A DNA stretch of 64,000 nt from Fluviicola taffensis DSM 16823. GTDB lineage: Bacteria > Bacteroidota > Bacteroidia > Flavobacteriales_D > Crocinitomicaceae. The first letter of the stretch is position 1. Each line of letters opens with the position of its first letter. The position numbers were made by a program, and so were the translations under genes. Shown here piece by piece: positions 1-64,000 of the stretch. The stretch spans positions 3,782,001 through 3,846,000 of the forward strand of contig NC_015321.1 in NCBI RefSeq assembly GCF_000194605.1, given 5' to 3'. The notes under the pieces were generated by a model. That model ran no database searches. It was not told where the DNA came from and worked only from the letters and a program-made list of their open reading frames with translations.

Positions 1-428
1 TTCAAACAATGTTCCAATGCCAATTGAAATTCACTGTTGGTAATGAGATAATCTGTGAATTGCTCGTTTTTACTAGGTGAATTATTTCCTTTCCAATGGT
101 ATTCTGAAAGGTATGACGGTTCAAAAAATGTTTGGTAGAATTGTTCGTCTGATGATTCCAAGTAATGTTTCAGGTTTTTAGAACCAGTGCTGGATTTTCG
201 GTAATGATCAATTATTTTATTATTTAAAATACGCGTTAGCCACGTTTTTTCAGAACTTTCTCCTCTAAAATTGTCTAGATTTTGAAGTGCTGATAAAAAA
301 GTGTCACTGACTAAATCCTTGGCTTGTTCTTTATCATTCACTTGAATACATGCTATTGAATAGAGATAATCGGCAAAGCGCTCTACCCATAATGCAGGTT
401 CTGTATTTCTGTTGTTGTAGGAACTCAT
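1..428 (-). CDS. ECF-type RNA polymerase sigma factor, C-terminus cut by window edge
   Basis: The minus-strand frame is open from an ATG at 428 to the edge of the window, giving about 142 residues without a stop. Residues 20-75 look like sigma-70 region 2, with the stretch DLVSDTFLSALQNLDNF followed by a WLTRILNNKIIDHYRK-type segment that in this family contacts the -10 promoter and core polymerase. A longer-than-usual linker follows, and region 4 would lie outside the window. Only 31 bases separate its start from the end of the FUSC-family gene upstream, so the two may be co-transcribed. The target promoters are unknown. The family call is fairly safe, the specific role is not. Confidence 0.82.
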   Translation of the reverse strand, partial: MSSYNNRNTEPALWVERFADYLYSIACIQVNDKEQAKDLVSDTFLSALQNLDNFRGESSEKTWLTRILNNKIIDHYRKSSTGSKNLKHYLESSDEQFYQTFFEPSYLSEYHWKGNNSPSKNEQFTDYLITNSEFQLALEHCL

Positions 429-459
429 CAACGGCTAATTTAGTAATAAAGGACATGAA

Positions 460-2625
460 TTATGCTCTAAACGCTTTCAATGCCTCCAACTCGAAGACGA
501 TTTTTTCCAAATCAACTTGAATGAATTGATATTCTTGTTTTGTAGTGAAAAATGGATTTTGAATAATTTGCTTCACAGGATTGAGATTAATATCATCTTC
601 TCGACGCATGTTCTTGTAAAAGATAGTTTCTACTTCAGCCATGTAGCTATTCAATAAATTGGAAAGTTCTTCCGAATAGGGAATTTTTTCCAAACTAAAT
701 GACAAGCTGGTTACTTCGCGTGAGATGCGGATATTTGAACCAACTTTCGCAAAATTCACATTTAAATCTCGCTGTTGTGATTGAGGTTCTTCATACATGC
801 GCTGCACACAGGCAAAAAGATTATTGTTTGCCGCTTCGGATAAGCGCCTACTTCGATGCCAAGTTATTCCTGGTGGAAGTTTCTTTTGATAATTTAAAAC
901 TGCCTGATTCAAGAAGTACAAATTCATGTTCAATGATTTATTGAGCAAGGAAGGGAAGCGTTGTTTTTCCCAAATCGGCCAAAAAGTAAAACTAATGATG
1001 ATGGCAAGGATAGATCCGATTAGTGTGGAAAGAACTCGCCACCAAATTAAATCCCAAGAACCTTGTTTGGAAAGCTGCATCATAACAACCATCATGATTG
1101 TGACGAAGAAAACTCCCACTTTGTAGTTGTTTCGCAAGTAATATGCAACCAAGAAAGAAATGAAGATTAAGATTACAACGAATGCTTCGTGCTTGATGGG
1201 AAGTAACATAATTGCACCACCAACTAGAATTCCAGCAACAGTTCCAATAATTCGTTCAATTCCTTTTTTACGGGTAGCTCCGTAATAGGGTTGAATCACA
1301 ATGAGTAACGTCAGTGCAATCCAATGGCCGTGATCGATTTTAAAAAATTTAAAAATAAAAACAGATAGAGCAAGCCCTAAACCAACTCGTAAGGAGTATT
1401 TAAACTGCTGTGAATCAATATTGAAAACTTCTCTCACAATCTGAACCATGACACGTGGTTGTAAACCAGCAATGAAATGGTTGAAAGAGAGTTTGTAATT
1501 TTCAAAATAGTTACTGCGTTTAAAATCGAGTTTTTGAGTCACTAAATCAATGGTGTTTTGCATTAATTCATGGCATTGTTCCAAATTGACAATCAATTGT
1601 TTCAGAATAATACGTTGGTCCAAATCAAATTCTTGATTTTTAAGTGTTTCTTTTAGGATTCCAACAGCAATTTCGAAGCGTTTGATTCGAATTTTAGCCA
1701 TGGTTAAATCTTCTCCTCTGAAGGTGAAAATAACGATGGAAAGTCGAGCAGAGGCCTGAGAAAGTGAAGAAATTGTTTTGTAAAGAATGGATTGATTGGT
1801 TTGGAGCAAGGCATTTCCTCGGAGTGATTCCAATTCTTCGTGGATTACGCGAACACTCGCTCCAAAATAAGCAGCAGATTTGCGAACCTCCATCATTTGA
1901 TCGTAATGATCTGCTTTTAAACGCGAGTTTTCCTTTCTCCGATTAAACAATTCGATGGATTTGTCGATAGCTGCTCGAATCTCAATTTCCTTGGCAGTAA
2001 TGGTTCGAATATCTTGATTGTCGATTTCTAAATCGAGAAAGCTTTCCAATAGAGCATCTAAATATTCGGTATTTTTCTTCCAAATCGTTGCCAATGAACG
2101 CCTTAATGGATTGGATGCTGAAAAAGGAAATGAGATGAAAATAATGGCAATTGCCCAAATTGAACCAGCAATGATATACGATCCGTAAACCAACGATTCT
2201 CCAAAATTGGTTGGATTCGAAATGCCAAAAAGGTAGAAAAATCCTACACCAACTCCAATTGTGGAGCCATAATCACTCCAATTTCGAATCAATGCGGCAA
2301 ATATGCCAATGACAAGCATTCCGATAACTGAAAGAATCATGGAATTACCAATGTTCATTCCGATAATTGCTGCAATTAATATGAGGATTGCTTCAACCAG
2401 TTGAATCAACATTTTGCGGTAGTGAGAACCGCGGTAATCAATTAGTGTAAGCATGTAAGCTCCGAAAGCCGCCCAGATAATGTGGTAAGAAAATCCAAAG
2501 AAAAGCGGAAAAACAATCAATGGAACATTCAACGCTAAAACTACCCGAATAGACCAACTAATTGTGGGTTCTAGGTATTCTTGTTGAAGAATCGTATTGA
2601 ATTGTTTAATCGGTTGAAACCGCAT
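460..2625 (-). CDS. FUSC/YccS-family inner membrane protein
   Basis: This 721-residue protein has two blocks of hydrophobic segments, roughly residues 25-170 and 405-555, each followed by a soluble region. That is the duplicated layout of YccS/YhfK and fusaric acid resistance-type (FUSC) proteins. The second block contains the RKKGIERIIGTVAGILVGG segment typical of the FUSC-like domain, and the soluble region between the blocks is helical and charged. Family members are linked to efflux of aromatic acids or remain uncharacterised; no partner efflux subunits (HlyD-like or outer membrane factor) lie next to it. The length is normal for the family. The substrate cannot be inferred. Confidence 0.85.
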   Translation of the reverse strand: MRFQPIKQFNTILQQEYLEPTISWSIRVVLALNVPLIVFPLFFGFSYHIIWAAFGAYMLTLIDYRGSHYRKMLIQLVEAILILIAAIIGMNIGNSMILSVIGMLVIGIFAALIRNWSDYGSTIGVGVGFFYLFGISNPTNFGESLVYGSYIIAGSIWAIAIIFISFPFSASNPLRRSLATIWKKNTEYLDALLESFLDLEIDNQDIRTITAKEIEIRAAIDKSIELFNRRKENSRLKADHYDQMMEVRKSAAYFGASVRVIHEELESLRGNALLQTNQSILYKTISSLSQASARLSIVIFTFRGEDLTMAKIRIKRFEIAVGILKETLKNQEFDLDQRIILKQLIVNLEQCHELMQNTIDLVTQKLDFKRSNYFENYKLSFNHFIAGLQPRVMVQIVREVFNIDSQQFKYSLRVGLGLALSVFIFKFFKIDHGHWIALTLLIVIQPYYGATRKKGIERIIGTVAGILVGGAIMLLPIKHEAFVVILIFISFLVAYYLRNNYKVGVFFVTIMMVVMMQLSKQGSWDLIWWRVLSTLIGSILAIIISFTFWPIWEKQRFPSLLNKSLNMNLYFLNQAVLNYQKKLPPGITWHRSRRLSEAANNNLFACVQRMYEEPQSQQRDLNVNFAKVGSNIRISREVTSLSFSLEKIPYSEELSNLLNSYMAEVETIFYKNMRREDDINLNPVKQIIQNPFFTTKQEYQFIQVDLEKIVFELEALKAFRA

Positions 2626-2700
2626 ATTGAAGTGAATTTCTTAACAAAGATAGCTACAAGCTTTTGAAAGAACTAATCACTTAATTGATTTTATAAAATC

Positions 2701-3861
2701 TTATACTTTCGCGATTTTTTTTATCTCGGAGCTCTTTTTTCCTTCAATCAGTAGTAGGTACAAACCGATTGGAAGATTGGTGATTTCTAAGAAACCAGAA
2801 TCGTTGGTTTTGAATTGTTTAATGAGTTGTCCACCAATGGATAAAAGCGAAACTTTGGCATTTGCTTCTGTAATTAAGTTAAAATAATCTTTACTAGGGT
2901 TCGGAAATAGAAGTGATTCTTTAGGTGATTTCATTTCTGGAGTATATTGAAAGAAATCTGAAATGCGTGTTAGATTGTCATTTAATCCAGTTCCTAAATA
3001 AAATCGTCCATTCAATGCAAAACCTTTTGCTCCTTTCAAACCAGTTACTGGAAGAGCAGGTATCGCTCTCCATGTTTTGGTGTGATCTAAGTAAAAACAA
3101 TCATTTTTAAAAATACTATTTTCATCCATTCCGCCACAAACGATTGCGCTCATTTCATTGCTAATAGCAGTTCCGTAAGATCTTAATCCAGCTGGAAGAG
3201 GGGGGAAGGAAGTCCACGTTTCTGTACTGGGATTAAATGAATACCACGAATTGGAGTAGGTAATTGGATTGATGTCAAACCCTTCACCAAAAATTCCTTC
3301 GTTGAATAATGAAAAACCTAAAACACTTCGATTTGGTCCTCCAGGATAATTACTCAATTGAATCCAAGAATCTAAATCTGGATTGTATTTCCAAAAATCA
3401 GCCAAAGTTGAATCTGCAGTGGTTCCCATTCCTAAATAAGCTGTATTTCTAATACTTGTAGCAGTTGCATGCCAGCGAGCGATTCCAGGAAAATTAGTTT
3501 TTTGACTCCAAGAATTCGTAAAAGCATCGTATTCCCAAACATCATTCAATGCTTGACTAAATTCTGAATATCCACCAACGATGTATGCTTTATTGTTAAG
3601 TGTAAAAACGCTTGAATATTGTCTTGCTATTCCTGGAAAAACGGATTTTTCATTCCATGAATTGGTTGATGCGTCGTATTGAAAGAGTTTATTACTTTCT
3701 GCAAATGTGCCCAAATATCCTGTAACAATGTATCCAGATCCATTCAGTGCAAAACAAATTCCATCGTCTCTACCAGCTGTCGGAACCGAAGTAACAGAAG
3801 TCCAAGTTTGGGCATGAATGAATGAACTAAGGAATAGGAACAGGAAAACAATTTGCTTCAT
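2701..3861 (-). CDS. Secreted Kelch-repeat protein with T9SS type A sorting domain
   Basis: The 386-residue product starts with a clear signal peptide ending at HAQ (about residue 18). Residues 20-310 hold about six Kelch-type repeats, seen as recurring NSW/TWT segments next to G-G or GxG turns such as AYIVGGYSEF and YLGTGLNDN, predicting a beta-propeller. The last 80 residues (LLFPNPSKDYFNLI through GLYLLLIEGKKSSEIKKIAKV) match the T9SS type A C-terminal sorting domain, so the protein should cross the outer membrane and be attached or released there. The ligand is unknown. It stands alone, with a long non-coding stretch upstream. Confidence 0.88.
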   Translation of the reverse strand: MKQIVFLFLFLSSFIHAQTWTSVTSVPTAGRDDGICFALNGSGYIVTGYLGTFAESNKLFQYDASTNSWNEKSVFPGIARQYSSVFTLNNKAYIVGGYSEFSQALNDVWEYDAFTNSWSQKTNFPGIARWHATATSIRNTAYLGMGTTADSTLADFWKYNPDLDSWIQLSNYPGGPNRSVLGFSLFNEGIFGEGFDINPITYSNSWYSFNPSTETWTSFPPLPAGLRSYGTAISNEMSAIVCGGMDENSIFKNDCFYLDHTKTWRAIPALPVTGLKGAKGFALNGRFYLGTGLNDNLTRISDFFQYTPEMKSPKESLLFPNPSKDYFNLITEANAKVSLLSIGGQLIKQFKTNDSGFLEITNLPIGLYLLLIEGKKSSEIKKIAKV

Positions 3862-4519
3862 TATAAACTTCTTTATTCTGCTTAACGAAGAAATGAAGGG
3901 AATCGTTTGTCTGGATTAAAATAATTGGGAACTTCACTTTGATTTTTACCACAAGGAAGAAGAATATAAGGGTTGTTTGTATGGAGTTGGCAGCTTCGCT
4001 GAATATTTTACCACAAGAAGATGTGAAATATCTGAAGACGAAGGCTTCTTCAATGAAGAAATAGCCTGAGGTAGAGACGAGGAGCACGAAGAATAGATGG
4101 ATTGTTGGATGGAGTTTTCTTAGGTAAAGAAGGAACACAAAGATTGATCGTTCCTTATAGATGCAAAAAAAATCCTTGTGCTCTTTGCTCTTTGTGGTTA
4201 ACCTCTTCGCAGATTTATGCCGGTGGAAACAAAAAAATCCCGCTAATCAATAACTAACGGGATTTTTAATAGTTCGTTTTCTAGAATTGTCTGAGAAGTA
4301 AATTCCTTGAGTGTTGCAATAGATAAAAGGAAAGCTTTGTCTAACTATAGATTGTTTTTTTTGTTAAAAAAAGTTAATTTATATATTGATTCCTATGAAA
4401 TGTTTCCACTTTTTTTTTATTCTTACTTTACTTATTCATATAAATGGCCATTATTCACGTCTAAGTCAGCCTATAACCCAGCTGATTTTTAAATTGGGGG
4501 ATCTAACAATTTAATCAAA
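3862..4519. other. Gene-poor divergent intergenic region
   Basis: No convincing gene lies in these 658 bases between two divergent genes. The left half (about 3940-4200) holds degenerate copies of an ACCACAAG / CACAAAG theme on one side and its complement (CTTTGTGGTT) on the other, so it could fold into a long imperfect hairpin. An isolated terminator-like hairpin lies at 4233-4267. The rest is AT-rich with a T-run near 4410. Short open frames here have no family resemblance and are read as chance. Confidence 0.6.
4233..4267. terminator. Orphan bidirectional terminator-like hairpin
   Basis: Thirteen-base arms (4233-4245 and 4255-4267) pair with one mismatch, with an A-run on the left and a T-run on the right, so either strand would give an intrinsic terminator. 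The core TCCCG(C/T)T...ACGGGA closely resembles the hairpin below rpsA at 35092-35121. It sits between divergent genes where no transcript is expected to end, which suggests a lost gene or a small RNA. Confidence 0.55.
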
Positions 4520-4891
4520 ATGAAAATTGCATTTTTATCGCTTTTCCTTTTAGGATCTGGCACTACATTGTTAGCTACAACAGCTTTGAATCGTACTAAT
4601 TCATCTTATGATATTAATAATAAGAAGAAGATTCATATTGATATTACTTTGACATCTAAAAATGGTTGTAAGTTTCATATAGTTGGAAATTATAATTCAT
4701 GGACAGGTAACTTTACTGGTAATGTTTATGCATCAGGAAAAAATGGTTGTCCAGAAGGGACTTTTACTTTTGGATTAGCTGTTCACGATGATGGAACTTC
4801 AGAAATGTTTGGCTCTAGGGCAATCATTGGAGTTTTCCAAAGTGACCGTGATATGTTGGAGGATTTTGTTGCATATTTACAATTAATGTAA
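4520..4891 (+). CDS. Small secreted protein of unknown function
   Basis: The 123-residue product begins with a hydrophobic signal peptide (MKIAFLSLFLLGSGTTLLAT). The mature part is rich in beta-prone residues and has two cysteines near residues 54 and 76 that could form a disulfide (NGCKF and NGCPEG). I do not recognise a family. The ATG at 4520 is the only start giving the signal peptide. A small lipoprotein gene follows 64 bases downstream on the same strand and may share the transcript. Envelope location is inferred from the signal peptide alone. Confidence 0.6.
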   Translation: MKIAFLSLFLLGSGTTLLATTALNRTNSSYDINNKKKIHIDITLTSKNGCKFHIVGNYNSWTGNFTGNVYASGKNGCPEGTFTFGLAVHDDGTSEMFGSRAIIGVFQSDRDMLEDFVAYLQLM

Positions 4892-4955
4892 TTAACCTAT
4901 TAAGAATTACCAAGCTTTTGAGTTTGGTAATTCTATTTTACTTTTTTGTTTAACT

Positions 4956-5621
4956 ATGATTAAAATATGTTTCATTGGATTAATTGCCACTTGTTTATTT
5001 GGCTGTAGCAAGTTTGTGACCTATCATGCAACTTATTCCACTATTTCGATGGCTAAAATAAACCCCCAAGATTCACTCACATTTGAAGATTGGATTTCTA
5101 TTGATACCAATCAAATTCAGTCAAATGGACGTTTAGTAATTGTTGAAAGAATGCAATGCTATTCGAATGGAAAATATGCGTATTTTGATAATAAATTCAT
5201 CAAAAGTAGTCAAGGGATTGGGTCGGATGACGGCTCTTTGAAGCATGTTTTTTTGGATTACAGTAATCATGTTATTTACTTTTTAGACGATAAGACTGCC
5301 TTTAATTGTGATTTAGTCGCTCAAGTTGATTCCTCCGAAAATAGTAGTTCCCGGATATTTATGCAGGTCTTGAAAAAAGGTAATTCGGAAGCTCGTGTAA
5401 GTTTTGATAAAGAGGTTCCAAAAGAATTAAAGGGAAAGTATGTTAGTAATAGCAATGATTATGGAGTTATTCAAACAATATCGCCAAGTCAAAAAATGAA
5501 TTTACTTGATTTTGAATTGTGTAAAACGATGAATTTGGATTCAATCTATAAAATTGCAAAAAGAGAGTGTGTTCTGAATAATAATACAACGATTGATCTA
5601 TTATTTCCAAAGCTTAATTAA
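4956..5621 (+). CDS. Predicted lipoprotein of unknown function
   Basis: The 221-residue product has a short lipoprotein signal with lipobox LFGC at about residues 14-17, so it should be anchored by a lipidated cysteine. The mature domain shows no motif I recognise; it contains alternating beta-like segments with aromatic residues (KYAYFDNKF, HVIYFLDD). It lies downstream of another small exported protein gene and ends just before a strong bidirectional terminator shared with the convergent aminotransferase gene. Confidence 0.65.
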   Translation: MIKICFIGLIATCLFGCSKFVTYHATYSTISMAKINPQDSLTFEDWISIDTNQIQSNGRLVIVERMQCYSNGKYAYFDNKFIKSSQGIGSDDGSLKHVFLDYSNHVIYFLDDKTAFNCDLVAQVDSSENSSSRIFMQVLKKGNSEARVSFDKEVPKELKGKYVSNSNDYGVIQTISPSQKMNLLDFELCKTMNLDSIYKIAKRECVLNNNTTIDLLFPKLN

Positions 5622-5651
5622 ATAATAGTTCAGCTGTTTTGTTTTTGAATG

Positions 5652-5710
5652 ACCACGAAGTACACAAGGCACAGGAAGATTATATTGAATAATCCTTGGT
5701 GCCTCGTGGT
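5652..5710. terminator. Bidirectional terminator between convergent genes
   Basis: An imperfect inverted repeat pairs ACCACGA (5652) with TCGTGGT (ending 5710) and inner GGCAC with GTGCC, around an AAGATTAT...ATAATCCTT stem; one side carries a nine-base bulge. It lies between the ends of the lipoprotein and aminotransferase genes. Its ACCACGAAG..CACAAGG wording matches other intergenic inverted repeats of the window. Confidence 0.55.
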
Positions 5711-5715
5711 GATAA

Positions 5716-6906
5716 CTATCTTGTTTCAGCAACTGCTTGCTGGATCAATTTTCCCACTTCGTGAATTTGCTCTTCGGTGATATTTAATGGAGGTGAAAGT
5801 CGGAAGCTGTATGGATGAGATAAGAACCAAAAGCTAATTACGCCATATTCCAATAGTTTATCTACGACTTTTGCTACACGTTCATCACTCGCCATGTCGC
5901 AGGCAAACATCATTCCTACACGGCGAATTTCAAAAATCTCGTCAATTTTTTGGAGGTAAGATTCTAATAAATAACCCAATTTTTCTACTTCGGCAAAGTT
6001 GATTTCTGATTCGAAGACTTCCAAGGTTCCCCAGGCTGCAGCATTTATCACTGGATTTCCACCAAAAGTGGTAATGTGACCCAACATAGGAGAGTGGCTC
6101 AGCTGATTCATATATTCGTATTTTGAAATGAATGCTCCAATTGGTAATCCACCTCCAAGTGCTTTTCCAAGTGTCAAAACATCTGGAATTACACCACTGT
6201 GCTCAAATGCAAACATTTTTCCAGTTCTTCCCATTCCGCATTGAATTTCATCGAAAATCAAGATTGCTCCAACTTCGCTGCACCGTTTGCGAAGTGCTTT
6301 CAAAAATTGGTCAGAAGCTTTTCGAACTCCAGCATCACCCTGTACAGTTTCTAAAATAACACCAGCTGTTCTAGTGGTAATTCGCTCTAAATCTTCTAAA
6401 ACATTCAATTGAATAAAATCCACATCTGGCAAAAGCGGCCGAAAGGGATTTTTCTTCACTTCATTGGCTGAAACGCTGAGAGATCCGTGTGTATTTCCAT
6501 GGTAAGAACCCTTAAATGCTATGAGTTGTGTTCGACCAGTAACACGCTTTGCTAGCTTTAAAGCTGCTTCATTGGCTTCTGTTCCAGAATTTACAGGATA
6601 AACACAATTCAATTCCGAAGGAAGAAACTTTCGGAGCAATCGCGCCATTTCTAAGGAAGAATCCTGAATAAATTCTCCATAAACCATTACGTGCAAGTAT
6701 TTATTCAATTGTTCTTTGATGCGTTTGATTACTTGTGGATGTCGATTCCCGATATTGGTAACACCAACTCCCGAAATCATATCGGTGTAGCGTTTTCCTG
6801 ATTTGTCGTAAATAAAAATCCCTTCCGCGGACTCAACATCAATTAAATACGGGAAGGGATTCGTTTGTCCTAAATGGTTTAAAAAGTCTTCTTTACGGTT
6901 TTCCAT
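5716..6906 (-). CDS. Class III PLP-dependent aminotransferase (acetylornithine/ornithine aminotransferase-like)
   Basis: The 396-residue length and motifs are those of class III aminotransferases: NSGTEANEAALKLAKR near residue 106 for phosphate binding, the LIFDEIQCGMGRTGKMFAFEH block, and TLGKALGGGLPIGAF holding the lysine that binds pyridoxal phosphate. The family transfers omega-amino groups from substrates such as acetylornithine or ornithine to 2-oxoglutarate. The exact substrate is not fixed by the motifs. Its start overlaps the end of the upstream Spy-like gene by 14 bases, so it is probably the last gene of that operon, although no other arginine biosynthesis gene is nearby. Confidence 0.87.
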   Translation of the reverse strand: MENRKEDFLNHLGQTNPFPYLIDVESAEGIFIYDKSGKRYTDMISGVGVTNIGNRHPQVIKRIKEQLNKYLHVMVYGEFIQDSSLEMARLLRKFLPSELNCVYPVNSGTEANEAALKLAKRVTGRTQLIAFKGSYHGNTHGSLSVSANEVKKNPFRPLLPDVDFIQLNVLEDLERITTRTAGVILETVQGDAGVRKASDQFLKALRKRCSEVGAILIFDEIQCGMGRTGKMFAFEHSGVIPDVLTLGKALGGGLPIGAFISKYEYMNQLSHSPMLGHITTFGGNPVINAAAWGTLEVFESEINFAEVEKLGYLLESYLQKIDEIFEIRRVGMMFACDMASDERVAKVVDKLLEYGVISFWFLSHPYSFRLSPPLNITEEQIHEVGKLIQQAVAETR

Positions 6907-7369
6907 GCGATTTTTTATCGGGATGTTCTCCTCCTCTTCGATCTTTCAATCGGTCTAAAAGAGCACGTCTGAATTCATGTTCCAAACTTAAGAGTTTTAA
7001 GCTTCTTTTTTCACCAATAATCTTAATAAATTTCTCGCTGTACTCTTTTTTTAAATCCAATTCTTTCTGATCGTTTTCGAAAAGTGTATTGAGCTTTTTT
7101 CGAGCATCGTCATTGGAAATCTTATCTTCCGATTCTCTCAGTTCTTGATTGATTTTGCGACAAATTTGACGAAGTTCCTTCATCTTTCCATCCATTTCAT
7201 TGTAAATTGGCCAAAATTTCTCTGCTTCAGAAGTTGTCAAGTTCAATTCTTTGGTAATAAAACCAACTTTTAATGCTTCGATTTTGTCTTCTTTTTCTTT
7301 GTCGTCTTGACCAAATACATTTGTTGCAAATGCAAGTGGAAGAAGGATCCAAATTAATTTCTGTATCAT
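6893..7369 (-). CDS. Periplasmic Spy/CpxP-like protein of an ECF sigma module
   Basis: This 158-residue protein has a signal peptide ending near FGQ (residue 21) followed by a highly charged, mostly helical chain. The segment LNLTTSEAEKFWPIYNEMDGKMKELR resembles the LTxxQ-type helices of Spy/CpxP-like periplasmic proteins that are common beside ECF sigma/anti-sigma pairs in Bacteroidota. A role as periplasmic stress sensor or chaperone is inferred from that resemblance and from position: it lies 12 bases after the anti-sigma-like gene. It overlaps the aminotransferase start by 14 bases. Confidence 0.68.
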   Translation of the reverse strand: MIQKLIWILLPLAFATNVFGQDDKEKEDKIEALKVGFITKELNLTTSEAEKFWPIYNEMDGKMKELRQICRKINQELRESEDKISNDDARKKLNTLFENDQKELDLKKEYSEKFIKIIGEKRSLKLLSLEHEFRRALLDRLKDRRGGEHPDKKSHGKP

Positions 7370-7381
7370 TTTTCTTAGTTT

Positions 7382-7903
7382 TTAACTTTCTATTAGTAAA
7401 TATTCGTCCAATTCTGTTGATTCATTCTTCAAATAATCCATGATTTCTTCATCGTCAACACTTTCAAACAGCGTTTTTTTCGGGGAAGTATTTAATTGAG
7501 TGACATCATTTGTCGATTCTCGTTTTTCAGTACTTTCTATAAGTGAAGTATTGTCTATGTGAGAAACAATGACCTCAGAATCGAGGTCCTCAATGTGTTT
7601 ATCCAAGTATTCATAAATTTCCTCGTTACTCACGGAAGATAAATTTACTGAATTAGATTGTTCTACAGAGTTTGGTGTATTCCAAGAGAAAAGAAGAGCA
7701 AACAAAAGAACTGCTGCAGCTGATCCCCAAACGTACCAGCGACGATAGATGGTGATAATCCGTGGTTCATTTTTCTTTTCCAAATAAGGATTGTCGATTT
7801 GGTTGAGGATATTCTGTTTCAAATCTTCAAAATACGAGTCAGAAGGAATTTGAATAGGAGTGACCTCTAAATCATCAATAATGTATTTGTTTTCTTGGTT
7901 CAT
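7382..7903 (-). CDS. Probable anti-sigma factor, single-span membrane protein
   Basis: The 173-residue product has a cytoplasmic N-terminal half with basic and acidic helices, one transmembrane segment around residues 54-72 (WYVWGSAAAVLLFALLFSW) and an acidic outer part with repeated EEI-x-YL motifs (NEEIYEYLDKH and DEEIMDYLKNE). It directly follows the ECF sigma gene with a 22-base gap. The topology and position are those of transmembrane anti-sigma factors, though no zinc-binding HxxxCxxC motif is visible. The downstream Spy-like gene probably works in the same signalling module. Confidence 0.68.
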   Translation of the reverse strand: MNQENKYIIDDLEVTPIQIPSDSYFEDLKQNILNQIDNPYLEKKNEPRIITIYRRWYVWGSAAAVLLFALLFSWNTPNSVEQSNSVNLSSVSNEEIYEYLDKHIEDLDSEVIVSHIDNTSLIESTEKRESTNDVTQLNTSPKKTLFESVDDEEIMDYLKNESTELDEYLLIES

Positions 7904-7925
7904 AACTCTAAGACAATTTGTTTGT

Positions 7926-8489
7926 TCAATGGTTTAATTTCTGTTTTAAAAAATCTTCAATTTTTCCAACAGCATGGAAGTAATTGGCTTTCAATCCGCC
8001 AACAGAACCACCTGTTAGTTTGGAAATTTCTTCGTATTTCAAATCTTCAAAATATTTGTATTCGAAAACCAGGCGTTGTTTTTGGGGTAAAGTTTCGATC
8101 GCTTCGAAAAGAAGTTTTGTAATTTCTTCGGAATTCATTTTCCCATAGTGTTCCGATTGATGTGAAAAGGAAACGGTAGGTTCGTCAATATCAAAGCTTT
8201 TGTGTTTGTTTTCTTTTTTGAGGAAATGCACTGTTTCATTATAAGCAATGCGATACATCCATGAAAATAAAGCACTATTTCCTTGAAATTGGGTTCTGTG
8301 ATTCCAAACTTTAATAAAAACTTCTTGAAGGATATCGTTGGTGATTTCATGGTTATTGACCCAACGACGAATAGTAGTATAGAGACGTTTACTGTGGATA
8401 TCGACAATCCAGGTAAAGGCTTTGTAGGCTAAATCATCTTCCCGACGAAAATAAGTTATGATTGTATTTTCATCGGGAATTTGATTCAT
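7926..8489 (-). CDS. ECF-type RNA polymerase sigma factor
   Basis: At 187 residues this is a normal-length ECF sigma factor. Region 2 covers about residues 15-85 (DILQEVFIKVWNHRTQF, then FSWMYRIAYNETVHFLKK), and region 4 covers about 125-180 with LPQKQRLVFEYKYFEDLKYEEISKLTGG as helix-turn-helix. It starts four bases after the end of the transketolase C-terminal subunit gene and is followed by a membrane anti-sigma candidate, so an envelope stress or autoregulated operon is likely. Its target promoter is unknown. Confidence 0.9.
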   Translation of the reverse strand: MNQIPDENTIITYFRREDDLAYKAFTWIVDIHSKRLYTTIRRWVNNHEITNDILQEVFIKVWNHRTQFQGNSALFSWMYRIAYNETVHFLKKENKHKSFDIDEPTVSFSHQSEHYGKMNSEEITKLLFEAIETLPQKQRLVFEYKYFEDLKYEEISKLTGGSVGGLKANYFHAVGKIEDFLKQKLNH

Positions 8490-8493
8490 ATTT

Positions 8494-9447
8494 TTATTTT
8501 CGTTTGATCACTTTTTTTACTGCTTCAACAATGTTTGGAGTATCCAAACCGTATTTTACCATTAATTCGTCTGGTGTTCCAGATTCTCCAAATGTATCAT
8601 TCACTCCAACATATTCTTGAGGAGATGGCAAATGACGTGCAAGTACTTGCGCAACAGCATCTCCCAAACCTCCATTCAACATGTGTTCTTCTGCAGTAAC
8701 GACACATTTCGTTTTACGAACTGAGTCTAAGATTGCTTTTTCGTCCAAAGGTTTAATCGTGTGCATATTTATTACTTCTGCACTGATTCCTTGTTCTGCT
8801 AATTGTTGTGCTGCTTCAATGGATTTCCAGACTAAATGCCCACAAGCAATGATAGTTACATCGGTTCCTTCAATCAATAAATCTGCTTTACCAATGATGA
8901 ATTTCGCATCTGGTTGAACAAAAATTGGAACAACTGGTCTTCCAAAACGCAGGTAGACAGGTCCAAAATGATCTGCAATTGCCATTGTAGCTTGTTTCGT
9001 TTGATTGAAATCCGCAGGAACAATCACTGTCATATTTGGCAACATGCGCATCATTCCAATATCTTCCAATATTTGGTGAGTTGCGCCATCTTCACCTAAA
9101 GTTAATCCTGCATGAGAAGCACAGATTTTTACATTTTTCTGAGAGTATGCAACAGATTGGCGAATTTGATCGTAAACACGGCCAGTAGAGAAATTAGCGA
9201 AAGTTCCCGTGTAAGGAATTTTTCCACCAATAGTCATACCTGCAGCCATACCAATCATATTTGCTTCTGCAATACCAGCTTGAAAAAAGCGTTCAGGAAA
9301 TTCCTTTAAGAATGCGTCCATCTTCAGAGAGCCCGTTAAATCAGCGCATAATGCAACCACATCTGGATTTTTGCGACCAATTTCTAATAAACCTTCACCA
9401 AAACCAGATCTGGTATCCTTTTTTCCTAAAATTTCAAATTGCTTCAT
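8494..9447 (-). CDS. Transketolase C-terminal subunit (pyrimidine-binding and C-terminal domains)
   Basis: This 317-residue protein corresponds to the second half of transketolase: a pyrimidine-binding domain (residues 1-165, with [18 protein letters not shown] holding the conserved glutamate that activates thiamine diphosphate, and [14 protein letters not shown]) and the transketolase C domain (185-315). With the separate N-terminal subunit it should form the complete enzyme that moves two-carbon ketol units in the pentose phosphate pathway. Unusually, it is not next to its partner: a vWA protein gene lies between them, with only two bases before this start. Confidence 0.93.
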
Positions 9448-9449
9448 TG

Positions 9450-10805
9450 CTATAAATTAATCGAAGTTGTTTTATTGGATTGTATTTTAAAATTCTTTTC
9501 AGTAGTGTAAGTAGTAGATTTCATTTGCTTTTGTCTAAAAACCAAGCGATAATTTCCTGGTTGAAGATAAATCAAGCCTTTCAAATTCACTTGGTCTAAG
9601 TTGCAAACCCATTCCGCATTTCCATTCTCTCGAATGACAAATATCTGAGCAGCTATCATTTTTGTTGCACTGTAATTCAATTGTCCAGGAGCTGGAAGAT
9701 CGATTGTTTCAGTGGTACTTTGTTTGATTTGAACTGAATGATAAATTCGAGGAAGTGTCAGTAGTTCGACTTCGTAATTTCCTACGATGTATTTATCCGT
9801 TGATCCTACCAACTGGGTGTTCAATGTTTTTTCATCCGTTTTTTGATAAACCCTTGACAGTACCTGATAAGGACTTGTTGCATTCGTAAATCGCAGTTTA
9901 ATAAATCCTTGTGGACAATCCGCTGGAATAATATTGTGAGTATTTTTAACTAGGGTGATGTTTTTTTTGTACACTTTCGGAATTGTATTCACCACCAAGT
10001 CATATTTAAAACTCGGATCCATTGTTAATGTATCTGGATTTCCTTGACGATTCAAGGTATGAACAAACGTATACATCAATTCTTGCGTCCCAGCTTTGTA
10101 TAAGAACATTGTTACATCTGTTTCATTTGGAACCTTGTTGATATTGTTCAAATTGATTTGCGCAGTTGTATTGATTAGTGCTTTTGAGATAACCGTTTTC
10201 AATACATTATTAAAGGCCTCTTTTGTTTCTGCCTCCGAATAACTTCCGATACATTTAAACTGATCTAAATAGGTTAAGTCCAATCCAAGTCCAATTACAA
10301 AGGGTGTCACTTTTACTCCTTTATCATGCAGTTTTTTTGCAATCACACAAGGGTCATTGTCACAAGCTTCCAAACCATCTGTAATTAAAATGATGATATT
10401 TCGGGCATTTGTGTCTGGAAAATCGGATGCCGCCGCTTCTAAAGATCGAGCAATTGGAGTGGTACCTTTTGCTATAATTGTTCGAATTTTGTTGCGAACT
10501 TTCAAAAAGTTATCTGGTCCAAAAGGAACTTCCAATTTCGTGTCGTTGCAATCTTGGTATGTTGCTGTAATAGGGGATTGGTGTCCATAAACCCGCAATG
10601 CTATTTGCAAATTTGCAGAACCATCCAAACTATCAATAGTTTTTACTAGAAGTTCTTTAGCTGCTTCAATTCTTGTTTGTGCCCCCCAATTTGCATTCAT
10701 AGAGTTAGAAGCATCCAATATGAATAATATACGCGTCAGTTCTTGTCCTTGAACCTTTGAAAAGCTCAAGAGAATAAAACTACAAATGACAGCGTAAAAT
10801 TTCAT
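9450..10805 (-). CDS. Secreted von Willebrand factor A domain protein
   Basis: I place the start at the ATG at 10805, giving 451 residues with a proper signal peptide ([20 protein letters not shown]); a longer open frame to 10883 overlaps the transketolase gene and would lack a signal. The vWA domain spans about residues 24-205 with the metal site DASNS at 31-35, the later GTTPIAR threonine and [11 protein letters not shown]. The remaining 240 residues look like beta-sandwich repeats of unknown function. Start and upstream stop overlap as TAATG, implying translational coupling with the transketolase N subunit. The role is unknown; adhesion or protein binding is the usual role of such domains. 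Confidence 0.85.
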
Positions 10806-11647
10806 TAATAATCTCCTAAAGTTTCTTCTAATTGGTCTAAAGCAAGTTGCAATTGTTCCGCATTTGGAGCAACACCATGCCATTTGTGAGAACCTACCAT
10901 ATAATCAACTCCTTGACCCATTTCAGTTTTCATAATAATGATAATTGGCTTTCCGTTACCTGTCATGTTTTTCGCTTTATTCAATGTTTCAATCAAATCT
11001 GAATAGTTGTGACCATCCATTTCCAGAACCTCCCAACCAAAAGCTTGCCATTTTCCTTTTAAGTCACCCAAAGAAAGTACATCATCCACATCACCATCAA
11101 TTTGACGACCGTTGTAATCAACCGTTGCAATCAAATTATCTACTTTATTTGCGGCTGCATATAATGCTGCTTCCCAGATTTGACCTTCTTGTAATTCTCC
11201 ATCGCCGTGAAGCGTATAGATTAAACGATCGTCGTTATTCAATTTTTTAGTTAGTGCAGCTCCAATTCCGTTTGAAAGTCCTTGCCCCAAAGAACCAGAT
11301 GCCATTCGAACACCAGGGATTTTTTTATCGACACTTGGATGGCCTTGAAGCCGTGCATTTAATTTACGGAAAGTTCCTAATTCTTCAATTGGAAAATAAC
11401 CTGCTCTTGCCAAAACAGAGTACCAAACAGGTGAAATATGCCCGTTTGAAAGGAAAAACAAATCTTCATCTTTTCCATCCATCGAAAAATGATCTGGATT
11501 GTGTTTCATGAATTCGAAGTAAAGCACTGTTAAAAAGTCAGTACAACCTAACGAACCTCCAGGATGACCTGAATTTACACCAGAAACCATACGAACGATG
11601 TCTCTTCTTACCTGTGTTGCAATTGCTTGTAATTGTTGAATTTCCAT
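10805..11647 (-). CDS. Transketolase N-terminal subunit (thiamine diphosphate-binding)
   Basis: The 280-residue protein matches the first half of transketolase. It carries the SGHPGGSLGCTDFLTVLYF entry motif, SNGHISPVWYSVLA, and the diphosphate-binding HGDGELQEGQIWEAALYAA motif with GDG at residues 148-150 and the later DYNG. It should bind the diphosphate end of the cofactor and pair with the C-terminal subunit encoded downstream. Its stop shares a base with the start of the vWA gene. A TAGATTTG box 22-29 bases upstream of the start is a likely -7 element. Confidence 0.94.
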   Translation of the reverse strand: MEIQQLQAIATQVRRDIVRMVSGVNSGHPGGSLGCTDFLTVLYFEFMKHNPDHFSMDGKDEDLFFLSNGHISPVWYSVLARAGYFPIEELGTFRKLNARLQGHPSVDKKIPGVRMASGSLGQGLSNGIGAALTKKLNNDDRLIYTLHGDGELQEGQIWEAALYAAANKVDNLIATVDYNGRQIDGDVDDVLSLGDLKGKWQAFGWEVLEMDGHNYSDLIETLNKAKNMTGNGKPIIIIMKTEMGQGVDYMVGSHKWHGVAPNAEQLQLALDQLEETLGDY

Positions 11648-11668
11648 TGTTATTTCCTATTTTCAATG

Positions 11669-11689
11669 CAAATCTAAGGTTTATATTTG
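11669..11689. promoter_or_regulatory. Divergent promoter pair between transketolase and a secreted-protein operon
   Basis: Two Bacteroidota-type -7 boxes face away from each other: TAGATTTG on the minus strand (11669-11676) for the transketolase operon and TATATTTG on the plus strand (11682-11689) for the gene at 11785. No clear -33 TTG is seen at the usual spacing for either, so confidence is moderate. Confidence 0.45.
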
Positions 11690-11784
11690 CTTCCACTTCT
11701 TTTTTTTTAACTACTTTTAAACGTTCATGCAACTCTTTTTTAATAGTAGGAGTCTAGAATAATAAATCACAAACTAATTAAACT

Positions 11785-12144
11785 ATGATAAAGACAATAC
11801 TCTCCGTTGGTTTTTTTCTTTGCTTGGGAATATCTTACGGACAGCAAACAACTAAACCTCCAATGAAACAAGTTGCATCGGATCAGACACCTCCTCCCTT
11901 AACAAAGGAAATGGAAGTTTATGCAGCGAAGAATGGAACGTACATCATAGTTCGTTCGGAAGGCAAAAAACTAACTCCGGATGGCGAAGTGACACTCGAA
12001 AAAGCAAAGTTGGTTGATCCCAAAGAAATCGGCGTAAAAATTATCAATAAAACTCAATATTTTACTATCGCCGGGACAAATGATTTGTTGGTAGTTAAAT
12101 CAACGTGGATACTTGATAACGAAATGAAAAATTCTAACAGATGA
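11785..12144 (+). CDS. Small secreted protein coupled to the following surface protein
   Basis: The 119-residue product has a signal peptide ending at SYGQ (about residue 20), a proline-rich linker and a compact domain of about 70 residues (EMEVYAAKNGTYIIVRSEG onward) that I cannot assign. Its stop overlaps the next start in an ATGA arrangement, so both proteins are likely made together. That suggests a role connected with the large T9SS-exported neighbour, perhaps as a partner or chaperone, but this is inference only. Confidence 0.65.
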   Translation: MIKTILSVGFFLCLGISYGQQTTKPPMKQVASDQTPPPLTKEMEVYAAKNGTYIIVRSEGKKLTPDGEVTLEKAKLVDPKEIGVKIINKTQYFTIAGTNDLLVVKSTWILDNEMKNSNR

Positions 12145-15032
12145 GAATAAAGAAATTACTTTTAGCGATTGGAATATTGACGACAGGATTTACTTCCTTT
12201 TCTCAAATGACTATATCTGATGCCGACTATGTTGGAGTAAATCAATTGAATTGTACTGCATTATCAGCAGGCGGGCTTAACTTTATTGAGATGGCTGGAA
12301 ACTATGCTCCTAACTTTAGTGATACTATTACATTTTGTCCTGATTTGAGTCAAGGAACAAAAGTTTCCATTGCATTTGCTACGAATATTGGTTATGAATT
12401 TGATATCCACCCTTCTGATACTTTGTATATTTACGATGGGCCGAATACTTCTGCACCTTTATTAACTGCTTCAAATTCAGCAACAAACCCTACTGGAGGT
12501 AACTGGCAAGCTACTTTTTTGAATAATCCAAGTGGATGTTTGACGGTGCGATTTAAGTCGGATGCTATAAATGAAGGAACAGGATGGTTAGCAAAAGTTG
12601 CTTGTGGTAATTTAGCTCAACCTTATTACCCGCATTTGGAAGCATTTGTTAATGGTAATCCTCAAAATCAGATTAATCCGATTGATACAGGTTATGTGAA
12701 TGTTTGTTTGGGGGATAGTATTTTATTTGTTGCTAAACATTTATTTCCATACTCATTCGAATCTACAGGACATGGATATTTGCAGAATTTGAATAATATT
12801 AATTATAATTGGACTATTTCAAATGTTGGGCCGTTAGGAATTAATAATGACTCAATATGGTTTGTGCCAACTACGCGACAAGGTTTTTTTCTTGATTTGA
12901 AAACAACGGATATTTTCCCTCAATTAATGGGAATTACAGCGAAGATTCGAGTCTCAATTCTTCCTTCTTTTGCAACAGCTGGCCCAATTGAAGATACAAT
13001 ATGTTTAGGTGAAACAAATGTGTTAATTGGAGGGGTGACTGCACAAGATACTGCTGGTGTAGATGTTCCAGGAGGAGAGTTTTCAATTGGAGGGAATTTT
13101 GCTGGGTTAACTTTTTTGCCTGATGGAAATGGTTTATTGTATGAAACTACCATTACTATTGCTGGTTTGGGTTCAGGAACCGTAACACAAGCATCTGATA
13201 TTGCCTCTATTTGTTTGGATATTGAACATTCCTTTATTGGAGATTTAGAAATCGCGTTAACTTGTCCTAATGGAACCATGGTTTCTTTAATGAATACATA
13301 TTCTGATTTTACAGCAGCACCTAATAATGATGACTTAGTTCCCTTTGGATGTGCAGGTGGAGATATCTTTCTTGGTAGCGATACTGATGATGACGGTGGT
13401 GCACCTGGTTCTCCTGTTGAGACTTATTGTTTTAGTTTTGTCAATCCAGATTTTGGGACTATTTGTGCTAATTTAGGTAATACTTACCAAAATCCTTCAG
13501 GATTTTCATCGATGATTCCAGGAACATATACTCCAGATGGAAATTTCAGTAATTTTATTGGCTGTCCTTTAGATGGTGATTGGACAATTTCAGTTCAGGA
13601 TAACCAGGGTCAGGATGATGGTTATATTTTCCAATGGGGGCTTGAATTTGACGCTTCGTTATATCCTAATTTTGAAACGTATCAAAATTATTATATAGAT
13701 GGTTTCTGGAGTCCTTCTCCAAATATTATCTCCGGACAGAATGACACTTTAGTTGTTATCCAAACAACTGCACCGGGACACAGTTACTATACTTATAATG
13801 TGGTAGATGATTTCGGTTGTTCTTATGACACGACTTTTGATGTGTTCAGTTTACCATTACCAATTATTTTCCCTGATACATTAGCTTGTGATATGACTTT
13901 CCAAGTTGCAGGTACGCAAGCATTTGCTGGTGGAGTTTGGAGTGCAATACCAAATGGATTGAATTTCAGTTCTACAACGAATAATAATCCATTAATTACC
14001 ACGAGTACAGCTGGAACATATACGGTCCGCTATGTCGATAATGCTTGTAGTGATACCGTCACCTCGACGATTATATTCCCGCCTTATCCGCAGATATTTA
14101 ATGATACACTTCTTTGTGGTGATGATTTTCAAGTTGCAGGTACGTTTACTTATCCTACTGGAGGTTACTGGTCTGCAGTTTCACCAGAAGTATTCTTCTC
14201 CCCGAATAATGCTACTGTGAATCCTTTAATTGGGGCTACAACTAGTGGTCAATATACAGTTACTTATACGGATAGCGTTTGTAATAATTCGGTTTCCTCT
14301 CAAGTAACATTGTTCTTATTGCCTCAAATTTTCCCAGATACATCTGCTTGTAACTATATCTATAATGCCTCAGGTACAATTGCTGCAAATGGAGGTGTTT
14401 GGTCATCTGCAGACACGAACATACGTTTCCTTCCGAATGCAAATGTCTTGAATCCTACTATTACATCAAGCATTCCAGGTATTTTTGAAGTTACTTTTAC
14501 TGACAATCAGTGTAACACTTCTGTTACTTCAGAAATTAACTTTATCAATTGGGCTTATGTAACGACAGTCGACACTGTAATCTGTATTGGATCTCAAATT
14601 TTGTTTTCTTCAGGACAATACCCGCAGAATGATAGTTATGTTTGGAGTGATGGTACAGTTGGTCATGATATCTTGGCTGGACCTGGTGTCTATACTGTAA
14701 CGGCAACTAATGAATGTAATTCATCTTCTTCAACAATGACAATTGGTGGGAAAGTGTGTTACATTACTGCGCCAAATATCATTACATTATCTTCTGCTGT
14801 TGGTAATAATAAGTTTTTCCTTTCTTACGATGGTGTTGAAAAATTCCACATTTCAATCGTAAATAGATGGGGTAATTTAATTACTGAATATGATGATCCA
14901 GCAGCTGCTTGGGATGGTAAAGATTTAAACGGACAAGTTGTTTCTGAAGGAGTTTATTTCTACAACTTTACTGCAAAATTGCAAACTGGTGAAGAAATTC
15001 AACAACAAGGATTTGTTCAGGTATTCCATTAA
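12141..15032 (+). CDS. Large surface protein with CUB-like and P-domains and gliding-motility C-terminal domain
   Basis: The 963-residue protein has a signal peptide (to about residue 22), a CUB-like domain at 35-155 (TLYIYDGPNTSAPLLTA, SGCLTVRFKSD), and a proprotein convertase P-type domain near 335-515 (CLDIEHSFIGDLEIALTCPNG ... GDWTISVQDNQGQDDG). Three similar modules of about 75 residues follow, each beginning with a FPDT.AC or FNDT..C phrase. The last 80 residues (HISIVNRWGNLITEYDD..WDG..G..VSEGVYFYNF) match the gliding-motility-associated / T9SS type B C-terminal domain. It should be secreted through T9SS to the cell surface. No protease catalytic residues are recognised, so adhesion is more likely. 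Confidence 0.87.
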   Translation: MRIKKLLLAIGILTTGFTSFSQMTISDADYVGVNQLNCTALSAGGLNFIEMAGNYAPNFSDTITFCPDLSQGTKVSIAFATNIGYEFDIHPSDTLYIYDGPNTSAPLLTASNSATNPTGGNWQATFLNNPSGCLTVRFKSDAINEGTGWLAKVACGNLAQPYYPHLEAFVNGNPQNQINPIDTGYVNVCLGDSILFVAKHLFPYSFESTGHGYLQNLNNINYNWTISNVGPLGINNDSIWFVPTTRQGFFLDLKTTDIFPQLMGITAKIRVSILPSFATAGPIEDTICLGETNVLIGGVTAQDTAGVDVPGGEFSIGGNFAGLTFLPDGNGLLYETTITIAGLGSGTVTQASDIASICLDIEHSFIGDLEIALTCPNGTMVSLMNTYSDFTAAPNNDDLVPFGCAGGDIFLGSDTDDDGGAPGSPVETYCFSFVNPDFGTICANLGNTYQNPSGFSSMIPGTYTPDGNFSNFIGCPLDGDWTISVQDNQGQDDGYIFQWGLEFDASLYPNFETYQNYYIDGFWSPSPNIISGQNDTLVVIQTTAPGHSYYTYNVVDDFGCSYDTTFDVFSLPLPIIFPDTLACDMTFQVAGTQAFAGGVWSAIPNGLNFSSTTNNNPLITTSTAGTYTVRYVDNACSDTVTSTIIFPPYPQIFNDTLLCGDDFQVAGTFTYPTGGYWSAVSPEVFFSPNNATVNPLIGATTSGQYTVTYTDSVCNNSVSSQVTLFLLPQIFPDTSACNYIYNASGTIAANGGVWSSADTNIRFLPNANVLNPTITSSIPGIFEVTFTDNQCNTSVTSEINFINWAYVTTVDTVICIGSQILFSSGQYPQNDSYVWSDGTVGHDILAGPGVYTVTATNECNSSSSTMTIGGKVCYITAPNIITLSSAVGNNKFFLSYDGVEKFHISIVNRWGNLITEYDDPAAAWDGKDLNGQVVSEGVYFYNFTAKLQTGEEIQQQGFVQVFH

Positions 15033-15048
15033 TATTAAATGATGTTAA

Positions 15049-15090
15049 AAGAAAGGCCTTGATTCAATAAAACGAATCAAGGCCTTTCTT
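15049..15090 (+). terminator. Strong intrinsic terminator
   Basis: Two 17-base arms (15049-15065 and 15074-15090) pair perfectly around an eight-base loop, followed by ATTTTTG. It lies 17 bases after the stop of the large surface protein gene and before gapA. Confidence 0.85.
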
Positions 15091-15097
15091 ATTTTTG
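15090..15097 (+). promoter_or_regulatory. Candidate -7 box for gapA
   Basis: TATTTTTG fits the Bacteroidota -7 pattern TAnnTTTG and lies about 50 bases before the gapA start. It overlaps the T-tail of the preceding terminator, and no -33 TTG sits at 19-21 bases, so the call is tentative. Confidence 0.35.
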
Positions 15098-15147
15098 TAC
15101 ATTCAATAGTTGTAGTATCGCTTTTTAAATTTTACAAATTAATACAA

Positions 15148-16152
15148 ATGGAAGAACGCATAAGAGTAGGAGTGAATGGATTTGGAAGAATTGGACGTTA
15201 TTTCAGTCGGTTAGCTTTGATGAACCCAAAAATAGAATTAGTAGCAGTTAATGATTTAGCTCCAATTTCAACATTGGTACATTTACTAAAGTACGATTCC
15301 ATTCACGGAAGATTACATGATGAAATGGTTATCGATGGAAATCAATTGATTTTTAATCAAACTCAAAAAATAACTTTCTTACAACATAAGAATCCAGAAG
15401 AAATTCCTTGGGGAGATTTAGGCGTAGATATTGTGATTGAATCTACAGGATTGTTTCTAACTTCTGAAAAGGCTGGAGTTCATTTAAAATCGGGCGCTAA
15501 ACGTGTTATTTTGAGTGCACCTTCTGAGGGAGATGATATCTTCAATGTAGTTATTGGTGTCAATGATCACTTAATTGCGGACGAACATAAAATTATTAGT
15601 AACGCTTCTTGCACAACGAATTCTGCTGCTCCACTGGTTGCCGTTTTGAAAGAGTTTTGTGATATTGAAGAAGCTTACATTACAACTATTCACAGCTACA
15701 CATCGGACCAGCGATTGCATGATAGTCCTCACAAAGATTTGAGAAGAGCAAGATCAGCAGCTGTAAGTATTGTGCCAACATCAACGGGGGCGGCAAAAGC
15801 GATTACCCGTATTTTTCCAGAATTGGAAGGTAAAATGGGAGGCTGTGGAATGCGTGTTCCTGTTCCAGATGGTTCATTGACTGATTTGACTGTAATAGTG
15901 AAAGAAAATCCGCCAACAGTAGAGCAAATCAATACTGCATTCCGAAAAGCATCTGAATCTAATTTAAAAGGAATTCTTCGTTATACAGAAGATCCAATTG
16001 TTTCAGTTGATATTATTGGAGATCCCAATTCGTGTATTTTTGATAGTGAACTCACTTCTGTTATTGGAAATATGATCAAAGTGGTTGGTTGGTACGATAA
16101 CGAAGCTGGTTTTTCGAATCGTTTGATTGATTTGGTGGTAAAATTGGGGTAA
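15148..16152 (+). CDS. gapA: Glyceraldehyde-3-phosphate dehydrogenase
   Basis: The 334-residue enzyme oxidises glyceraldehyde 3-phosphate to 1,3-bisphosphoglycerate in glycolysis. The NAD-binding motif GVNGFGRIGR is at residues 8-17, the catalytic SNASCTTN motif places the nucleophile cysteine at 155, and the activating histidine is His182 in TTIHSYT. The C-terminal WYDNEAGFSNR block is intact. Length is normal. It appears as a single-gene unit, bracketed by strong terminators on both sides. NAD versus NADP preference was not assigned. Confidence 0.95.
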   Translation: MEERIRVGVNGFGRIGRYFSRLALMNPKIELVAVNDLAPISTLVHLLKYDSIHGRLHDEMVIDGNQLIFNQTQKITFLQHKNPEEIPWGDLGVDIVIESTGLFLTSEKAGVHLKSGAKRVILSAPSEGDDIFNVVIGVNDHLIADEHKIISNASCTTNSAAPLVAVLKEFCDIEEAYITTIHSYTSDQRLHDSPHKDLRRARSAAVSIVPTSTGAAKAITRIFPELEGKMGGCGMRVPVPDGSLTDLTVIVKENPPTVEQINTAFRKASESNLKGILRYTEDPIVSVDIIGDPNSCIFDSELTSVIGNMIKVVGWYDNEAGFSNRLIDLVVKLG

Positions 16153-16161
16153 TATTTATCG

Positions 16162-16205
16162 ATATAAAAGTAGGGATGCGATGCATCACATCCCTACTTT
16201 TATAT
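16162..16205. terminator. Bidirectional terminator with GATGCATC loop
   Basis: Perfect 17-base arms (16162-16178 and 16189-16205) surround a ten-base loop that itself contains the palindrome GATGCATC. A/T runs on both outer edges let it terminate both gapA and the convergent SPOR gene. Its core resembles the hairpin at 26007-26066, so it may belong to a dispersed palindromic repeat family. Confidence 0.75.
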
Positions 16206-16210
16206 CATAT

Positions 16211-17638
16211 TTACATTTTCAATACCCATGCACCAGGAACGGAACTTTGAATATTCGCAGCTTCTGTAGTTGCTTCGTTCAATGTAGCAAATCCTTTCAC
16301 GCTTACACGATACATTCCACTGTTCATCGTTACAGAAGCTTCACCAAATCCTTTTGATTGTAGTTTTCCGGCCAATTTATTTGCATTCGTTTCTGAACCA
16401 AAAGATCCTGCAATTACATGGAAAGATTTAGAACTGTCAAATGTTCCAGATGAACTCGGTGTGCTTTTAGTGTTTTTAACGGGTTTCTTATTAACCGTAA
16501 CAACTGGTTTTGGTTTAGGAGTGACTTTTGGAGTAGAAGTTTCCTTTGTAGGAGTAACTACCTTCTTGGGTTTCTCTACTACTTTCTCCTCTGGAAGTTG
16601 GTCTTCAACTACTTGAACTTGATCTTCTGGAATAGGTTCTGACTCTACTTCAGAATCACTATTTTCTTCCGTTTCGTCTTCCAATGTCTTCACATCTGAA
16701 CTTCCTTTAGCAATATTGTCATTCTCACCAGCTAAATCAGCTAAAATTGGAAAGTCTTTCTTTAACGTATTGAAATTGACAGCAACAAAAATTCCTGAAC
16801 CTAAAACAAGTACAAGGAATCCCCACAAAATGTATGAAAGTACAGATCGTTTTTTTCCTTCTTTCGCTGGCTTTACAACCTTTTCCTTTTTAACAGTTTC
16901 TTTTTGCTTCGTATTTTTATCATTCAAAGAACTTGGATTTCCCGCTGGAACTTTCGGCTCTTCTGTTTTAAGTGGAATAGGAATGATTGGGTCTTCCTTC
17001 TTCGGAGTCTCGGCTATTGGCGCAACAATTTTGGACTCTTTCGGTTTTTCAGCTACTGGAGGAATGACTGGATCAACCTTAGGTGTTTCCGAAGTTTCAG
17101 GCTCTTCCTTCTTAGAAGTCTCAACTACCGTTTGAACAGTTTTTACCTTTAGCTCTTCCTCTTTTTCAATTGAAGCTTCAGCCTTCGGAAGCGGTACTTT
17201 TTCTTCTTTAGTAGTTTCGATTATTGGAGAAACAATTTTGGACTCTTTTGGAAGCAGTGATTCCTCATCTTTGTGAGATGGTGTTTCAATCTTCGAAATC
17301 GGTGCTTTCTCTTGTTCAGCTGAATTAACTGACCACGCCTCAAATGCAATTTCACCATCGATTTTGATAAAACGACCAAATTGATACATGTCGTATGAAT
17401 TTCCTTTATCTAATTCAGCTGTAACTTCACGAACAAACTTTGAAATTAGATTCGTAGCATCATTCAAGTCCATATTTTCTTTACTTGCAATGTGCTTAGC
17501 TAAAGTGCCGTCGTCGAACTTTAAATAAGGCATAAACAAGATTTCACCGCTGCTTTCATTGGTAACCGTTAGGGCTCCAAGACCAGGAATGATCAATGTT
17601 TTGACTTCTTTTAATAGTTGTAGCAAGTAATTATTCAT
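16211..17638 (-). CDS. HU-like (CCDC81-type) and SPOR domain membrane protein
   Basis: The 475-residue protein begins with an HU-like module of about 100 residues (LKEVKTLIIPGLGALTV ... YDMYQFGRFIKIDG), of the CCDC81-like type known in Bacteroidota. A long linker rich in proline, glutamate and lysine follows (about 110-260), then one transmembrane segment (SVLSYILWGFLVLVLGSGIFV, about 268-290), another acidic linker, and a C-terminal SPOR domain (about 395-475, SFHVIAGSFGSETNANKLA). SPOR domains bind denuded peptidoglycan at division sites, so the protein probably spans the inner membrane with the HU part inside. It may link DNA or a cytoplasmic partner to the division septum, which is inference. 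Confidence 0.85.
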   Translation of the reverse strand: MNNYLLQLLKEVKTLIIPGLGALTVTNESSGEILFMPYLKFDDGTLAKHIASKENMDLNDATNLISKFVREVTAELDKGNSYDMYQFGRFIKIDGEIAFEAWSVNSAEQEKAPISKIETPSHKDEESLLPKESKIVSPIIETTKEEKVPLPKAEASIEKEEELKVKTVQTVVETSKKEEPETSETPKVDPVIPPVAEKPKESKIVAPIAETPKKEDPIIPIPLKTEEPKVPAGNPSSLNDKNTKQKETVKKEKVVKPAKEGKKRSVLSYILWGFLVLVLGSGIFVAVNFNTLKKDFPILADLAGENDNIAKGSSDVKTLEDETEENSDSEVESEPIPEDQVQVVEDQLPEEKVVEKPKKVVTPTKETSTPKVTPKPKPVVTVNKKPVKNTKSTPSSSGTFDSSKSFHVIAGSFGSETNANKLAGKLQSKGFGEASVTMNSGMYRVSVKGFATLNEATTEAANIQSSVPGAWVLKM

Positions 17639-17668
17639 GATGTGAAGTTTTGTTCTAATATAAAGTTT

Positions 17669-18526
17669 TTATCCAAATATGGAAGAGAAAGTCATGTGAT
17701 CTTTTAGTCGAACCCCTTTTTCAGTCTGTTCAACTAGGCAACATTCATTCACACTATCATGTTCCAAAAAGAGGACCATTTCTTTAGCAGCTGCTTGATT
17801 TAAGAATTCTCCTTTTTCTCCCATCGTAATCAATGGACGAGTATCGTATCCCATTACATATGGAAGAGGAATATGACCAGTACTTGGTAATAAATCTGCC
17901 ATAAAGACAAGTGTTTTATCTTGGTAATGAATGTGTGGAATCATCATGCTTTCTGTATGACCGTCTACAAACAAGACATCGAAGTTATTGAATACAGATT
18001 TCGTATAATTACCGGTTCTTTGAATGAATTTCAATTGTCCGCTTTCTTGCAAGGGAAGAATATTTTCGCTTAAAAAGGATGCTTTCTCTCGTGAATTAGG
18101 TTCTGTAGCCCAATTCCAATGATTTTCAGTACTCCAATAAATAGCATTTTTGAAAACTGTTTCTAGCTTCGTTCGGTCAGAATTCCATTTAACAGCTCCT
18201 CCACAATGATCGAAGTGAAGGTGAGATAGAAAAACATCGGTGATTTGATCTAATCCAAACCCCAATTTATTCAAGCTTTGCTCCAACGTTTTTGTGTCCG
18301 CTAGATAGTAGTGCGAAAAGAATTTTTCACTTTGTTTATCTCCAATTCCTGTATCTATCAGAATTAATTTGTTTCCATCTTCAATGAGCAAACAGCGCAT
18401 AGACCAAGTACACAAATTATTGTCATCTGCAGGGTTTGTTTTTGACCAAAGGCTTTTTGGAACGACTCCAAACATTGCCCCACCATCTAATTTAAATGTG
18501 CCAGTTTCAATTGGGTAAATTTTCAT
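17669..18526 (-). CDS. MBL-fold metallo-hydrolase (lactonase-like)
   Basis: The 285-residue protein has the metallo-beta-lactamase fold signature SHLHFDHCGG with His102, His104, Asp106 and His107, preceded by the ILIDTGIGD strand near residue 56. Further ligands are likely in VDGHTES and LFLEHDS. The overall layout is closest to the N-acyl homoserine lactonase/AttM-like branch of MBL hydrolases, but many members have other substrates. It lies upstream of the HU/SPOR gene on the same strand with a 30-base gap, without an obvious functional tie. Substrate unknown. Confidence 0.87.
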   Translation of the reverse strand: MKIYPIETGTFKLDGGAMFGVVPKSLWSKTNPADDNNLCTWSMRCLLIEDGNKLILIDTGIGDKQSEKFFSHYYLADTKTLEQSLNKLGFGLDQITDVFLSHLHFDHCGGAVKWNSDRTKLETVFKNAIYWSTENHWNWATEPNSREKASFLSENILPLQESGQLKFIQRTGNYTKSVFNNFDVLFVDGHTESMMIPHIHYQDKTLVFMADLLPSTGHIPLPYVMGYDTRPLITMGEKGEFLNQAAAKEMVLFLEHDSVNECCLVEQTEKGVRLKDHMTFSSIFG

Positions 18527-18622
18527 CTTTTCGGTTTTGAAAGCATGAATCTATTAAAGGGTAGATTTCTTTCTGCGAACTAAAAATAGAAAATTCGAGG
18601 GTTTTTACAATGAAAAAGGAGA

Positions 18623-19666
18623 TTAAAAAGCCGAATTCTTGAAATAATTGATTTTGTCTTTGCCAAATTGAATGCTTTTATAAGGAATTTGGGGAAGAAT
18701 AGGAGCTTTGATTCCTGTTTTAAATTGATTTTCGCCAACGATGATAAGAGCTTCGTCCCAATTGCTCGAATCGATAAATTGGGTAAGTGTAAATGCACCT
18801 CCTTCGATAATTACAGAGTTGATTTGAAGTTCGTGTAATTTGCGTAAAATCGATTTAGAATCAATTGATTCCAACCTTACATACTGAATAGAATTGATTG
18901 TTTTTTCTTCTGTTTTATTGAATACAACTGTTTTTAATCCATCAGTAAAAATAGTAGCGTTTTTTGGTGCTTTTAGATTGGGATCTATGATTATTCGAAT
19001 TGGATTAGGGCCTGTGAAAACTCTGGTAGTCAATGACGGATTATCATTTTGAATTGTTTTCCAACCCACGAGAATGGCTTGTTCTGTACTCCGCATTTGA
19101 TGTGTAATTACTTGCGTTTCTGGCTGTGAAATCCAATTTATTCCAATCTCTTTATCTTGAGACCGATCACGATCAATAAAGCCATCTTTAGTTTGTGCCC
19201 ATTTCAGGGTAATAAAGGGTCTTTTTTTGGTGTGAAAAGTAATAAAACGTTTGTTGAGTTCTTTTGCTTCAGATTCCAAAATGCCACAATCAACTTGGAT
19301 TCCTGCATTTTTTAGTTTTTCAATTCCTCTTCCTGCGACTTCGGAGAAAGGATCAATCTGAGCAATAACGACTCGTTTGAATTGAGAATGAACCAATAGA
19401 TCAGCACAAGGAGGTGTTTTTCCAAAGTGAGAACAAGGTTCAAGAGTTACGTAGATAGTAGATTCCGACAGAAGGGATTTATCTTTCACCGAATTTACGG
19501 CATTTACTTCTGCGTGTGCTTCCCCATATTTTTGATGATATCCTTCACCAATAATTTGTTGGTTGTGAACAATGACAGCTCCTACCAACGGGTTTGGAGC
19601 AACTGAAATACCACCTGATTTAGCCAATTGCAACGCTCGAAGCATGTATTTTTCATCCAAATTCAT
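18623..19666 (-). CDS. ribD: Bifunctional riboflavin biosynthesis deaminase/reductase RibD
   Basis: The 347-residue enzyme performs two steps of riboflavin synthesis: deamination of the pyrimidine made by GTP cyclohydrolase II, then reduction of the ribose side chain with NADPH. The zinc deaminase domain (1-145) shows HAEVNAV (His51, Glu53) and PCSHFGKTPPC (Cys78, Cys87). The reductase domain (150-347) contains RPFITLKWAQTKDGFI and the VIIEGG strand. Both domains are intact. The gene is not in a rib operon here, as is common in Bacteroidota. Confidence 0.95.
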   Translation of the reverse strand: MNLDEKYMLRALQLAKSGGISVAPNPLVGAVIVHNQQIIGEGYHQKYGEAHAEVNAVNSVKDKSLLSESTIYVTLEPCSHFGKTPPCADLLVHSQFKRVVIAQIDPFSEVAGRGIEKLKNAGIQVDCGILESEAKELNKRFITFHTKKRPFITLKWAQTKDGFIDRDRSQDKEIGINWISQPETQVITHQMRSTEQAILVGWKTIQNDNPSLTTRVFTGPNPIRIIIDPNLKAPKNATIFTDGLKTVVFNKTEEKTINSIQYVRLESIDSKSILRKLHELQINSVIIEGGAFTLTQFIDSSNWDEALIIVGENQFKTGIKAPILPQIPYKSIQFGKDKINYFKNSAF

Positions 19667-19673
19667 TAGTCAA

Positions 19674-19832
19674 AATTACGAATTCCGAATTACGAATTCC
19701 GAATTGTGGGATACATCTTTAATAAAAAATGGTCGTAATTAGAATTAATTTCAATTTTCATGTCAAATAGAAGAACTGCAAACCTTATATGAATTCATCA
19801 ATTCGTAATTCGGCATTCGTAATTAGGAATTG
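19674..19832. repeat. Inverted repeat pair built from AATTMCG units
   Basis: A 33-base block (19674-19706) made of alternating AATTACG and AATTCCG units faces an imperfect inverted copy (19799-19832). They bracket about 92 bases of AT-rich DNA between ribD and the MFS gene. The arrangement resembles a small non-autonomous (MITE-like) element or a degenerate long hairpin, but no target duplication is obvious. Confidence 0.5.
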
Positions 19833-19863
19833 ATTAAGTATATTCACCCTCAAACAAACTACT

Positions 19864-21120
19864 TTGGATAAAATTACTTCTTACAAACCTTTATGGTCAT
19901 TGCCCGTTATTGTTGCAGCATTGGGCTACTTCGTAGATATTTACGATTTATTACTTTTCGGTATAGTTAAAGTTCCCAGTCTCCAAGGATTAGGATTCAA
20001 TGAAAAGGAAATTGCTCATGTAGGAACCTTGATTTTCAATTGGCAAATGGGAGGTTTGTTACTTGGAGGGATTTTATGGGGAATTCTTGGGGATAAACGT
20101 GGAAGATTATCGGTGCTTTTTGGTTCGATTATTTTGTATTCGATAGCGAATATTATGTGCGGTTTTTTGCCTTATTTCCCCAACGATAAAGAAAATTTGA
20201 CTTATACATACATCGCTTTGCGTTTCATGGCAGGAATTGGCCTCGCTGGAGAATTAGGAGCCGGAATCACCTTGGTTTCTGAAGTTTTACCTAAGGAATT
20301 ACGTGCCTTGGGAACTTCTTTGGTTGCTGGTGTTGGTTTGTCGGGAGCGGTCGTTGCGAATCTTACCGTTAAACTAACTGAAGAATGGAATGTTGCTTAT
20401 TTCATTGGTGGCGGAATGGGAATTGGTTTGCTCTTGCTTCGGTTTGGAGTATTGGAATCTGGTATTTTTAAAGAAACCAAGAAAAGCAAAGTGAGTAGAG
20501 GCAATTTTTTTATGTTTTTCACGAATTGGGATCGATTTTGGCGATACATCCGGTGCATATTTATTGGATTACCAACTTGGTTTTGTATAGGTATTTTAGC
20601 TGTTTATGGGAATGTTTTTGGCAAAGCTTTGGGGATTCAAGGCGGAATTGATCCTGGAGACGCTATTATGTGGGGATACATTGGTATTTCCGCAGGAGAT
20701 ATTTTTAGTGGAATATTGAGTCATTGGTTGGAATCTCGACGAAAATCTATTCTTCTTATGATGGGATTTACATTAATTAGTGTTATTTGGATCTTATCAG
20801 GAACGATTCATTCAGCCAATATGTATTATTTCATGTGTTGTTGGTTTGGATTTGGAACAGGTTATTGGGCAATGTTCGTAACAATTGGCGCTGAGCAATT
20901 TGGAACAAATATTCGATCAACCGCTGCTACATCGATTCCAAATATGGTACGTGGAATGGTTATTTTAATGACCATAAGCTTTGAAGGACTGATGGGAATG
21001 GGACAATCGGCTTTAGTTTCTGCGGCGATTGTTGGTTTTGTTTCATTTGCCCTTGGAATTTACAGTACATGGAGTATTCCAGAAACTCATGGTCGGGATT
21101 TAGATTTTGTCGAAGAGTAA
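19864..21120 (+). CDS. Major facilitator superfamily transporter
   Basis: The 418-residue protein has about twelve hydrophobic helices and the MFS loop motif GDKRGRLSVLFGS after helix 2 (about residue 76), plus a related SRRKSILLMMG segment after the middle loop. It falls among sugar/organic acid-type MFS permeases, but the substrate cannot be told. No ATG lies near the N-terminus: the frame opens after a stop at 19831 and the best start is the TTG at 19864, which places a charged N-terminus before helix 1. A dicarboxylate/amino acid symporter gene follows 74 bases downstream, so the pair may serve uptake of related organic acids. Confidence 0.87.
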   Translation: MDKITSYKPLWSLPVIVAALGYFVDIYDLLLFGIVKVPSLQGLGFNEKEIAHVGTLIFNWQMGGLLLGGILWGILGDKRGRLSVLFGSIILYSIANIMCGFLPYFPNDKENLTYTYIALRFMAGIGLAGELGAGITLVSEVLPKELRALGTSLVAGVGLSGAVVANLTVKLTEEWNVAYFIGGGMGIGLLLLRFGVLESGIFKETKKSKVSRGNFFMFFTNWDRFWRYIRCIFIGLPTWFCIGILAVYGNVFGKALGIQGGIDPGDAIMWGYIGISAGDIFSGILSHWLESRRKSILLMMGFTLISVIWILSGTIHSANMYYFMCCWFGFGTGYWAMFVTIGAEQFGTNIRSTAATSIPNMVRGMVILMTISFEGLMGMGQSALVSAAIVGFVSFALGIYSTWSIPETHGRDLDFVEE

Positions 21121-21194
21121 TTGGAAGAAAAGACTGCAATTGACCAATAATTAATATATTCAACGAAATTATTCTCTAAAAAAGAAATTCTCTG

Positions 21195-22472
21195 ATGGAA
21201 GTAGACTTAAACGCCAAACCTGTAAAACCGAAACCGTGGTATAGAGCCTTGTATTTTCAAGTGTTGATTGCTATTGTAATTGGTATAACTCTTGGGTATT
21301 TTAAGCCAGATCTAGGAGAAAAAATGAAACCTCTTGGGGATGGATTCATCAACTTGATTAAGATGATTATTGCACCTGTTATTTTTATTACGATAACAGT
21401 TGGAATTGCATCTATGAATGATTTGAAAAAGGTGGGGAGAATAACGGGTAAAGCATTCATTTATTTTCTCACATTTTCCACATTAGCATTGATACTTGGA
21501 ATGATCGTCAGTAATCTTGTGCAACCTGGAAGCGGTTTGAACATTGATCCAAGTACGTTAGACCAGAAAGATGTTTCTGAGTATGTTGCTGTGGCACATG
21601 GAAATTCGTTTTCGAATTTTATGTTGAACATTATCCCGAAAACGTTCATGAGTTCACTTACTGGGGAGAATATTCTACAAGTGTTGTTTGCTGCAATTTT
21701 ATTTGGGGTAGCCCTGTCTTTAACTGCGGATAAAAGCAAACCCGTTTTAGATTTCTTTCAAGCATTGACTCATCCGATTTTTAAAATAGTAGATATCTTG
21801 ATGAAATTGGCACCAATAGGAGCATTTGGAGCAATGGCTTTTACAATAGGAAAATACGGAGTTGAAACCTTGCAAAATTTATTCTTTTTGGTCGGAACGT
21901 TTTACGTGACGGCAGCTTTGTTTGTGGTCGTTATTTTGGGATTGGTAGCAAGGTATAATGGTTTTAATATCCTGAAGCTACTTCGCTATTTGAAGGATGA
22001 GTTGTTATTAGTTCTTGGGACTAGTTCTTCTGAATCTGCCTTGCCATCATTGATGACGAAATTAGAGAAAGCAGGATGTTCTAATCAAGTTGTTGGACTA
22101 GTTGTACCAACTGGCTATTCGTTTAATTTGGATGGAACAAATATTTACATGACATTGGCGGCCTTGTTTATTGCACAAGCTTGTAATGTAGATTTAAGTT
22201 TTAGTCAACAAGCAACGTTACTTTTAGTAGCGATGTTGAGTTCCAAAGGTGCAGCAGGAGTTTCTGGGGCTGGTTTTGTGACTTTGGCAGCTACACTAAC
22301 CGTTGTGCCAGATGTACCAATTGCAGGTATGACGTTGATTTTAGGTGTAGACAAATTCATGTCGGAATGCCGTGCTTTAACGAACCTGATTGGAAATGCA
22401 GTTGCAACGATTGTTGTTGCGAGATGGGAAAAGCAATTGGATCCAGAAGCATTAAAAGCAGCATTGAAGTAA
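21195..22472 (+). CDS. Dicarboxylate/amino acid:cation symporter (DAACS family)
   Basis: The 425-residue protein is a typical glutamate/aspartate/C4-dicarboxylate symporter of the GltP/DctA type. Visible family marks are [19 protein letters not shown] early on, the serine-rich hairpin motif [14 protein letters not shown], the [16 protein letters not shown] motif, and [22 protein letters not shown] near the end, which contains cation and substrate-binding residues. It moves its substrate into the cell with Na+ or H+. Which acid it prefers is unclear. Confidence 0.93.
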
Positions 22473-22518
22473 TGCTTGCTGATTTCAAAAATGAATTGTA
22501 GTTTTACACTATTCGAAT

Positions 22519-22609
22519 CTAATTATAAATAGAATTTATTAAAAACCCGCTGGGGTTATCGGTTCCTTCTGAGGAACTGACCAAAATTTTAGTATCTATT
22601 TATAAGTAG
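22519..22609 (+). ncRNA. Candidate structured RNA or repeat element with three-stem fold
   Basis: A 15-base outer stem (22519-22533 with 22595-22609, one mismatch) encloses two hairpins: AACCC/GGGTT at 22544-22557 and GTTCC/GGAAC at 22562-22577. Together they would form a three-way junction of about 90 nucleotides that ends seven bases before the next start codon. It could be a 5' leader element, a terminator-like processing site or a small mobile repeat. I do not recognise it as a known riboswitch. Confidence 0.4.
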
Positions 22610-22615
22610 AAAATC

Positions 22616-23251
22616 ATGAATACAATTAAAATCGCCGTATTAGGCGGAACAGGAAAATCAGGTAAATACTTGGTTCAGGAATTAATGAATCGCAACATTC
22701 CAATCAAACTTTTACTCCGAAATACCTCTCATTTTGAAACTGAAAATCCATTGGTGGAAATCGTTCGAGGTGATGTAAGAGACTACAATTCAATTTATTC
22801 ACTTTTTGAAGGATGTGATGCGGTAATCAGCACATTGAGTCAGCCGATTGGTGAAGAATCGATATTCGGAGACGCCGCACGGAATGTTATTCAAGCAATG
22901 GAAGCAAGAGGAATCAAACGATACATTGTCACCGCTGGATTGAACGTAGATGCGATTGGAGACGAAAAGAATGAGAAAGTTCGTTTCGCGACTGATTGGA
23001 TGTATCAGAATTATCCCAAAACAACGATAGACAGACAAGTTGAATACGAGTTACTTGCTAATAGCAGGATTGATTGGACGATGGTTCGTCTGCCTATGAT
23101 TATTCAAACAGATGAACGATTTCCGGTGGAAATAAGTTTAATAGATTGTCCGGGAGAAAATATCAGTGCAACAGATTTAGCTGTCTTTCTAGTGGATCAA
23201 CTTTCGAATGAAGAATACGTCCAGAAAAGTCCGTTTGTAGCGAATAGTTAA
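22616..23251 (+). CDS. NAD(P)-binding NmrA/SDR-like protein
   Basis: The 211-residue protein has a Rossmann dinucleotide-binding start, VLGGTGKSGKYLVQEL (residues 8-23), followed by VEIVRGDVRDYNSIYSLFEGCDAVISTL, and the YIVTAGLNVD strand. It belongs to the atypical short-chain dehydrogenase group (NmrA-like or biliverdin reductase B-like), many of which are redox sensors or flavin/NAD(P)H reductases. No YxxxK catalytic pair is seen. The substrate is unknown. The start is preceded by a structured leader element. Confidence 0.82.
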   Translation: MNTIKIAVLGGTGKSGKYLVQELMNRNIPIKLLLRNTSHFETENPLVEIVRGDVRDYNSIYSLFEGCDAVISTLSQPIGEESIFGDAARNVIQAMEARGIKRYIVTAGLNVDAIGDEKNEKVRFATDWMYQNYPKTTIDRQVEYELLANSRIDWTMVRLPMIIQTDERFPVEISLIDCPGENISATDLAVFLVDQLSNEEYVQKSPFVANS

Positions 23252-23260
23252 CTTCTATTT

Positions 23261-23335
23261 TTTACCGCAAAGAATAGAAGAGCGCAAAGGGAATATTAGA
23301 TTCTTTGCGTCCTTTGTTTCTTTGCGGTTAATTTT
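23261..23335. terminator. Bidirectional inverted-repeat terminator
   Basis: TTACCGCAAAGA at the left pairs with TCTTTGCGGTTAA at the right, and inner GCGCAAAGG pairs roughly with CTTTGCGTCC. It occupies the space between two convergent genes, with T-runs on both outer sides. It belongs to the same CGCAAAG/CACAAAG-themed intergenic hairpins seen elsewhere in the window. Confidence 0.6.
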
Positions 23336-23644
23336 TTATCCCAAGTTTCCTTTAGAACCAATTGATTGAAGGATCTCCACTCGATGCGAATCATTCAATC
23401 CGCTTTCATCGCGCATTTGTTGGAAAGCTTTAAAAGATTTGATATTCAACAACATATTTTGCATCTCTTCGTCCGAATACTGGGAATAATGCACAAATGA
23501 AACGCCATCTTCTTTTACGAATACATTGTATTTGAATTTTGATGCATCCAATTGCTCGAAATCGTTCAGAAATGCTTGAATATTTTCTTTATTCTGTTCA
23601 ACGAATTCCGGTTTTATTTGGTAAGTTACTATTACTGAGATCAT
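23336..23644 (-). CDS. Small antibiotic biosynthesis monooxygenase (ABM)-like protein
   Basis: The 102-residue protein has the dimeric alpha-beta barrel pattern of ABM proteins: a beta strand VTYQIKPEFVEQNKENIQAFL, then FKYNVFVKEDGVSFVHYSQYSDEEMQ. ABM-type proteins include heme-degrading enzymes and small monooxygenases; the key residues that would fix a function are not evident. It is probably a stand-alone gene that ends in the bidirectional terminator. A second ABM protein lies at 60270-60788. Confidence 0.68.
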   Translation of the reverse strand: MISVIVTYQIKPEFVEQNKENIQAFLNDFEQLDASKFKYNVFVKEDGVSFVHYSQYSDEEMQNMLLNIKSFKAFQQMRDESGLNDSHRVEILQSIGSKGNLG

Positions 23645-23692
23645 GGTTGTTTTTAAGTTAAAAAGGATACCAAAGTTTAAAATTTATAACCT

Positions 23693-24187
23693 TTAATCCA
23701 AATAATCTTTCGGGTACAACTTTTGACCGTATTTTTCTGCTGTTTGGTTTGCAAAAGCGATTTGTTCGGGAGTTGGAGGAACTGGGTCAGGTAAGGTTCC
23801 TGCTGGAATTTTTCGTCCTGCTTCTTCAAAAAATGAATCTAATCCTGATGGAGTAACAATACACAACAACCGTGCATTTACAGAACTGTTATTCTTAAAA
23901 CAATGAACTGGTCCGTCTAACGGAATGTGAACCAAATCTCCTTGTTTTGCACTGAATCTCTTTTCTTTGGTTTGCATTTCCACTTCTCCTTCGAGTATGT
24001 AAAAACATTCTTGAAAACCTTTGTGTTCGTGTGGAATTGGTCCGCCGTTTGGAGGAACCAACATTTCAATAATGGCCAACTGTCCTTCTGAATTTTGACT
24101 GTTTAACAAGATGTTGTAAGCTGAAGCACCAATCGCAATAGTCTCAGAAGATTGTTTATTTGTTAGTTGAATCGATTTAGAACTCAC
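23693..24187 (-). CDS. Cupin domain protein
   Basis: This 164-residue protein contains a single cupin barrel. Motif 1 is PHEHKGFQECFYILEGEVEMQ (around residues 52-72) with two histidines and a glutamate placed as metal ligands, and motif 2 is GDLVHIPLDGPVHCFKN (around 86-102). Such proteins may be dioxygenases, isomerases or small-molecule sensors; the role here is unknown. Its start overlaps the stop of the upstream DUF4287 gene by four bases, so the two are translationally coupled. Confidence 0.85.
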   Translation of the reverse strand: MSSKSIQLTNKQSSETIAIGASAYNILLNSQNSEGQLAIIEMLVPPNGGPIPHEHKGFQECFYILEGEVEMQTKEKRFSAKQGDLVHIPLDGPVHCFKNNSSVNARLLCIVTPSGLDSFFEEAGRKIPAGTLPDPVPPTPEQIAFANQTAEKYGQKLYPKDYLD

Positions 24188-24402
24188 GATCGTTTTCCTT
24201 TGAAATAAGCATAAATAGCCATTGCATGTCCATGCCCCAATTCATATTCTTCTTTCAGCCAAGCTACAATTTGTCCAGCTTTCACATCAGCCAAGAGTTC
24301 TCCGTCTTTGATGAATCCCTTTTCTTCGGCTAATTTTTGAAGTTCTTCAGGTAGTTTTCCTGTTTTTGCTTTTATGTTATCGAGATATGCTTGAAACGAC
24401 AT
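24184..24402 (-). CDS. DUF4287 domain protein
   Basis: The 72-residue protein (MSFQAYLDNIKAKTGKLPEE to the GHGHAMAIYAYFKG segment) fits the small DUF4287 family of unknown function, which is often encoded next to DUF5655 or small metabolic proteins. It has a helical, charged composition and is presumably cytoplasmic. It heads a two-gene unit with the cupin gene, overlapping by four bases. Confidence 0.75.
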   Translation of the reverse strand: MSFQAYLDNIKAKTGKLPEELQKLAEEKGFIKDGELLADVKAGQIVAWLKEEYELGHGHAMAIYAYFKGKRS

Positions 24403-24495
24403 ATTGCTTTTTTTAGTTCGATTAAAGATAGCGAAAAATCAGATTTAGAAAGCTTCAAAAAAACAGAATACCTAAGTGCGTAAATAATCAAATCT

Positions 24496-25236
24496 CTACG
24501 GAACTGTCACTTTTGCTGAAATGGTTATTGTCGCATTTCCAACTGGATTATAGAATCCAGCGCTACAGAATGAAATTACAGTTTTTCCGTTTACTTTATT
24601 TACATATACATCTACATCTGGTTCCATTTGATAATCTTGAAACCCAGTACCAATATAAACTCCAACTTTGTTTTGTTCTGAAGGATAATAGGTGTCATTT
24701 GATTTATAGATTCCTGGAAGAGGAGCTTGTTCTCCTTTAAAATTGAACGTTATTGCTTGAGAACTATTAGATGCTTGTACGTAATAGTTCGAATTTGAAT
24801 TACCAAATACAGAAGTGTAATTTGTTCCTCCAACTCCAATTACAGTTGAGGTTGATGTATTATTATTGACAGAACAAGGTGCATTACTGGGAGGAATCAC
24901 ACTTACATTTACGCTTCCTTTTTTGATCACACAATTTCCATCACGAATATTTACAATGTATACGCCTGCTTTGGCTTGTGTCATGGATTCAATTGTTTCA
25001 CTACCCGACGTATTTGTTGAATAATCGTAGTCTTTCTTCCATCCATTTGGGCCTTGCCAATGGTAAGTATAACTGAAACCACTTTCTGTCCATAAATGTA
25101 GCGGCCAACCTTCAAAAACAGGTCCATTTGAATTCAATACAATGTCTTCTGGATTGATAGGGCAATCGTTTTTCTTTTTACAAGAGTTTAGAGCAATTAA
25201 CGTAGAGGCTAATATCAGAAGCGTTATAGATTTCAT
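24496..25236 (-). CDS. Predicted lipoprotein with PKD-like region, unknown function
   Basis: The 246-residue protein has a lipoprotein signal with lipobox LNSC at residues 16-19, followed by several lysines. Residues 30-110 look like an immunoglobulin-like PKD/Ig fold (GFSYTYHWQGPNGW ... AKAGVYIVNIRDGNC), common in Bacteroidota surface proteins. Residues 120-246 form a second beta-rich domain that I cannot name. A TACTTTTG box lies about 40 bases upstream of the start. A role in binding or adhesion at the cell surface is only a guess. Confidence 0.68.
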   Translation of the reverse strand: MKSITLLILASTLIALNSCKKKNDCPINPEDIVLNSNGPVFEGWPLHLWTESGFSYTYHWQGPNGWKKDYDYSTNTSGSETIESMTQAKAGVYIVNIRDGNCVIKKGSVNVSVIPPSNAPCSVNNNTSTSTVIGVGGTNYTSVFGNSNSNYYVQASNSSQAITFNFKGEQAPLPGIYKSNDTYYPSEQNKVGVYIGTGFQDYQMEPDVDVYVNKVNGKTVISFCSAGFYNPVGNATITISAKVTVP

Positions 25237-25275
25237 GCGTGGTTTTATTTGTAAGGTTTGTGTTAGTTAGAGTGG

Positions 25276-25283
25276 CAAAAGTA
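25276..25283 (-). promoter_or_regulatory. Candidate -7 box for the lipoprotein gene
   Basis: TACTTTTG on the minus strand fits TAnnTTTG; a TTG lies 22 bases further upstream (25306-25308). It would give a leader of about 35 bases for the gene starting at 25236. Confidence 0.4.
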
Positions 25284-25314
25284 GTTAAATATCCTAAATT
25301 TTGTTCAATCTGAA

Positions 25315-25959
25315 TCACTTCAACTCCTCCAATGCTTTCTTCGTTCCAATCTTTGCAGTAATGTAATCGATATCTCGTTTCGGCGATCGGGCAGGAGAGT
25401 GGCTTCTACCGTAGAAAATGATTTGTAAATGTAGTTTGTTCCACAAATCTTTAGGAAAGAGTTTTTTTGCATCGGCTTCGGTAGTTTCTACGTTTTTACC
25501 ACTGGTCAAACCCCAACGAGTCATTAAACGATGAATGTGTGTATCAACAGGGAAAGCAGGAACTCCAAAGGCTTGTGACATGACTACTGAAGCTGTTTTG
25601 TGACCAACCCCTGGCATTTTCTCCAAATCTTCAAAAGAAGCAGGAACTTCACCACCGTGTAAATCAATGATCATGTGCGACAAATCGTAGATTGCTTGTG
25701 ATTTTCTAGGAGAAAGTCCACAAGGCTTGATAATATCTCGAATTTCTTCTACAGATAATTTAATCATGTCTTGTGGTCGAGAAGCGCGTCTGAATAAAAT
25801 AGGAGTAATCTGATTTACTCGTACATCGGTGCATTGAGCTGATAGTAAAACTGCAATTAGTAAGGTATAAGCATCCCAATGATCTAGAGGAACTGGAGTT
25901 TCAGGATACAATTTTTCGAGTTCTTCGATTACATATTGCGCTTTTTCTTTTTTTGTCAT
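25315..25959 (-). CDS. nth: Endonuclease III (base-excision DNA glycosylase/lyase) lacking Fe-S ligands
   Basis: I choose the ATG at 25959 (214 residues); the longer open frame runs into an upstream hairpin. The protein removes oxidised pyrimidines and cuts the abasic site. The helix-hairpin-helix motif MPGVGHKTASVV holds the catalytic Lys121, and VDTH holds the catalytic Asp139. The usual C-terminal four-cysteine iron-sulfur loop is absent: after Cys80 there is no cysteine, and the matching region reads GRSHSPARSPKRD. The chain is otherwise full length. The fold should still work, as cluster-free homologues exist in related bacteria. Confidence 0.92.
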   Translation of the reverse strand: MTKKEKAQYVIEELEKLYPETPVPLDHWDAYTLLIAVLLSAQCTDVRVNQITPILFRRASRPQDMIKLSVEEIRDIIKPCGLSPRKSQAIYDLSHMIIDLHGGEVPASFEDLEKMPGVGHKTASVVMSQAFGVPAFPVDTHIHRLMTRWGLTSGKNVETTEADAKKLFPKDLWNKLHLQIIFYGRSHSPARSPKRDIDYITAKIGTKKALEELK

Positions 25960-26006
25960 GGCGAGCAAAAATACAGAAATTGATTGGTATAAGTTGGTAT
26001 GTGGGA

Positions 26007-26066
26007 AAGTGTGGGGAAATTTTGCGGGGACGCGACGCATCACGTTCCCACATTTTCCCCACACTT
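26007..26066. terminator. Strong inverted repeat between lipoprotein and nth genes
   Basis: AAGTGTGGGGAAA at the left pairs with TTTCCCCACACTT at the right, and an inner GGGACGCGACGC...GTTCCC segment adds a second stem. It lies directly after the stop of the gene ending at 26076 and likely terminates that minus-strand transcript. Its inner part resembles the hairpin at 16162-16205. Confidence 0.65.
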
Positions 26067-26075
26067 ACAATCATT

Positions 26076-26477
26076 TTAATGCACTACAAAATGAACAACC
26101 TTATTCTCTTTGTTTCCATCGTGATCCAATGCTACCACAACTTCCAATTTCAATGGTGTGAATGTAGTGTAGGGTTGCGCTACAGCTTGATTGATTGTGA
26201 AATCCGCTAAGTGATCGTGAACTTCATTTTGATAAACAATTGAATCATTCAAGGTATTTGTAACAGTAATTTGATATCCATGGAGATTATCTGTTCCAGT
26301 TATACTTCCTGTAACCACAAAATCCCCTTGAATCGTATCATTTTCGTTTGGTGAAGTGATTGTTATTAGAGCTGTTGTATGCTCGTGTTCAGATTCTTCT
26401 TCGGTTTTCTTTTCTTTTTTACACGCTGTGAAAGAAAGGCTGCTTACTAGAATTGTTGTAATAAAAAATGTTCTCAT
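26076..26477 (-). CDS. Small lipoprotein of unknown function
   Basis: The 133-residue product has a lipoprotein signal with lipobox FTAC (cysteine 19) and a charged linker (KKEKKTEEESEHEHTT). The remainder is one beta-sandwich-like domain with the phrase GDFVVTGSITGTDNLHGYQITVTN, and several histidines (HEHTT, HDHL, HDHDG-like stretches) that could bind metal. It directly follows the outer membrane protein gene (two-base gap). Histidine content and the cysteine-rich neighbours make a metal-related envelope role plausible but unproven. Confidence 0.65.
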   Translation of the reverse strand: MRTFFITTILVSSLSFTACKKEKKTEEESEHEHTTALITITSPNENDTIQGDFVVTGSITGTDNLHGYQITVTNTLNDSIVYQNEVHDHLADFTINQAVAQPYTTFTPLKLEVVVALDHDGNKENKVVHFVVH

Positions 26478-26479
26478 AT

Positions 26480-27376
26480 CTAATTGAAAAAATAATTAAG
26501 TGAAATGCTAAATGCGGTTTTTTGATGGGAGTTTCCTTCTCCTAGTTGCTGAGCTATCGGAATATGATAGTTTCCTTGAAGAACCCAGTCTTTCCATTGA
26601 ATGGAGGCCCCAATGATTCCTGTTAGGATTTTTCCTTGTGTGGGTGAGCTGGAAACCGCTTTTCGGTTCAAGTAATCAACACCACTCCACGAATATTGAG
26701 CTCCAGCGTAAATTCCCCAAGTTCTAAATTTGTATTGGGCAAAAAGACTTGCGCTAAACAAAGATCCAGGAATGTATTTGTATTTATTTTCTCCACGAAG
26801 CACATATTGAGATGTTTGAACCAAACTCCATTTTCTCTTTTGAAGAAAGAAAGAATTTTGGAATACGGCATCAAACGTTCCAGTGCCTGGATAGAGGTAT
26901 AAGTCTACATCATTTGGATGTGTGAACTTCCCGATTGGATTTTTCACCCCAGCTCCAACAATCCACCGAAACATACGTGTTTGCAGGCTGTCTTGCTTGT
27001 TGAATAAGAAGAAATTAACCATTAAAATGGGATCCCCTAATCCATTTTTTCGGGAGGTTGTATCTTCAGCAATGTGTGTATTGAAACTAATTGGAACAGA
27101 AAGCTGTAATTGCCATCTTTTCGAAAGTCGCAATTGACCCAATACATCTAAGCGTTGAAAATAATCGGTGCTGTGTTCAATCCCATTTCCAAAAACCTTA
27201 GGATGCTTACTTTTATAGAGCCTGTATTGATAATTCAGTCCAATACTTGTTCGGTTGCCTTGTGCCAATGTTCCCAAACCTTGTGTGGAATTAAAAGCTC
27301 CACATCCGCACACATCACAAGAGAGCGCAGCATGAGATACCACAAGATACACGAAAAAGAGGATCCTTTTTTTCAT
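26480..27376 (-). CDS. Outer membrane beta-barrel protein with N-terminal CDVCGCG motif
   Basis: The 298-residue protein has a signal peptide ending just before SCDVCGCGAF, so the mature protein begins with three clustered cysteines (20, 23, 25). The rest alternates aromatic and polar residues in repeated strands and ends in ISLNYFFN, typical of a transmembrane beta barrel of about 10-12 strands. Bacteroidota proteins with this cysteine start are annotated as putative transporters. It is followed closely by a histidine-rich lipoprotein, and preceded by a small cysteine-containing membrane protein. A role in metal handling is inferred only. Confidence 0.72.
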   Translation of the reverse strand: MKKRILFFVYLVVSHAALSCDVCGCGAFNSTQGLGTLAQGNRTSIGLNYQYRLYKSKHPKVFGNGIEHSTDYFQRLDVLGQLRLSKRWQLQLSVPISFNTHIAEDTTSRKNGLGDPILMVNFFLFNKQDSLQTRMFRWIVGAGVKNPIGKFTHPNDVDLYLYPGTGTFDAVFQNSFFLQKRKWSLVQTSQYVLRGENKYKYIPGSLFSASLFAQYKFRTWGIYAGAQYSWSGVDYLNRKAVSSSPTQGKILTGIIGASIQWKDWVLQGNYHIPIAQQLGEGNSHQKTAFSISLNYFFN

Positions 27377-27406
27377 GATTCTGTATTAAATAATTTGAAT
27401 AAATAA

Positions 27407-27657
27407 GATTATTTAGAACTTTCCACCTTTTTTCATTGCCAAAAAAGGGGGAGCCAAAAAGTCTAGGACTATACTCAAAAGTTTGAAAACGACGAGTCAT
27501 TTCGCTACCTGCACCCAAACTCGTCTAACTTGTTACCCAATCCGATTAAAATCGGTTTGGACAAGTTGACTCAAACATGGGTTCGGCTTCGCTCCATTCT
27601 CTTGTTTTCTAGCACTTTTAGCGTTAAGGTCCAAGAAATCCAGTTCTAAAAAAGAAA
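27407..27657. other. Non-coding intergenic region with a 70-nt imperfect hairpin
   Basis: No gene is supported here. The part 27513-27583 folds as a long imperfect hairpin: AACTTGT pairs with ACAAGTT and CCGATT with AATCGG around a short loop, with extended outer pairing of ACCCA to TGGGTT. A separate GGCTCCCCC-type stretch with flanking T and A runs lies near 27440-27460. It may be the terminator of the minus-strand gene ending at 27658 together with a dispersed repeat. Confidence 0.45.
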
Positions 27658-28059
27658 TTATCCTAAAGACGGTGGGTGGAAAGTAGAACCAGAATAAGAA
27701 ATCAGTTCTTTGTTTAGATAAAAGAAAATGGTTGCTTTTTCTGAAAGCAATTCAATGGTGCTTGTTTCGAATGCTAAAATGATCTGTGCATCTGCTGTCC
27801 AAACGTTTTCCTTTAATTTCAATGGCATTTTGGGAACAGGTTGATTTTTTTGCTCTTCCTGCTCCAATTTTTTCAATTGCTTGGCCAAATAACATTTACC
27901 GTCGCAATGAAGCATCGGTTTTTTCTTATTGACACAATATTTTGCTGCGAGTTCTACTTGATTATTGTAAAACCAAACGTTCCAAGAGAATGCTGCAATA
28001 TCTTTCCAAAGCAAAGCTATTACAAAAACAATACTCAATATGGTCGCAGTTCTTTTCAA
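27658..28059 (-). CDS. Small membrane-anchored protein with C-x9-C-x3-C motif
   Basis: The 133-residue product has one N-terminal hydrophobic segment (TATILSIVFVIALLWKDIAAF) and then the motif CVNKKKPMLHCDGKC with cysteines at 42, 52 and 56, followed by a lysine/glutamine-rich helix. Small proteins with an LHCxGKC phrase are common near metal-handling genes in Bacteroidota; I know of no proven function. It shares strand and order with the cysteine-rich beta-barrel and histidine-rich lipoprotein genes, though separated from them by about 280 bases. Confidence 0.65.
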   Translation of the reverse strand: MKRTATILSIVFVIALLWKDIAAFSWNVWFYNNQVELAAKYCVNKKKPMLHCDGKCYLAKQLKKLEQEEQKNQPVPKMPLKLKENVWTADAQIILAFETSTIELLSEKATIFFYLNKELISYSGSTFHPPSLG

Positions 28060-28068
28060 ATCATTTAA

Positions 28069-30513
28069 TTAGTAAATGGAAGGGAAAGCTGTTGGATCTG
28101 CTTCGTTCATAATTGAATAAGCTGTTTCAACAATATCGTCTACACTTGGTTTGGAGAAATAATCGCCATCCGTTCCATAAGCTGGTCTGTGATCCTTTGC
28201 GCTCAATGTTACTGGAGCTGAATCTAAATATTCAAAAGCTCCTTGTTTCACCAAAATCTGATCCAACAAAAATGCTGTAGCACCAGAACTTACATCTTCG
28301 TCCACAATCATTAAACGATTTGTTTTCTTCAATGATTCTGAAACCATTCCATTGATGTCGAATGGAAGTAATGTTTGGACATCAATTAACTCGACAGAGA
28401 TTCCCAGTTCCGTTAATGATTTTGCAGCTACTTCACACAAATTAAATGTAGAACCGTAAGAAACAATTGTCAAATCTGTTCCTTCAGTAACTATTTCAGG
28501 AATTCCCAATGGAGTTGTAAAGCTTCCAATGTTGTTTGGCATCTCTTCTTTAATGCGGTATCCGTTTAATGGCTCAATCACCAAAGCTGGTTCATCTGCT
28601 TGCATTAAGGTGTTGTAGAAACCCGCAGCTTTTGTCATATTTCTTGGAACACATACGTGAATACCACGAATGGAATTGATAATCATTCCCATTGGTGAAC
28701 CACTGTGCCAAATTCCTTCCAAACGATGTCCACGAGTTGAAATAATCAATGGAGCTTTTTGTCCGCCTTTTGTTCGGTATTGAACTGTTGCTAAATCATC
28801 AGACATAATCTGAATTCCATAAAGCAAGTAATCCAAGTATTGAATTTCAGCAATCGGCCTTAATCCGCGCATTGCCATACCAATTCCTTGACCAATAATG
28901 GTGCACTCGCGAATTCCAACATCTGAAACACGCAATGTACCGAACTGATCTTGTAATCCTTCCAATGATTGATTTACTCCGCCTATTTTTCCTGCATCTT
29001 CACCAAAAATTAATGCTTCCGGGTGTTTTTCGAAAATTGCTTTAAAATTATCACGAAGTATAATTCTTCCGTCTTCGAGGTGACCGCTTCCATCATAAGC
29101 AGGTGCAACTGGTGTTACTTTCAATGCACTATTTTCCGAATTGGAATACAGGTAGCTGCTATAACGATCAGAGTTGTTTTCTGTTTCTTGTTTCAACCAA
29201 GCAATTAAAGCTGTTCTAGCTGCTGTATTTTCTTCGCGAACCAAACGCAAGACTTTTCGAACGGTATTGAATACATCCTTGCGGATTGGATTCATTGTTT
29301 TTTGAAGTGCTTCAATCTCTCTTTTGATGAAAATCCCATTTGAACTTTCATTCGCTAGGTTTTCTAAAACTGCAACAGCTCTATCTAAATCTTGTTTTAA
29401 ATCCTGTGTGAATAACGCCCAAGCTTCTTTCTTTTGTACGTTTACGAAGTCTTTTGATTCTTTTGAAATCTCAGCTAATTCTTCTTCAGAAGCCAATTTT
29501 TGACCATCAGCATCAAAGTTTAGGATCCACTCTTTGAATTTGTGGATGCAATCAAAGTCTGATTCCCACTGCAAACGAGCAGCGTCTTTGTAACGCTCAT
29601 GTGATCCCGAAGTAGAGTGTCCTTGCGGTTGATTCACTTCTTTTACGTGAACCAATACAGGAATATGTTCTGTTCGAGCTAATTCAACTGCTTTTTCGTA
29701 AGTTTCACACAAATGTGCATAATCCCAACCTTTGGTAACGAAGATTTCATATCCTTTCGAATCTGCAGAACGCTGCATTCCGCTCAATGCCTCAGAGATA
29801 CTTCCTTTCGTTGTTTGATGTTCGCGAGGAACTGAAATTCCGTATCCATCATCCCAAACAGACATGACCATTGGAACTTGTAAAACGCCTGCAGCATTGA
29901 TAGTTTCCCAAAAAGGACCTTCTGAAGTAGAAGCATCACCGATTGTTCCGAAAGCAACTTCATTTCCGCCATTGGAGAATTTTTTAAATTCTTCCAAATC
30001 TTTCAATGTTGGGTGTTCTCTATAAATTTTTGAAGCTTGAGCCAATCCTAATAAACGGGGCATTTGTCCAGCAGTAGGAGAGATGTCAGCTGAGGAATTC
30101 TTTTGTTGTGTTAGGTTTTTCCAGTTTCCATTTTCGTCCAGGTTACGTGTGGAGAAATGTCCACCCATTTGACGTCCAGCAGATTGTGGTTCAACCACTT
30201 CGTCTGTATGACCAAATAAACCAGAGAAATACTCACGCACACTTAATTGATCAATGGCCATCATCAAGGTTTGATCCCTGTAATATCCTGATCTAAAATC
30301 ACCATCTCTGAATTGTTTTGCCAATGCAATTTGTGCCAACTCTTTTCCGTCGCCAAAAATTCCAAACTTTGCTTTTCCGGTAAGAACTTCTTTTCGTCCT
30401 AAAAGCGAGGTTTCTCTGGAGATACTAGCCAAACGAAAGTCTTTCAATACTTCCGATTTGAATGTATTAAAGTCCACTGCGATCAATTCTTCTTGGGGTG
30501 TTTGTGATGCCAT
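28069..30513 (-). CDS. Fused alpha/beta E1 component of a 2-oxoacid (branched-chain type) dehydrogenase
   Basis: The 814-residue protein joins two enzyme halves. The alpha-like part (1 to about 400) has the thiamine diphosphate motif FGTIGDASTSEGPFWETINAA and SHERYKD. The beta-like part (about 465-814) has FGEDAGKIGGVNQSLEGLQDQFG, RECTIIGQGIGMAMRGLRPIAEIQY and the transketolase C domain. It should decarboxylate a 2-oxoacid and pass the acyl group to a lipoyl E2, which is not encoded nearby. I prefer the ATG at 30513 to a GTG at 30534, because a TATATTTG -7 box occupies 30534-30541 and transcription would start after the GTG. Confidence 0.9.
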   Translation of the reverse strand: MASQTPQEELIAVDFNTFKSEVLKDFRLASISRETSLLGRKEVLTGKAKFGIFGDGKELAQIALAKQFRDGDFRSGYYRDQTLMMAIDQLSVREYFSGLFGHTDEVVEPQSAGRQMGGHFSTRNLDENGNWKNLTQQKNSSADISPTAGQMPRLLGLAQASKIYREHPTLKDLEEFKKFSNGGNEVAFGTIGDASTSEGPFWETINAAGVLQVPMVMSVWDDGYGISVPREHQTTKGSISEALSGMQRSADSKGYEIFVTKGWDYAHLCETYEKAVELARTEHIPVLVHVKEVNQPQGHSTSGSHERYKDAARLQWESDFDCIHKFKEWILNFDADGQKLASEEELAEISKESKDFVNVQKKEAWALFTQDLKQDLDRAVAVLENLANESSNGIFIKREIEALQKTMNPIRKDVFNTVRKVLRLVREENTAARTALIAWLKQETENNSDRYSSYLYSNSENSALKVTPVAPAYDGSGHLEDGRIILRDNFKAIFEKHPEALIFGEDAGKIGGVNQSLEGLQDQFGTLRVSDVGIRECTIIGQGIGMAMRGLRPIAEIQYLDYLLYGIQIMSDDLATVQYRTKGGQKAPLIISTRGHRLEGIWHSGSPMGMIINSIRGIHVCVPRNMTKAAGFYNTLMQADEPALVIEPLNGYRIKEEMPNNIGSFTTPLGIPEIVTEGTDLTIVSYGSTFNLCEVAAKSLTELGISVELIDVQTLLPFDINGMVSESLKKTNRLMIVDEDVSSGATAFLLDQILVKQGAFEYLDSAPVTLSAKDHRPAYGTDGDYFSKPSVDDIVETAYSIMNEADPTAFPSIY

Positions 30514-30533
30514 AGCTTTGTTATAAAGTTGCA

Positions 30534-30541
30534 CAAATATA
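30534..30541 (-). promoter_or_regulatory. Candidate -7 box for the E1 gene
   Basis: TATATTTG on the minus strand matches TAnnTTTG and would give a leader of about 14 bases before the ATG at 30513. No -33 TTG is seen at the usual distance. Confidence 0.5.
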
Positions 30542-30886
30542 CTAAATCTTGAGCAAAAATGGAGGTGGTTTTAGGGGAGGTAAATCACTTTTTTAGAAAT
30601 GAAAGGTGAGTGTTTGATGAGCAAGGCATTTGAGATGGATCTGTTAGTTTTTAATGTATTAACAATCAGTATGATATATTTTTAACGTAAGCAATTTAGT
30701 AAATTTACTTACGAAAATAGGTTAATTTATTGATAATCAATGTAATGATTTGAAATTGTTAGTGTGTTAGTAAAATTACTAACAGTTATTGATTGAGTAT
30801 TTGATTCTTTAATTAGTAGCCTGTTTCAATATCATCATTGAACGAATGCTTTTTAAGGCTGTAACACTAACCAAAATTGATTCGTT
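30542..30886. other. Divergent intergenic region with two AGTAAA/TTTACT palindromes
   Basis: No gene is seen. The AT-rich stretch holds a 12-base perfect palindrome AGTAAATTTACT (30698-30709), flanked by CGTAAG and CTTACG, and a second site with nine-base arms TGTTAGTAA and TTACTAACA (30765-30784). They share the half-site TTAGTAA and lie 100-190 bases before the gene at 30887. They could be operators for one regulator. Confidence 0.4.
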
Positions 30887-32584
30887 ATGAAAACAGCTAG
30901 TTTACTTTTAGTACTTACATTTCATTTTTCGCTACAAGCGGGTACACTTTTTGAACAATTATGTGTTTTTAATCCGAATTGGGGTAATTACAAATCCTAT
31001 GTTCCGATAGAAAATGAGCGTGTATTCCTCTCAGACAAACAGTATATTCAGTCTCATTTGGAATTGGTGATTCAAGTTCTGAATTCTCCCGATTTGAAAT
31101 GTTTGAATGCCGATCAACTCAGAATGAGAATTCGTTTAATAAAGGTTCTTTCGGATTATCGTTTACAAGGAAATTTTCCATTGAATTACTATAAATCTGA
31201 GAGAATTCCAGTGTTTATCGATGAACATAATACGCATTGTGCAGTTGGTTATTTAATGAAGGAAAGCGGTTTTGAGAACTTGGCTCTAAAAATCTCAAAA
31301 ACGGATAATTATAGTTGGGTAAAGGATTTAAAAGATCAAGAAGTCATTGAATGGCAGCAATTATCAGGATTTACATTAGAAGAATTGAAATTGATTCAAG
31401 GAGCTTATGATTCGTATATGCCATTTGCGTTAAAAGCCCCTAATCGGATTGAAATCCCGCAAAAACCAGAAGTTATTTCAGTCAATTTTAAACAGAGTGA
31501 TTTGCTGCAAAGCAATAGTATTGGTGGAACCAGTAAGATTTGGATTCGTGGGGAAGGTAAGAATGGGATTTTACATGGAAGATGGCAGCAAAATTATTCT
31601 CCTTCTTTGCCTTGGATTTTAGGTTTTTATCAAAATGGTAAGCGTGAAGGAAAATGGCTGGAATATTATCAGGGAACGTATGCTTTATGTCGGACAGAAC
31701 ATTGGAAAGATGATAAATTGAATGGGATTCGTACGCGTTTTGATCGTTCTGGGAATGTCATCGAAGAGATTCAATTTGAAGATGGAAATGCGATCGTAAA
31801 AACAAACTATGAATTGAAGCAATCACTGAAATATGTGCGGAAACCTCTTGGAGGAGATAATGTGTGGACAGAAGTTTATGATTTGAATGGTGGATTACTT
31901 GCTTCTGGACATGAAACGATTCATAATCCAGGAAACCTACAGTGGTTTCAGAATATTGAATTAACAGCACTGAATACTATGTCTTTGTCTTCTCAGTCTT
32001 ATTCTATGGATCTTCAGATTCGTAAAAAAGGAAGCTCGAGATTTGTGCAAGGGGCAAGTTCAGTTAGGTTATATTCAGAGCCACAATTGGTAGAGTATAT
32101 TAAACAGGGAGATTGGGTTTATTACAAAGATGAATTAGATCCATTAGAAGTATCTAATTCAGTGCAGATGAATCAGTTTTTTCTGAGTGATTTCAAAAGA
32201 CTTGGAAAAGAGATTTTAACCCATGTACATGTTTTACCAGCTCCGATAGACATATCAGGATTCGATTCCGTTCATGTGAATTATTCAGATGGGAAGGTTA
32301 ATTGGTTGGATGGTTACAGGCAGCAAACACGATCACGTATGGAGTTTGAATGGTACTCCGTTTTGGAAAATCTTCAATATTACCCGATTCATTCAGTGCC
32401 TCGTTTTCATTCTTCACATTCAAAGGATTGGGTGAAGACTTATCCTCTTAAGAGTTATGGTTTTGTCAACGAAAATGATGAGAAAATTAGTAAATGGGTT
32501 CATTTTGATGAGTTTGGACAATTGATTCGAATAGAGGAATTTATCAAACCCCAGAAGAAGGAAATTGCAAGAGAAACAAATTAG
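30887..32584 (+). CDS. Secreted protein with MORN/YwqK-like repeats
   Basis: The 565-residue protein has a signal peptide (to about residue 18). Residues 20-185 form a helical domain with a conserved-looking IDEHNTHCAVGYLMKESG phrase. Residues 220-300 contain MORN/YwqK-type repeats (NGILHGRWQQNY, NGKREGKWLEYYQGTY, DDKLNGIRTRFDRSGNVIEEIQFEDG), and weaker ones follow, such as GDWVYYKDE and KISKWVHFDEFGQL. Proteins of this type are abundant and mostly uncharacterised in Bacteroidota. No T9SS domain is visible at the end. It is monocistronic, ending in a strong hairpin terminator. Confidence 0.72.
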   Translation: MKTASLLLVLTFHFSLQAGTLFEQLCVFNPNWGNYKSYVPIENERVFLSDKQYIQSHLELVIQVLNSPDLKCLNADQLRMRIRLIKVLSDYRLQGNFPLNYYKSERIPVFIDEHNTHCAVGYLMKESGFENLALKISKTDNYSWVKDLKDQEVIEWQQLSGFTLEELKLIQGAYDSYMPFALKAPNRIEIPQKPEVISVNFKQSDLLQSNSIGGTSKIWIRGEGKNGILHGRWQQNYSPSLPWILGFYQNGKREGKWLEYYQGTYALCRTEHWKDDKLNGIRTRFDRSGNVIEEIQFEDGNAIVKTNYELKQSLKYVRKPLGGDNVWTEVYDLNGGLLASGHETIHNPGNLQWFQNIELTALNTMSLSSQSYSMDLQIRKKGSSRFVQGASSVRLYSEPQLVEYIKQGDWVYYKDELDPLEVSNSVQMNQFFLSDFKRLGKEILTHVHVLPAPIDISGFDSVHVNYSDGKVNWLDGYRQQTRSRMEFEWYSVLENLQYYPIHSVPRFHSSHSKDWVKTYPLKSYGFVNENDEKISKWVHFDEFGQLIRIEEFIKPQKKEIARETN

Positions 32585-32628
32585 TATGTATTTAAAAATA
32601 CTTCGAAAATTTGCGAATTTCAGAATTC

Positions 32629-32660
32629 ACTTGTTCACAAAGATGTGAACAAGTTTTAAT
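32629..32660 (+). terminator. Intrinsic terminator after the MORN-like gene
   Basis: Perfect ten-base arms ACTTGTTCAC and GTGAACAAGT enclose a six-base loop and are followed by TTTAATTT. It lies 45 bases after the stop at 32584. Confidence 0.75.
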
Positions 32661-32722
32661 TTAATTGATTGATTTTTAATTAGTTATATTTTTTTTATGT
32701 TTTATTCATTTTTCTTATTACC

Positions 32723-32802
32723 CAACACCTGAAAAAGCAAAACGGTATCCAGTTTTACCTGAGTACCGCTTACTTTGCTTTACTTATGTTTGGTTGGTGT
32801 TG
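32723..32802. ncRNA. Candidate structured non-coding element of 80 nt
   Basis: An outer stem CAACACC/GGTGTTG encloses AAGCAAA/TTTGCTT and ACGGTA/TACCG helices around a terminal loop, making one long interrupted hairpin. It lies after the terminator of the plus-strand gene and before the end of the convergent pspC-like gene, so it is not needed for termination of either. Strand is undetermined. It may be a small RNA or a remnant of a repeat. Confidence 0.35.
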
Positions 32803-32812
32803 ATTCTAAAAG

Positions 32813-32867
32813 AAAAGTTCAAGTTTTTAAAATAGTTCGAAGAGTTAAAAATTAAATTTGAACTTTT
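32813..32867 (-). terminator. Probable terminator of the padR-pspC operon
   Basis: Arms AAAAGTTCAA (32813-32822) and TTGAACTTTT (32858-32867) pair perfectly around a 35-base AT-rich loop, starting 13 bases after the stop of the PspC-domain gene. Read on the minus strand the stem ends in CTTTTCTTTTAG. The large loop makes it weaker than other terminators here. Confidence 0.5.
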
Positions 32868-32879
32868 ACCTTGATGAAG

Positions 32880-34382
32880 TCAGTTTTCTTCCGCTTCAAA
32901 TGCTTCGCCTGCATACATCACTCCAGAATATTCTTTTCCGTTAATCAGTACTTCTTGGTTATTGATAAATAGCTTTTTTCCTCTTGGAACTTCGATTACG
33001 ACTTCAATTTCCTGATTTCTTAATCCGTCTTTCAAAGGAAAAGAATAATATGGATCTACTAATAACTGATTTCCTTCTATTTTCAACTGATGTTTAATAT
33101 GTGAACTTCTCTTATCAGCAGCAATCATATCGATTCCATGGGCGCTGAATTTTTGAGATACATGGAATAAGCTATCAGTAGACTCTTTGTATTTGATATA
33201 GATTCCATGCTCCATAATCTGACCTTTGTGTATAGAGATAAAATCAATTCCATGAGTCCCTGTAATTTCTTTGCTATTTACGATGAGTGGGAGTTCTTCT
33301 AGTTGTAATTGCTCCAAATTTAGAGTTAACTCTTGATTTTTAACTTCGCGTTGTATTTCATAATCCCTTGCAGAGTTAATAGCACCAATGATTCCAAGAA
33401 TGATTCCTGCAAAAATGAATACAGGTAAGACAATGAAGTTTAGTTTAAAATACTTGTTTACTTTTCCCATCAACAACCTCACTCCAATGGCAATTGAAAG
33501 CAAAGGTCCTGCAAATCCGACCAGTAAAATTCCGATCCAAATCAACGAAAAGGATTTGTTAGCTGGTGAAACTAATCGAAGGAATTCATAAAGAGATGCA
33601 AAATTCTGATCACCAGTTGTGGGAACTACATCAATAATTCCGCTTACAACTAAAGAGAATACGATTAACCAAATCAACGCGCTCGTAATAAAGAATACAC
33701 CCATCATTTTTCCAATGAATCGCAGAAAGTTCGACGCTTGTTTGGTTAAGTGTTGATTGTTGCTTTTAAACCGATTAGCAGCATTGATTGTTTCATCTTT
33801 GATTCGGTGTGCTGTTTTTTCGAACTCTTCTTTTAGGGTATCAATATTGACAGGTTTCCCTTTCATTTGTAGCCGATCGGCAGGTGTTTTCGCAACTGGA
33901 ATGATTATCCAGAGAATCAAGTAAACGGGAACTCCAAATCCCATGAACCCGAAGATTACAAAAACAATTCGAATAATAATTGGGTCGATATTTAAGTAGG
34001 CAGCCAAACCTGATGCTAAACCACCAATCACTGCATTGTCCATGTCACGGTACATTCTTTTTTGTCCGCTAGTTTCTTGCTGTGAAGTTGTTGTACTTTG
34101 TTGTTTTGGTTGTTCTGTTTCTTCGGTGATTTCTTCTGGTTCACCCAAAGAAGCAATTCCCTTTTCAATTTCAGAAATGGTAACAACTTGACGCGTTTCT
34201 CCCAAATATTGGATCAACAATTCAGCGAATCGCATTTCAATGTCTTCCACAATTTCGCTGTTTCCGGCTTCGTTAGCTAAGGAAGCTTCTAATTTCTTTA
34301 AGTAAGCTTGTAAACGGTCGTATGCATCCTCCTCGATAACAAATAATTGGCGACCTAAATGTATTGAAAGTGTTTTTTTCAT
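32880..34382 (-). CDS. PspC-domain membrane protein
   Basis: The 500-residue protein starts with a soluble region containing MKKTLSIHLGRQLFVIEEDAYDRLQAYLKKLE, found at the front of many Bacteroidota PspC proteins. The PspC domain is at about 108-172 (MYRDMDNAVIGGLASGLAAYLNID ... YLILWIIIPVAKTPADR). Three further hydrophobic segments follow (about 218-250, 275-310 and 320-340), then a soluble beta-rich tail. PspC domains sense or counter membrane stress. It begins two bases after the PadR gene ends, forming the common PadR-PspC operon in which the regulator presumably controls both. Confidence 0.9.
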   Translation of the reverse strand: MKKTLSIHLGRQLFVIEEDAYDRLQAYLKKLEASLANEAGNSEIVEDIEMRFAELLIQYLGETRQVVTISEIEKGIASLGEPEEITEETEQPKQQSTTTSQQETSGQKRMYRDMDNAVIGGLASGLAAYLNIDPIIIRIVFVIFGFMGFGVPVYLILWIIIPVAKTPADRLQMKGKPVNIDTLKEEFEKTAHRIKDETINAANRFKSNNQHLTKQASNFLRFIGKMMGVFFITSALIWLIVFSLVVSGIIDVVPTTGDQNFASLYEFLRLVSPANKSFSLIWIGILLVGFAGPLLSIAIGVRLLMGKVNKYFKLNFIVLPVFIFAGIILGIIGAINSARDYEIQREVKNQELTLNLEQLQLEELPLIVNSKEITGTHGIDFISIHKGQIMEHGIYIKYKESTDSLFHVSQKFSAHGIDMIAADKRSSHIKHQLKIEGNQLLVDPYYSFPLKDGLRNQEIEVVIEVPRGKKLFINNQEVLINGKEYSGVMYAGEAFEAEEN

Positions 34383-34384
34383 GA

Positions 34385-34717
34385 TCAGTTCTTTTTAGCA
34401 GTTAATGTTTCTACGGCGTGTTGAAGCTCATTCCATGTGATTTGTAAAGCTTCTAATGTGTTTTTTCCTCCTTCCGTGATGGAGTAATATTTTCTAGGCG
34501 GACCAGAAGTGGATTCTTCCCAACGATAGGTGAGGAGTTCGATATTCTTCAAGCGAGTTAAAAGTGGATAAAGGGTTCCTTCAACCACAATTAGCTTTGC
34601 CTGTTTCAGTTGATCCAAAATTTCAGAAGGATAAGCTTCTTTATTATTTAGGATGCTGAGAATACAGAATTCCAGGATTCCTTTTCGCATTTGCGCCTGA
34701 GTATTTTCTACATTCAT
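34385..34717 (-). CDS. PadR-family transcriptional regulator
   Basis: I use the ATG at 34717, giving 110 residues. The winged-helix fold is clear: MRKGILEFCILSILNNKEAYPSEILDQL, then VVEGTLYPLLTRLKNIELLTYRWEESTSGPPRKYYSITEGG, which is the PadR wing signature, and a C-terminal dimerisation helix. An upstream TTG at 34807 would add 30 hydrophobic residues but lies beyond the promoter. Three AGTACTAT boxes overlap the promoter, so autoregulation is likely. The ligand or stress signal is unknown. Confidence 0.92.
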   Translation of the reverse strand: MNVENTQAQMRKGILEFCILSILNNKEAYPSEILDQLKQAKLIVVEGTLYPLLTRLKNIELLTYRWEESTSGPPRKYYSITEGGKNTLEALQITWNELQHAVETLTAKKN

Positions 34718-34720
34718 AAC

Positions 34721-34779
34721 AGTACTATTTATGACACAAATATATGTATAAATCAGTACTATGCAATACAAAGTACTAT
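34721..34779 (-). promoter_or_regulatory. padR-pspC promoter with three phased AGTACTAT operator boxes
   Basis: On the minus strand a -33 TTG (34764-34766) and -7 TATATTTG (34737-34744) are separated by exactly 19 bases. Three copies of AGTACTAT begin at 34721, 34755 and 34772, with spacings of 34 and 17 bases. One copy lies upstream of the -33, one between the boxes and one after the -7, a layout expected for repression. The core AGTACT is palindromic. PadR is the obvious candidate binder, by position. Confidence 0.7.
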
Positions 34780-35091
34780 AAAAATAAAAAAATAATTTTT
34801 TAAACAAGTCAAAAAGTCAATAGGGGCAAGAGATATGAAATAAAAAAAGAAAACAGATGTAATGCTTTATGTTCCTGTTCAAGAATAAAATCACATAGAA
34901 ACAGAGGTCACATAGTGGGCTTTTGGTTGCGGAAAATACTATTTGATGACCATTTATTTCGATAGCTTATTAATAGGGTAATTCTATTCATAAGTGCTTA
35001 GGAATAGAGTTTGTTTTCAACTATTCCTTAAAATTATTCTCTACGTGTTCTATGTGACTCAAAGCTAAGACTTGCATGGGATAAATAAAAA
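34780..35091. other. Intergenic region with CACATAG-themed inverted repeat
   Basis: No gene is seen. ATCACATAGAAACAGAG near 34889 is matched by an inverted CTACGTGTTCTATGTGACT near 35040, about 150 bases away, so the region could form a long imperfect hairpin of the same general type as those at 3940-4200, 5652 and 23261. Confidence 0.4.
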
Positions 35092-35121
35092 AATCCCGCT
35101 GATCAAAAGACCAACGGGATT
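35092..35121 (-). terminator. rpsA terminator
   Basis: AATCCCG(C/T)TG pairs with its inverted copy around a short loop, and on the minus strand the stem is followed by a run of seven T. It lies 22 bases after the rpsA stop. A near twin occurs at 4233-4267. Confidence 0.75.
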
Positions 35122-35142
35122 CATTATTTTAAAAGATTGAGA

Positions 35143-36951
35143 TTACTCTCCGCCTTCCATTTTTTCTTTCAATGCAGCTAAAGCATCTAAGTCACCTAGA
35201 GTTGATTTCTCATTTCCTTGGTTGTTAGCTTTAACAGCTTGTGATGTAGAAGAACCAGCTCCACTTCCGCTAGTTGCACCTTTTTTACCAGCTGCAGGTT
35301 TTGCGGTAGTTTTTTCGTCTGTACCTTCTTCAAATGTACGAGTGTGAGAAACAACAATTTTCTTAGACTCTTTGTTGAATTCGATTACTTTGAAATCAAG
35401 TGTCTCTTCAACTTTGGCATTTGATCCGTCTTCTTTACGTAAGTGTTTAGAAGGACAAATTCCCTCAACACCGTAAGGAAGTGCTACGATACCAGCTTTA
35501 TCTTTTGTTTCGATAATAGTACCTTGGTGTACTGAACCTTCTCCGAAGATAGTTTCAAACACATCCCATGGATTTTCTTCCAATTGTTTGTGTCCTAAAG
35601 AAATACGACGATTTTCACGATCAATTTCCAATACAACTACTTCCATTTCGTCACCTACCTTACAGAATTCAGATGGGTGCTTGATTTTCTTTTGCCAAGA
35701 AAGATCAGAAATGTGAATCAATCCATCAACACCTTCTTCTAATTCTACGAATACACCGAAGTTGGTGAAGTTACGAACTTTAGCTTTGTGCTTAGTAGCA
35801 ACTGCATATTTAGCCTCGATTGCAGACCATGGATCTGGCATCAATTGTTTAATACCTAGAGACATTTTACGCTCTTCACGATCCAAAGTCAAGATAACAG
35901 CCTCAACTGTATCTCCAACTTGCATGAAGTCTTGAGCAGAACGTAAATGTTGAGACCAGCTCATTTCAGAAACGTGAATTAATCCTTCAACTCCTGCAGC
36001 GATTTCAACGAATGCACCGTAGTCAGCTAAAACAACAACTTTTCCAGAAACTTTATCACCAACAGCTAAGTTTGTGTCTAAAGCATCCCATGGATGTGGT
36101 TGTAATTGTTTTAAACCTAAAGCGATACGTTTTTTATCATCATCAAAGTCTAAGATAACAACGTTCAATTTTTGATCCAATTCAACGATTTCCTCTGGGT
36201 GGTTAACACGACCCCAAGATAAATCTGTAATGTGAATCAATCCATCTACACCACCTAAGTCGATAAACACACCATAAGAAGTAATGTTTTTCACAGTACC
36301 TTCTAATACTTGTCCTTTCTCTAGGCCAGAGATGATTTGTTTCTTTTGTTCTTCCAATTCTGCTTCGATCAACGCTTTGTGAGAAACAACAACGTTTCTA
36401 AACTCTTGATTAATCTTAACAACTTTGAATTCCATGTTTTTACCAACATAGATATCGTAGTCACGGATTGGTTTAACATCGATTTGAGAACCTGGCAAGA
36501 AAGCCTCAATTCCAAATACGTCAACAATTAAACCTCCTTTAGTACGACATTTTACGAAACCTGTGATAACCTCACCTGTACGCAATACGTCATTCACGCG
36601 AATCCATGCTTTGTGCATACGAGCCGTTCTGTGAGAGATAACCAATTGACCGCTTTTGTCTTCTTGGCATTCTACGAATACGTCTACTACATCACCAGCT
36701 TTTAATTCAGCATTGTAACGAAATTCTGAAGCAGCAACAACTCCTTCAGATTTGTAACCAACATTAATGATTACTTCTTTTTTGGAAACTGCTATAACAG
36801 TACCTTCAATAACTTCTTTCTCGTTAATTGAAGTTAGGGTTTTCTCATACGTGTCAGAAAGTTCTGAACGTTGAGCTAATGTGTACCCGTCTAACGCTAA
36901 TGCGTCCCAATCAAAATCCGCAGATCCCTGCGCGTTAATTTGTTTTGCCAT
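35143..36951 (-). CDS. rpsA: 30S ribosomal protein S1
   Basis: The 602-residue protein contains six S1 RNA-binding domains: about 45-112 (EGTVIAVSKKEVIINVGYKSEG), 130-195, 213-280 (GTVKNITSYGVFIDLGGVDGLIHITDLSW), 298-365, 385-452 and 470-535. Domains 3-5 show the best conserved DGLIH(I/V)S motif. The tail (540-602) is rich in K, G, S and T and ends in an acidic helix. S1 helps bring mRNA to the ribosome; with few Shine-Dalgarno sequences in Bacteroidota its role may be especially important. It is transcribed alone from a consensus promoter with a leader of about 97 bases. Confidence 0.95.
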   Translation of the reverse strand: MAKQINAQGSADFDWDALALDGYTLAQRSELSDTYEKTLTSINEKEVIEGTVIAVSKKEVIINVGYKSEGVVAASEFRYNAELKAGDVVDVFVECQEDKSGQLVISHRTARMHKAWIRVNDVLRTGEVITGFVKCRTKGGLIVDVFGIEAFLPGSQIDVKPIRDYDIYVGKNMEFKVVKINQEFRNVVVSHKALIEAELEEQKKQIISGLEKGQVLEGTVKNITSYGVFIDLGGVDGLIHITDLSWGRVNHPEEIVELDQKLNVVILDFDDDKKRIALGLKQLQPHPWDALDTNLAVGDKVSGKVVVLADYGAFVEIAAGVEGLIHVSEMSWSQHLRSAQDFMQVGDTVEAVILTLDREERKMSLGIKQLMPDPWSAIEAKYAVATKHKAKVRNFTNFGVFVELEEGVDGLIHISDLSWQKKIKHPSEFCKVGDEMEVVVLEIDRENRRISLGHKQLEENPWDVFETIFGEGSVHQGTIIETKDKAGIVALPYGVEGICPSKHLRKEDGSNAKVEETLDFKVIEFNKESKKIVVSHTRTFEEGTDEKTTAKPAAGKKGATSGSGAGSSTSQAVKANNQGNEKSTLGDLDALAALKEKMEGGE

Positions 36952-37054
36952 TTGGCTTTTTCTACTTGTATTTCAGGATGTTTCGTGATTCCTGAAAGAA
37001 ATGAATAATAACCTGTAAACGAAACTTACAGTGATTTCACTACGAAAACGGGTG

Positions 37055-37085
37055 CAAAGATACAACTATTACTTTTATTTACAAA
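37055..37085 (-). promoter_or_regulatory. rpsA promoter
   Basis: On the minus strand TTTG (37082-37085) and TATCTTTG (37055-37062) are separated by 19 bases, an excellent match to the Bacteroidota -33/-7 consensus. It predicts transcription from about 37048 and a 97-base leader before the rpsA start. Confidence 0.8.
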
Positions 37086-37721
37086 GAGTTGAGTATGGTA
37101 ATTGACTTTTTTTTAGAGAAATTAATTTTTAAAAATTTATTGATTAATCAATTGAATAATAAACTCTTGGATTCCTATTTTTAAATTAGGACTTCTTTTT
37201 TAATGTGTTGAAAGGGTCTGATTTGTTCAAAATAAGTAAACTTTTTATAGAACTAACTTTAACAATTTATCATTGAATAAGATAGGTCATTTTTGTAACC
37301 GATAGTGATAGACAAAATGCTTTTTGATTGAATTATTTCAGATAATACGAATTGAGTATTACCCGAAATTTTTCTAGTGAATACCTTGTGTTGATTAAAA
37401 AACATGAAAAAGTCAAACGGTTAATTATTGTGTAAAATTAAGGTTTAGAACGTTAAAATAATTACTTTTGCAGACTTTTAGTAGTTGATATATAACATTT
37501 CTAAAGTTAAGTAATTGATAACTAGAAATGTAAATTTCATTAACTCTTATCAACTATGTAATAAATTGGATTATTATAGCCAGTTTTGCAAAAAAATAAT
37601 TGGAATCTTAATTGTTAATATTCGCTTGAAACGTAGAAATGAAAAACCAATACCTAGAAATGTTTACTAGCTATAGTGGATTATATAAATATAGCGTCTA
37701 TAAAATAACTAATACTCTGCG
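37086..37721. other. Long AT-rich upstream region of the adhesin gene
   Basis: No gene is supported in these 636 bases. A TACTTTTG box at 37463-37470 is a candidate -7 element for the adhesin, predicting a leader of about 245 bases, but no -33 TTG is correctly spaced. The leader is AT-rich with no clear stable hairpin. Confidence 0.5.
37463..37470 (+). promoter_or_regulatory. Candidate -7 box for the SprB-like adhesin
   Basis: TACTTTTG matches TAnnTTTG on the plus strand, about 250 bases before the adhesin start. The -33 element is missing at 17-22 bases. Confidence 0.4.
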
Positions 37722-39299
37722 ATGAAAACGAAAATTCTACCAGCAAACCCGGACATGGGATGGGTCCGCTTTGCACTCTCCGTCATTCTCTTTTTATCTG
37801 TATCTTTTGCCTTTGCACAGCCAGGTAAAAGTGGGCCGGCTACAATTACGGCTCTTAATACTGTTGTGAATTGCTATAGTCCAGTTACCAATAACGTTGC
37901 TTCAGGTTCTTTGTCTGTTATTATAAATAACGCGGGAGGGAATAACTGTAATCTTGAATGTGGTGATTTGGTGATGATTTACCAAGCTCAGGGTGCTGAA
38001 ATTAATGCCGTAAATTCGGATGCTTATGGAACAATCAATGCTTATAACAACTCTGGATTATATGAATTCAACTATGTAGTTTCTTTAGCAGGTACGACAG
38101 TAACTGTTCAAAATCCATGGACAAATAATTACACTGCAGCAGGGCGTGTTCAGTTAATAAAAGTTCCTTCATATACAACACTTACTGTTAATGCTGGAGC
38201 GTCTATCGTTCCATTGCTATGGCAAGATGTCGCAGGAGGAAGGAAAGGAGGAGTTGTTGCAATTCATTCTTTTGGTACTGTTACTGTAAATGGAATGATT
38301 CAAGCAACCTCTTTTGGATTTAGACCAGGAGCAACAGAGCAAAATACAAGTGCAGCTGGCGGGGGAATTGTTACTGCTTTTGTATCAACAAATTCTAGTG
38401 ATGGTGCTGAAAAAGGAGAAAGTATTGCTGGTTTTGGTCCTGAGTATACTACTGGAGCATATAATCGTGGAGCACCTGCAAATGGTGGAGGTGGTGGAAA
38501 TGGTCACAATGCTGGCGGCGGTGGCGGTTCTAATGGAAATAGTGGAATTGCATGGAATGGTCAAGGTTCAATGTGTACGGCTTGCCCAGGAACAGCAGCT
38601 TGGTTATTAGATCCTTATGTGATTGCTAATGGAAATGTGTTAACTACTTCATCTGGAGGAGGACGCGGAGGATATTCTTATGGCTCAAGTAATCAAAACG
38701 CACTTGCTGTTGCACCTAGTAACACGAATTGGGGAGGTGATAACAGAGACCCTAATGGTGGTTGGGGAGGTAGACCTTTAACAATTGCACCTCAAACTCG
38801 GATCTTTTTCGGCGGCGGCGGGGGAGCAGGTGATTCAAATAATGGTTCGAATGCACCAGGTGGAAGTGGTGGTGGAATTGTTTATATTATTGCTCCAAAC
38901 ATAGCTGGTTCAGGAAGTATTCGCTCTCAGGGAGGAGCAGCTATCAATCAAATTGCAAATAATAATGGTTCAGCGAACGATGCTCCTGCTGGTGGTGGTG
39001 GTGGTGGAACAGTTATCATTAAAGGAACTGTTGCGAATTCATTGTTGTTAGATGCTGTTGGTGGAAAAGGTGGCGATCAAGGTCCGTTAGGTACAGAAAG
39101 TGAAGGTCCTGGCGGTGGCGGTGGCGGTGGCTTTATTGCGATTACTGCTGGAGCTCCAACTCAGAATATTGCTGGAGGACAAAGTGGTATGACATTGTCG
39201 TCTTCATTAACTGAATTTGTTGAGAATGGTGCAACGAATGGGGGGGGCTGGACAAACAACAACTGTTCCAAGTACATTCATAAACTATATTGCCCCTGA
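37722..39299 (+). CDS. N-terminal part of a frameshifted SprB-like adhesin (glycine-rich stalk)
   Basis: The 525-residue frame starts with a signal peptide whose hydrophobic core is about residues 15-32 (ending FAFAQ). Residues 35-200 form a beta-rich domain, and 230-490 are very glycine-rich (GGGGNGHNAGGGGGSNG, GGGGGAGDSNNGSN), as in some secreted Bacteroidota proteins. After residue 505 the frame passes through eight consecutive G (39240-39247) and then reads 20 unrelated residues to a stop at 39299. The next frame continues smoothly from the same point. The intact protein probably continues into the SprB-repeat frame downstream. Confidence 0.85.
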   Translation: MKTKILPANPDMGWVRFALSVILFLSVSFAFAQPGKSGPATITALNTVVNCYSPVTNNVASGSLSVIINNAGGNNCNLECGDLVMIYQAQGAEINAVNSDAYGTINAYNNSGLYEFNYVVSLAGTTVTVQNPWTNNYTAAGRVQLIKVPSYTTLTVNAGASIVPLLWQDVAGGRKGGVVAIHSFGTVTVNGMIQATSFGFRPGATEQNTSAAGGGIVTAFVSTNSSDGAEKGESIAGFGPEYTTGAYNRGAPANGGGGGNGHNAGGGGGSNGNSGIAWNGQGSMCTACPGTAAWLLDPYVIANGNVLTTSSGGGRGGYSYGSSNQNALAVAPSNTNWGGDNRDPNGGWGGRPLTIAPQTRIFFGGGGGAGDSNNGSNAPGGSGGGIVYIIAPNIAGSGSIRSQGGAAINQIANNNGSANDAPAGGGGGGTVIIKGTVANSLLLDAVGGKGGDQGPLGTESEGPGGGGGGGFIAITAGAPTQNIAGGQSGMTLSSSLTEFVENGATNGGGWTNNNCSKYIHKLYCP

Positions 39300-42200
39300 A
39301 ATTACAGCTACTGTCAATACACCTGTTTGTGTTGGAAATGCGATTAATTTCACAACGGTAGTTTCCATTCCTGGTGGAACTTACGCTTGGACAGGTCCAA
39401 ATAGTTATACATCAACGGCAGCAAATCCTACAATTGCTAGTGCTGCTTTAACTCATACAGGTAATTATAGAGTGATTTATACAACTCCTGGAGGATGTAA
39501 GGACACCTTCATCGTTGCTTTGGTGGTAAATCCGAATCCAGTCATCAGCTTAATTGGAACGAATTTATCTTGTGCAACTCCATGTAATGGAACCATTAAT
39601 GTCAATTTTACAACGAGTACAACTGCTCCATATACCTATGCTTGGAGTAATGGAGCATCTACTCCAAATCTTTCCGGATTGTGTGCAGGAAACTATTCAG
39701 TGACAGTTACGGACGCTAAAACTTGTACGGCAACAGCAAATACGACACTTACAGCTCCAGCTCCGCTTGTTGCAGCAATTGTCAAAACTAATGCAACCTG
39801 TAATAACGTTTGTAATGGAACAATTACAGTAAACGCATCTGGAGGAACGGCTGCTTATCAATACAGTTTAAATGGGGCTACAAATCAAGTGTCAAATAGT
39901 TATACTGCTTTATGTGATGGTGCTTACTCAGTAGTTGTAACAGATGCAAATAGCTGTACGGTTACTGTAAACTCAACTATTACTGAACCGACACCTCTTA
40001 ATTTAGCTTTGGTTTCAACAGTTCCTGCAACATGTGGGACTAGCAATGGTTCATTAACAGTGAGTGCTACTGGTGGTACAACTTCTTATACGTATACAGT
40101 GGGTGCCGTAACTCAAGCATCTGGCACATTTACAGGTTTAACTCCAGGGATACATAATGTAATTGTTACTGATGCAAATGGGTGTACCAAAAATTTATCA
40201 GTTACTATCGTAGCAGCTAATTCTCCTGTAGCTTCTATTTTGAGCCAACAGCCGGTTAGCTGTTTTGGAGGATTTAATGGCTCTGTTATTATAGGAGTCA
40301 CTGGAGGAACGGGGCCTTATACTTATTCATTGAACCCTGGACCAACGAATCAAGCATCCAATTTGTTTAGCAATTTACAGGCAGGATCTTATACCGCAAG
40401 AGTAACAGATATAAATGGGTGTTTTAATACTATTCCAGTTATAATTGTTCAACCAACACAACTTACTTATACAACAGCTTTAACAAGTACATCTTGTTTT
40501 GGAGTTTGTGATGGTCAAATTCAAATTACTCCCTCAGGCGGTACGGCTCCCTACGATTTTTCTCATGACAATGGTTTAACATTTACGCTGGCAAACCCAA
40601 TTTTGAATTTGTGCGCAGGTAATATCGATGTAGTTGTTCGTGATTCGAAAGGTTGTTTAACGAACTCTACGGTTGTAATAACTCAACCAACTGCTGTTTC
40701 AGCGACTTTTGTAAAAGTAGATCCAATTTGTAATGGTTCTTGTGATGGTTCAATTACGGTAACTGCTTCTGGTGGAACACCAACGTATTCTTACAGTTTA
40801 AATGGTGCTGCTTCACAAACCTCGAATGTAATTTTGAATGTATGCGCTGGAAATCAAGATGTCGAAATTACTGATGCTAATGGGTGTACATTTGAGGTGA
40901 ATCCAACATTGGTGAATCCTCCAGCAATTCAAATTGATACCCTTTCAATGACTGAATCAAATTGTGGATTCAACAACGGGGAATTAGTAGTAACAGCAAC
41001 AGGTCCTAATCCAGGATTTCAGTACTCTATCAATACGGATCCATTTCAACCTTCAGGTGTTTTTCCTAACTTATTCGCAGGTGCATATCTTGTTCATGTA
41101 ATGGATGATATTGGTTGTCAAGACAGTATTTACTTTGGTGTAAATGACGTTGAAATGGATGGTATTTTAATTTCTCAAGCAGATCCATTGTGCTTTGGTT
41201 CATTTGACGGAACTGTTGAGGTTACCAATGTCAATGGATTAGCTCCAATTTCTTTTGAACTAGATAACTCTGGAGCGCCTCAATCATCCGGTTTCTTTCC
41301 TAATTTGTCTGAAGGAAGTCACATTGTAACTATTTATGATGGCGGTTTCTGTGTATTTACGATTCCATTAAACTTAAGTCAGCCAGATCCAATTACATTT
41401 GATCAAATTGTTTCAAATGTGGCTTGTAATGGCGGATCTACAGGTGAAATAGAATTTACAAATGTTATTGGAGGAACGGGTGCTTATCAATTTAGTATTG
41501 ATGGAGGAAATGTATTTGATGTGCCAACAACGTATTCCAATTTACCAATTGGAGGATTTGATTTAGTAGTTATGGATGTCAACGGTTGTATGGAATTTGG
41601 ACATGTTGATATTGATCAATCTCTTCCAATTGAAATTTCAAACAATAAAGCAGATTTAACTTGTTTTCAAAATACCTCTGGATTTATTCAATTAGGAGCA
41701 ACGGGTGGAAACGGAGGTTTTCAATATTCGATTACTGGTGGAGCACCGTTCTCCGCATCAAGTTCATTCTTTGGTTTGTCAGCACAAGTTTATAATGTTG
41801 TTGTAACGGATCAAGAAGGATGTGTGCAGGATACCACTATTACATTGATTGAGCCAGCAGATTTAATTGCAAGTGCGGTTCCAACAGATGTGTTATGTAA
41901 TAATGCCTGTGATGGAATAATAATAGGAAATGCTTCTGGAGGAACAGTTTCTTACATGTACAGCGTCGATGGAGGTATTATTTTTAATGTTACAGGTACC
42001 TTCAATAACTTATGTTCAGGACCGTATGACTTAATTGTAACAGATATAAATGCATGTGCTGATACTGCGACTACAACAATTGGCTCACCAGCTGGTGTTA
42101 CTCTTAGTGTAACTTTAACTCCTTCCACATGTGGAAATGCAAATGGAGAGATTGATATGAGTTTAGCAGGTGGAACAATTCCTTACACTTATAGTATCGA

Positions 42201-44508
42201 TGCAGGAACTACTTTTGTCTCAACAAATGTATTCAATGGTCTTACAGCTAATGATTATGAACTGGAGGCAGAGGATGCGAATGGTTGTGGTGTAGATTCA
42301 ATTGTTACGATTTTAAATTTAGTTTCACCAGTAATTTCTGGAGTTTATGTAACAGAGCCAACTTGTTTCAGTATTTGTGATGGTATTGCACACGTAAGTG
42401 GTACAGGAGGAACTGGGGCCTTAACTTTTGAATTGAATGGGGTAACTCAAACAGATAGTATTTTCAATGGTCTTTGTGCTGGAACTTACGATGTGGTTAT
42501 ATCAGACGTTAATTCTTGTACGGATACATTGAATGTGATTATTAACCAGCCAGATACTTTAACATTTACGTCACTGGGAACAAATTTGACTTGTTTCCAA
42601 AATAGCTCTGGTTCCATAGATATTACTGCTATTGGAGGAACTGCTCCGTTTGAATATTCGTATGACAATGGAGGAACATTCGTGTCTTCAAATACACTTC
42701 AAGTTATTCCTGCAGGAACTTATAATTTGATTGTTCGTGACGATCATAATTGCCAATCTATAGGGAGTCAAGTATTAACTCAACCAGGATTATTAACTGC
42801 AACACTCACCATTACAGATCCAACTTGTTTTGGATTTAACAATGGTTCCGCTGTTGCAAATACAATTGGAGGAACGCTTGCTTATACCTATCATTGGAAT
42901 AATGTGGCAGGACCATCCAATACGAATTCAAATTTAACGAGTGGAAATTACACGCTTCAAATTACAGATGCAAATAACTGTGCGTTTGATACGACTTATG
43001 TAATTACTGACCCTGCTGAGTTTGTGATTGATTCAACGACACATGTAAATACTTCTTGTAATACTTTTTGTGATGGTTCAGCAACGATTTATGCGCCTGG
43101 AGGAGTTTCATTTAGCTTTGACAATGGAGCCACATTTAATCCAGCGAATACTTTAGGCGCACTTTGTGCGAATGCTTACCAAGTTCAGGCTACAAATGCT
43201 GCAGGATGTATTGCAATAAGCTCTGTGCAAATTGAACAACCACTTCCAGTTCAATTGTTTTCATCTCTTGATAGCTTGATGTGTACGGGTGATACCATTC
43301 CATTATTTGCAGTTGCATTTGGCGGAACAACACCTTACACCTACACTTGGAGTAATGGATTTGTTGGACAAACTCAAGACGTGATTCAATCGACACCTGC
43401 TATTTACACAGTTTCTGTGGCAGATGCGAATGGTTGTACAACTGCTGCACCAAACTCAGTAAATTTGACAATGCTTCCAATCTTCGCTTATTCGATCTTC
43501 GGAGATACATCCATTTGTAGCGGTAATCCAATAACCTTGTTGGTGAATGTTACAGATGGAGCTCCAACTTACACGTATCAATGGAGTACTTCAGTGAATG
43601 ATACTTTGAATAATGTTACTGTGAATCCAACAGCAGCAACTCTTTATAATGTGACAATTTCAGATGTTTGTGTGACAGTTGATACAAGTATTCAAGTGAA
43701 CTTGTACAGTGTTCCTACAGCTCAGTTTGTTACTTCTGATCAAGTTGGTTGTAGTCCATTAAATGTTACTTTTTCAAATGATTTAGCGATTACAAACCTT
43801 CAGAATTGTACGTGGACTTTTTCAGATGGTCAAACGTTTAATGGATGTGGAAGCATAAATGCAACATTTACAAACCCTGGTTGCTACGATGTTATTTTCA
43901 CTGGTAACACAACTGATGGTTGTCCTGTAACTGGAACATTTGCATCTGCAGTTTGTGTATATGATAATCCAGTTGCAAATTTTAACCATTCTCCAAGTCT
44001 ACCAACAGAATTGAATAATACGGTTCAGTTTACGAATTTGTCTTATGGTGAAACGACTTATAACTGGAACTTTGGAACTTCTTATGGAACTTCAACAATT
44101 GAGAATCCAACACATAGTTTCCATGGAGTAAGACCAGATGAGACGATCACGGTTTGTTTGACTGTTACCTCTGAGCATGGTTGTGCAGATTCAATCTGTA
44201 AAGCAATCAAGTTTTTCAGCGATTTCTTGGTTTGGGTTCCCAATACATTTACACCTGATGGAGATGAATTCAATAATGTATTCAAACCAATCTTTTCTAA
44301 AGATAGAGAGATAGACGATTACACATTAATGATCTTTAATCGTTGGGGAGAAGTGGTATTCGAATCGCACGATACTGAGTTTGGATGGGATGGAACTTAC
44401 CATGCGGAATATGTTCAAGACGGTGTTTATACCTGGATGATTGAAGTGAAAGATGGGTTGAAAAATAAAAGTGAGAAGTTCACAGGACACGTGAATAAAT
44501 TGCAATAG
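39217..44508 (+). CDS. C-terminal part of a frameshifted SprB-like adhesin with SprB repeats and gliding-motility domain
   Basis: This frame gives up to 1,763 residues, but the real coding part begins at the G8 run near 39240 (AGQTTTVPSTFINYIAPEITATVN). There is no signal peptide of its own, which supports the frameshift view. An Ig/PKD-like domain is followed by about sixteen or seventeen SprB-type repeats of 75-85 residues, each with a C(N/F)xxCxG(S/T)I-type opening and a VTDxNxC phrase. Then come PKD-like domains (AQFVTSDQVGCSPLNVTF; ANFNHSPSLPTE) and a gliding-motility C-terminal domain (FNRWGEVVFESHDTEFGWDG). Export by T9SS and a role in surface adhesion or gliding are inferred from SprB of Flavobacterium. 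Confidence 0.88.
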   Translation: MLRMVQRMGGAGQTTTVPSTFINYIAPEITATVNTPVCVGNAINFTTVVSIPGGTYAWTGPNSYTSTAANPTIASAALTHTGNYRVIYTTPGGCKDTFIVALVVNPNPVISLIGTNLSCATPCNGTINVNFTTSTTAPYTYAWSNGASTPNLSGLCAGNYSVTVTDAKTCTATANTTLTAPAPLVAAIVKTNATCNNVCNGTITVNASGGTAAYQYSLNGATNQVSNSYTALCDGAYSVVVTDANSCTVTVNSTITEPTPLNLALVSTVPATCGTSNGSLTVSATGGTTSYTYTVGAVTQASGTFTGLTPGIHNVIVTDANGCTKNLSVTIVAANSPVASILSQQPVSCFGGFNGSVIIGVTGGTGPYTYSLNPGPTNQASNLFSNLQAGSYTARVTDINGCFNTIPVIIVQPTQLTYTTALTSTSCFGVCDGQIQITPSGGTAPYDFSHDNGLTFTLANPILNLCAGNIDVVVRDSKGCLTNSTVVITQPTAVSATFVKVDPICNGSCDGSITVTASGGTPTYSYSLNGAASQTSNVILNVCAGNQDVEITDANGCTFEVNPTLVNPPAIQIDTLSMTESNCGFNNGELVVTATGPNPGFQYSINTDPFQPSGVFPNLFAGAYLVHVMDDIGCQDSIYFGVNDVEMDGILISQADPLCFGSFDGTVEVTNVNGLAPISFELDNSGAPQSSGFFPNLSEGSHIVTIYDGGFCVFTIPLNLSQPDPITFDQIVSNVACNGGSTGEIEFTNVIGGTGAYQFSIDGGNVFDVPTTYSNLPIGGFDLVVMDVNGCMEFGHVDIDQSLPIEISNNKADLTCFQNTSGFIQLGATGGNGGFQYSITGGAPFSASSSFFGLSAQVYNVVVTDQEGCVQDTTITLIEPADLIASAVPTDVLCNNACDGIIIGNASGGTVSYMYSVDGGIIFNVTGTFNNLCSGPYDLIVTDINACADTATTTIGSPAGVTLSVTLTPSTCGNANGEIDMSLAGGTIPYTYSIDAGTTFVSTNVFNGLTANDYELEAEDANGCGVDSIVTILNLVSPVISGVYVTEPTCFSICDGIAHVSGTGGTGALTFELNGVTQTDSIFNGLCAGTYDVVISDVNSCTDTLNVIINQPDTLTFTSLGTNLTCFQNSSGSIDITAIGGTAPFEYSYDNGGTFVSSNTLQVIPAGTYNLIVRDDHNCQSIGSQVLTQPGLLTATLTITDPTCFGFNNGSAVANTIGGTLAYTYHWNNVAGPSNTNSNLTSGNYTLQITDANNCAFDTTYVITDPAEFVIDSTTHVNTSCNTFCDGSATIYAPGGVSFSFDNGATFNPANTLGALCANAYQVQATNAAGCIAISSVQIEQPLPVQLFSSLDSLMCTGDTIPLFAVAFGGTTPYTYTWSNGFVGQTQDVIQSTPAIYTVSVADANGCTTAAPNSVNLTMLPIFAYSIFGDTSICSGNPITLLVNVTDGAPTYTYQWSTSVNDTLNNVTVNPTAATLYNVTISDVCVTVDTSIQVNLYSVPTAQFVTSDQVGCSPLNVTFSNDLAITNLQNCTWTFSDGQTFNGCGSINATFTNPGCYDVIFTGNTTDGCPVTGTFASAVCVYDNPVANFNHSPSLPTELNNTVQFTNLSYGETTYNWNFGTSYGTSTIENPTHSFHGVRPDETITVCLTVTSEHGCADSICKAIKFFSDFLVWVPNTFTPDGDEFNNVFKPIFSKDREIDDYTLMIFNRWGEVVFESHDTEFGWDGTYHAEYVQDGVYTWMIEVKDGLKNKSEKFTGHVNKLQ

Positions 44509-44549
44509 AAAATAGATGCACTAGTATAGTTTATCTAACTTAGAATATG

Positions 44550-44588
44550 AACCGTCTGTTTTCAAATTGAAGCAGACGGTTTTTCTTT
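44550..44588 (+). terminator. Terminator of the SprB-like adhesin gene
   Basis: AACCGTCTG and CAGACGGTT pair perfectly around a 14-base loop, followed by TTTCTTT. It is 41 bases after the adhesin stop. Confidence 0.8.
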
Positions 44589-44620
44589 GACGTAATATTG
44601 CGGAATTACGTCAAAGAAAA
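44581..44620. terminator. Bidirectional terminator between convergent genes
   Basis: Perfect 16-base arms (44581-44596 and 44605-44620), TTTTCTTTGACGTAAT and its complement, enclose an eight-base loop. It overlaps the T-tail of the preceding terminator and ends just before the stop of the convergent oxidoreductase gene, which it should terminate. Confidence 0.8.
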
Positions 44621-44623
44621 AAA

Positions 44624-45976
44624 TCACTTGCCATTAGCTATAAATACCTTGTATTTCTCCAAAGCATGTTGACCTGAAATTACCGCACTGTTTTGAGTTT
44701 CCAAGCCTTCAGACCAACCTCCTGATAAATAAATCGAGGGAAATTGATTTACTTGTTGGTGAAGAATTGCGAGTTGGGCGATGAAATCAGTGGTGATGAG
44801 CGGATGCCAAAAACTCGTTACATGGAGTAGTTTTCCTGAGTTTTTTAATTGTTCAATTGCTTTCTGACTTGCCCAACTTTTATAGATTCCATCCAATCTT
44901 TCTGAAATCATACTGAGATTCATAGTACTTGAAACCAATTGATTGGAATTATTTGTGATGATATTCAAAAAAGCTGGTTTTTGGTTGTTTACAAAATTGG
45001 AATCTGTATGCAAAGCAATGCGAGCTTCAAAATAGGTGAGATGCTTCAATATTTCCTTGATTTCATTTAGATTTGGTTCCAATCTCATTATTTTAGCTGC
45101 TTGATCTGCATGTGTAGCAAAAAGTACAAAATCGACTAATTCCGTTTCTTCACTTCCATTGTTCAAATAAGTAACCAACCATTTGTCTTTAGATTGCATG
45201 ACTTTCACAACTGGAGAACTACATTTAATTGTGACTTGATTGGAACTTATTTTTTCTCCAACCTGTTGAATTAAAGTTCCCATTCCATCCGTCATTACTT
45301 TGAATTTATTGGAAGCTTTAGGTTTTCGGAAGGCAAAGAGCTTTACGATATTTACTGCGGAGGTTGTTTTAATCTCCAGAACAGTTGTTCCAAGTGAAGC
45401 TGCTAGAAAAGGATAGATGATTTCGTTTTTATAAGATTCGTCAAACTTCAATCCGTTTACCCATGTTTCGATATTGATTCCTTTCCAAGCTTCTGGATGT
45501 TTGTACATATCATAAGCTTCTTTATTGAACCGTTTTAATTTCAATAATTTTACCAATTTTTCACCTCGAAGCTTCATTCCTAATGGAGAAACCAATACTG
45601 GTTTTTGTTCTTTTTCCCGTTGGATAAGCAAACTGGCATCCAATGTTTCGCTTTTATATGGATTTTTACCCAATGTTTTTTCTAGAAATAAAATGTAATC
45701 ATCCCATGGGCCTTCTACAAAATATTGAGGGCCAGCGTCTACATTTACCAATTCTCCAGCTTTGTTTTTTACTAAAACAGTTTGTGCATTTCCTCCGAGT
45801 TTTGCTTCTTTTTCGAATAAAATAATCTTAGCTGTAGAATCAAATTGAGAAATGTAATACGCGCTGGAAACTCCAGCCATTCCACCACCAATAATTGCCA
45901 CTTTTTTCTGTGCTGAAGAATAAATGGAATGTGAAACAAGAATAAGGACTAGGAGTAGTTTCGAAGTAGAAGACAT
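44624..45976 (-). CDS. Exported FAD-dependent amine oxidase-like oxidoreductase
   Basis: The 450-residue protein begins with a Sec-type signal peptide (SKLLLVLILVSHSIYSSAQ) followed at once by the FAD-binding Rossmann motif KVAIIGGGMAGVSSAYYIS and the second motif FEKEAKLGGNAQTV. The C-terminal YLSGGWSEGLETQNSAVISGQ segment matches the conserved FAD-binding end of flavin amine oxidase/protoporphyrinogen oxidase-like proteins. The substrate is unknown. A non-twin-arginine signal on a flavoprotein is unusual: either the protein is exported unfolded and binds FAD outside, or the segment is a membrane anchor. The gene stands near other secreted-protein genes. Confidence 0.82.
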   Translation of the reverse strand: MSSTSKLLLVLILVSHSIYSSAQKKVAIIGGGMAGVSSAYYISQFDSTAKIILFEKEAKLGGNAQTVLVKNKAGELVNVDAGPQYFVEGPWDDYILFLEKTLGKNPYKSETLDASLLIQREKEQKPVLVSPLGMKLRGEKLVKLLKLKRFNKEAYDMYKHPEAWKGINIETWVNGLKFDESYKNEIIYPFLAASLGTTVLEIKTTSAVNIVKLFAFRKPKASNKFKVMTDGMGTLIQQVGEKISSNQVTIKCSSPVVKVMQSKDKWLVTYLNNGSEETELVDFVLFATHADQAAKIMRLEPNLNEIKEILKHLTYFEARIALHTDSNFVNNQKPAFLNIITNNSNQLVSSTMNLSMISERLDGIYKSWASQKAIEQLKNSGKLLHVTSFWHPLITTDFIAQLAILHQQVNQFPSIYLSGGWSEGLETQNSAVISGQHALEKYKVFIANGK

Positions 45977-46049
45977 GTTAGCGTTTTAATTAAAAACGGC
46001 TAAGATAGAAAGATTTTGAAAAGGGGAATATGCGATTTTAATTGCTTTT

Positions 46050-46970
46050 TCACCCTTTCAACTTCCCAATCTTACATCTGAAACTAAAGGCTTTGATTCC
46101 CGCTTTTGATTCTTTTTGCTGATATGAAACAGTTTCTTTCATATTTGCAGTGTCAAAACGCCAGCTCGCAATTTGATCATGGAAAACATCATCCATATCT
46201 GTTAGAAATACGGTGATTTCATCATTTTCAGAGACCAAAAACTGAAATACTCTTGGTTTTTGAGGAAATGAAATAAAGTAGCTGTTTCCTTTGTGGATAT
46301 TTCCAACTTCCATATTTCCCATCTTAATTGAAAAATCCAAATCGGGAGCATCGGCACCAAAAAGTGAGTGATCCCAAGCCTGACCTTGCGCATTGAATGA
46401 TTTTACTTGAATAGAATCCAAAGACAATTCGAAGAGTCTCGTTGCAGGTTTTACAAATGAAACTGGAGTAGAAAACGCGCGTTGCTTGTAAGTTGCATTA
46501 AATCCATCTTTTCCAGATAAATCTGCTTGGATAGAAATTGTTTGCTGTCCTTCGGTGAGTTTTAATGCAGCATAAGGAATAAATGAAATACAGTCAGAGT
46601 TATCTATTTCAATGGTTCCTAAAGAAATTTGCTTCTTGATTTCAATGCACTCTTTTTTACCCATTAAGAAGGAGTAACCATAAGCAGACTTCACCGAAGA
46701 GCTGTCTTTCAACATAGTTAATGTGACAGAAAGCTTAGCAGTTTTCAATGCAATATTTAGTAAACTATCGGTGTTGTATTTCTTCTGAAATGGTTTGAGA
46801 TCAATGTTAGTAGTCACTTTAATTCCCTTCACGCCATTTTCCACAACATCATGCTGTACTTGAACATTCTGAATAAGATTTGTTTGGGTGTTTTGAGCAA
46901 ATAGTGAAGTTTCAGCGAAATAGAAAGTCAGTAGAAGTAAGGAATGAAATATAATTTGTTTCATTTTCAA
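46050..46970 (-). CDS. Secreted protein of unknown function
   Basis: The 306-residue product has a signal peptide ending near LFAQ (residue 26). The mature chain appears to be two similar beta-sandwich domains; the second (SFNAQGQAWDHSLFGADAPDLDFSIKMG ... LTDMDDVFHDQIASW) has a C2-like look, with acidic residues (DAPDLD, DMDD) that could bind calcium. I do not recognise a named family. A TACCTTTG -7-like box lies 20-27 bases upstream of its start. It is on the same strand as the oxidoreductase gene, with a 73-base gap. Confidence 0.62.
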   Translation of the reverse strand: MKMKQIIFHSLLLLTFYFAETSLFAQNTQTNLIQNVQVQHDVVENGVKGIKVTTNIDLKPFQKKYNTDSLLNIALKTAKLSVTLTMLKDSSSVKSAYGYSFLMGKKECIEIKKQISLGTIEIDNSDCISFIPYAALKLTEGQQTISIQADLSGKDGFNATYKQRAFSTPVSFVKPATRLFELSLDSIQVKSFNAQGQAWDHSLFGADAPDLDFSIKMGNMEVGNIHKGNSYFISFPQKPRVFQFLVSENDEITVFLTDMDDVFHDQIASWRFDTANMKETVSYQQKESKAGIKAFSFRCKIGKLKG

Positions 46971-46989
46971 CTATTTATCAATTGGAATT

Positions 46990-46997
46990 CAAAGGTA
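46990..46997 (-). promoter_or_regulatory. Candidate -7 box for the secreted protein gene
   Basis: TACCTTTG on the minus strand fits TAnnTTTG and predicts a short leader for the gene starting at 46970. No correctly spaced -33 TTG is seen. Confidence 0.4.
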
Positions 46998-47071
46998 GAA
47001 AAAGATTGAACTTGAGGTGATCGGCAACCGATAAGAAATCATAAAAAGCACTTATTTACAATTCAATTTAC

Positions 47072-47515
47072 TCAATAAGTATATTTAATTGCATTACACT
47101 TTTTTCCAGTAATTACAAAAGTTCCTTGGTCTAATACCATGTCATATTGGTCTTTTATAGCATAATTGAATGTTTTGGATTTGAGATTTCCAATATCCAC
47201 ATTTTCATATTGCATTCCAAATTGATTTGAACAATCAGGAGGGAAATCGAAAATCAGATAGGGCTCCATATTATCTCGAAAAACACCGTCAACATATAAT
47301 TTTACGTCGGTGACTCCAGCATTTTGTAAATTTTGAACAGTTTGAGAATCGTGATAAAAAATAGCACTGCCTCGGAATAAACAACTTCCATTCTCTTTTT
47401 CTGCATAGACATCAAAATTTTCCGCATTTGATTCCATACACCCTTCAACAGGTTTTTCACATCCAATAATTCCCATTAAAGTGATAGATAGGAGTAGTGT
47501 TAAGCGATTTTTCAT
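47072..47515 (-). CDS. Small predicted lipoprotein of unknown function
   Basis: I prefer the ATG at 47515 (147 residues, MKNRLTLLLSITLMGIIGC) because it gives a clean lipoprotein signal with lipobox GIIGC; another ATG at 47533 adds six residues. After the cysteine comes an acidic segment with GCMESNAENFDVYAEKENGSC, a pattern common in Bacteroidota surface proteins, then a beta-rich domain of about 95 residues with further cysteines. No function can be assigned. It lies between two secreted-protein genes on the same strand. Confidence 0.62.
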   Translation of the reverse strand: MKNRLTLLLSITLMGIIGCEKPVEGCMESNAENFDVYAEKENGSCLFRGSAIFYHDSQTVQNLQNAGVTDVKLYVDGVFRDNMEPYLIFDFPPDCSNQFGMQYENVDIGNLKSKTFNYAIKDQYDMVLDQGTFVITGKKCNAIKYTY

Positions 47516-47581
47516 TGTAGTTATGATTTTCATTCAGAAGATAAAACAGAGTAAAAATAACTATGTTTTTTTGAATAAGGT

Positions 47582-47617
47582 AAAAAAGCTGTACCCATTT
47601 ATGAATACAGCTTTTTT
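47582..47617. terminator. Intrinsic terminator after the first propeller/HYR gene
   Basis: Perfect 12-base arms (AAAAAAGCTGTA and TACAGCTTTTTT) enclose a 12-base loop. It lies 19 bases after the minus-strand stop at 47637, and its A and T runs allow use in either direction. Confidence 0.8.
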
Positions 47618-47636
47618 AGAATTTTAATCGTAAACT

Positions 47637-50180
47637 TTAATTAACTACACTTATTCGTTGAACAGAAATGGATCCGTTCGAATTGATTACAGAGATGAAA
47701 TAAACTCCGCTTTCAATATTTTTTAATTCTATCATATTTTCACCACTTTCCAATTGGTGTGTTGAAACCAATTGTCCAGCAGTATTTGTAATTCGGATCA
47801 GTGCTTGTAATTCAGTTGCGATTTTAAACATTCCATTGTTTGGGTTCGGATAAACCGTAAAGAGCGGTTGAGAGATTTCATTCAATCCAACAGTTGAAAT
47901 TGCCACGCAAGCAGAAGTAGCAGAACAGCCGTTTTGTGTTACAATTACTGCATAAGTTCCGTTTGCCGATGCAGTAAATGCTTGCGAAGTTGCTCCGTTA
48001 ATCGGTATGTTTCCCGTTCCACAGTTGATCCATTGATAGGTTGCGCCGGAAGTCGTTGCTGAAATCGTCAATCCACTTACAGTTGTTGTTGCAACCGGAA
48101 GAGTAATAATCACATTTTGTGTTTGGGTGGAAGTGTTTCCGTTTCCATCGTTGTAAGTCCACGTTACAACCGTTGTTCCGGGAGTTGTAATTGGAAGGGT
48201 AGTGTTGTGCGTTCCCGTAATTGTTGCTGCACAGTTGTCGGTTGCAGTTGGCGCAGTTAAAGTTGTAACGGAACACTGACCTGATACGTTGGAAAGATTC
48301 GCCGTATTGGCTACCGGGGCAGTGTTGTCCGTAATAATTACATTTTGTACTTGCGTAGAAGTATTACCGTTCCCATCATTGTAAGTCCATGTTACAATCG
48401 TTGTTCCTTGTGCTGTAATTGGAAGTGTTGCGTTGTGTGTTCCTGTAATAGTTCCGGCACAGTTGTCGGTTGCAGTTGGGGCAGTTAAAGTTGTAACGGA
48501 ACACTGACCTGTTACATTTGTAAGCGTTGCTGTGTTTGCAACTGGCGCAACCGCATCACCGATTGTAAGATTGATGGTGATGACAGAATCACAATTGGCT
48601 GCATTGGGAATCGTATCTGTGTATATTCCACTCACAGTATGCGTTTCATCTCCGGAAGGAACAGTATAGGAAGAGCAATCTGAAACAGCGATGGTTGAAG
48701 TGGTTGGTGAGCAAGTGTAAACATCCAGATTTGCGAGGAATAGATCACTATTTCCGGCGGATGTAATGCTGAATGCATCAAAGCCTATCGTATTTTCAAA
48801 TGTACCGGTTGCAATAAGATGGTCTGTATTAGTTAGTTTCATGGAATTGATTTGATCTTGTCCGGTACCACCAAATTGTTTTGCCCACAAAAAGTTACCT
48901 GTTGGACTTAATTTTGTTAGCAATATGTCGTCACCCCCGCTTGATGTGAATGATGCAGTTCCGGATAATAGCTCCACATTTGCTGTAGAGTTGAAATAAC
49001 AATTAAAAAGACAATTTCCTGCATTATCAACCGCTATATCTTTTCCATAAATAAAATCTCCTGCAGGGCTTGCTATTTTTTGTGCCCAAACGTAATTTCC
49101 ATTTACATCCAGTTTGGAAGCAAATGCTTTGACTCCAGTAAAATTAGTTAACTGAACAGAACCCGGCCCAGGATCAAAATCCGTGTTAGCCGAAATAAAA
49201 TATCCTCCGGTGTAAACATTTCCTGCTGCATCGATATCAATACCCTTTCCAGTTGAAGTGCTAGTCCCGCTTGCAATGTCCCTTGCCCATACAAAATTTC
49301 CTGAAAGATCAAGTTTGAGCACAAAAGCATCCTTATAACCTTGTCCCACTTGTTGTACGGATAAATTAGAAACGCCTGCGCCCGGATTGAAATCAACTAA
49401 TTCGCTGAATTCTCCGGTTATATATACGTTTGAAGCATCTGTCCTTATGTCATAAGGAGTATCGAAAGTCGTTCCTCCTAAAGCTTTTGCCCAAAGGAAA
49501 TTCCCATTCCCATCCAGTTTCTGAATAAATATATCCCCGGCCCCCGCATTACTATTATTGGTAAGATTAAGCGTTCCGGATCCGGGATTAAAATCAACAG
49601 AAGTTGATGTGAAAATTCCGGTTGAGTATACATTTCCAGCTGCGTCAACATCAATTGCTCGGGCATACTCAGCCTGACTATCTCCGGTTCTCTTCGCCCA
49701 ACTATAAACTCCTGCAGAAGTATATTTTGCAACAAACATATCATATCCTCCCACGGAGGTCATGTTAGCAGTGCTGGCAGAAGGATCAAAATCGAGAGTA
49801 GCTCCTGCTTGGAAACCGCCTCCGATATAGACATTCGATGAAGCATCAACAGCAATGTCAATCAATCCAAGGCCACCACCTGTTATAGATTTCGCCCAGA
49901 TGTAATTTCCGCTGCTCGAATACTTTGCAAAGAACATATTATTTGTACCTCCAACGGAAGTAAGGTTTGCCGTTGCAGCTGAAGGATCGAAATCTACTGT
50001 TCCTGCAAATGTTCCTGCAATATAGATATTCCCGGAAGCATCAAGTGCCATTGACGTAGATTGGTCAATCCCGGTTGATCCGGCTTTTTTTAACCATTGA
50101 GTCACTGGGTTTTGTCCGAAATAACTATGCGAAATACTTGTCATAAAGAACAACAACAATAAACGATTTGCGTGTTTCAT
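47637..50180 (-). CDS. Secreted beta-propeller protein with HYR repeats and T9SS type A domain
   Basis: The 847-residue protein has a signal peptide ending at YFGQ (about residue 23). Residues 30-480 hold about eight propeller-type (SBBP-like) repeats, each with D(A)xGNxYxxGxF, VDFDPSxxTxNLTS and FxAKYSSSGNYxWAK phrases. Residues about 545-695 contain two HYR-type repeats of 76 residues with the PTATDNCAGTITGTHNATLP core. A PKD/Ig-like module and a T9SS type A sorting domain (FTVYPNPNNGMFKI ... GVYFISVINSNGS) close the chain. It should be displayed on the surface. A related gene lies immediately upstream, evidence of tandem duplication. Confidence 0.88.
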   Translation of the reverse strand: MKHANRLLLLFFMTSISHSYFGQNPVTQWLKKAGSTGIDQSTSMALDASGNIYIAGTFAGTVDFDPSAATANLTSVGGTNNMFFAKYSSSGNYIWAKSITGGGLGLIDIAVDASSNVYIGGGFQAGATLDFDPSASTANMTSVGGYDMFVAKYTSAGVYSWAKRTGDSQAEYARAIDVDAAGNVYSTGIFTSTSVDFNPGSGTLNLTNNSNAGAGDIFIQKLDGNGNFLWAKALGGTTFDTPYDIRTDASNVYITGEFSELVDFNPGAGVSNLSVQQVGQGYKDAFVLKLDLSGNFVWARDIASGTSTSTGKGIDIDAAGNVYTGGYFISANTDFDPGPGSVQLTNFTGVKAFASKLDVNGNYVWAQKIASPAGDFIYGKDIAVDNAGNCLFNCYFNSTANVELLSGTASFTSSGGDDILLTKLSPTGNFLWAKQFGGTGQDQINSMKLTNTDHLIATGTFENTIGFDAFSITSAGNSDLFLANLDVYTCSPTTSTIAVSDCSSYTVPSGDETHTVSGIYTDTIPNAANCDSVITINLTIGDAVAPVANTATLTNVTGQCSVTTLTAPTATDNCAGTITGTHNATLPITAQGTTIVTWTYNDGNGNTSTQVQNVIITDNTAPVANTANLSNVSGQCSVTTLTAPTATDNCAATITGTHNTTLPITTPGTTVVTWTYNDGNGNTSTQTQNVIITLPVATTTVSGLTISATTSGATYQWINCGTGNIPINGATSQAFTASANGTYAVIVTQNGCSATSACVAISTVGLNEISQPLFTVYPNPNNGMFKIATELQALIRITNTAGQLVSTHQLESGENMIELKNIESGVYFISVINSNGSISVQRISVVN
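48110..48565 (-). repeat. Two tandem 228-bp HYR-coding repeats
   Basis: The 76-residue HYR unit is repeated twice in a row with near-identical DNA, for example GTTGCAGTTGG(C/G)GCAGTTAA recurs 228 bases apart. Matching units occur three times in the neighbouring paralog, so recombination could change the copy number. Confidence 0.65.
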
Positions 50181-50213
50181 AATAATTTAGTTATAGTATT
50201 TGAATTAGAGGGG

Positions 50214-52274
50214 TTATTTGATAATACTAACTCTTTGAACCGTTGATTGCCCGTTTGAATCGGTTGCTGTGAGGAAATAGATACCACTTTCAGCATTTAC
50301 AAGCTCGATGATGCTTTCTCCGGGTTCCAACATTTGTGTTGAAATCAATTGCCCGGCTGTATTGGTAATTTGAATGTTTACTTGCAATTCCGTCACCACT
50401 TTAAAAGTTCCATTATTCGGATTCGGATAAACCGTAAACAGGGTTTGAGAAATCTCATCCAATCCTACAGTTGAAATTGCCACACAAGCAGAAGTAGCAG
50501 AACAGCCGCTTTGTGTTACAATCACGGCATACGTTCCATTGGCTGTTGCCGTAAATGACTGTGAAGTTGCACCGGCAATCGGAGTATTCCCTGTTCCGCA
50601 ATTAATCCATTGGTAAGTTGCTCCGGATGTTGTTGCTGAAATGGTTAGTCCGCTTAAAGTAGTTGTTGAAACCGGAAGTGTTACAATCACATTTTGCGTT
50701 TGTGTCGATGTATTTCCGTTTCCATCATTGTAGGTCCAGGTTACGATTGTTGTTCCTTGGGTGGTAATTGGAAGCGTTGCATTATGCGTTCCGGTAATTT
50801 TTCCTCCACAGTTGTCTGTTGCAGTTGGAGCGGTTAACGAAGTCACCGAACACTGAGCAGTTACATTGGAAAGATTCGCTGTATTTGCAACTGGTACTGT
50901 ATTGTTGTTAATGATCACATTCTGAGTCTGAGTGGAAGTATTTCCGTTCCCATCATTGTAAGTCCATGTTACAACCGTTGTTCCTTGTGATGTAATTGGA
51001 AGAGTTGCATTGTGCGTTCCGGTAATTGTTCCTGCACAGTTATCTGTTGCGGTTGGAGCTGTTAAAGAAGTGACTAAACATTGTTCCGTTACATCCGCTA
51101 AATTTGCTGTGTTTGCAACCGGGGCGGTGTTGTCTGATATAATTACATTTTGAGTCTGAGTTGACGTATTTCCGTTTCCGTCGTTATAAGTCCACGTTAC
51201 GACTGTTGTTCCTTGCGCTGTAATCGGAAGTGTTGCGTTGTGCGTTCCTGTGATTGGTCCTGCACAGTTGTCCGTTGCGGTTGGTGCTGTTAAAGTTGTA
51301 ACTGAACACTGGCCTGTTACATTTGTAAGTGTTGGTGTGCTTGCGACAGGTGCCACCGCATCACCAATGGTAAGATTGATGGTGATAATTGAATCACAAT
51401 TGGCTGCATTGGGAATGGTATCCATATATGTTCCGCTTACACTATGTGTTTCATCTCCAGACGGAACAATATATGAGCTGCAGGCTGTGACCGAAATGGA
51501 AGAAGTGGTAGCTATGCAGTTACCTGAATATTTCGCAATGAAGCCAGAGTATGAACCTGTTCCAGTAATTTCATACACGCCGGCAGAGTAATCCATGTCA
51601 GCTTGTGTGCCGAAATCGCCCACAAGTGTAATCTCAGTACCTGCTCCGTTTATTGCCATAGCACTAGGTTTTGGACCTCCTCCGGTAATTTCGTTAACCC
51701 ATACCACATTTCCAGAAGAAGTGTATTTTGCCCAAAAGCCATTGTATCCAGCACTCTGAGTCCTATTGAGAACCCCCGAAGTAATATCAAAATCAACAGT
51801 ACCTCCATAAGTCCCTGCGATATACACATTAGAAGTAGCATCCGTCCGTATAGTATAAATTCCATCTTGATAAAGACTGCCAACTCCAATGGAACCGCCC
51901 CACAAGTAGTTGCCTGAACCATCGTATTTAGCGAATGCCATATCTGTATCCCCCGAATAAGAACTACTGATGTTTGCAACAGCTGGGGAAGGATCCATAT
52001 CCAGGGTTCCCTGGAATTCAAATGCAACTAATACATTTCCCTGGGGATCCAGTGCAATGGATGTTGCAACATCTGTATTGTTGCCGGATAAAGCCTTTGC
52101 CCAGACATAATCACCCGCTGAACTGTATTTGGCTAAATAAACATCTGTATACGTTCCCATAGAAACCAAATTGGCGGTCCCCGAAGATGGATCTACATCT
52201 ACCGTTCCCATAAAATCACCGGTAAGGAATATATCACCTGCAGCGTTTGTTTTCATTTCCCTAACCAATGTCAC
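50214..52274 (-). CDS. C-terminal part of a second propeller/HYR/T9SS protein, split by a frameshift
   Basis: The 686-residue frame opens at a GTG inside a propeller repeat and has no signal peptide. It contains about four propeller repeats (GDFMGTVDVDPSSGTANLVS and similar), three HYR repeats of 76 residues, and a T9SS type A sorting domain ending in SIIK. It is closely related to the protein encoded at 47637-50180. The preceding frame ends with WGKTLG at the same spot. Adding one A to the AAAAA run there joins both frames as WGKNIGVTLVREM, which fits the repeat pattern of the paralog. The two are best read as one broken gene of about 922 residues. Confidence 0.82.
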   Translation of the reverse strand: MTLVREMKTNAAGDIFLTGDFMGTVDVDPSSGTANLVSMGTYTDVYLAKYSSAGDYVWAKALSGNNTDVATSIALDPQGNVLVAFEFQGTLDMDPSPAVANISSSYSGDTDMAFAKYDGSGNYLWGGSIGVGSLYQDGIYTIRTDATSNVYIAGTYGGTVDFDITSGVLNRTQSAGYNGFWAKYTSSGNVVWVNEITGGGPKPSAMAINGAGTEITLVGDFGTQADMDYSAGVYEITGTGSYSGFIAKYSGNCIATTSSISVTACSSYIVPSGDETHSVSGTYMDTIPNAANCDSIITINLTIGDAVAPVASTPTLTNVTGQCSVTTLTAPTATDNCAGPITGTHNATLPITAQGTTVVTWTYNDGNGNTSTQTQNVIISDNTAPVANTANLADVTEQCLVTSLTAPTATDNCAGTITGTHNATLPITSQGTTVVTWTYNDGNGNTSTQTQNVIINNNTVPVANTANLSNVTAQCSVTSLTAPTATDNCGGKITGTHNATLPITTQGTTIVTWTYNDGNGNTSTQTQNVIVTLPVSTTTLSGLTISATTSGATYQWINCGTGNTPIAGATSQSFTATANGTYAVIVTQSGCSATSACVAISTVGLDEISQTLFTVYPNPNNGTFKVVTELQVNIQITNTAGQLISTQMLEPGESIIELVNAESGIYFLTATDSNGQSTVQRVSIIK
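50680..51375 (-). repeat. Three tandem 228-bp HYR-coding repeats
   Basis: Three consecutive units encode the 76-residue HYR module with the same core as in the downstream paralog, which has two. Between-unit DNA similarity is high (TTGTTCCTTG and TGTTGCGGTTGG phrases recur at the same period). Confidence 0.65.
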
Positions 52275-52984
52275 CCCAATGTTTTTCCCCAGATAAAAGC
52301 CCCTGAGGAAGAATATTTAGCAAGAAAAGCTGAACTGGGATTGCCTGTAACATTTGCCACGGCAGCCGACGGATCCAGATCAATGGAGGTGTTTATAACT
52401 CTGCCACTCAGGAATACATCACCGATTGGGTCAACTGCTATACAAGAAAATTGATCGGCTGCCGTAGTTCCTACTTTGAATCCCCAAACGTAATTGCCAT
52501 TGGATGTCCACTTTACTGCAAAGATATCTGTTTGTCCTCCGGCAGTTGCAGTTATATTTGCCGTACCGGCGTTTGGATCCAAATCAATTGTTCCTCCAAA
52601 ACTCCCGCATATAACCCCGTTGCCGTTTGCATCAATATCAAATTTAGGAGATTGCAGCATAGATTCGTTTAGATTGATTCCTCTAGCCCATAATAATGCG
52701 CCCGTAGGATCGTATTTGGCTGTTACTATGGAGCTCTTCCCGGCAAGGGAACTCAAATTTGTAACTCCTGCACCAAGATCGAAATCCACGGTTCCAGAGA
52801 TTATGCATAAAGCATAGGTATTTCCCGAAGCGTCTGTTATCAGTGATGCTATATCAAGTTGCCCATTGGTAGGTGTTACTGATAAGCCATACGCCCATGT
52901 CAATGAAGGATTTTGAGAAAACAGGTTGTTTGAACCTGTAATTAGTCCAAACAGCAGAAGAGTAAGTGTGATTTTGTTTTTCAT
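52271..52984 (-). CDS. N-terminal part of a second propeller/HYR/T9SS protein, split by a frameshift
   Basis: The 237-residue frame begins with a signal peptide (MKNKITLTLLLFGLITGSNN, cleavage near LFSQ). It then has about four propeller repeats with phrases such as VDFDLGAGVTNLSS, IDLDPNAGTANIT and FLAKYSSSGAFIWGK. It stops with TGA right after WGKTLG, in the middle of a repeat, and the next frame begins with a four-base overlap (GTGA). The sequence TGGGGAAAAACATTGGGG at the break suggests a lost A. As it stands the product lacks a T9SS sorting domain and could not be retained at the surface. Confidence 0.8.
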   Translation of the reverse strand: MKNKITLTLLLFGLITGSNNLFSQNPSLTWAYGLSVTPTNGQLDIASLITDASGNTYALCIISGTVDFDLGAGVTNLSSLAGKSSIVTAKYDPTGALLWARGINLNESMLQSPKFDIDANGNGVICGSFGGTIDLDPNAGTANITATAGGQTDIFAVKWTSNGNYVWGFKVGTTAADQFSCIAVDPIGDVFLSGRVINTSIDLDPSAAVANVTGNPSSAFLAKYSSSGAFIWGKTLG

Positions 52985-53034
52985 AGTATAGATTTATTCC
53001 CTGCAAATGTCTAAATCTTAAATCTCTCTATTCC

Positions 53035-53100
53035 TACCATAAATGAAATTTTGAGCACATTTAGAATTTATCTGTTGTGCTGAAAATTTCATTTACGGTA
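53035..53100. repeat. Near-perfect 25-bp inverted repeat between divergent genes
   Basis: Arms 53035-53059 and 53076-53100 pair with only two mismatches, around a 16-base loop. The repeat sits between the divergent propeller gene (start 52984) and the secreted protein gene (start 53157). There is no T-run and no gene ends here, so termination is unlikely. It may be an operator, a leader hairpin, or the remains of a mobile element. Confidence 0.7.
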
Positions 53101-53156
53101 GCTGTTAATCTGGACGTTGCTACAACCTTTGTGATGAAATTTAAAACTGAATAATT

Positions 53157-54194
53157 ATGAAAAAATCCATACTATCCTTACTGATTATTTGTTCGTTCGC
53201 TGCACTTAATAGCAATGCTCAGATCAGTCTTGGCGGTTTGAAAGGCAAAGTGGCTGACAAGGCCAATAAAAAGGAAAAAGCATCTGCGTCTTCAAACGAA
53301 TCTGCTGCACAAACAGAAGAAGACAAAACAACACCTATGCAATATTACAATTACTTTGTAAGTATCTCTGGTACTGCATCATCCTTAATGGACAACAGAT
53401 CTGGTACTAAGTATTACACGTTGAAAGATGATACCTGGGTTAGAAAGTTGTTTTACGATTCTTTGAAAACTGTTTATTTGAAAAAAGAATACAAATCATC
53501 AGATGTCTTACGAAACATCCGTGAAATCGATACTTTTTATACGATATATCCGCAGAAATTAAAGGCAACGGTATCGGATGAAAGTGTCGCAACAATGCAA
53601 AAACTTTCTCAAAATTCAAAAGAAACCCGAATGCAACCCGACTTTTTTCAACTGGCTGGGGATGGTAAAATCGCTCTCTATCATCCTGAGACCATGATTG
53701 ACATGATCAATGACTATCAAAAGAAACTTCGCAAAGCTTTACTGATCATTCCCGGAGATGCTGACATTCTGAAGACTATGAACAAAACAGATTCTTTGAA
53801 AGTAGACTGCGCAGAATACCTTGCCAGCGGACAGTATTCAAAGGATTTTGATACTATAAAAGAGCTGAAATTGGATAGGATTCGCTGTCCGAAAGCTGTG
53901 AATAACGATGCGGCATGTATTGCTGCGGTCAAAAAATCCTTCTCAACTATGAAGGAAAAATTATTAAGGACCAGTATCAGCAGTACTGAATGGAAGGTAA
54001 ATAGAAATTCATTCGGAACGATCACGGACAGAACCATGTTGGCGTATGTGGTATATACAAATGCGGAAGGAAAATGCTTCATCGAACAAGGACAATTATA
54101 CTGCAACTATGTAGGTGGCAAATGGGAAAACCCAAAATTTCATTTCTTTGGAGGGGATGTTACTGAAATGTTGATTAAGAATGCTCAAAAATAG
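53157..54194 (+). CDS. Secreted protein of unknown function
   Basis: The 345-residue protein has a signal peptide ending at SNAQ (about residue 21), followed by GGLKGKVADKANKKEKASASS, a lysine/alanine-rich linker. The mature domain is mostly helical with an aromatic-rich start (MQYYNYFVSISG) and a predicted beta end (VVYTNAEGKCFIEQGQLYCNYVGGKWENPKFHFFGG). I know no family. It is alone in its unit, with an inverted repeat upstream and a terminator downstream. Confidence 0.62.
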   Translation: MKKSILSLLIICSFAALNSNAQISLGGLKGKVADKANKKEKASASSNESAAQTEEDKTTPMQYYNYFVSISGTASSLMDNRSGTKYYTLKDDTWVRKLFYDSLKTVYLKKEYKSSDVLRNIREIDTFYTIYPQKLKATVSDESVATMQKLSQNSKETRMQPDFFQLAGDGKIALYHPETMIDMINDYQKKLRKALLIIPGDADILKTMNKTDSLKVDCAEYLASGQYSKDFDTIKELKLDRIRCPKAVNNDAACIAAVKKSFSTMKEKLLRTSISSTEWKVNRNSFGTITDRTMLAYVVYTNAEGKCFIEQGQLYCNYVGGKWENPKFHFFGGDVTEMLIKNAQK

Positions 54195-54210
54195 AACCTT
54201 ATGTTATCAG

Positions 54211-54250
54211 AATACCCGGAGTAGTTTGTTATTCCGGGCTTTTTGTTTTT
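54211..54250 (+). terminator. Intrinsic terminator
   Basis: CCCGGA (54215-54220) pairs with TCCGGG (54233-54238) around a short loop, followed by CTTTTTGTTTTT. It lies 20 bases after the secreted protein stop and before the histidine kinase gene. Confidence 0.8.
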
Positions 54251-54305
54251 CCAATTTTTGGATTAAATCCTCCAATCCTCATTAAAACCAGTTATTTTTG
54301 GCCCA

Positions 54306-57263
54306 ATGTTTCAGGCGATCCATCGATTTTCTTTATGTTTCATCTTTTTGCAGATCTTTTCCAACGAGCTTTCTGCGCAGGAATTACTTTTCTCCAGTCT
54401 GAATAATGAAATACAGCTTCCTTCTCAGGAATGTTACCAAATTATCCAGGATAAAAAAGGATATATTTGGTTTAGTACAGATAATGGTTTGTGCCGTTAT
54501 GGTGGAAACAAACTGGAAGTTTTTGACAAGAGAAATGGACTGCCGGAAGAAAATGTTTATGCCATTTTTGAAGATAAAAGCGGAAAGATTTGGTTTGCAA
54601 CTTCAAAAAACAGGATTCTCTATTATGAAAATGGAAAATTAAAGGAAGCATTGTTTAATAAGCAATATCAGGCATTTGGAACGGGAGTTTTAAAAAATTC
54701 CATCCCCGCTGCTTTGGATATGAATGATCCTGAACATTCAATGATCTCGAATTCATATTATAGTATAGAGATCAATCAAAAAAAGAACCGGGTTTCACTG
54801 ATCAAAAGAGCAGCAGATGTGGAGATTGTCTATCGGTTAAAAAAAAGAAAAGGACATCCTTATTTGTCAATTCGCGGTATTGACTGGGGGGAGAACTGGA
54901 AAGAAGTGGTCGTGCTTCTTGAAAACGAAACCCACCAGAAGAAATTCAGTCTTCCCGAACTAAATAAGAAGGTTTTTCACTGGCTTACCCCTGCAAGTTT
55001 GGTTGGAAATACCGACTTTATAGGTATTCATAACCAGCTGATTCGTGTAGACTCAGAACTGAATCATACGATGCAAGCCTTTCCCGATCGCATTTTGAGT
55101 TTATACGTGGATAAATCCAATGGTTTATGGGTGGGAGTACTCAATCACGGGGTGTATTACTATCCGGATGTGAATACTATGCAATTAGGTCACCACAGTC
55201 TCCGAAATTATTCTGTAAGCGGGATTTGTGAAGATCATGAACGCGGAATTTGGTGTACCACCCTGGAAAAAGGAATTCAGTACAGCCGCAATAAGTCTTT
55301 ATTGGCTTTTACTGCAACCGAAGGTCTTGGCCGAAGTGTTTCCCTATTAAAATACCTGGACGGAAATTTATATGCTTCTTCAACAGGGAATCAGCTATTT
55401 TTGAAGACCTTATCAGGAAGGCAATTCACGTCTTATTCACTGCCATTTGGGAAAGAAGTCTTTTTCTCGGATATTTTAACTTATAAAGGTCATTGGGTGC
55501 TATCCAGTAAAGAAACTATGATAGAAACCGATAAAACGTTCGGATCTGCAAAAATCATACATTATTCAATTAGCACTGCGGCAGCTTACCAGCTGGTGAA
55601 ATATCGGAACAGCTTATATGGGGTGATGGGAACTTTCATCTATGAGTTGAAAGATCCGGAAATGCAGATAGAACTTATTGCCAATTATCTTCCGTTTAAG
55701 ATTAAATCCGTTTTGACCCATGGAAAAGGACAGCTGCTTTTGGGCGGAGACCAAGGGGTGTTCAAATACAATCTTAACACCGGGAAACATGCCCGGATAA
55801 ATGGCATCCCAGAAAAAGTGACCAGCCTTCTAAAATCCCGCACCGGAAGAATCTGGGTCATAACAGCAGATGATGATATTTATTGGATCGATGGAACTAA
55901 AGTTACTTCAGCGGGGAAACAACTGAACTTGAAAGGTGGGAACCTATATGATATTACAGAAGATCAGTATGGAACCATTTGGGTCGCCTCGAATGAAGGA
56001 TTGTACCGCTTTTCAAAACAGGGAACGAACTATAAATCGTCACTTTATACGGTTCATAGCGGATTGCCTTCGAATGAAGTGTATAAAGTAGCTGCCGATA
56101 AAGAAAAGATCTGGTTCTCCACTTTTGAAGGGCTTTTTAGTCTGCCTTTAAACACAGAGCCTAAAAATGGTGTAGGGCCTTCGATTCATTTGCAGAAAAT
56201 GACGGTGAATAATCGTCCTTGGAAAAGATCTCGTTTGATCAAACTGGGATATAATCAGAATGATCTGCATTTTGTGTTTGATATTCTCACTTTCAAAAAT
56301 GGAGTTCTGAACAAATTGATTTATGTCTTGAATGATGGAGGTGAGAATAAGACAATGGAAGTAAACAGCAACGAGGTTTTTCTGGAGAATTTGTCTCCAG
56401 GATCCTACAAATTAGCTGTTTATGGAATAAATAATGATGGAGTGAAAAGTGCCAGTCCTGAAGTTTTCAACATCGTCATTGCAGCACCATTTTGGCAAAC
56501 GGCGTGGTTTATTTCAATTGCTGTCTTGCTGTTTGCTTTTGGAATTGGTTTGTTGATTCGTTGGATTGTTGGGAATGTTCGAAAAGCGGAAGAAGCCAAA
56601 ACGCTGGTCAATAAAATGATGGCTGAATACCAGATTACTGCTTTACAGGCACAAATGAACCCGCATTTTATTTTCAATGCTATCAATACGATTCAAGGAT
56701 ACATTCTCGGGAAAAATGAAGCCGAAGCATACGGTTACCTTGCCAAATTCAGTAAGCTGATCCGCATGGTGCTCCATAATTCTCAAATGAAGGTTTTGCG
56801 TTTGGAACGTGAATTAGAAGTCCTTCATTTGTACATCGAATTGGAACAACTGCGTTTTGACAATTGTTTTGATTATGAATTACAAATAGTAGAAGGAACC
56901 GAAATTACCGATTTTAATATTCCAGGAATGCTCTTACAGCCTTACATCGAAAACGCCATCTGGCACGGGATCGTGAATTTGGAAAACAGCAGACGCGGTA
57001 AATTAACGCTTTCCATCAATCATGCGGATGAGCGGCTGCTCCTCACAATTACAGATAATGGAGTAGGAAGGGAAAAAGCTCAGAGTTTTCGCTCAAATAC
57101 ACATCACAAATCGGTAGGCATGGAACTTACTGGTGAAAGACTAGAAGTGATGAATCGCCTGCATGGAGACAATATTGCCAGTGTGAAGGTGATCGATCTT
57201 TTCGACGAGGAAGGAACTCCTTCAGGAACACGAGTAGAAATAAGTATTCCGGTTAATATCTAA
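54306..57263 (+). CDS. LytS-type sensor histidine kinase with two-component regulator propeller
   Basis: The 985-residue protein has a signal-like N-terminus, then two-component regulator propeller repeats across about residues 35-650 (QDKKGYIWFSTDNGLCRYGG, EDKSGKIWFATSKNRILYY, EDQYGTIWVASNEGLYRFS). A Y_Y_Y-type domain follows (about 650-725) and one transmembrane helix (about 730-755). The kinase core is the His_kinase (LytS/YehU) type: ALQAQMNPHFIFNAINTIQG with the phosphorylated histidine near 787, and an ATPase domain with ENAIWHGI and DNGVGR. The sensor portion should face the periplasm. The response regulator follows four bases later. Confidence 0.92.
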   Translation: MFQAIHRFSLCFIFLQIFSNELSAQELLFSSLNNEIQLPSQECYQIIQDKKGYIWFSTDNGLCRYGGNKLEVFDKRNGLPEENVYAIFEDKSGKIWFATSKNRILYYENGKLKEALFNKQYQAFGTGVLKNSIPAALDMNDPEHSMISNSYYSIEINQKKNRVSLIKRAADVEIVYRLKKRKGHPYLSIRGIDWGENWKEVVVLLENETHQKKFSLPELNKKVFHWLTPASLVGNTDFIGIHNQLIRVDSELNHTMQAFPDRILSLYVDKSNGLWVGVLNHGVYYYPDVNTMQLGHHSLRNYSVSGICEDHERGIWCTTLEKGIQYSRNKSLLAFTATEGLGRSVSLLKYLDGNLYASSTGNQLFLKTLSGRQFTSYSLPFGKEVFFSDILTYKGHWVLSSKETMIETDKTFGSAKIIHYSISTAAAYQLVKYRNSLYGVMGTFIYELKDPEMQIELIANYLPFKIKSVLTHGKGQLLLGGDQGVFKYNLNTGKHARINGIPEKVTSLLKSRTGRIWVITADDDIYWIDGTKVTSAGKQLNLKGGNLYDITEDQYGTIWVASNEGLYRFSKQGTNYKSSLYTVHSGLPSNEVYKVAADKEKIWFSTFEGLFSLPLNTEPKNGVGPSIHLQKMTVNNRPWKRSRLIKLGYNQNDLHFVFDILTFKNGVLNKLIYVLNDGGENKTMEVNSNEVFLENLSPGSYKLAVYGINNDGVKSASPEVFNIVIAAPFWQTAWFISIAVLLFAFGIGLLIRWIVGNVRKAEEAKTLVNKMMAEYQITALQAQMNPHFIFNAINTIQGYILGKNEAEAYGYLAKFSKLIRMVLHNSQMKVLRLERELEVLHLYIELEQLRFDNCFDYELQIVEGTEITDFNIPGMLLQPYIENAIWHGIVNLENSRRGKLTLSINHADERLLLTITDNGVGREKAQSFRSNTHHKSVGMELTGERLEVMNRLHGDNIASVKVIDLFDEEGTPSGTRVEISIPVNI

Positions 57264-57267
57264 ATGG

Positions 57268-58023
57268 ATGGAGAATAAAATAACGGCTGTTATCATTGAC
57301 GATGAAACGAAAAGTAGGTTCGTATTGCATACTTTGATTACTCAAAATTTTCCCGAAATTCAATTAATCGGTGAAGCCAGTAATGTAGATGAAGCATATA
57401 AACTTTTGGTAGAAGTAAAACCACAACTTATATTCCTGGATATTCAGATGCCCAAAAGCGACGGGTTTACACTCCTGAAGCACTTTGAAAAAGTTCCATT
57501 TGAAGTCGTTTTTGTAACCAGTTTCGATCAATATGCCATCTGGGCAATCAAGTTCAGTGCATTAGACTATTTACTGAAGCCGGTGGAAATAAGCGATCTT
57601 GGACAAGCCATAGAAAAAGCGAAGGAAAGTATTTCTCTCAAACGGAATAATCAGTCTCAAATAGTCAACTTGCTTAGAACTATAGAGGATTCCGAAAACC
57701 AACGGATTTCAATACATTCAGCCGATTCGGTGATCATGATAGAGGAGAAGTCCATTATTTCCATTATGTCTGACGGAAATTATTGTACAATCCGAACAGA
57801 TAACAATGATCGTTTTATAAGTACACGACGCCTAATCGATTTTGAAGAATATTTTGATGAAAATTCTAGTTTTGTTCGCATCACTAGAAGACATATTATC
57901 AACACAACTAAAATTATTAAATACAGCAAAGGAGAACCTTGTATCATTGAAATGACGAACGATGAGGTGTTTGAGGTATCCCGCAGGAGAAAAACAGAAG
58001 TGTTGAATAAGCTGAAGAAATAA
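57268..58023 (+). CDS. LytTR-family response regulator
   Basis: The 251-residue protein has a receiver domain (about 5-120) with the acidic pair DD at 11-12, the phosphorylated Asp58 in IFLDIQMPKSDG, and the conserved lysine in DYLLKPVE. The C-terminal LytTR DNA-binding domain (about 145-250) includes IISIMSDGNYCTIRTDN, STRRLIDFEEYF and FVRITRRHIINTTKI. It pairs with the kinase encoded immediately upstream. Which genes it controls is unknown. LytTR regulators usually bind paired 9-bp direct repeats. Confidence 0.94.
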   Translation: MENKITAVIIDDETKSRFVLHTLITQNFPEIQLIGEASNVDEAYKLLVEVKPQLIFLDIQMPKSDGFTLLKHFEKVPFEVVFVTSFDQYAIWAIKFSALDYLLKPVEISDLGQAIEKAKESISLKRNNQSQIVNLLRTIEDSENQRISIHSADSVIMIEEKSIISIMSDGNYCTIRTDNNDRFISTRRLIDFEEYFDENSSFVRITRRHIINTTKIIKYSKGEPCIIEMTNDEVFEVSRRRKTEVLNKLKK

Positions 58024-58084
58024 TTGCGAATTATGATTTCTTTTTAGTTACTGAACAATCAACCATTTCAATGAGATGTATTTT

Positions 58085-58279
58085 CTACTGAACCACAAGT
58101 AATTTATGAAACACATGTTGATCCTGATTGTAGCCTGTAATCCAATACGTTCCTTTTTTCCACGAAGAAGTCACTAAATCCGTTTTTGTTTCTGGTTTCA
58201 AACGTTGATCTACAAATCTCCCAAGAGCATCTGTCACTACAATCCGATCTGTTTTTACTGTTGTTTCAATAAATAGAGT
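58085..58279 (-). pseudogene. Orphan fragment of a T9SS type A sorting domain
   Basis: On the minus strand 64 codons run from an in-frame stop to a TAG at 58085-58087 without any start codon. The translation reads LFIETTVKTDRIVVTDALG, then RFVDQRLK, then WKKGTYWITGYNQDQ, then VFHKLLVVQ. This is the pattern of T9SS type A C-terminal domains (hydrophobic VTDxxGR turn, then G-x-Y-x-I/L). The rest of the protein is missing, so it is the end of a deleted secreted-protein gene or a fragment copied from one. Confidence 0.65.
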
Positions 58280-58414
58280 TTAAATATAGGGAAGAACAAA
58301 TTGATATGCAATTTCGACTTTTTTATTAAGTAACTGCTATGAAATTAGAAAGGTATGTTCGCTCAAAAAAAAGATATTATTTTAGCACCTCAAACTAAAA
58401 AAAAACTGAATACT

Positions 58415-58804
58415 ATGAAAGTAAATGTTGAGCAAGCATATACATTGGCTGAGCTGAAGCCTAAATTGGAAGCTGCTTTTCCAGAATACACTGTGAAATT
58501 TAGAGGGCCTAAAGTATTGGTAATTGGAGAAGGTAAAGTTGGTGGTGCACAAATCGTTGGAGAAAAGAAGGGACATGTCCGTATTTTTGAAGGATTTCCT
58601 ACTATGGGTGGACAAATGTTATTTGCGCTATCTCTTGTTTTGTTAGGTGTTTTGATTCCATTTATCGTATTTTTAACTGCGATTAAACCGAAACAAGTAA
58701 AAGTGCGTGATGAGGTTGCTGATTTTCTTCGTAAAGAATACGGTTCTGGTGTGAAACAGAAAGAAACAGCACATGATTTGCTGGATGAAGCAGTAACTGT
58801 TTAA
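58415..58804 (+). CDS. Small single-span membrane protein of unknown function
   Basis: I use the ATG at 58415, giving 129 residues; a longer frame from 58355 adds a low-quality lysine-rich leader. The first 70 residues are soluble and basic (KVNVEQAYTLAELKPKLEAAF; KFRGPKVLVIGEGKVGGAQIVG), followed by one transmembrane helix (about 72-94, LFALSLVLLGVLIPFIVFLTAI) and a charged tail. No family is recognised. It is not close to other genes on the same strand. Confidence 0.65.
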   Translation: MKVNVEQAYTLAELKPKLEAAFPEYTVKFRGPKVLVIGEGKVGGAQIVGEKKGHVRIFEGFPTMGGQMLFALSLVLLGVLIPFIVFLTAIKPKQVKVRDEVADFLRKEYGSGVKQKETAHDLLDEAVTV

Positions 58805-58964
58805 TAGAAGATACAGATTTGAAAGGGAGGCTTGTGCTTTCCTTTTTTTATTTCTATTTCTATTTCCCACAGACGGGCACAGATGAACACATTGAGAATT
58901 TAAAAATACAGTTGTTATTCTGTATTTCACTAAATAAATCAAAAACTTCTGTGTGCTCAATGTT

Positions 58965-60029
58965 CTAAAACAATTTCATCTGTCCGCTGGTATCAGGTCT
59001 CGTAAATAAATCAGTTCTAAGTCGTGGAAAGGGCAGGTTAGGGAGAAACCGCTTTTTAGCTAACTGCATTTGCCGTTGAATACTGAGTGCATAAACTCCT
59101 TCTCCTTTCATGCGAGTTCCAAACCGACTATCGCTTAGCTTTCCTCCATGCATTTCACGCAGTTGATTCAGGACCTTTTCTGCACGATCTGGATAGTTTT
59201 TGGTTACCCAATCTGTGAAAATTTCTCCGTTCGGGCCATTTAATCTCACAATCGTGTGATGCATACTCAAAGCCCCACGTTTGCCTACAGCTTCTGCAAT
59301 CGAGAAAATTTCATCGTCATTCAAAGCTGGAATAATTGGTGCCATCATTACATTTACAGGAATTCCATGTTGAGTAAGTCGTTCAATAGTTTCTAGTTTT
59401 TTGTGACTCGTTGCCGTTCGTGGTTCCAATTTTCTGCGCAATTCTTCTTTTAAGCTTGTCAAACTGATGCTTACAGCTACCAAATTCAGCTTAGCAAGCT
59501 CTTCCAAAATATCAAGATCTCTTGTAATCAGCGCATTTTTGGTGATGATTCCAACTGGATGTCTGTATTTCAGCATGATTTCCAGCAATCTTCGTGTGAT
59601 TTTATATTCGCGTTCGCAAGGCTGGTAACAATCTGTGTTTCCTGAAATGGAGATTGGTTGAACATGCCATGATTTCTTGTTCAATGCTTCTTCCAATAAT
59701 TCGGGTGCGTTTTGCTTTACGAGGATGATGCGTTCAAAATCTGTTCCTGGGCTGTAGCCCCAATATTCGTGGGTTGGTCGGGCATAACAATAGGTGCAGC
59801 CGTGTTCGCAGCCTTGATAAGGATTGAGTGAATAATACATCCCAACATCGGGACTAGACAATTTGTTCACAATCGTTTTTGGATGAACTTGGATGAACTT
59901 TGTTTTCAATTCTGGTTCTTCCGCTGGATCAATGTCGTCAAAATCATCTCCTTTTTCCTGTGAAAAGAATCTGTTGTGTGGATTAATCTGGGCTCCACGG
60001 CCATTTTTATATGGTAAATTATTGGACAT
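58965..60029 (-). CDS. PA0069-type radical SAM protein
   Basis: The 354-residue protein carries a CX3CX2C iron-sulfur motif, CEHGCTYC with cysteines 74, 78 and 81, preceded by LNPYQGCEHG and followed by ARPTHEYWGYSPGTDFE. This corresponds to the PA0069-family radical SAM proteins related to spore photoproduct lyase-like enzymes (SplB-like). The fold continues with ISISGNTDCYQPCEREY and PVGIITKNALI. Their substrate is not established. It stands alone and ends near a region of inverted repeats. Confidence 0.92.
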   Translation of the reverse strand: MSNNLPYKNGRGAQINPHNRFFSQEKGDDFDDIDPAEEPELKTKFIQVHPKTIVNKLSSPDVGMYYSLNPYQGCEHGCTYCYARPTHEYWGYSPGTDFERIILVKQNAPELLEEALNKKSWHVQPISISGNTDCYQPCEREYKITRRLLEIMLKYRHPVGIITKNALITRDLDILEELAKLNLVAVSISLTSLKEELRRKLEPRTATSHKKLETIERLTQHGIPVNVMMAPIIPALNDDEIFSIAEAVGKRGALSMHHTIVRLNGPNGEIFTDWVTKNYPDRAEKVLNQLREMHGGKLSDSRFGTRMKGEGVYALSIQRQMQLAKKRFLPNLPFPRLRTDLFTRPDTSGQMKLF

Positions 60030-60269
60030 AATTGAGTTGAATCTGAAGCTTTAAAACAAATGTATGATAAATATTTAATAGTTATTTGATTATTATTTAA
60101 TCATTTTGAATTAATCGATGATATAATTCCAAGGAGTTAAAGTCAAATACTAAATGGTTTTGTTTAAATGTTTGAAATTCAATTTCTTTCAGATTGCGCT
60201 AAACGCAGTTTAAAAAAAGAATAGTTGTTTTCAATTCTTTTTTGATAGATTTAATCAAAGAATAAAGAG

Positions 60270-60788
60270 ATGTCTGTACATGTTGCAATAACCCGAAAAG
60301 TCTTACCAGGAAAAGAAGAGGAGTTTAAGGAAGCACTCCGTCGTTTTTTGAGTGAATCATTTGCGCACGATGGAGTTCATGGAGCCAGTATGATTACGTC
60401 TTTATCGGAAACGAATGAGGGTGAAATAGGAATTTTAAGAACCTTCAAGAACAAAGAGGAGCGGGATGCCTTTTACAACTCGGAGCAATTTCAAAAATGG
60501 GAAACTTATGCTTCTACACTTACAGAAGAACCCATTTATCGTGATTTAACAGGATTGGAAGCTTGGTTTCGTTCTCCAGTAGCACCACCAAGAATCAAAA
60601 TGGCTTTAGTGACTTTGTGTGGTGTTTTCCCTACTAGTTTGTTGCTTTATTTCGCTGTTAGTCCATTGATAAAAGATTTACCAGTAATTGTTCGACTTTT
60701 TGTCAACGCTGCATTGATGGTCATACTCCTGACATGGCTGATTATGCCTTTCTTGACCAAGCTATTTAAGAAGTGGTTGAAGGGGTGA
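60270..60788 (+). CDS. ABM-domain protein with two C-terminal membrane helices
   Basis: The 172-residue protein has an antibiotic biosynthesis monooxygenase (ABM) domain at 1-100 (VAITRKVLPGKEEEFKEALRRFL ... LRTFKNKEERDAFYNSEQFQKWE). The C-terminal part has two hydrophobic helices, about 110-130 and 138-160, ending in positively charged LFKKWLKG. ABM plus membrane tail proteins are known but poorly studied. The role is unknown. A second ABM protein is encoded at 23336-23644. Confidence 0.8.
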   Translation: MSVHVAITRKVLPGKEEEFKEALRRFLSESFAHDGVHGASMITSLSETNEGEIGILRTFKNKEERDAFYNSEQFQKWETYASTLTEEPIYRDLTGLEAWFRSPVAPPRIKMALVTLCGVFPTSLLLYFAVSPLIKDLPVIVRLFVNAALMVILLTWLIMPFLTKLFKKWLKG

Positions 60789-61014
60789 TTGGATTTTAAT
60801 AATAATCATAGAAATATTTACACAAGATTCGAGTTTTATCTTGGTTGATTATGAATTCTCTATTTATTAGATTCTTATCCGTATCAGTTCTAAATAATTC
60901 GTTAGAACTTCATTCTTGATGTGTGGATAAGGCTTCAAGAACTTTTCCTTCTTTAAAGGTGAGACAGATTCATATTATGACTAAATATTTAATTTCATTT
61001 TAACAGAAATCCCT

Positions 61015-61022
61015 TATTTTTG
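61015..61022 (+). promoter_or_regulatory. Candidate -7 box for the hybrid regulator gene
   Basis: TATTTTTG matches TAnnTTTG and would give a leader of about 25 bases for the gene at 61055. No TTG stands at 17-22 bases upstream. Confidence 0.4.
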
Positions 61023-61054
61023 CTAGTAATACAAACATTTATTGAATCGCCCAC

Positions 61055-63664
61055 ATGAGGATTTTTGTTTTTTCTTTCCTAGTTCTTTCGATGCTTGTGT
61101 TTCCGCAAGGTGTGTCGGCTAAACAAGAGCCTACTGATTCGCTGCGTTCGTTGATAGAGACTACAATTGGGAAGCGAAAAGGAGAACTCAACTTGGAACT
61201 TGCCAACCTGCTTTTGGCTGAAAACCCAGATTCAAGTATCTATTATGGAAGCAAAGCCCGCGCAATTGGCAAGGAAGAGAATGATCACGTATTGATTATT
61301 CGTTCGTATTCTGTGACAGGGGAGGCGTACCAACGACAAAACAAATTGAAGGAGGCAATTGCTTCGTACCTGAAAGGATTGGAACTGGCCGAGAAATACA
61401 AAGAGAAATCACTTGCCGGAACGATCTACAATGGAATAGGCGTTTGTTATTTCTACCTCAACGATGTGAAGAAGGCGGAACAATACATGAAACGAGCAGC
61501 ACGGGCTAAGAAGGACGCAAATGATTATCAGTATTATGCGCTAATTGCGATCAACCTCGCTGGGTTGCAGATTATGAACCAATCGTTTGATGAGTCGGTG
61601 CTTACGCTGAAGGAGGCTGAAAAAACGCTTTTGAAGAAGAAACAAGATCAATACCTAGCAACGGTTTACAATTCTCTTGGAGCCGCTTATCAAAGTGTAA
61701 AGCCAGATTCCTGTGTGTATTATTACGAACTTAGTCTTAAATATTCAACCAAGCATAAAGATTATTTGACGAAGATGAATGCATACCAAAATTTGGGCGA
61801 TTATTATTTCGATCGAAAGGAATATTCCAGAGCAATTGACTATATGAAACTGGCGATTGCAACGAACGAAAAGCGTCCAGAGGATTCCTACAAACCTTCG
61901 CTTTATCAACGTATCAGCGCTTTGTATGACTCAATAGGAGATTTTAAGCATGCTTACAGCTATAAGAAATTGGAGACGGAAGCACGTCAGCGTGTTTTTT
62001 CGGTTGAGAAGCAAAAACAGATTGAAGAACTGGAAATCAAATACCAAAGCGAGAAGAAGGAAAAAGAAATTCAGCAGAACAAGCAGGAATTGGAACGCAA
62101 GAACAATCAGCAAAACATCCTTGTTTTTTGTGCTGTTTCATTGTTTCTTGTTGCAGGATTTATTACCTACCTCATTTTCCAGCGAAAACGAATCGAACGC
62201 CAATTTGAGAAGGAGAAATTACGTTTGTTTGAGAATATTTTCCACGAGATCCGTACTCCTTTGACTTTAATCGATGGGCCAATCCAAGTAATGAAGTTAG
62301 ATACTGCTTATCCAGAGGAATTGGTGTTGATGGAACGCAATTCGAAAAAACTCATTAATCTAGTGAATGAGTTGTTGGATGCATCGAAACTCGGAAAAGG
62401 AAGTTATCAATTGGATTATACGAATGGAAATTTGATCGAATTCATCGAAAATGTGATTGAGACCTTTTCTGGTGAAGCAAAAATCAAAGCAATTCAAATC
62501 AATTATCAGCCTAATGAGTTAGAAGCACATTATTCTTTTCCTTCCAATGCATTGGAGAAAATACTTTCAAACCTGATTGGCAATGCGGTGAAATATTGCC
62601 CTGCGAAATCAGTGATCTCAGTTAGTTCGGAAATCAAAGGAAACAAATTACAGCTGAAAGTAGCAGATGATGGTCCTGGAATTCCAAAAAAAGATCAGAA
62701 AAAGGTATTCCGTCGTTTTTTTAGAGGAAAACACACGAGTGACCTCACGGGAACAGGAATTGGTTTGTCATTAGTGAAAGAACTGATTGAGCTGACCGGA
62801 GGAATGATTGAGTTGCAGAGTAGCGGAGTTGGTACGGAGTTCAGGATGGAGATTCCCGTTGGCAAGAAACAAAATGAAGAAGTCTCACACTCACTCTCCA
62901 CCTTGGCAAAAAATGAAGATCTTCCAGTATTGCTGCTGGTCGAAGATGACGCTGACATGGCGGCATTCAGTATGTCAGTATTGAAAGAGGAGTTTAATAT
63001 TATTCATGCTAAAAATGGAAGTGAGGGCTTGGATCTAATCCGTGAAAATTTGCCAGATATTGTGCTTTCGGATGTGATGATGCCCGAGAAGGATGGAATT
63101 GAACTGTTACATGACATTCGTTCGGATGAATTGACAAATCACCTTCCGTTTGTCTTGTTCTCTGCAAAAGCTTCATTGGAAAGTCGTTTAGAAGGATTAC
63201 AGCATGGTGCAGACGCCTATGTTTCCAAGCCCTTTTCGCCAGAGGAGCTAAAACTCACAATACTTAACCTATTCAGTACTGTTCAGCGCAACAAAGAAGC
63301 TTACAACGCATCGATTCTTTCTGAAAAAACTTTTGAAGAGCGGGTGAGGAGTCGGAATTCCTATGTGAATAAAGTCATTGAATGTATTGTCCGTCACATG
63401 GATGATTCTGACTATTCTGTGAATGAACTTTCAAATGATATGGCTGTCAGTAGGAGTCAGCTTCATCGAAAATTATCCGCTTTGACAGGTTTTTCGACGA
63501 CCAATTTTATCCGCATGATCCGTTTGGAAAAAGCCAAAGATCTGTTGTTGAATGGAGACGGGAATATCACTGAAATTGCCTACAAATGTGGTTTCAGTAG
63601 CCAGTCATATTTCACTAAATCCTTTACGGAACACTTTGGGAAAAGTCCTAGTCAAATCCTTTGA
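61055..63664 (+). CDS. Hybrid two-component regulator: TPR, histidine kinase, receiver and AraC domains
   Basis: The 869-residue protein has a signal-like N-terminus, then about six tetratricopeptide-type repeats (35-300) and a coiled stretch (315-350). One transmembrane helix lies at about 354-376. The kinase part has HisKA FENIFHEIRTPLTLI (His near 396) and an ATPase domain (NLIGNAVKYCPA; DDGPGIPKKDQ; GTGIGLSLVKELI). A receiver domain (about 622-740, phosphorylated Asp in VLSDVMMPEKDG) and an AraC-type helix-turn-helix (about 765-869, GNITEIAYKCGFSSQSYFTKSF) follow. It combines sensing and transcription control in one chain. The secreted protein gene just downstream is a candidate target. 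Confidence 0.93.
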   Translation: MRIFVFSFLVLSMLVFPQGVSAKQEPTDSLRSLIETTIGKRKGELNLELANLLLAENPDSSIYYGSKARAIGKEENDHVLIIRSYSVTGEAYQRQNKLKEAIASYLKGLELAEKYKEKSLAGTIYNGIGVCYFYLNDVKKAEQYMKRAARAKKDANDYQYYALIAINLAGLQIMNQSFDESVLTLKEAEKTLLKKKQDQYLATVYNSLGAAYQSVKPDSCVYYYELSLKYSTKHKDYLTKMNAYQNLGDYYFDRKEYSRAIDYMKLAIATNEKRPEDSYKPSLYQRISALYDSIGDFKHAYSYKKLETEARQRVFSVEKQKQIEELEIKYQSEKKEKEIQQNKQELERKNNQQNILVFCAVSLFLVAGFITYLIFQRKRIERQFEKEKLRLFENIFHEIRTPLTLIDGPIQVMKLDTAYPEELVLMERNSKKLINLVNELLDASKLGKGSYQLDYTNGNLIEFIENVIETFSGEAKIKAIQINYQPNELEAHYSFPSNALEKILSNLIGNAVKYCPAKSVISVSSEIKGNKLQLKVADDGPGIPKKDQKKVFRRFFRGKHTSDLTGTGIGLSLVKELIELTGGMIELQSSGVGTEFRMEIPVGKKQNEEVSHSLSTLAKNEDLPVLLLVEDDADMAAFSMSVLKEEFNIIHAKNGSEGLDLIRENLPDIVLSDVMMPEKDGIELLHDIRSDELTNHLPFVLFSAKASLESRLEGLQHGADAYVSKPFSPEELKLTILNLFSTVQRNKEAYNASILSEKTFEERVRSRNSYVNKVIECIVRHMDDSDYSVNELSNDMAVSRSQLHRKLSALTGFSTTNFIRMIRLEKAKDLLLNGDGNITEIAYKCGFSSQSYFTKSFTEHFGKSPSQIL

Positions 63665-63743
63665 AAGTATTCATTTTACTAGAGATGCAACAATAGTACA
63701 TGGATATACAACATCCGTGCACGTCATTGGAATATGCACACAT

Positions 63744-63751
63744 TACCTTTG
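63744..63751 (+). promoter_or_regulatory. Candidate -7 box for the last secreted protein gene
   Basis: TACCTTTG matches TAnnTTTG and is followed by a start codon at 63771, giving a leader of about 13 bases. The nearest TTG (63727-63729) is only 14 bases upstream, shorter than the usual 19-21 spacing. Confidence 0.45.
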
Positions 63752-63770
63752 CGAAGTAATCAATATCAAT

Positions 63771-64000
63771 ATGACAAGATTCTCTCTCTCTTTTATTTTT
63801 ATCGCATCAATCTTTACTGCTTTTGGTCAGAATGAATGTGTGAATGCGGTGTCTTTAACGCCGAACACCACGTGTATAAATACTACGGGCTCATTCAGCG
63901 GAATGACGATTAGTAGTACAGCCCCGTTTTGTGCGGCTTCTGCAACTCAGGATGTGTGGTATACATTTATCGCGACAGATGCGACTATGAGTATCACACT
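63771..64000 (+). CDS. Secreted protein, truncated by window edge
   Basis: From the ATG at 63771 the frame stays open to the end of the window (76 codons). The start MTRFSLSFIFIASIFTAFGQ is a signal peptide, and the mature sequence (NECVNAVSLTPNTTC, then FCAASATQDVWYTFIATDA) is typical of Ig-like/PPC-type modules in Bacteroidota surface proteins. The C-terminus is not visible, so T9SS export is unproven. It follows the hybrid regulator by 106 bases. Confidence 0.75.
   Translation, partial: MTRFSLSFIFIASIFTAFGQNECVNAVSLTPNTTCINTTGSFSGMTISSTAPFCAASATQDVWYTFIATDATMSIT

Follow-up and report, generated by a model that had tools for sequence, protein, structure and literature searches.

The adhesin locus and its two reading frames

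The window, that is, the whole stretch of DNA analysed here, comprises 64 kb (positions 3782001-3846000) of the single contig, 4,633,577 bases long, of the Fluviicola taffensis type strain RW262T (DSM 16823, CP002542), a free-living freshwater bacterium that moves by gliding (PMC3236050). On its forward strand lies a giant adhesin gene that is divided between two reading frames. The upstream frame (37722..39299) is a glycine-rich open reading frame of 525 amino acids, with a start that resembles a signal peptide when judged by eye. The downstream frame (39217..44508) is an open reading frame of 1763 amino acids with a TTG start. The two overlap across a run of eight G residues (G8, 39240..39247), and a codon-usage profile trained on the other open reading frames of the window places the best coding frame differently to the left and to the right of this tract. 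The initial annotation had proposed that the two frames meet at G8, and both lines of evidence bear this out.

The recognizable domains of the protein match the downstream frame only. The SprB repeats (PF13573) occupy 16 stretches with an E-value of 7.4e-104, and the C-terminal CHU_C or type B T9SS sorting domain lies at 44236..44472, on residues 1674-1752 of the downstream frame, with PF13585 (E 3.2e-15) and TIGR04131 (42.9 bits, cut-off 35) both above cut-off. The upstream frame has no Pfam match. Residues 35-316 align with the NCBIfam equivalog domain AgmC_N (NF047640) at 183.6 bits, below the curated cut-off of 275. A search for relatives of known structure of the upstream part returned only two matches, with E-values of about 0.1 and to designed ankyrin proteins, which were disregarded. 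In the upstream frame, 506 codons precede the tract and residue 525 is the last; the present product would therefore stop 19 residues past the final codon ahead of the tract and would lack the SprB repeats and the sorting domain. The earlier figure of a stop 20 residues later was about right, and the predicted loss of repeats and T9SS domain agrees with the placement of both in the downstream frame.

To the left, on the reverse strand, a gene for an S1-domain protein (35143..36951) is a conserved neighbour: the 7 genomes whose left flank is long enough have it in this position, within a common gene order PspC, PadR, S1, adhesin. The right neighbour, a gene for an NAD(P)-binding protein on the reverse strand (44624..45976), stands beside the orthologue in four genomes (G001, G003, G008, G013) and was not found in the sequence stretches examined for G007, G009, G006 and G002. 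No match in the 64-kb window came up to the threshold of its Rfam family.

The junction in related species

The comparison covered one genome per species. Some match to the upstream part is present in 37 of the 59 genomes searched, the F. taffensis genome counted. Within the genus, 8 of the 13 other genomes have an orthologue, at about 77-83% identity, and five give more distant matches or none. An extra contig scan returned three loci, two of which were already in the set (G001 and G008); the third, a weak match of 25%, was left out. The orthologue is complete as one frame of 2262-2265 codons in six genomes, and gaps or contig ends break those of G002 and G006 at points upstream of the junction.

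In all eight same-genus orthologues the junction lies inside one open frame and is devoid of a G tract. The junction residues read Asn/Asp-Gly-Gly-Thr/Ser/Ala-Gly in a single frame in seven of them; the motif went unmatched in G001, for which a single frame of 2264 codons, the lack of a G run of at least six and the junction spacing served as stand-ins. In alignments with all loci on the same strand, the conserved flanks enclose 10 nt in F. taffensis. Of nine loci from relatives, seven have 9 nt there; these represent six genomes, since L041 and L051 belong to the same one. The alignments of the other two loci (L054 and L056) end before the junction. The initial annotation had noted that removal of one G joins the two frames, and the junction is one nucleotide longer here than in these relatives. 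On the sequences aligned, the G8 is confined to F. taffensis among the species compared, and a conserved contingency tract at this site was rejected, as none of the eight orthologues has it.

The same comparison bears on whether this is one gene at all. A reading in which two separate genes adjoin, the second beginning at TTG 39217, has the presence of a TTG-started open reading frame in its favour, but the single frame in the six genomes with a complete gene argues against it, as does the second open reading frame itself, which by eye carries no export signal. Two independent genes were rejected because the orthologues are one frame, and we give this reading next to no credence.

Constraint on the downstream part and the age of the break

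The 1752 codons downstream of the tract contain zero stops. Between 1750 and 1752 of them pair with codons of seven of the eight orthologues, and 1710 pair with the gapped copy of G002. With the upstream and downstream parts treated separately in the codon comparison, the downstream part shows pN of 0.16-0.19 and pS of 0.66-0.76 against the relatives; among the relatives themselves, with the near-identical pair G009/G002 left aside, pN is about 0.09-0.18 and pS is 0.63-0.75. These quantities are quoted because synonymous sites were saturated in several pairs, for which dN/dS is incalculable. The F. taffensis copy falls in the upper part of the pN/pS range of the relatives, and, by a simple weighting of the zero stops, the unconstrained divergence since the break would be less than about 2%.

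Zero stops, together with a pN/pS inside the range of intact copies, indicate a break that happened recently, can be reversed, or is an artefact of the assembly. An old or decayed pseudogene is ruled out, as there are no further stops or frame breaks and constraint is not relaxed. A constrained downstream part is also what constant expression would give, for instance if the gene were expressed despite the G8 because RNA polymerase slipped, or the ribosome shifted frame, at the tract. The relatives, however, encode the junction directly and without a tract, hence nothing points to evolved recoding, and we consider this explanation very improbable.

Homopolymeric tracts in the genome and the genus

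The G8 had been described as rare in DNA of this kind, and this calls for qualification. When the window was shuffled 100 times with dinucleotides preserved, at least one G8 or C8 occurred in 27 of the shuffles (mean 0.40), so that chance can account for a single G8 in 64 kb. Counted over the whole F. taffensis genome, G/C tracts number 103 at a length of exactly 6, 10 at exactly 7 and 11 at 8 or more; the last class comprises five tracts of 8 nt, three of 9 nt, one of 10 nt and two of 11 nt. Base composition alone gives an expectation of about 228, 42 and 9.3. Short tracts are depleted against this expectation and long ones are not; the class of at least 8 is unusual only relative to the scarce tracts of exactly 7. 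The other 13 genomes of the genus, pooled, contain 1214 tracts of exactly 6, 167 of exactly 7 and 36 of at least 8, with the terminal G run of contig G006:C73, 48 nt long, excluded. The ratio of tracts of at least 8 to those of exactly 7 is therefore 11:10 in F. taffensis versus 36:167 in its relatives (p about 0.0008, for a comparison picked post hoc). Many G8 tracts in the relatives lie in frame within ordinary-looking open reading frames, and so G8 alone is no marker of a switch. In a survey of 99 prokaryotic genomes, poly(A)/poly(T) was overrepresented in genes and poly(G)/poly(C) was not (PMC2831843).

The coding frame changes at 2 of the 12 G/C tracts of at least 7 that have clear coding on both sides. 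As a control, 136 A/T tracts of at least 6 with coding on both sides were taken from 195 kb; seven were flagged, and all seven are consistent with neighbouring or overlapping open reading frames, one of them (L095:1266) being set aside on judgement because of a 74-nt overlap. A further 280 A/T and 14 G/C tracts (9 of the latter of at least 7), which lack clear coding on both sides, were left unclassed. The difference between G/C and A/T tracts has a p of about 0.006-0.007, and of only 0.08-0.10 when the A/T tracts are restricted to those of at least 7.

Other genes with G/C tracts

Of the 11 F. taffensis tracts of at least 8, five are in frame inside open reading frames (a gene for an M61 peptidase, one for a patatin-like protein, and three tracts in two lipoprotein-like genes), three are out of frame (the adhesin G8 and those of two tail-fibre-like paralogues), and three lie in leaders or upstream. 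A C8 about 25 nt upstream of the open reading frame for a tRNA (guanine-1) methyltransferase (L050:3303-3310) is possibly a leader or promoter tract.

Apart from the adhesin gene, a G/C tract coincides with a frame offset in three genes of secreted-protein type. A second giant gene, on the reverse strand, changes frame at a G7 (L168:3994-4000, about 3712993-3712999 of the contig), and its downstream part has a beta-helix match. The three orthologues found in the genus (G003, G007, G008) read through and have no such tract. In the two tail-fibre-like paralogues (L044:3257-3283 and L047:5860-5888), a C8 and a C10 respectively stand a few codons past the ATG, and the coding frame does not match the frame of that ATG. 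Five such paralogues were found in the F. taffensis genome, and the other three are tractless, with an in-frame start and a segment that by eye resembles a signal peptide. A tail-fibre-like gene of G002 (L128) carries one extra A after its ATG in comparison with the counterpart in G009 (L127), which puts the ATG out of register; in the fragmented G002 assembly this is possibly an assembly error.

Four tandem lipoprotein-like paralogues of F. taffensis (L047:9818-12593) include two with a G11 at one site, one of which also has a G9 further on, and a gene of G002 has a G9 at the same site as these G11 tracts (L142:7159; L175:1620). A different, small lipoprotein-like gene carries a G tract at the same site in three species, with 10, 10 and 11 G in G013 (L130:4220), G005 (L146:2526) and G002 (L139:7098), the last copy adjoining an assembly gap; in the sibling genes of its arrays the tract motif was not seen. 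At L047, L130 and L139 the lipoprotein-like genes come after a tail-fibre-like gene and a large gene, the large gene of L047 and L130 having a T9SS signal, and no tail-fibre gene was found in the 5 kb examined of G005 (L146). With the G006:C73 run again excluded, 6 of the 7 tracts of at least 10 in the genus lie in tail-fibre-like or lipoprotein-like genes. A C9 of G013 (L133:2530-2538) stands about 50 nt upstream of a repeat-rich, secreted-looking open reading frame of at least 804 codons and may affect its promoter or leader.

Origin of the frame break

We give about an even chance to the G8 being a real and recent slippage allele in a newly formed tract of the adhesin gene, as carried by the sequenced culture of RW262T. 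The intact gene would encode a T9SS surface adhesin of roughly 2260 residues. On this branch, as the comparison indicates, base changes in a Gly-Gly coding stretch would have created a G run that has no counterpart in the relatives. A slip in this run would then have put the SprB repeats and the sorting domain out of frame; the offset itself is seen in the alignments, and slippage is its proposed cause. The T9SS uses a C-terminal signal for its cargo, and a truncated product devoid of that signal would be expected not to be displayed. As the rest of the gene is intact, it could be turned on again, and a second slip could bring this about. The locus would then be an accidental or incipient on/off switch. 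Of the idea in the initial annotation that this is a contingency locus, one part survives, namely that the G8 inside the open reading frame sets the frame of an otherwise intact downstream part. The other part, an established locus at this site, is not supported by the relatives: that annotation had held that relatives uniformly in frame would speak against it, and between species this is what was found.

Several observations were counted in favour of a slippage allele: the frame changes exactly at the G8, the junction measures 10 rather than 9 nt, the orthologues read through it without a G tract and the downstream part has not decayed, and there is the higher ratio of tracts of at least 8 to those of exactly 7 than in the relatives, along with the three further out-of-frame genes and the switching reported for such tract lengths in Campylobacter (PMC6321876). 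The other long and partly out-of-frame G/C tracts of the genome make slippage more plausible than it would be from the adhesin locus alone. Counted against it were the lack of the tract in all eight orthologues, the finding that one G8 per 64 kb is within chance, the many in-frame G8 tracts in ordinary open reading frames of relatives, the fact that the breaks in the two giant genes could share a technical cause, and the finding that poly(G)/poly(C) is not overrepresented in prokaryotic genes (PMC2831843).

A possible, rather than probable, explanation is an error in the consensus, in which the gene would be a single frame in the chromosome and the G count of the published assembly would be off by one. 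Sequencing by 454 is known to miscount homopolymers. In line with such an error, all eight orthologues are in frame at the junction, the downstream part is without decay, and the same assembly has a like break in another giant gene. The backbone of the assembly came from 454 reads (23x); however, Illumina reads (351x) were also obtained and base errors were corrected with them, to a stated error rate of less than 1 in 100,000 (PMC3236050). In Bifidobacterium breve, the RefSeq tract length differed from that of the population majority (PMC9187656), which also counts towards an error. On the other side stand the A/T control, in which every flagged tract fits open reading frame boundaries in contrast to the two G/C frame changes, and the five long G/C tracts of the same genome that are in frame.

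The break may also be a one-off recent gene loss in the cultured strain, in the laboratory or in nature, with no switching involved. The restriction of the tract to F. taffensis fits such an event, as does redundancy. The genome gave 104 SprB-repeat matches and has 20 other open frames above cut-off (counted by distinct frame length, with 150 of 213 candidates scored), so that the loss of one adhesin may be tolerated. Nothing speaks directly against a one-off loss, but the additional out-of-frame G/C tracts favour a slippage-prone background, and we regard it as improbable.

If the slippage allele is taken together with the other tracts, a broader and more doubtful proposal can be formulated. 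F. taffensis, and the genus more widely, may operate, for its secreted surface, a contingency system based on poly-G/C, in which new tracts that arise from base changes in glycine-coding stretches of giant T9SS adhesins would become on/off switches, alongside the shared G tracts of small lipoprotein-like genes and the C tracts at tail-fibre-like starts. The SprB-like gene described here would then have been caught in its off state.

Relation to known systems and significance

The nearest known arrangement is that of the sortase-dependent pilus genes of B. breve (bbr_0113a/b and bbr_1889a/b), in which a G tract acts as a switch and splits a surface gene into two open reading frames (PMC9187656). 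The likeness lies in a G run within a surface-protein gene that yields two open reading frames, joined depending on tract length. The B. breve tract, however, is G11/G12, recurs in several Bifidobacterium species and has measured length variation (PMC9187656), whereas that of F. taffensis is a G8 in one species. In Campylobacter, at least 7 G was taken as the cut-off for a tract and switching was reported at 8 or more (PMC6321876). The F. taffensis G8, also within an open reading frame, reaches this reported switching length. Campylobacter differs in having dozens of tracts, mostly G9 and G10 and many of them common to strains (PMC6321876), compared with 11 tracts of at least 8 in F. taffensis and an adhesin G8 that is absent in other species.

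In its giant size, its SprB repeats and its C-terminal T9SS domain, the encoded protein is like SprB, the gliding adhesin and T9SS cargo of Flavobacterium johnsoniae (PMC3796261). The likeness lies in the repeats and the sorting domain, and the upstream part matches AgmC_N below cut-off. The available text of PMC3796261 makes no mention of phase variation of SprB. Among the literature matches listed, as judged from title or start of abstract, none concerned phase variation of Fluviicola or SprB through homopolymers, nor homopolymer or poly-G phase variation in Bacteroidota or Flavobacteria.

If the extra base is an error, two giant surface-protein genes may need correcting in the published type-strain sequence. 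If it is real, the locus would show the birth of a tract, through ordinary substitutions in a Gly-Gly stretch followed by a slip. Variation of the surface by homopolymer slippage belongs, among the literature matches listed, mostly to host-associated bacteria; a real G8 allele would mean that a free-living gliding bacterium varies its surface in the same way.
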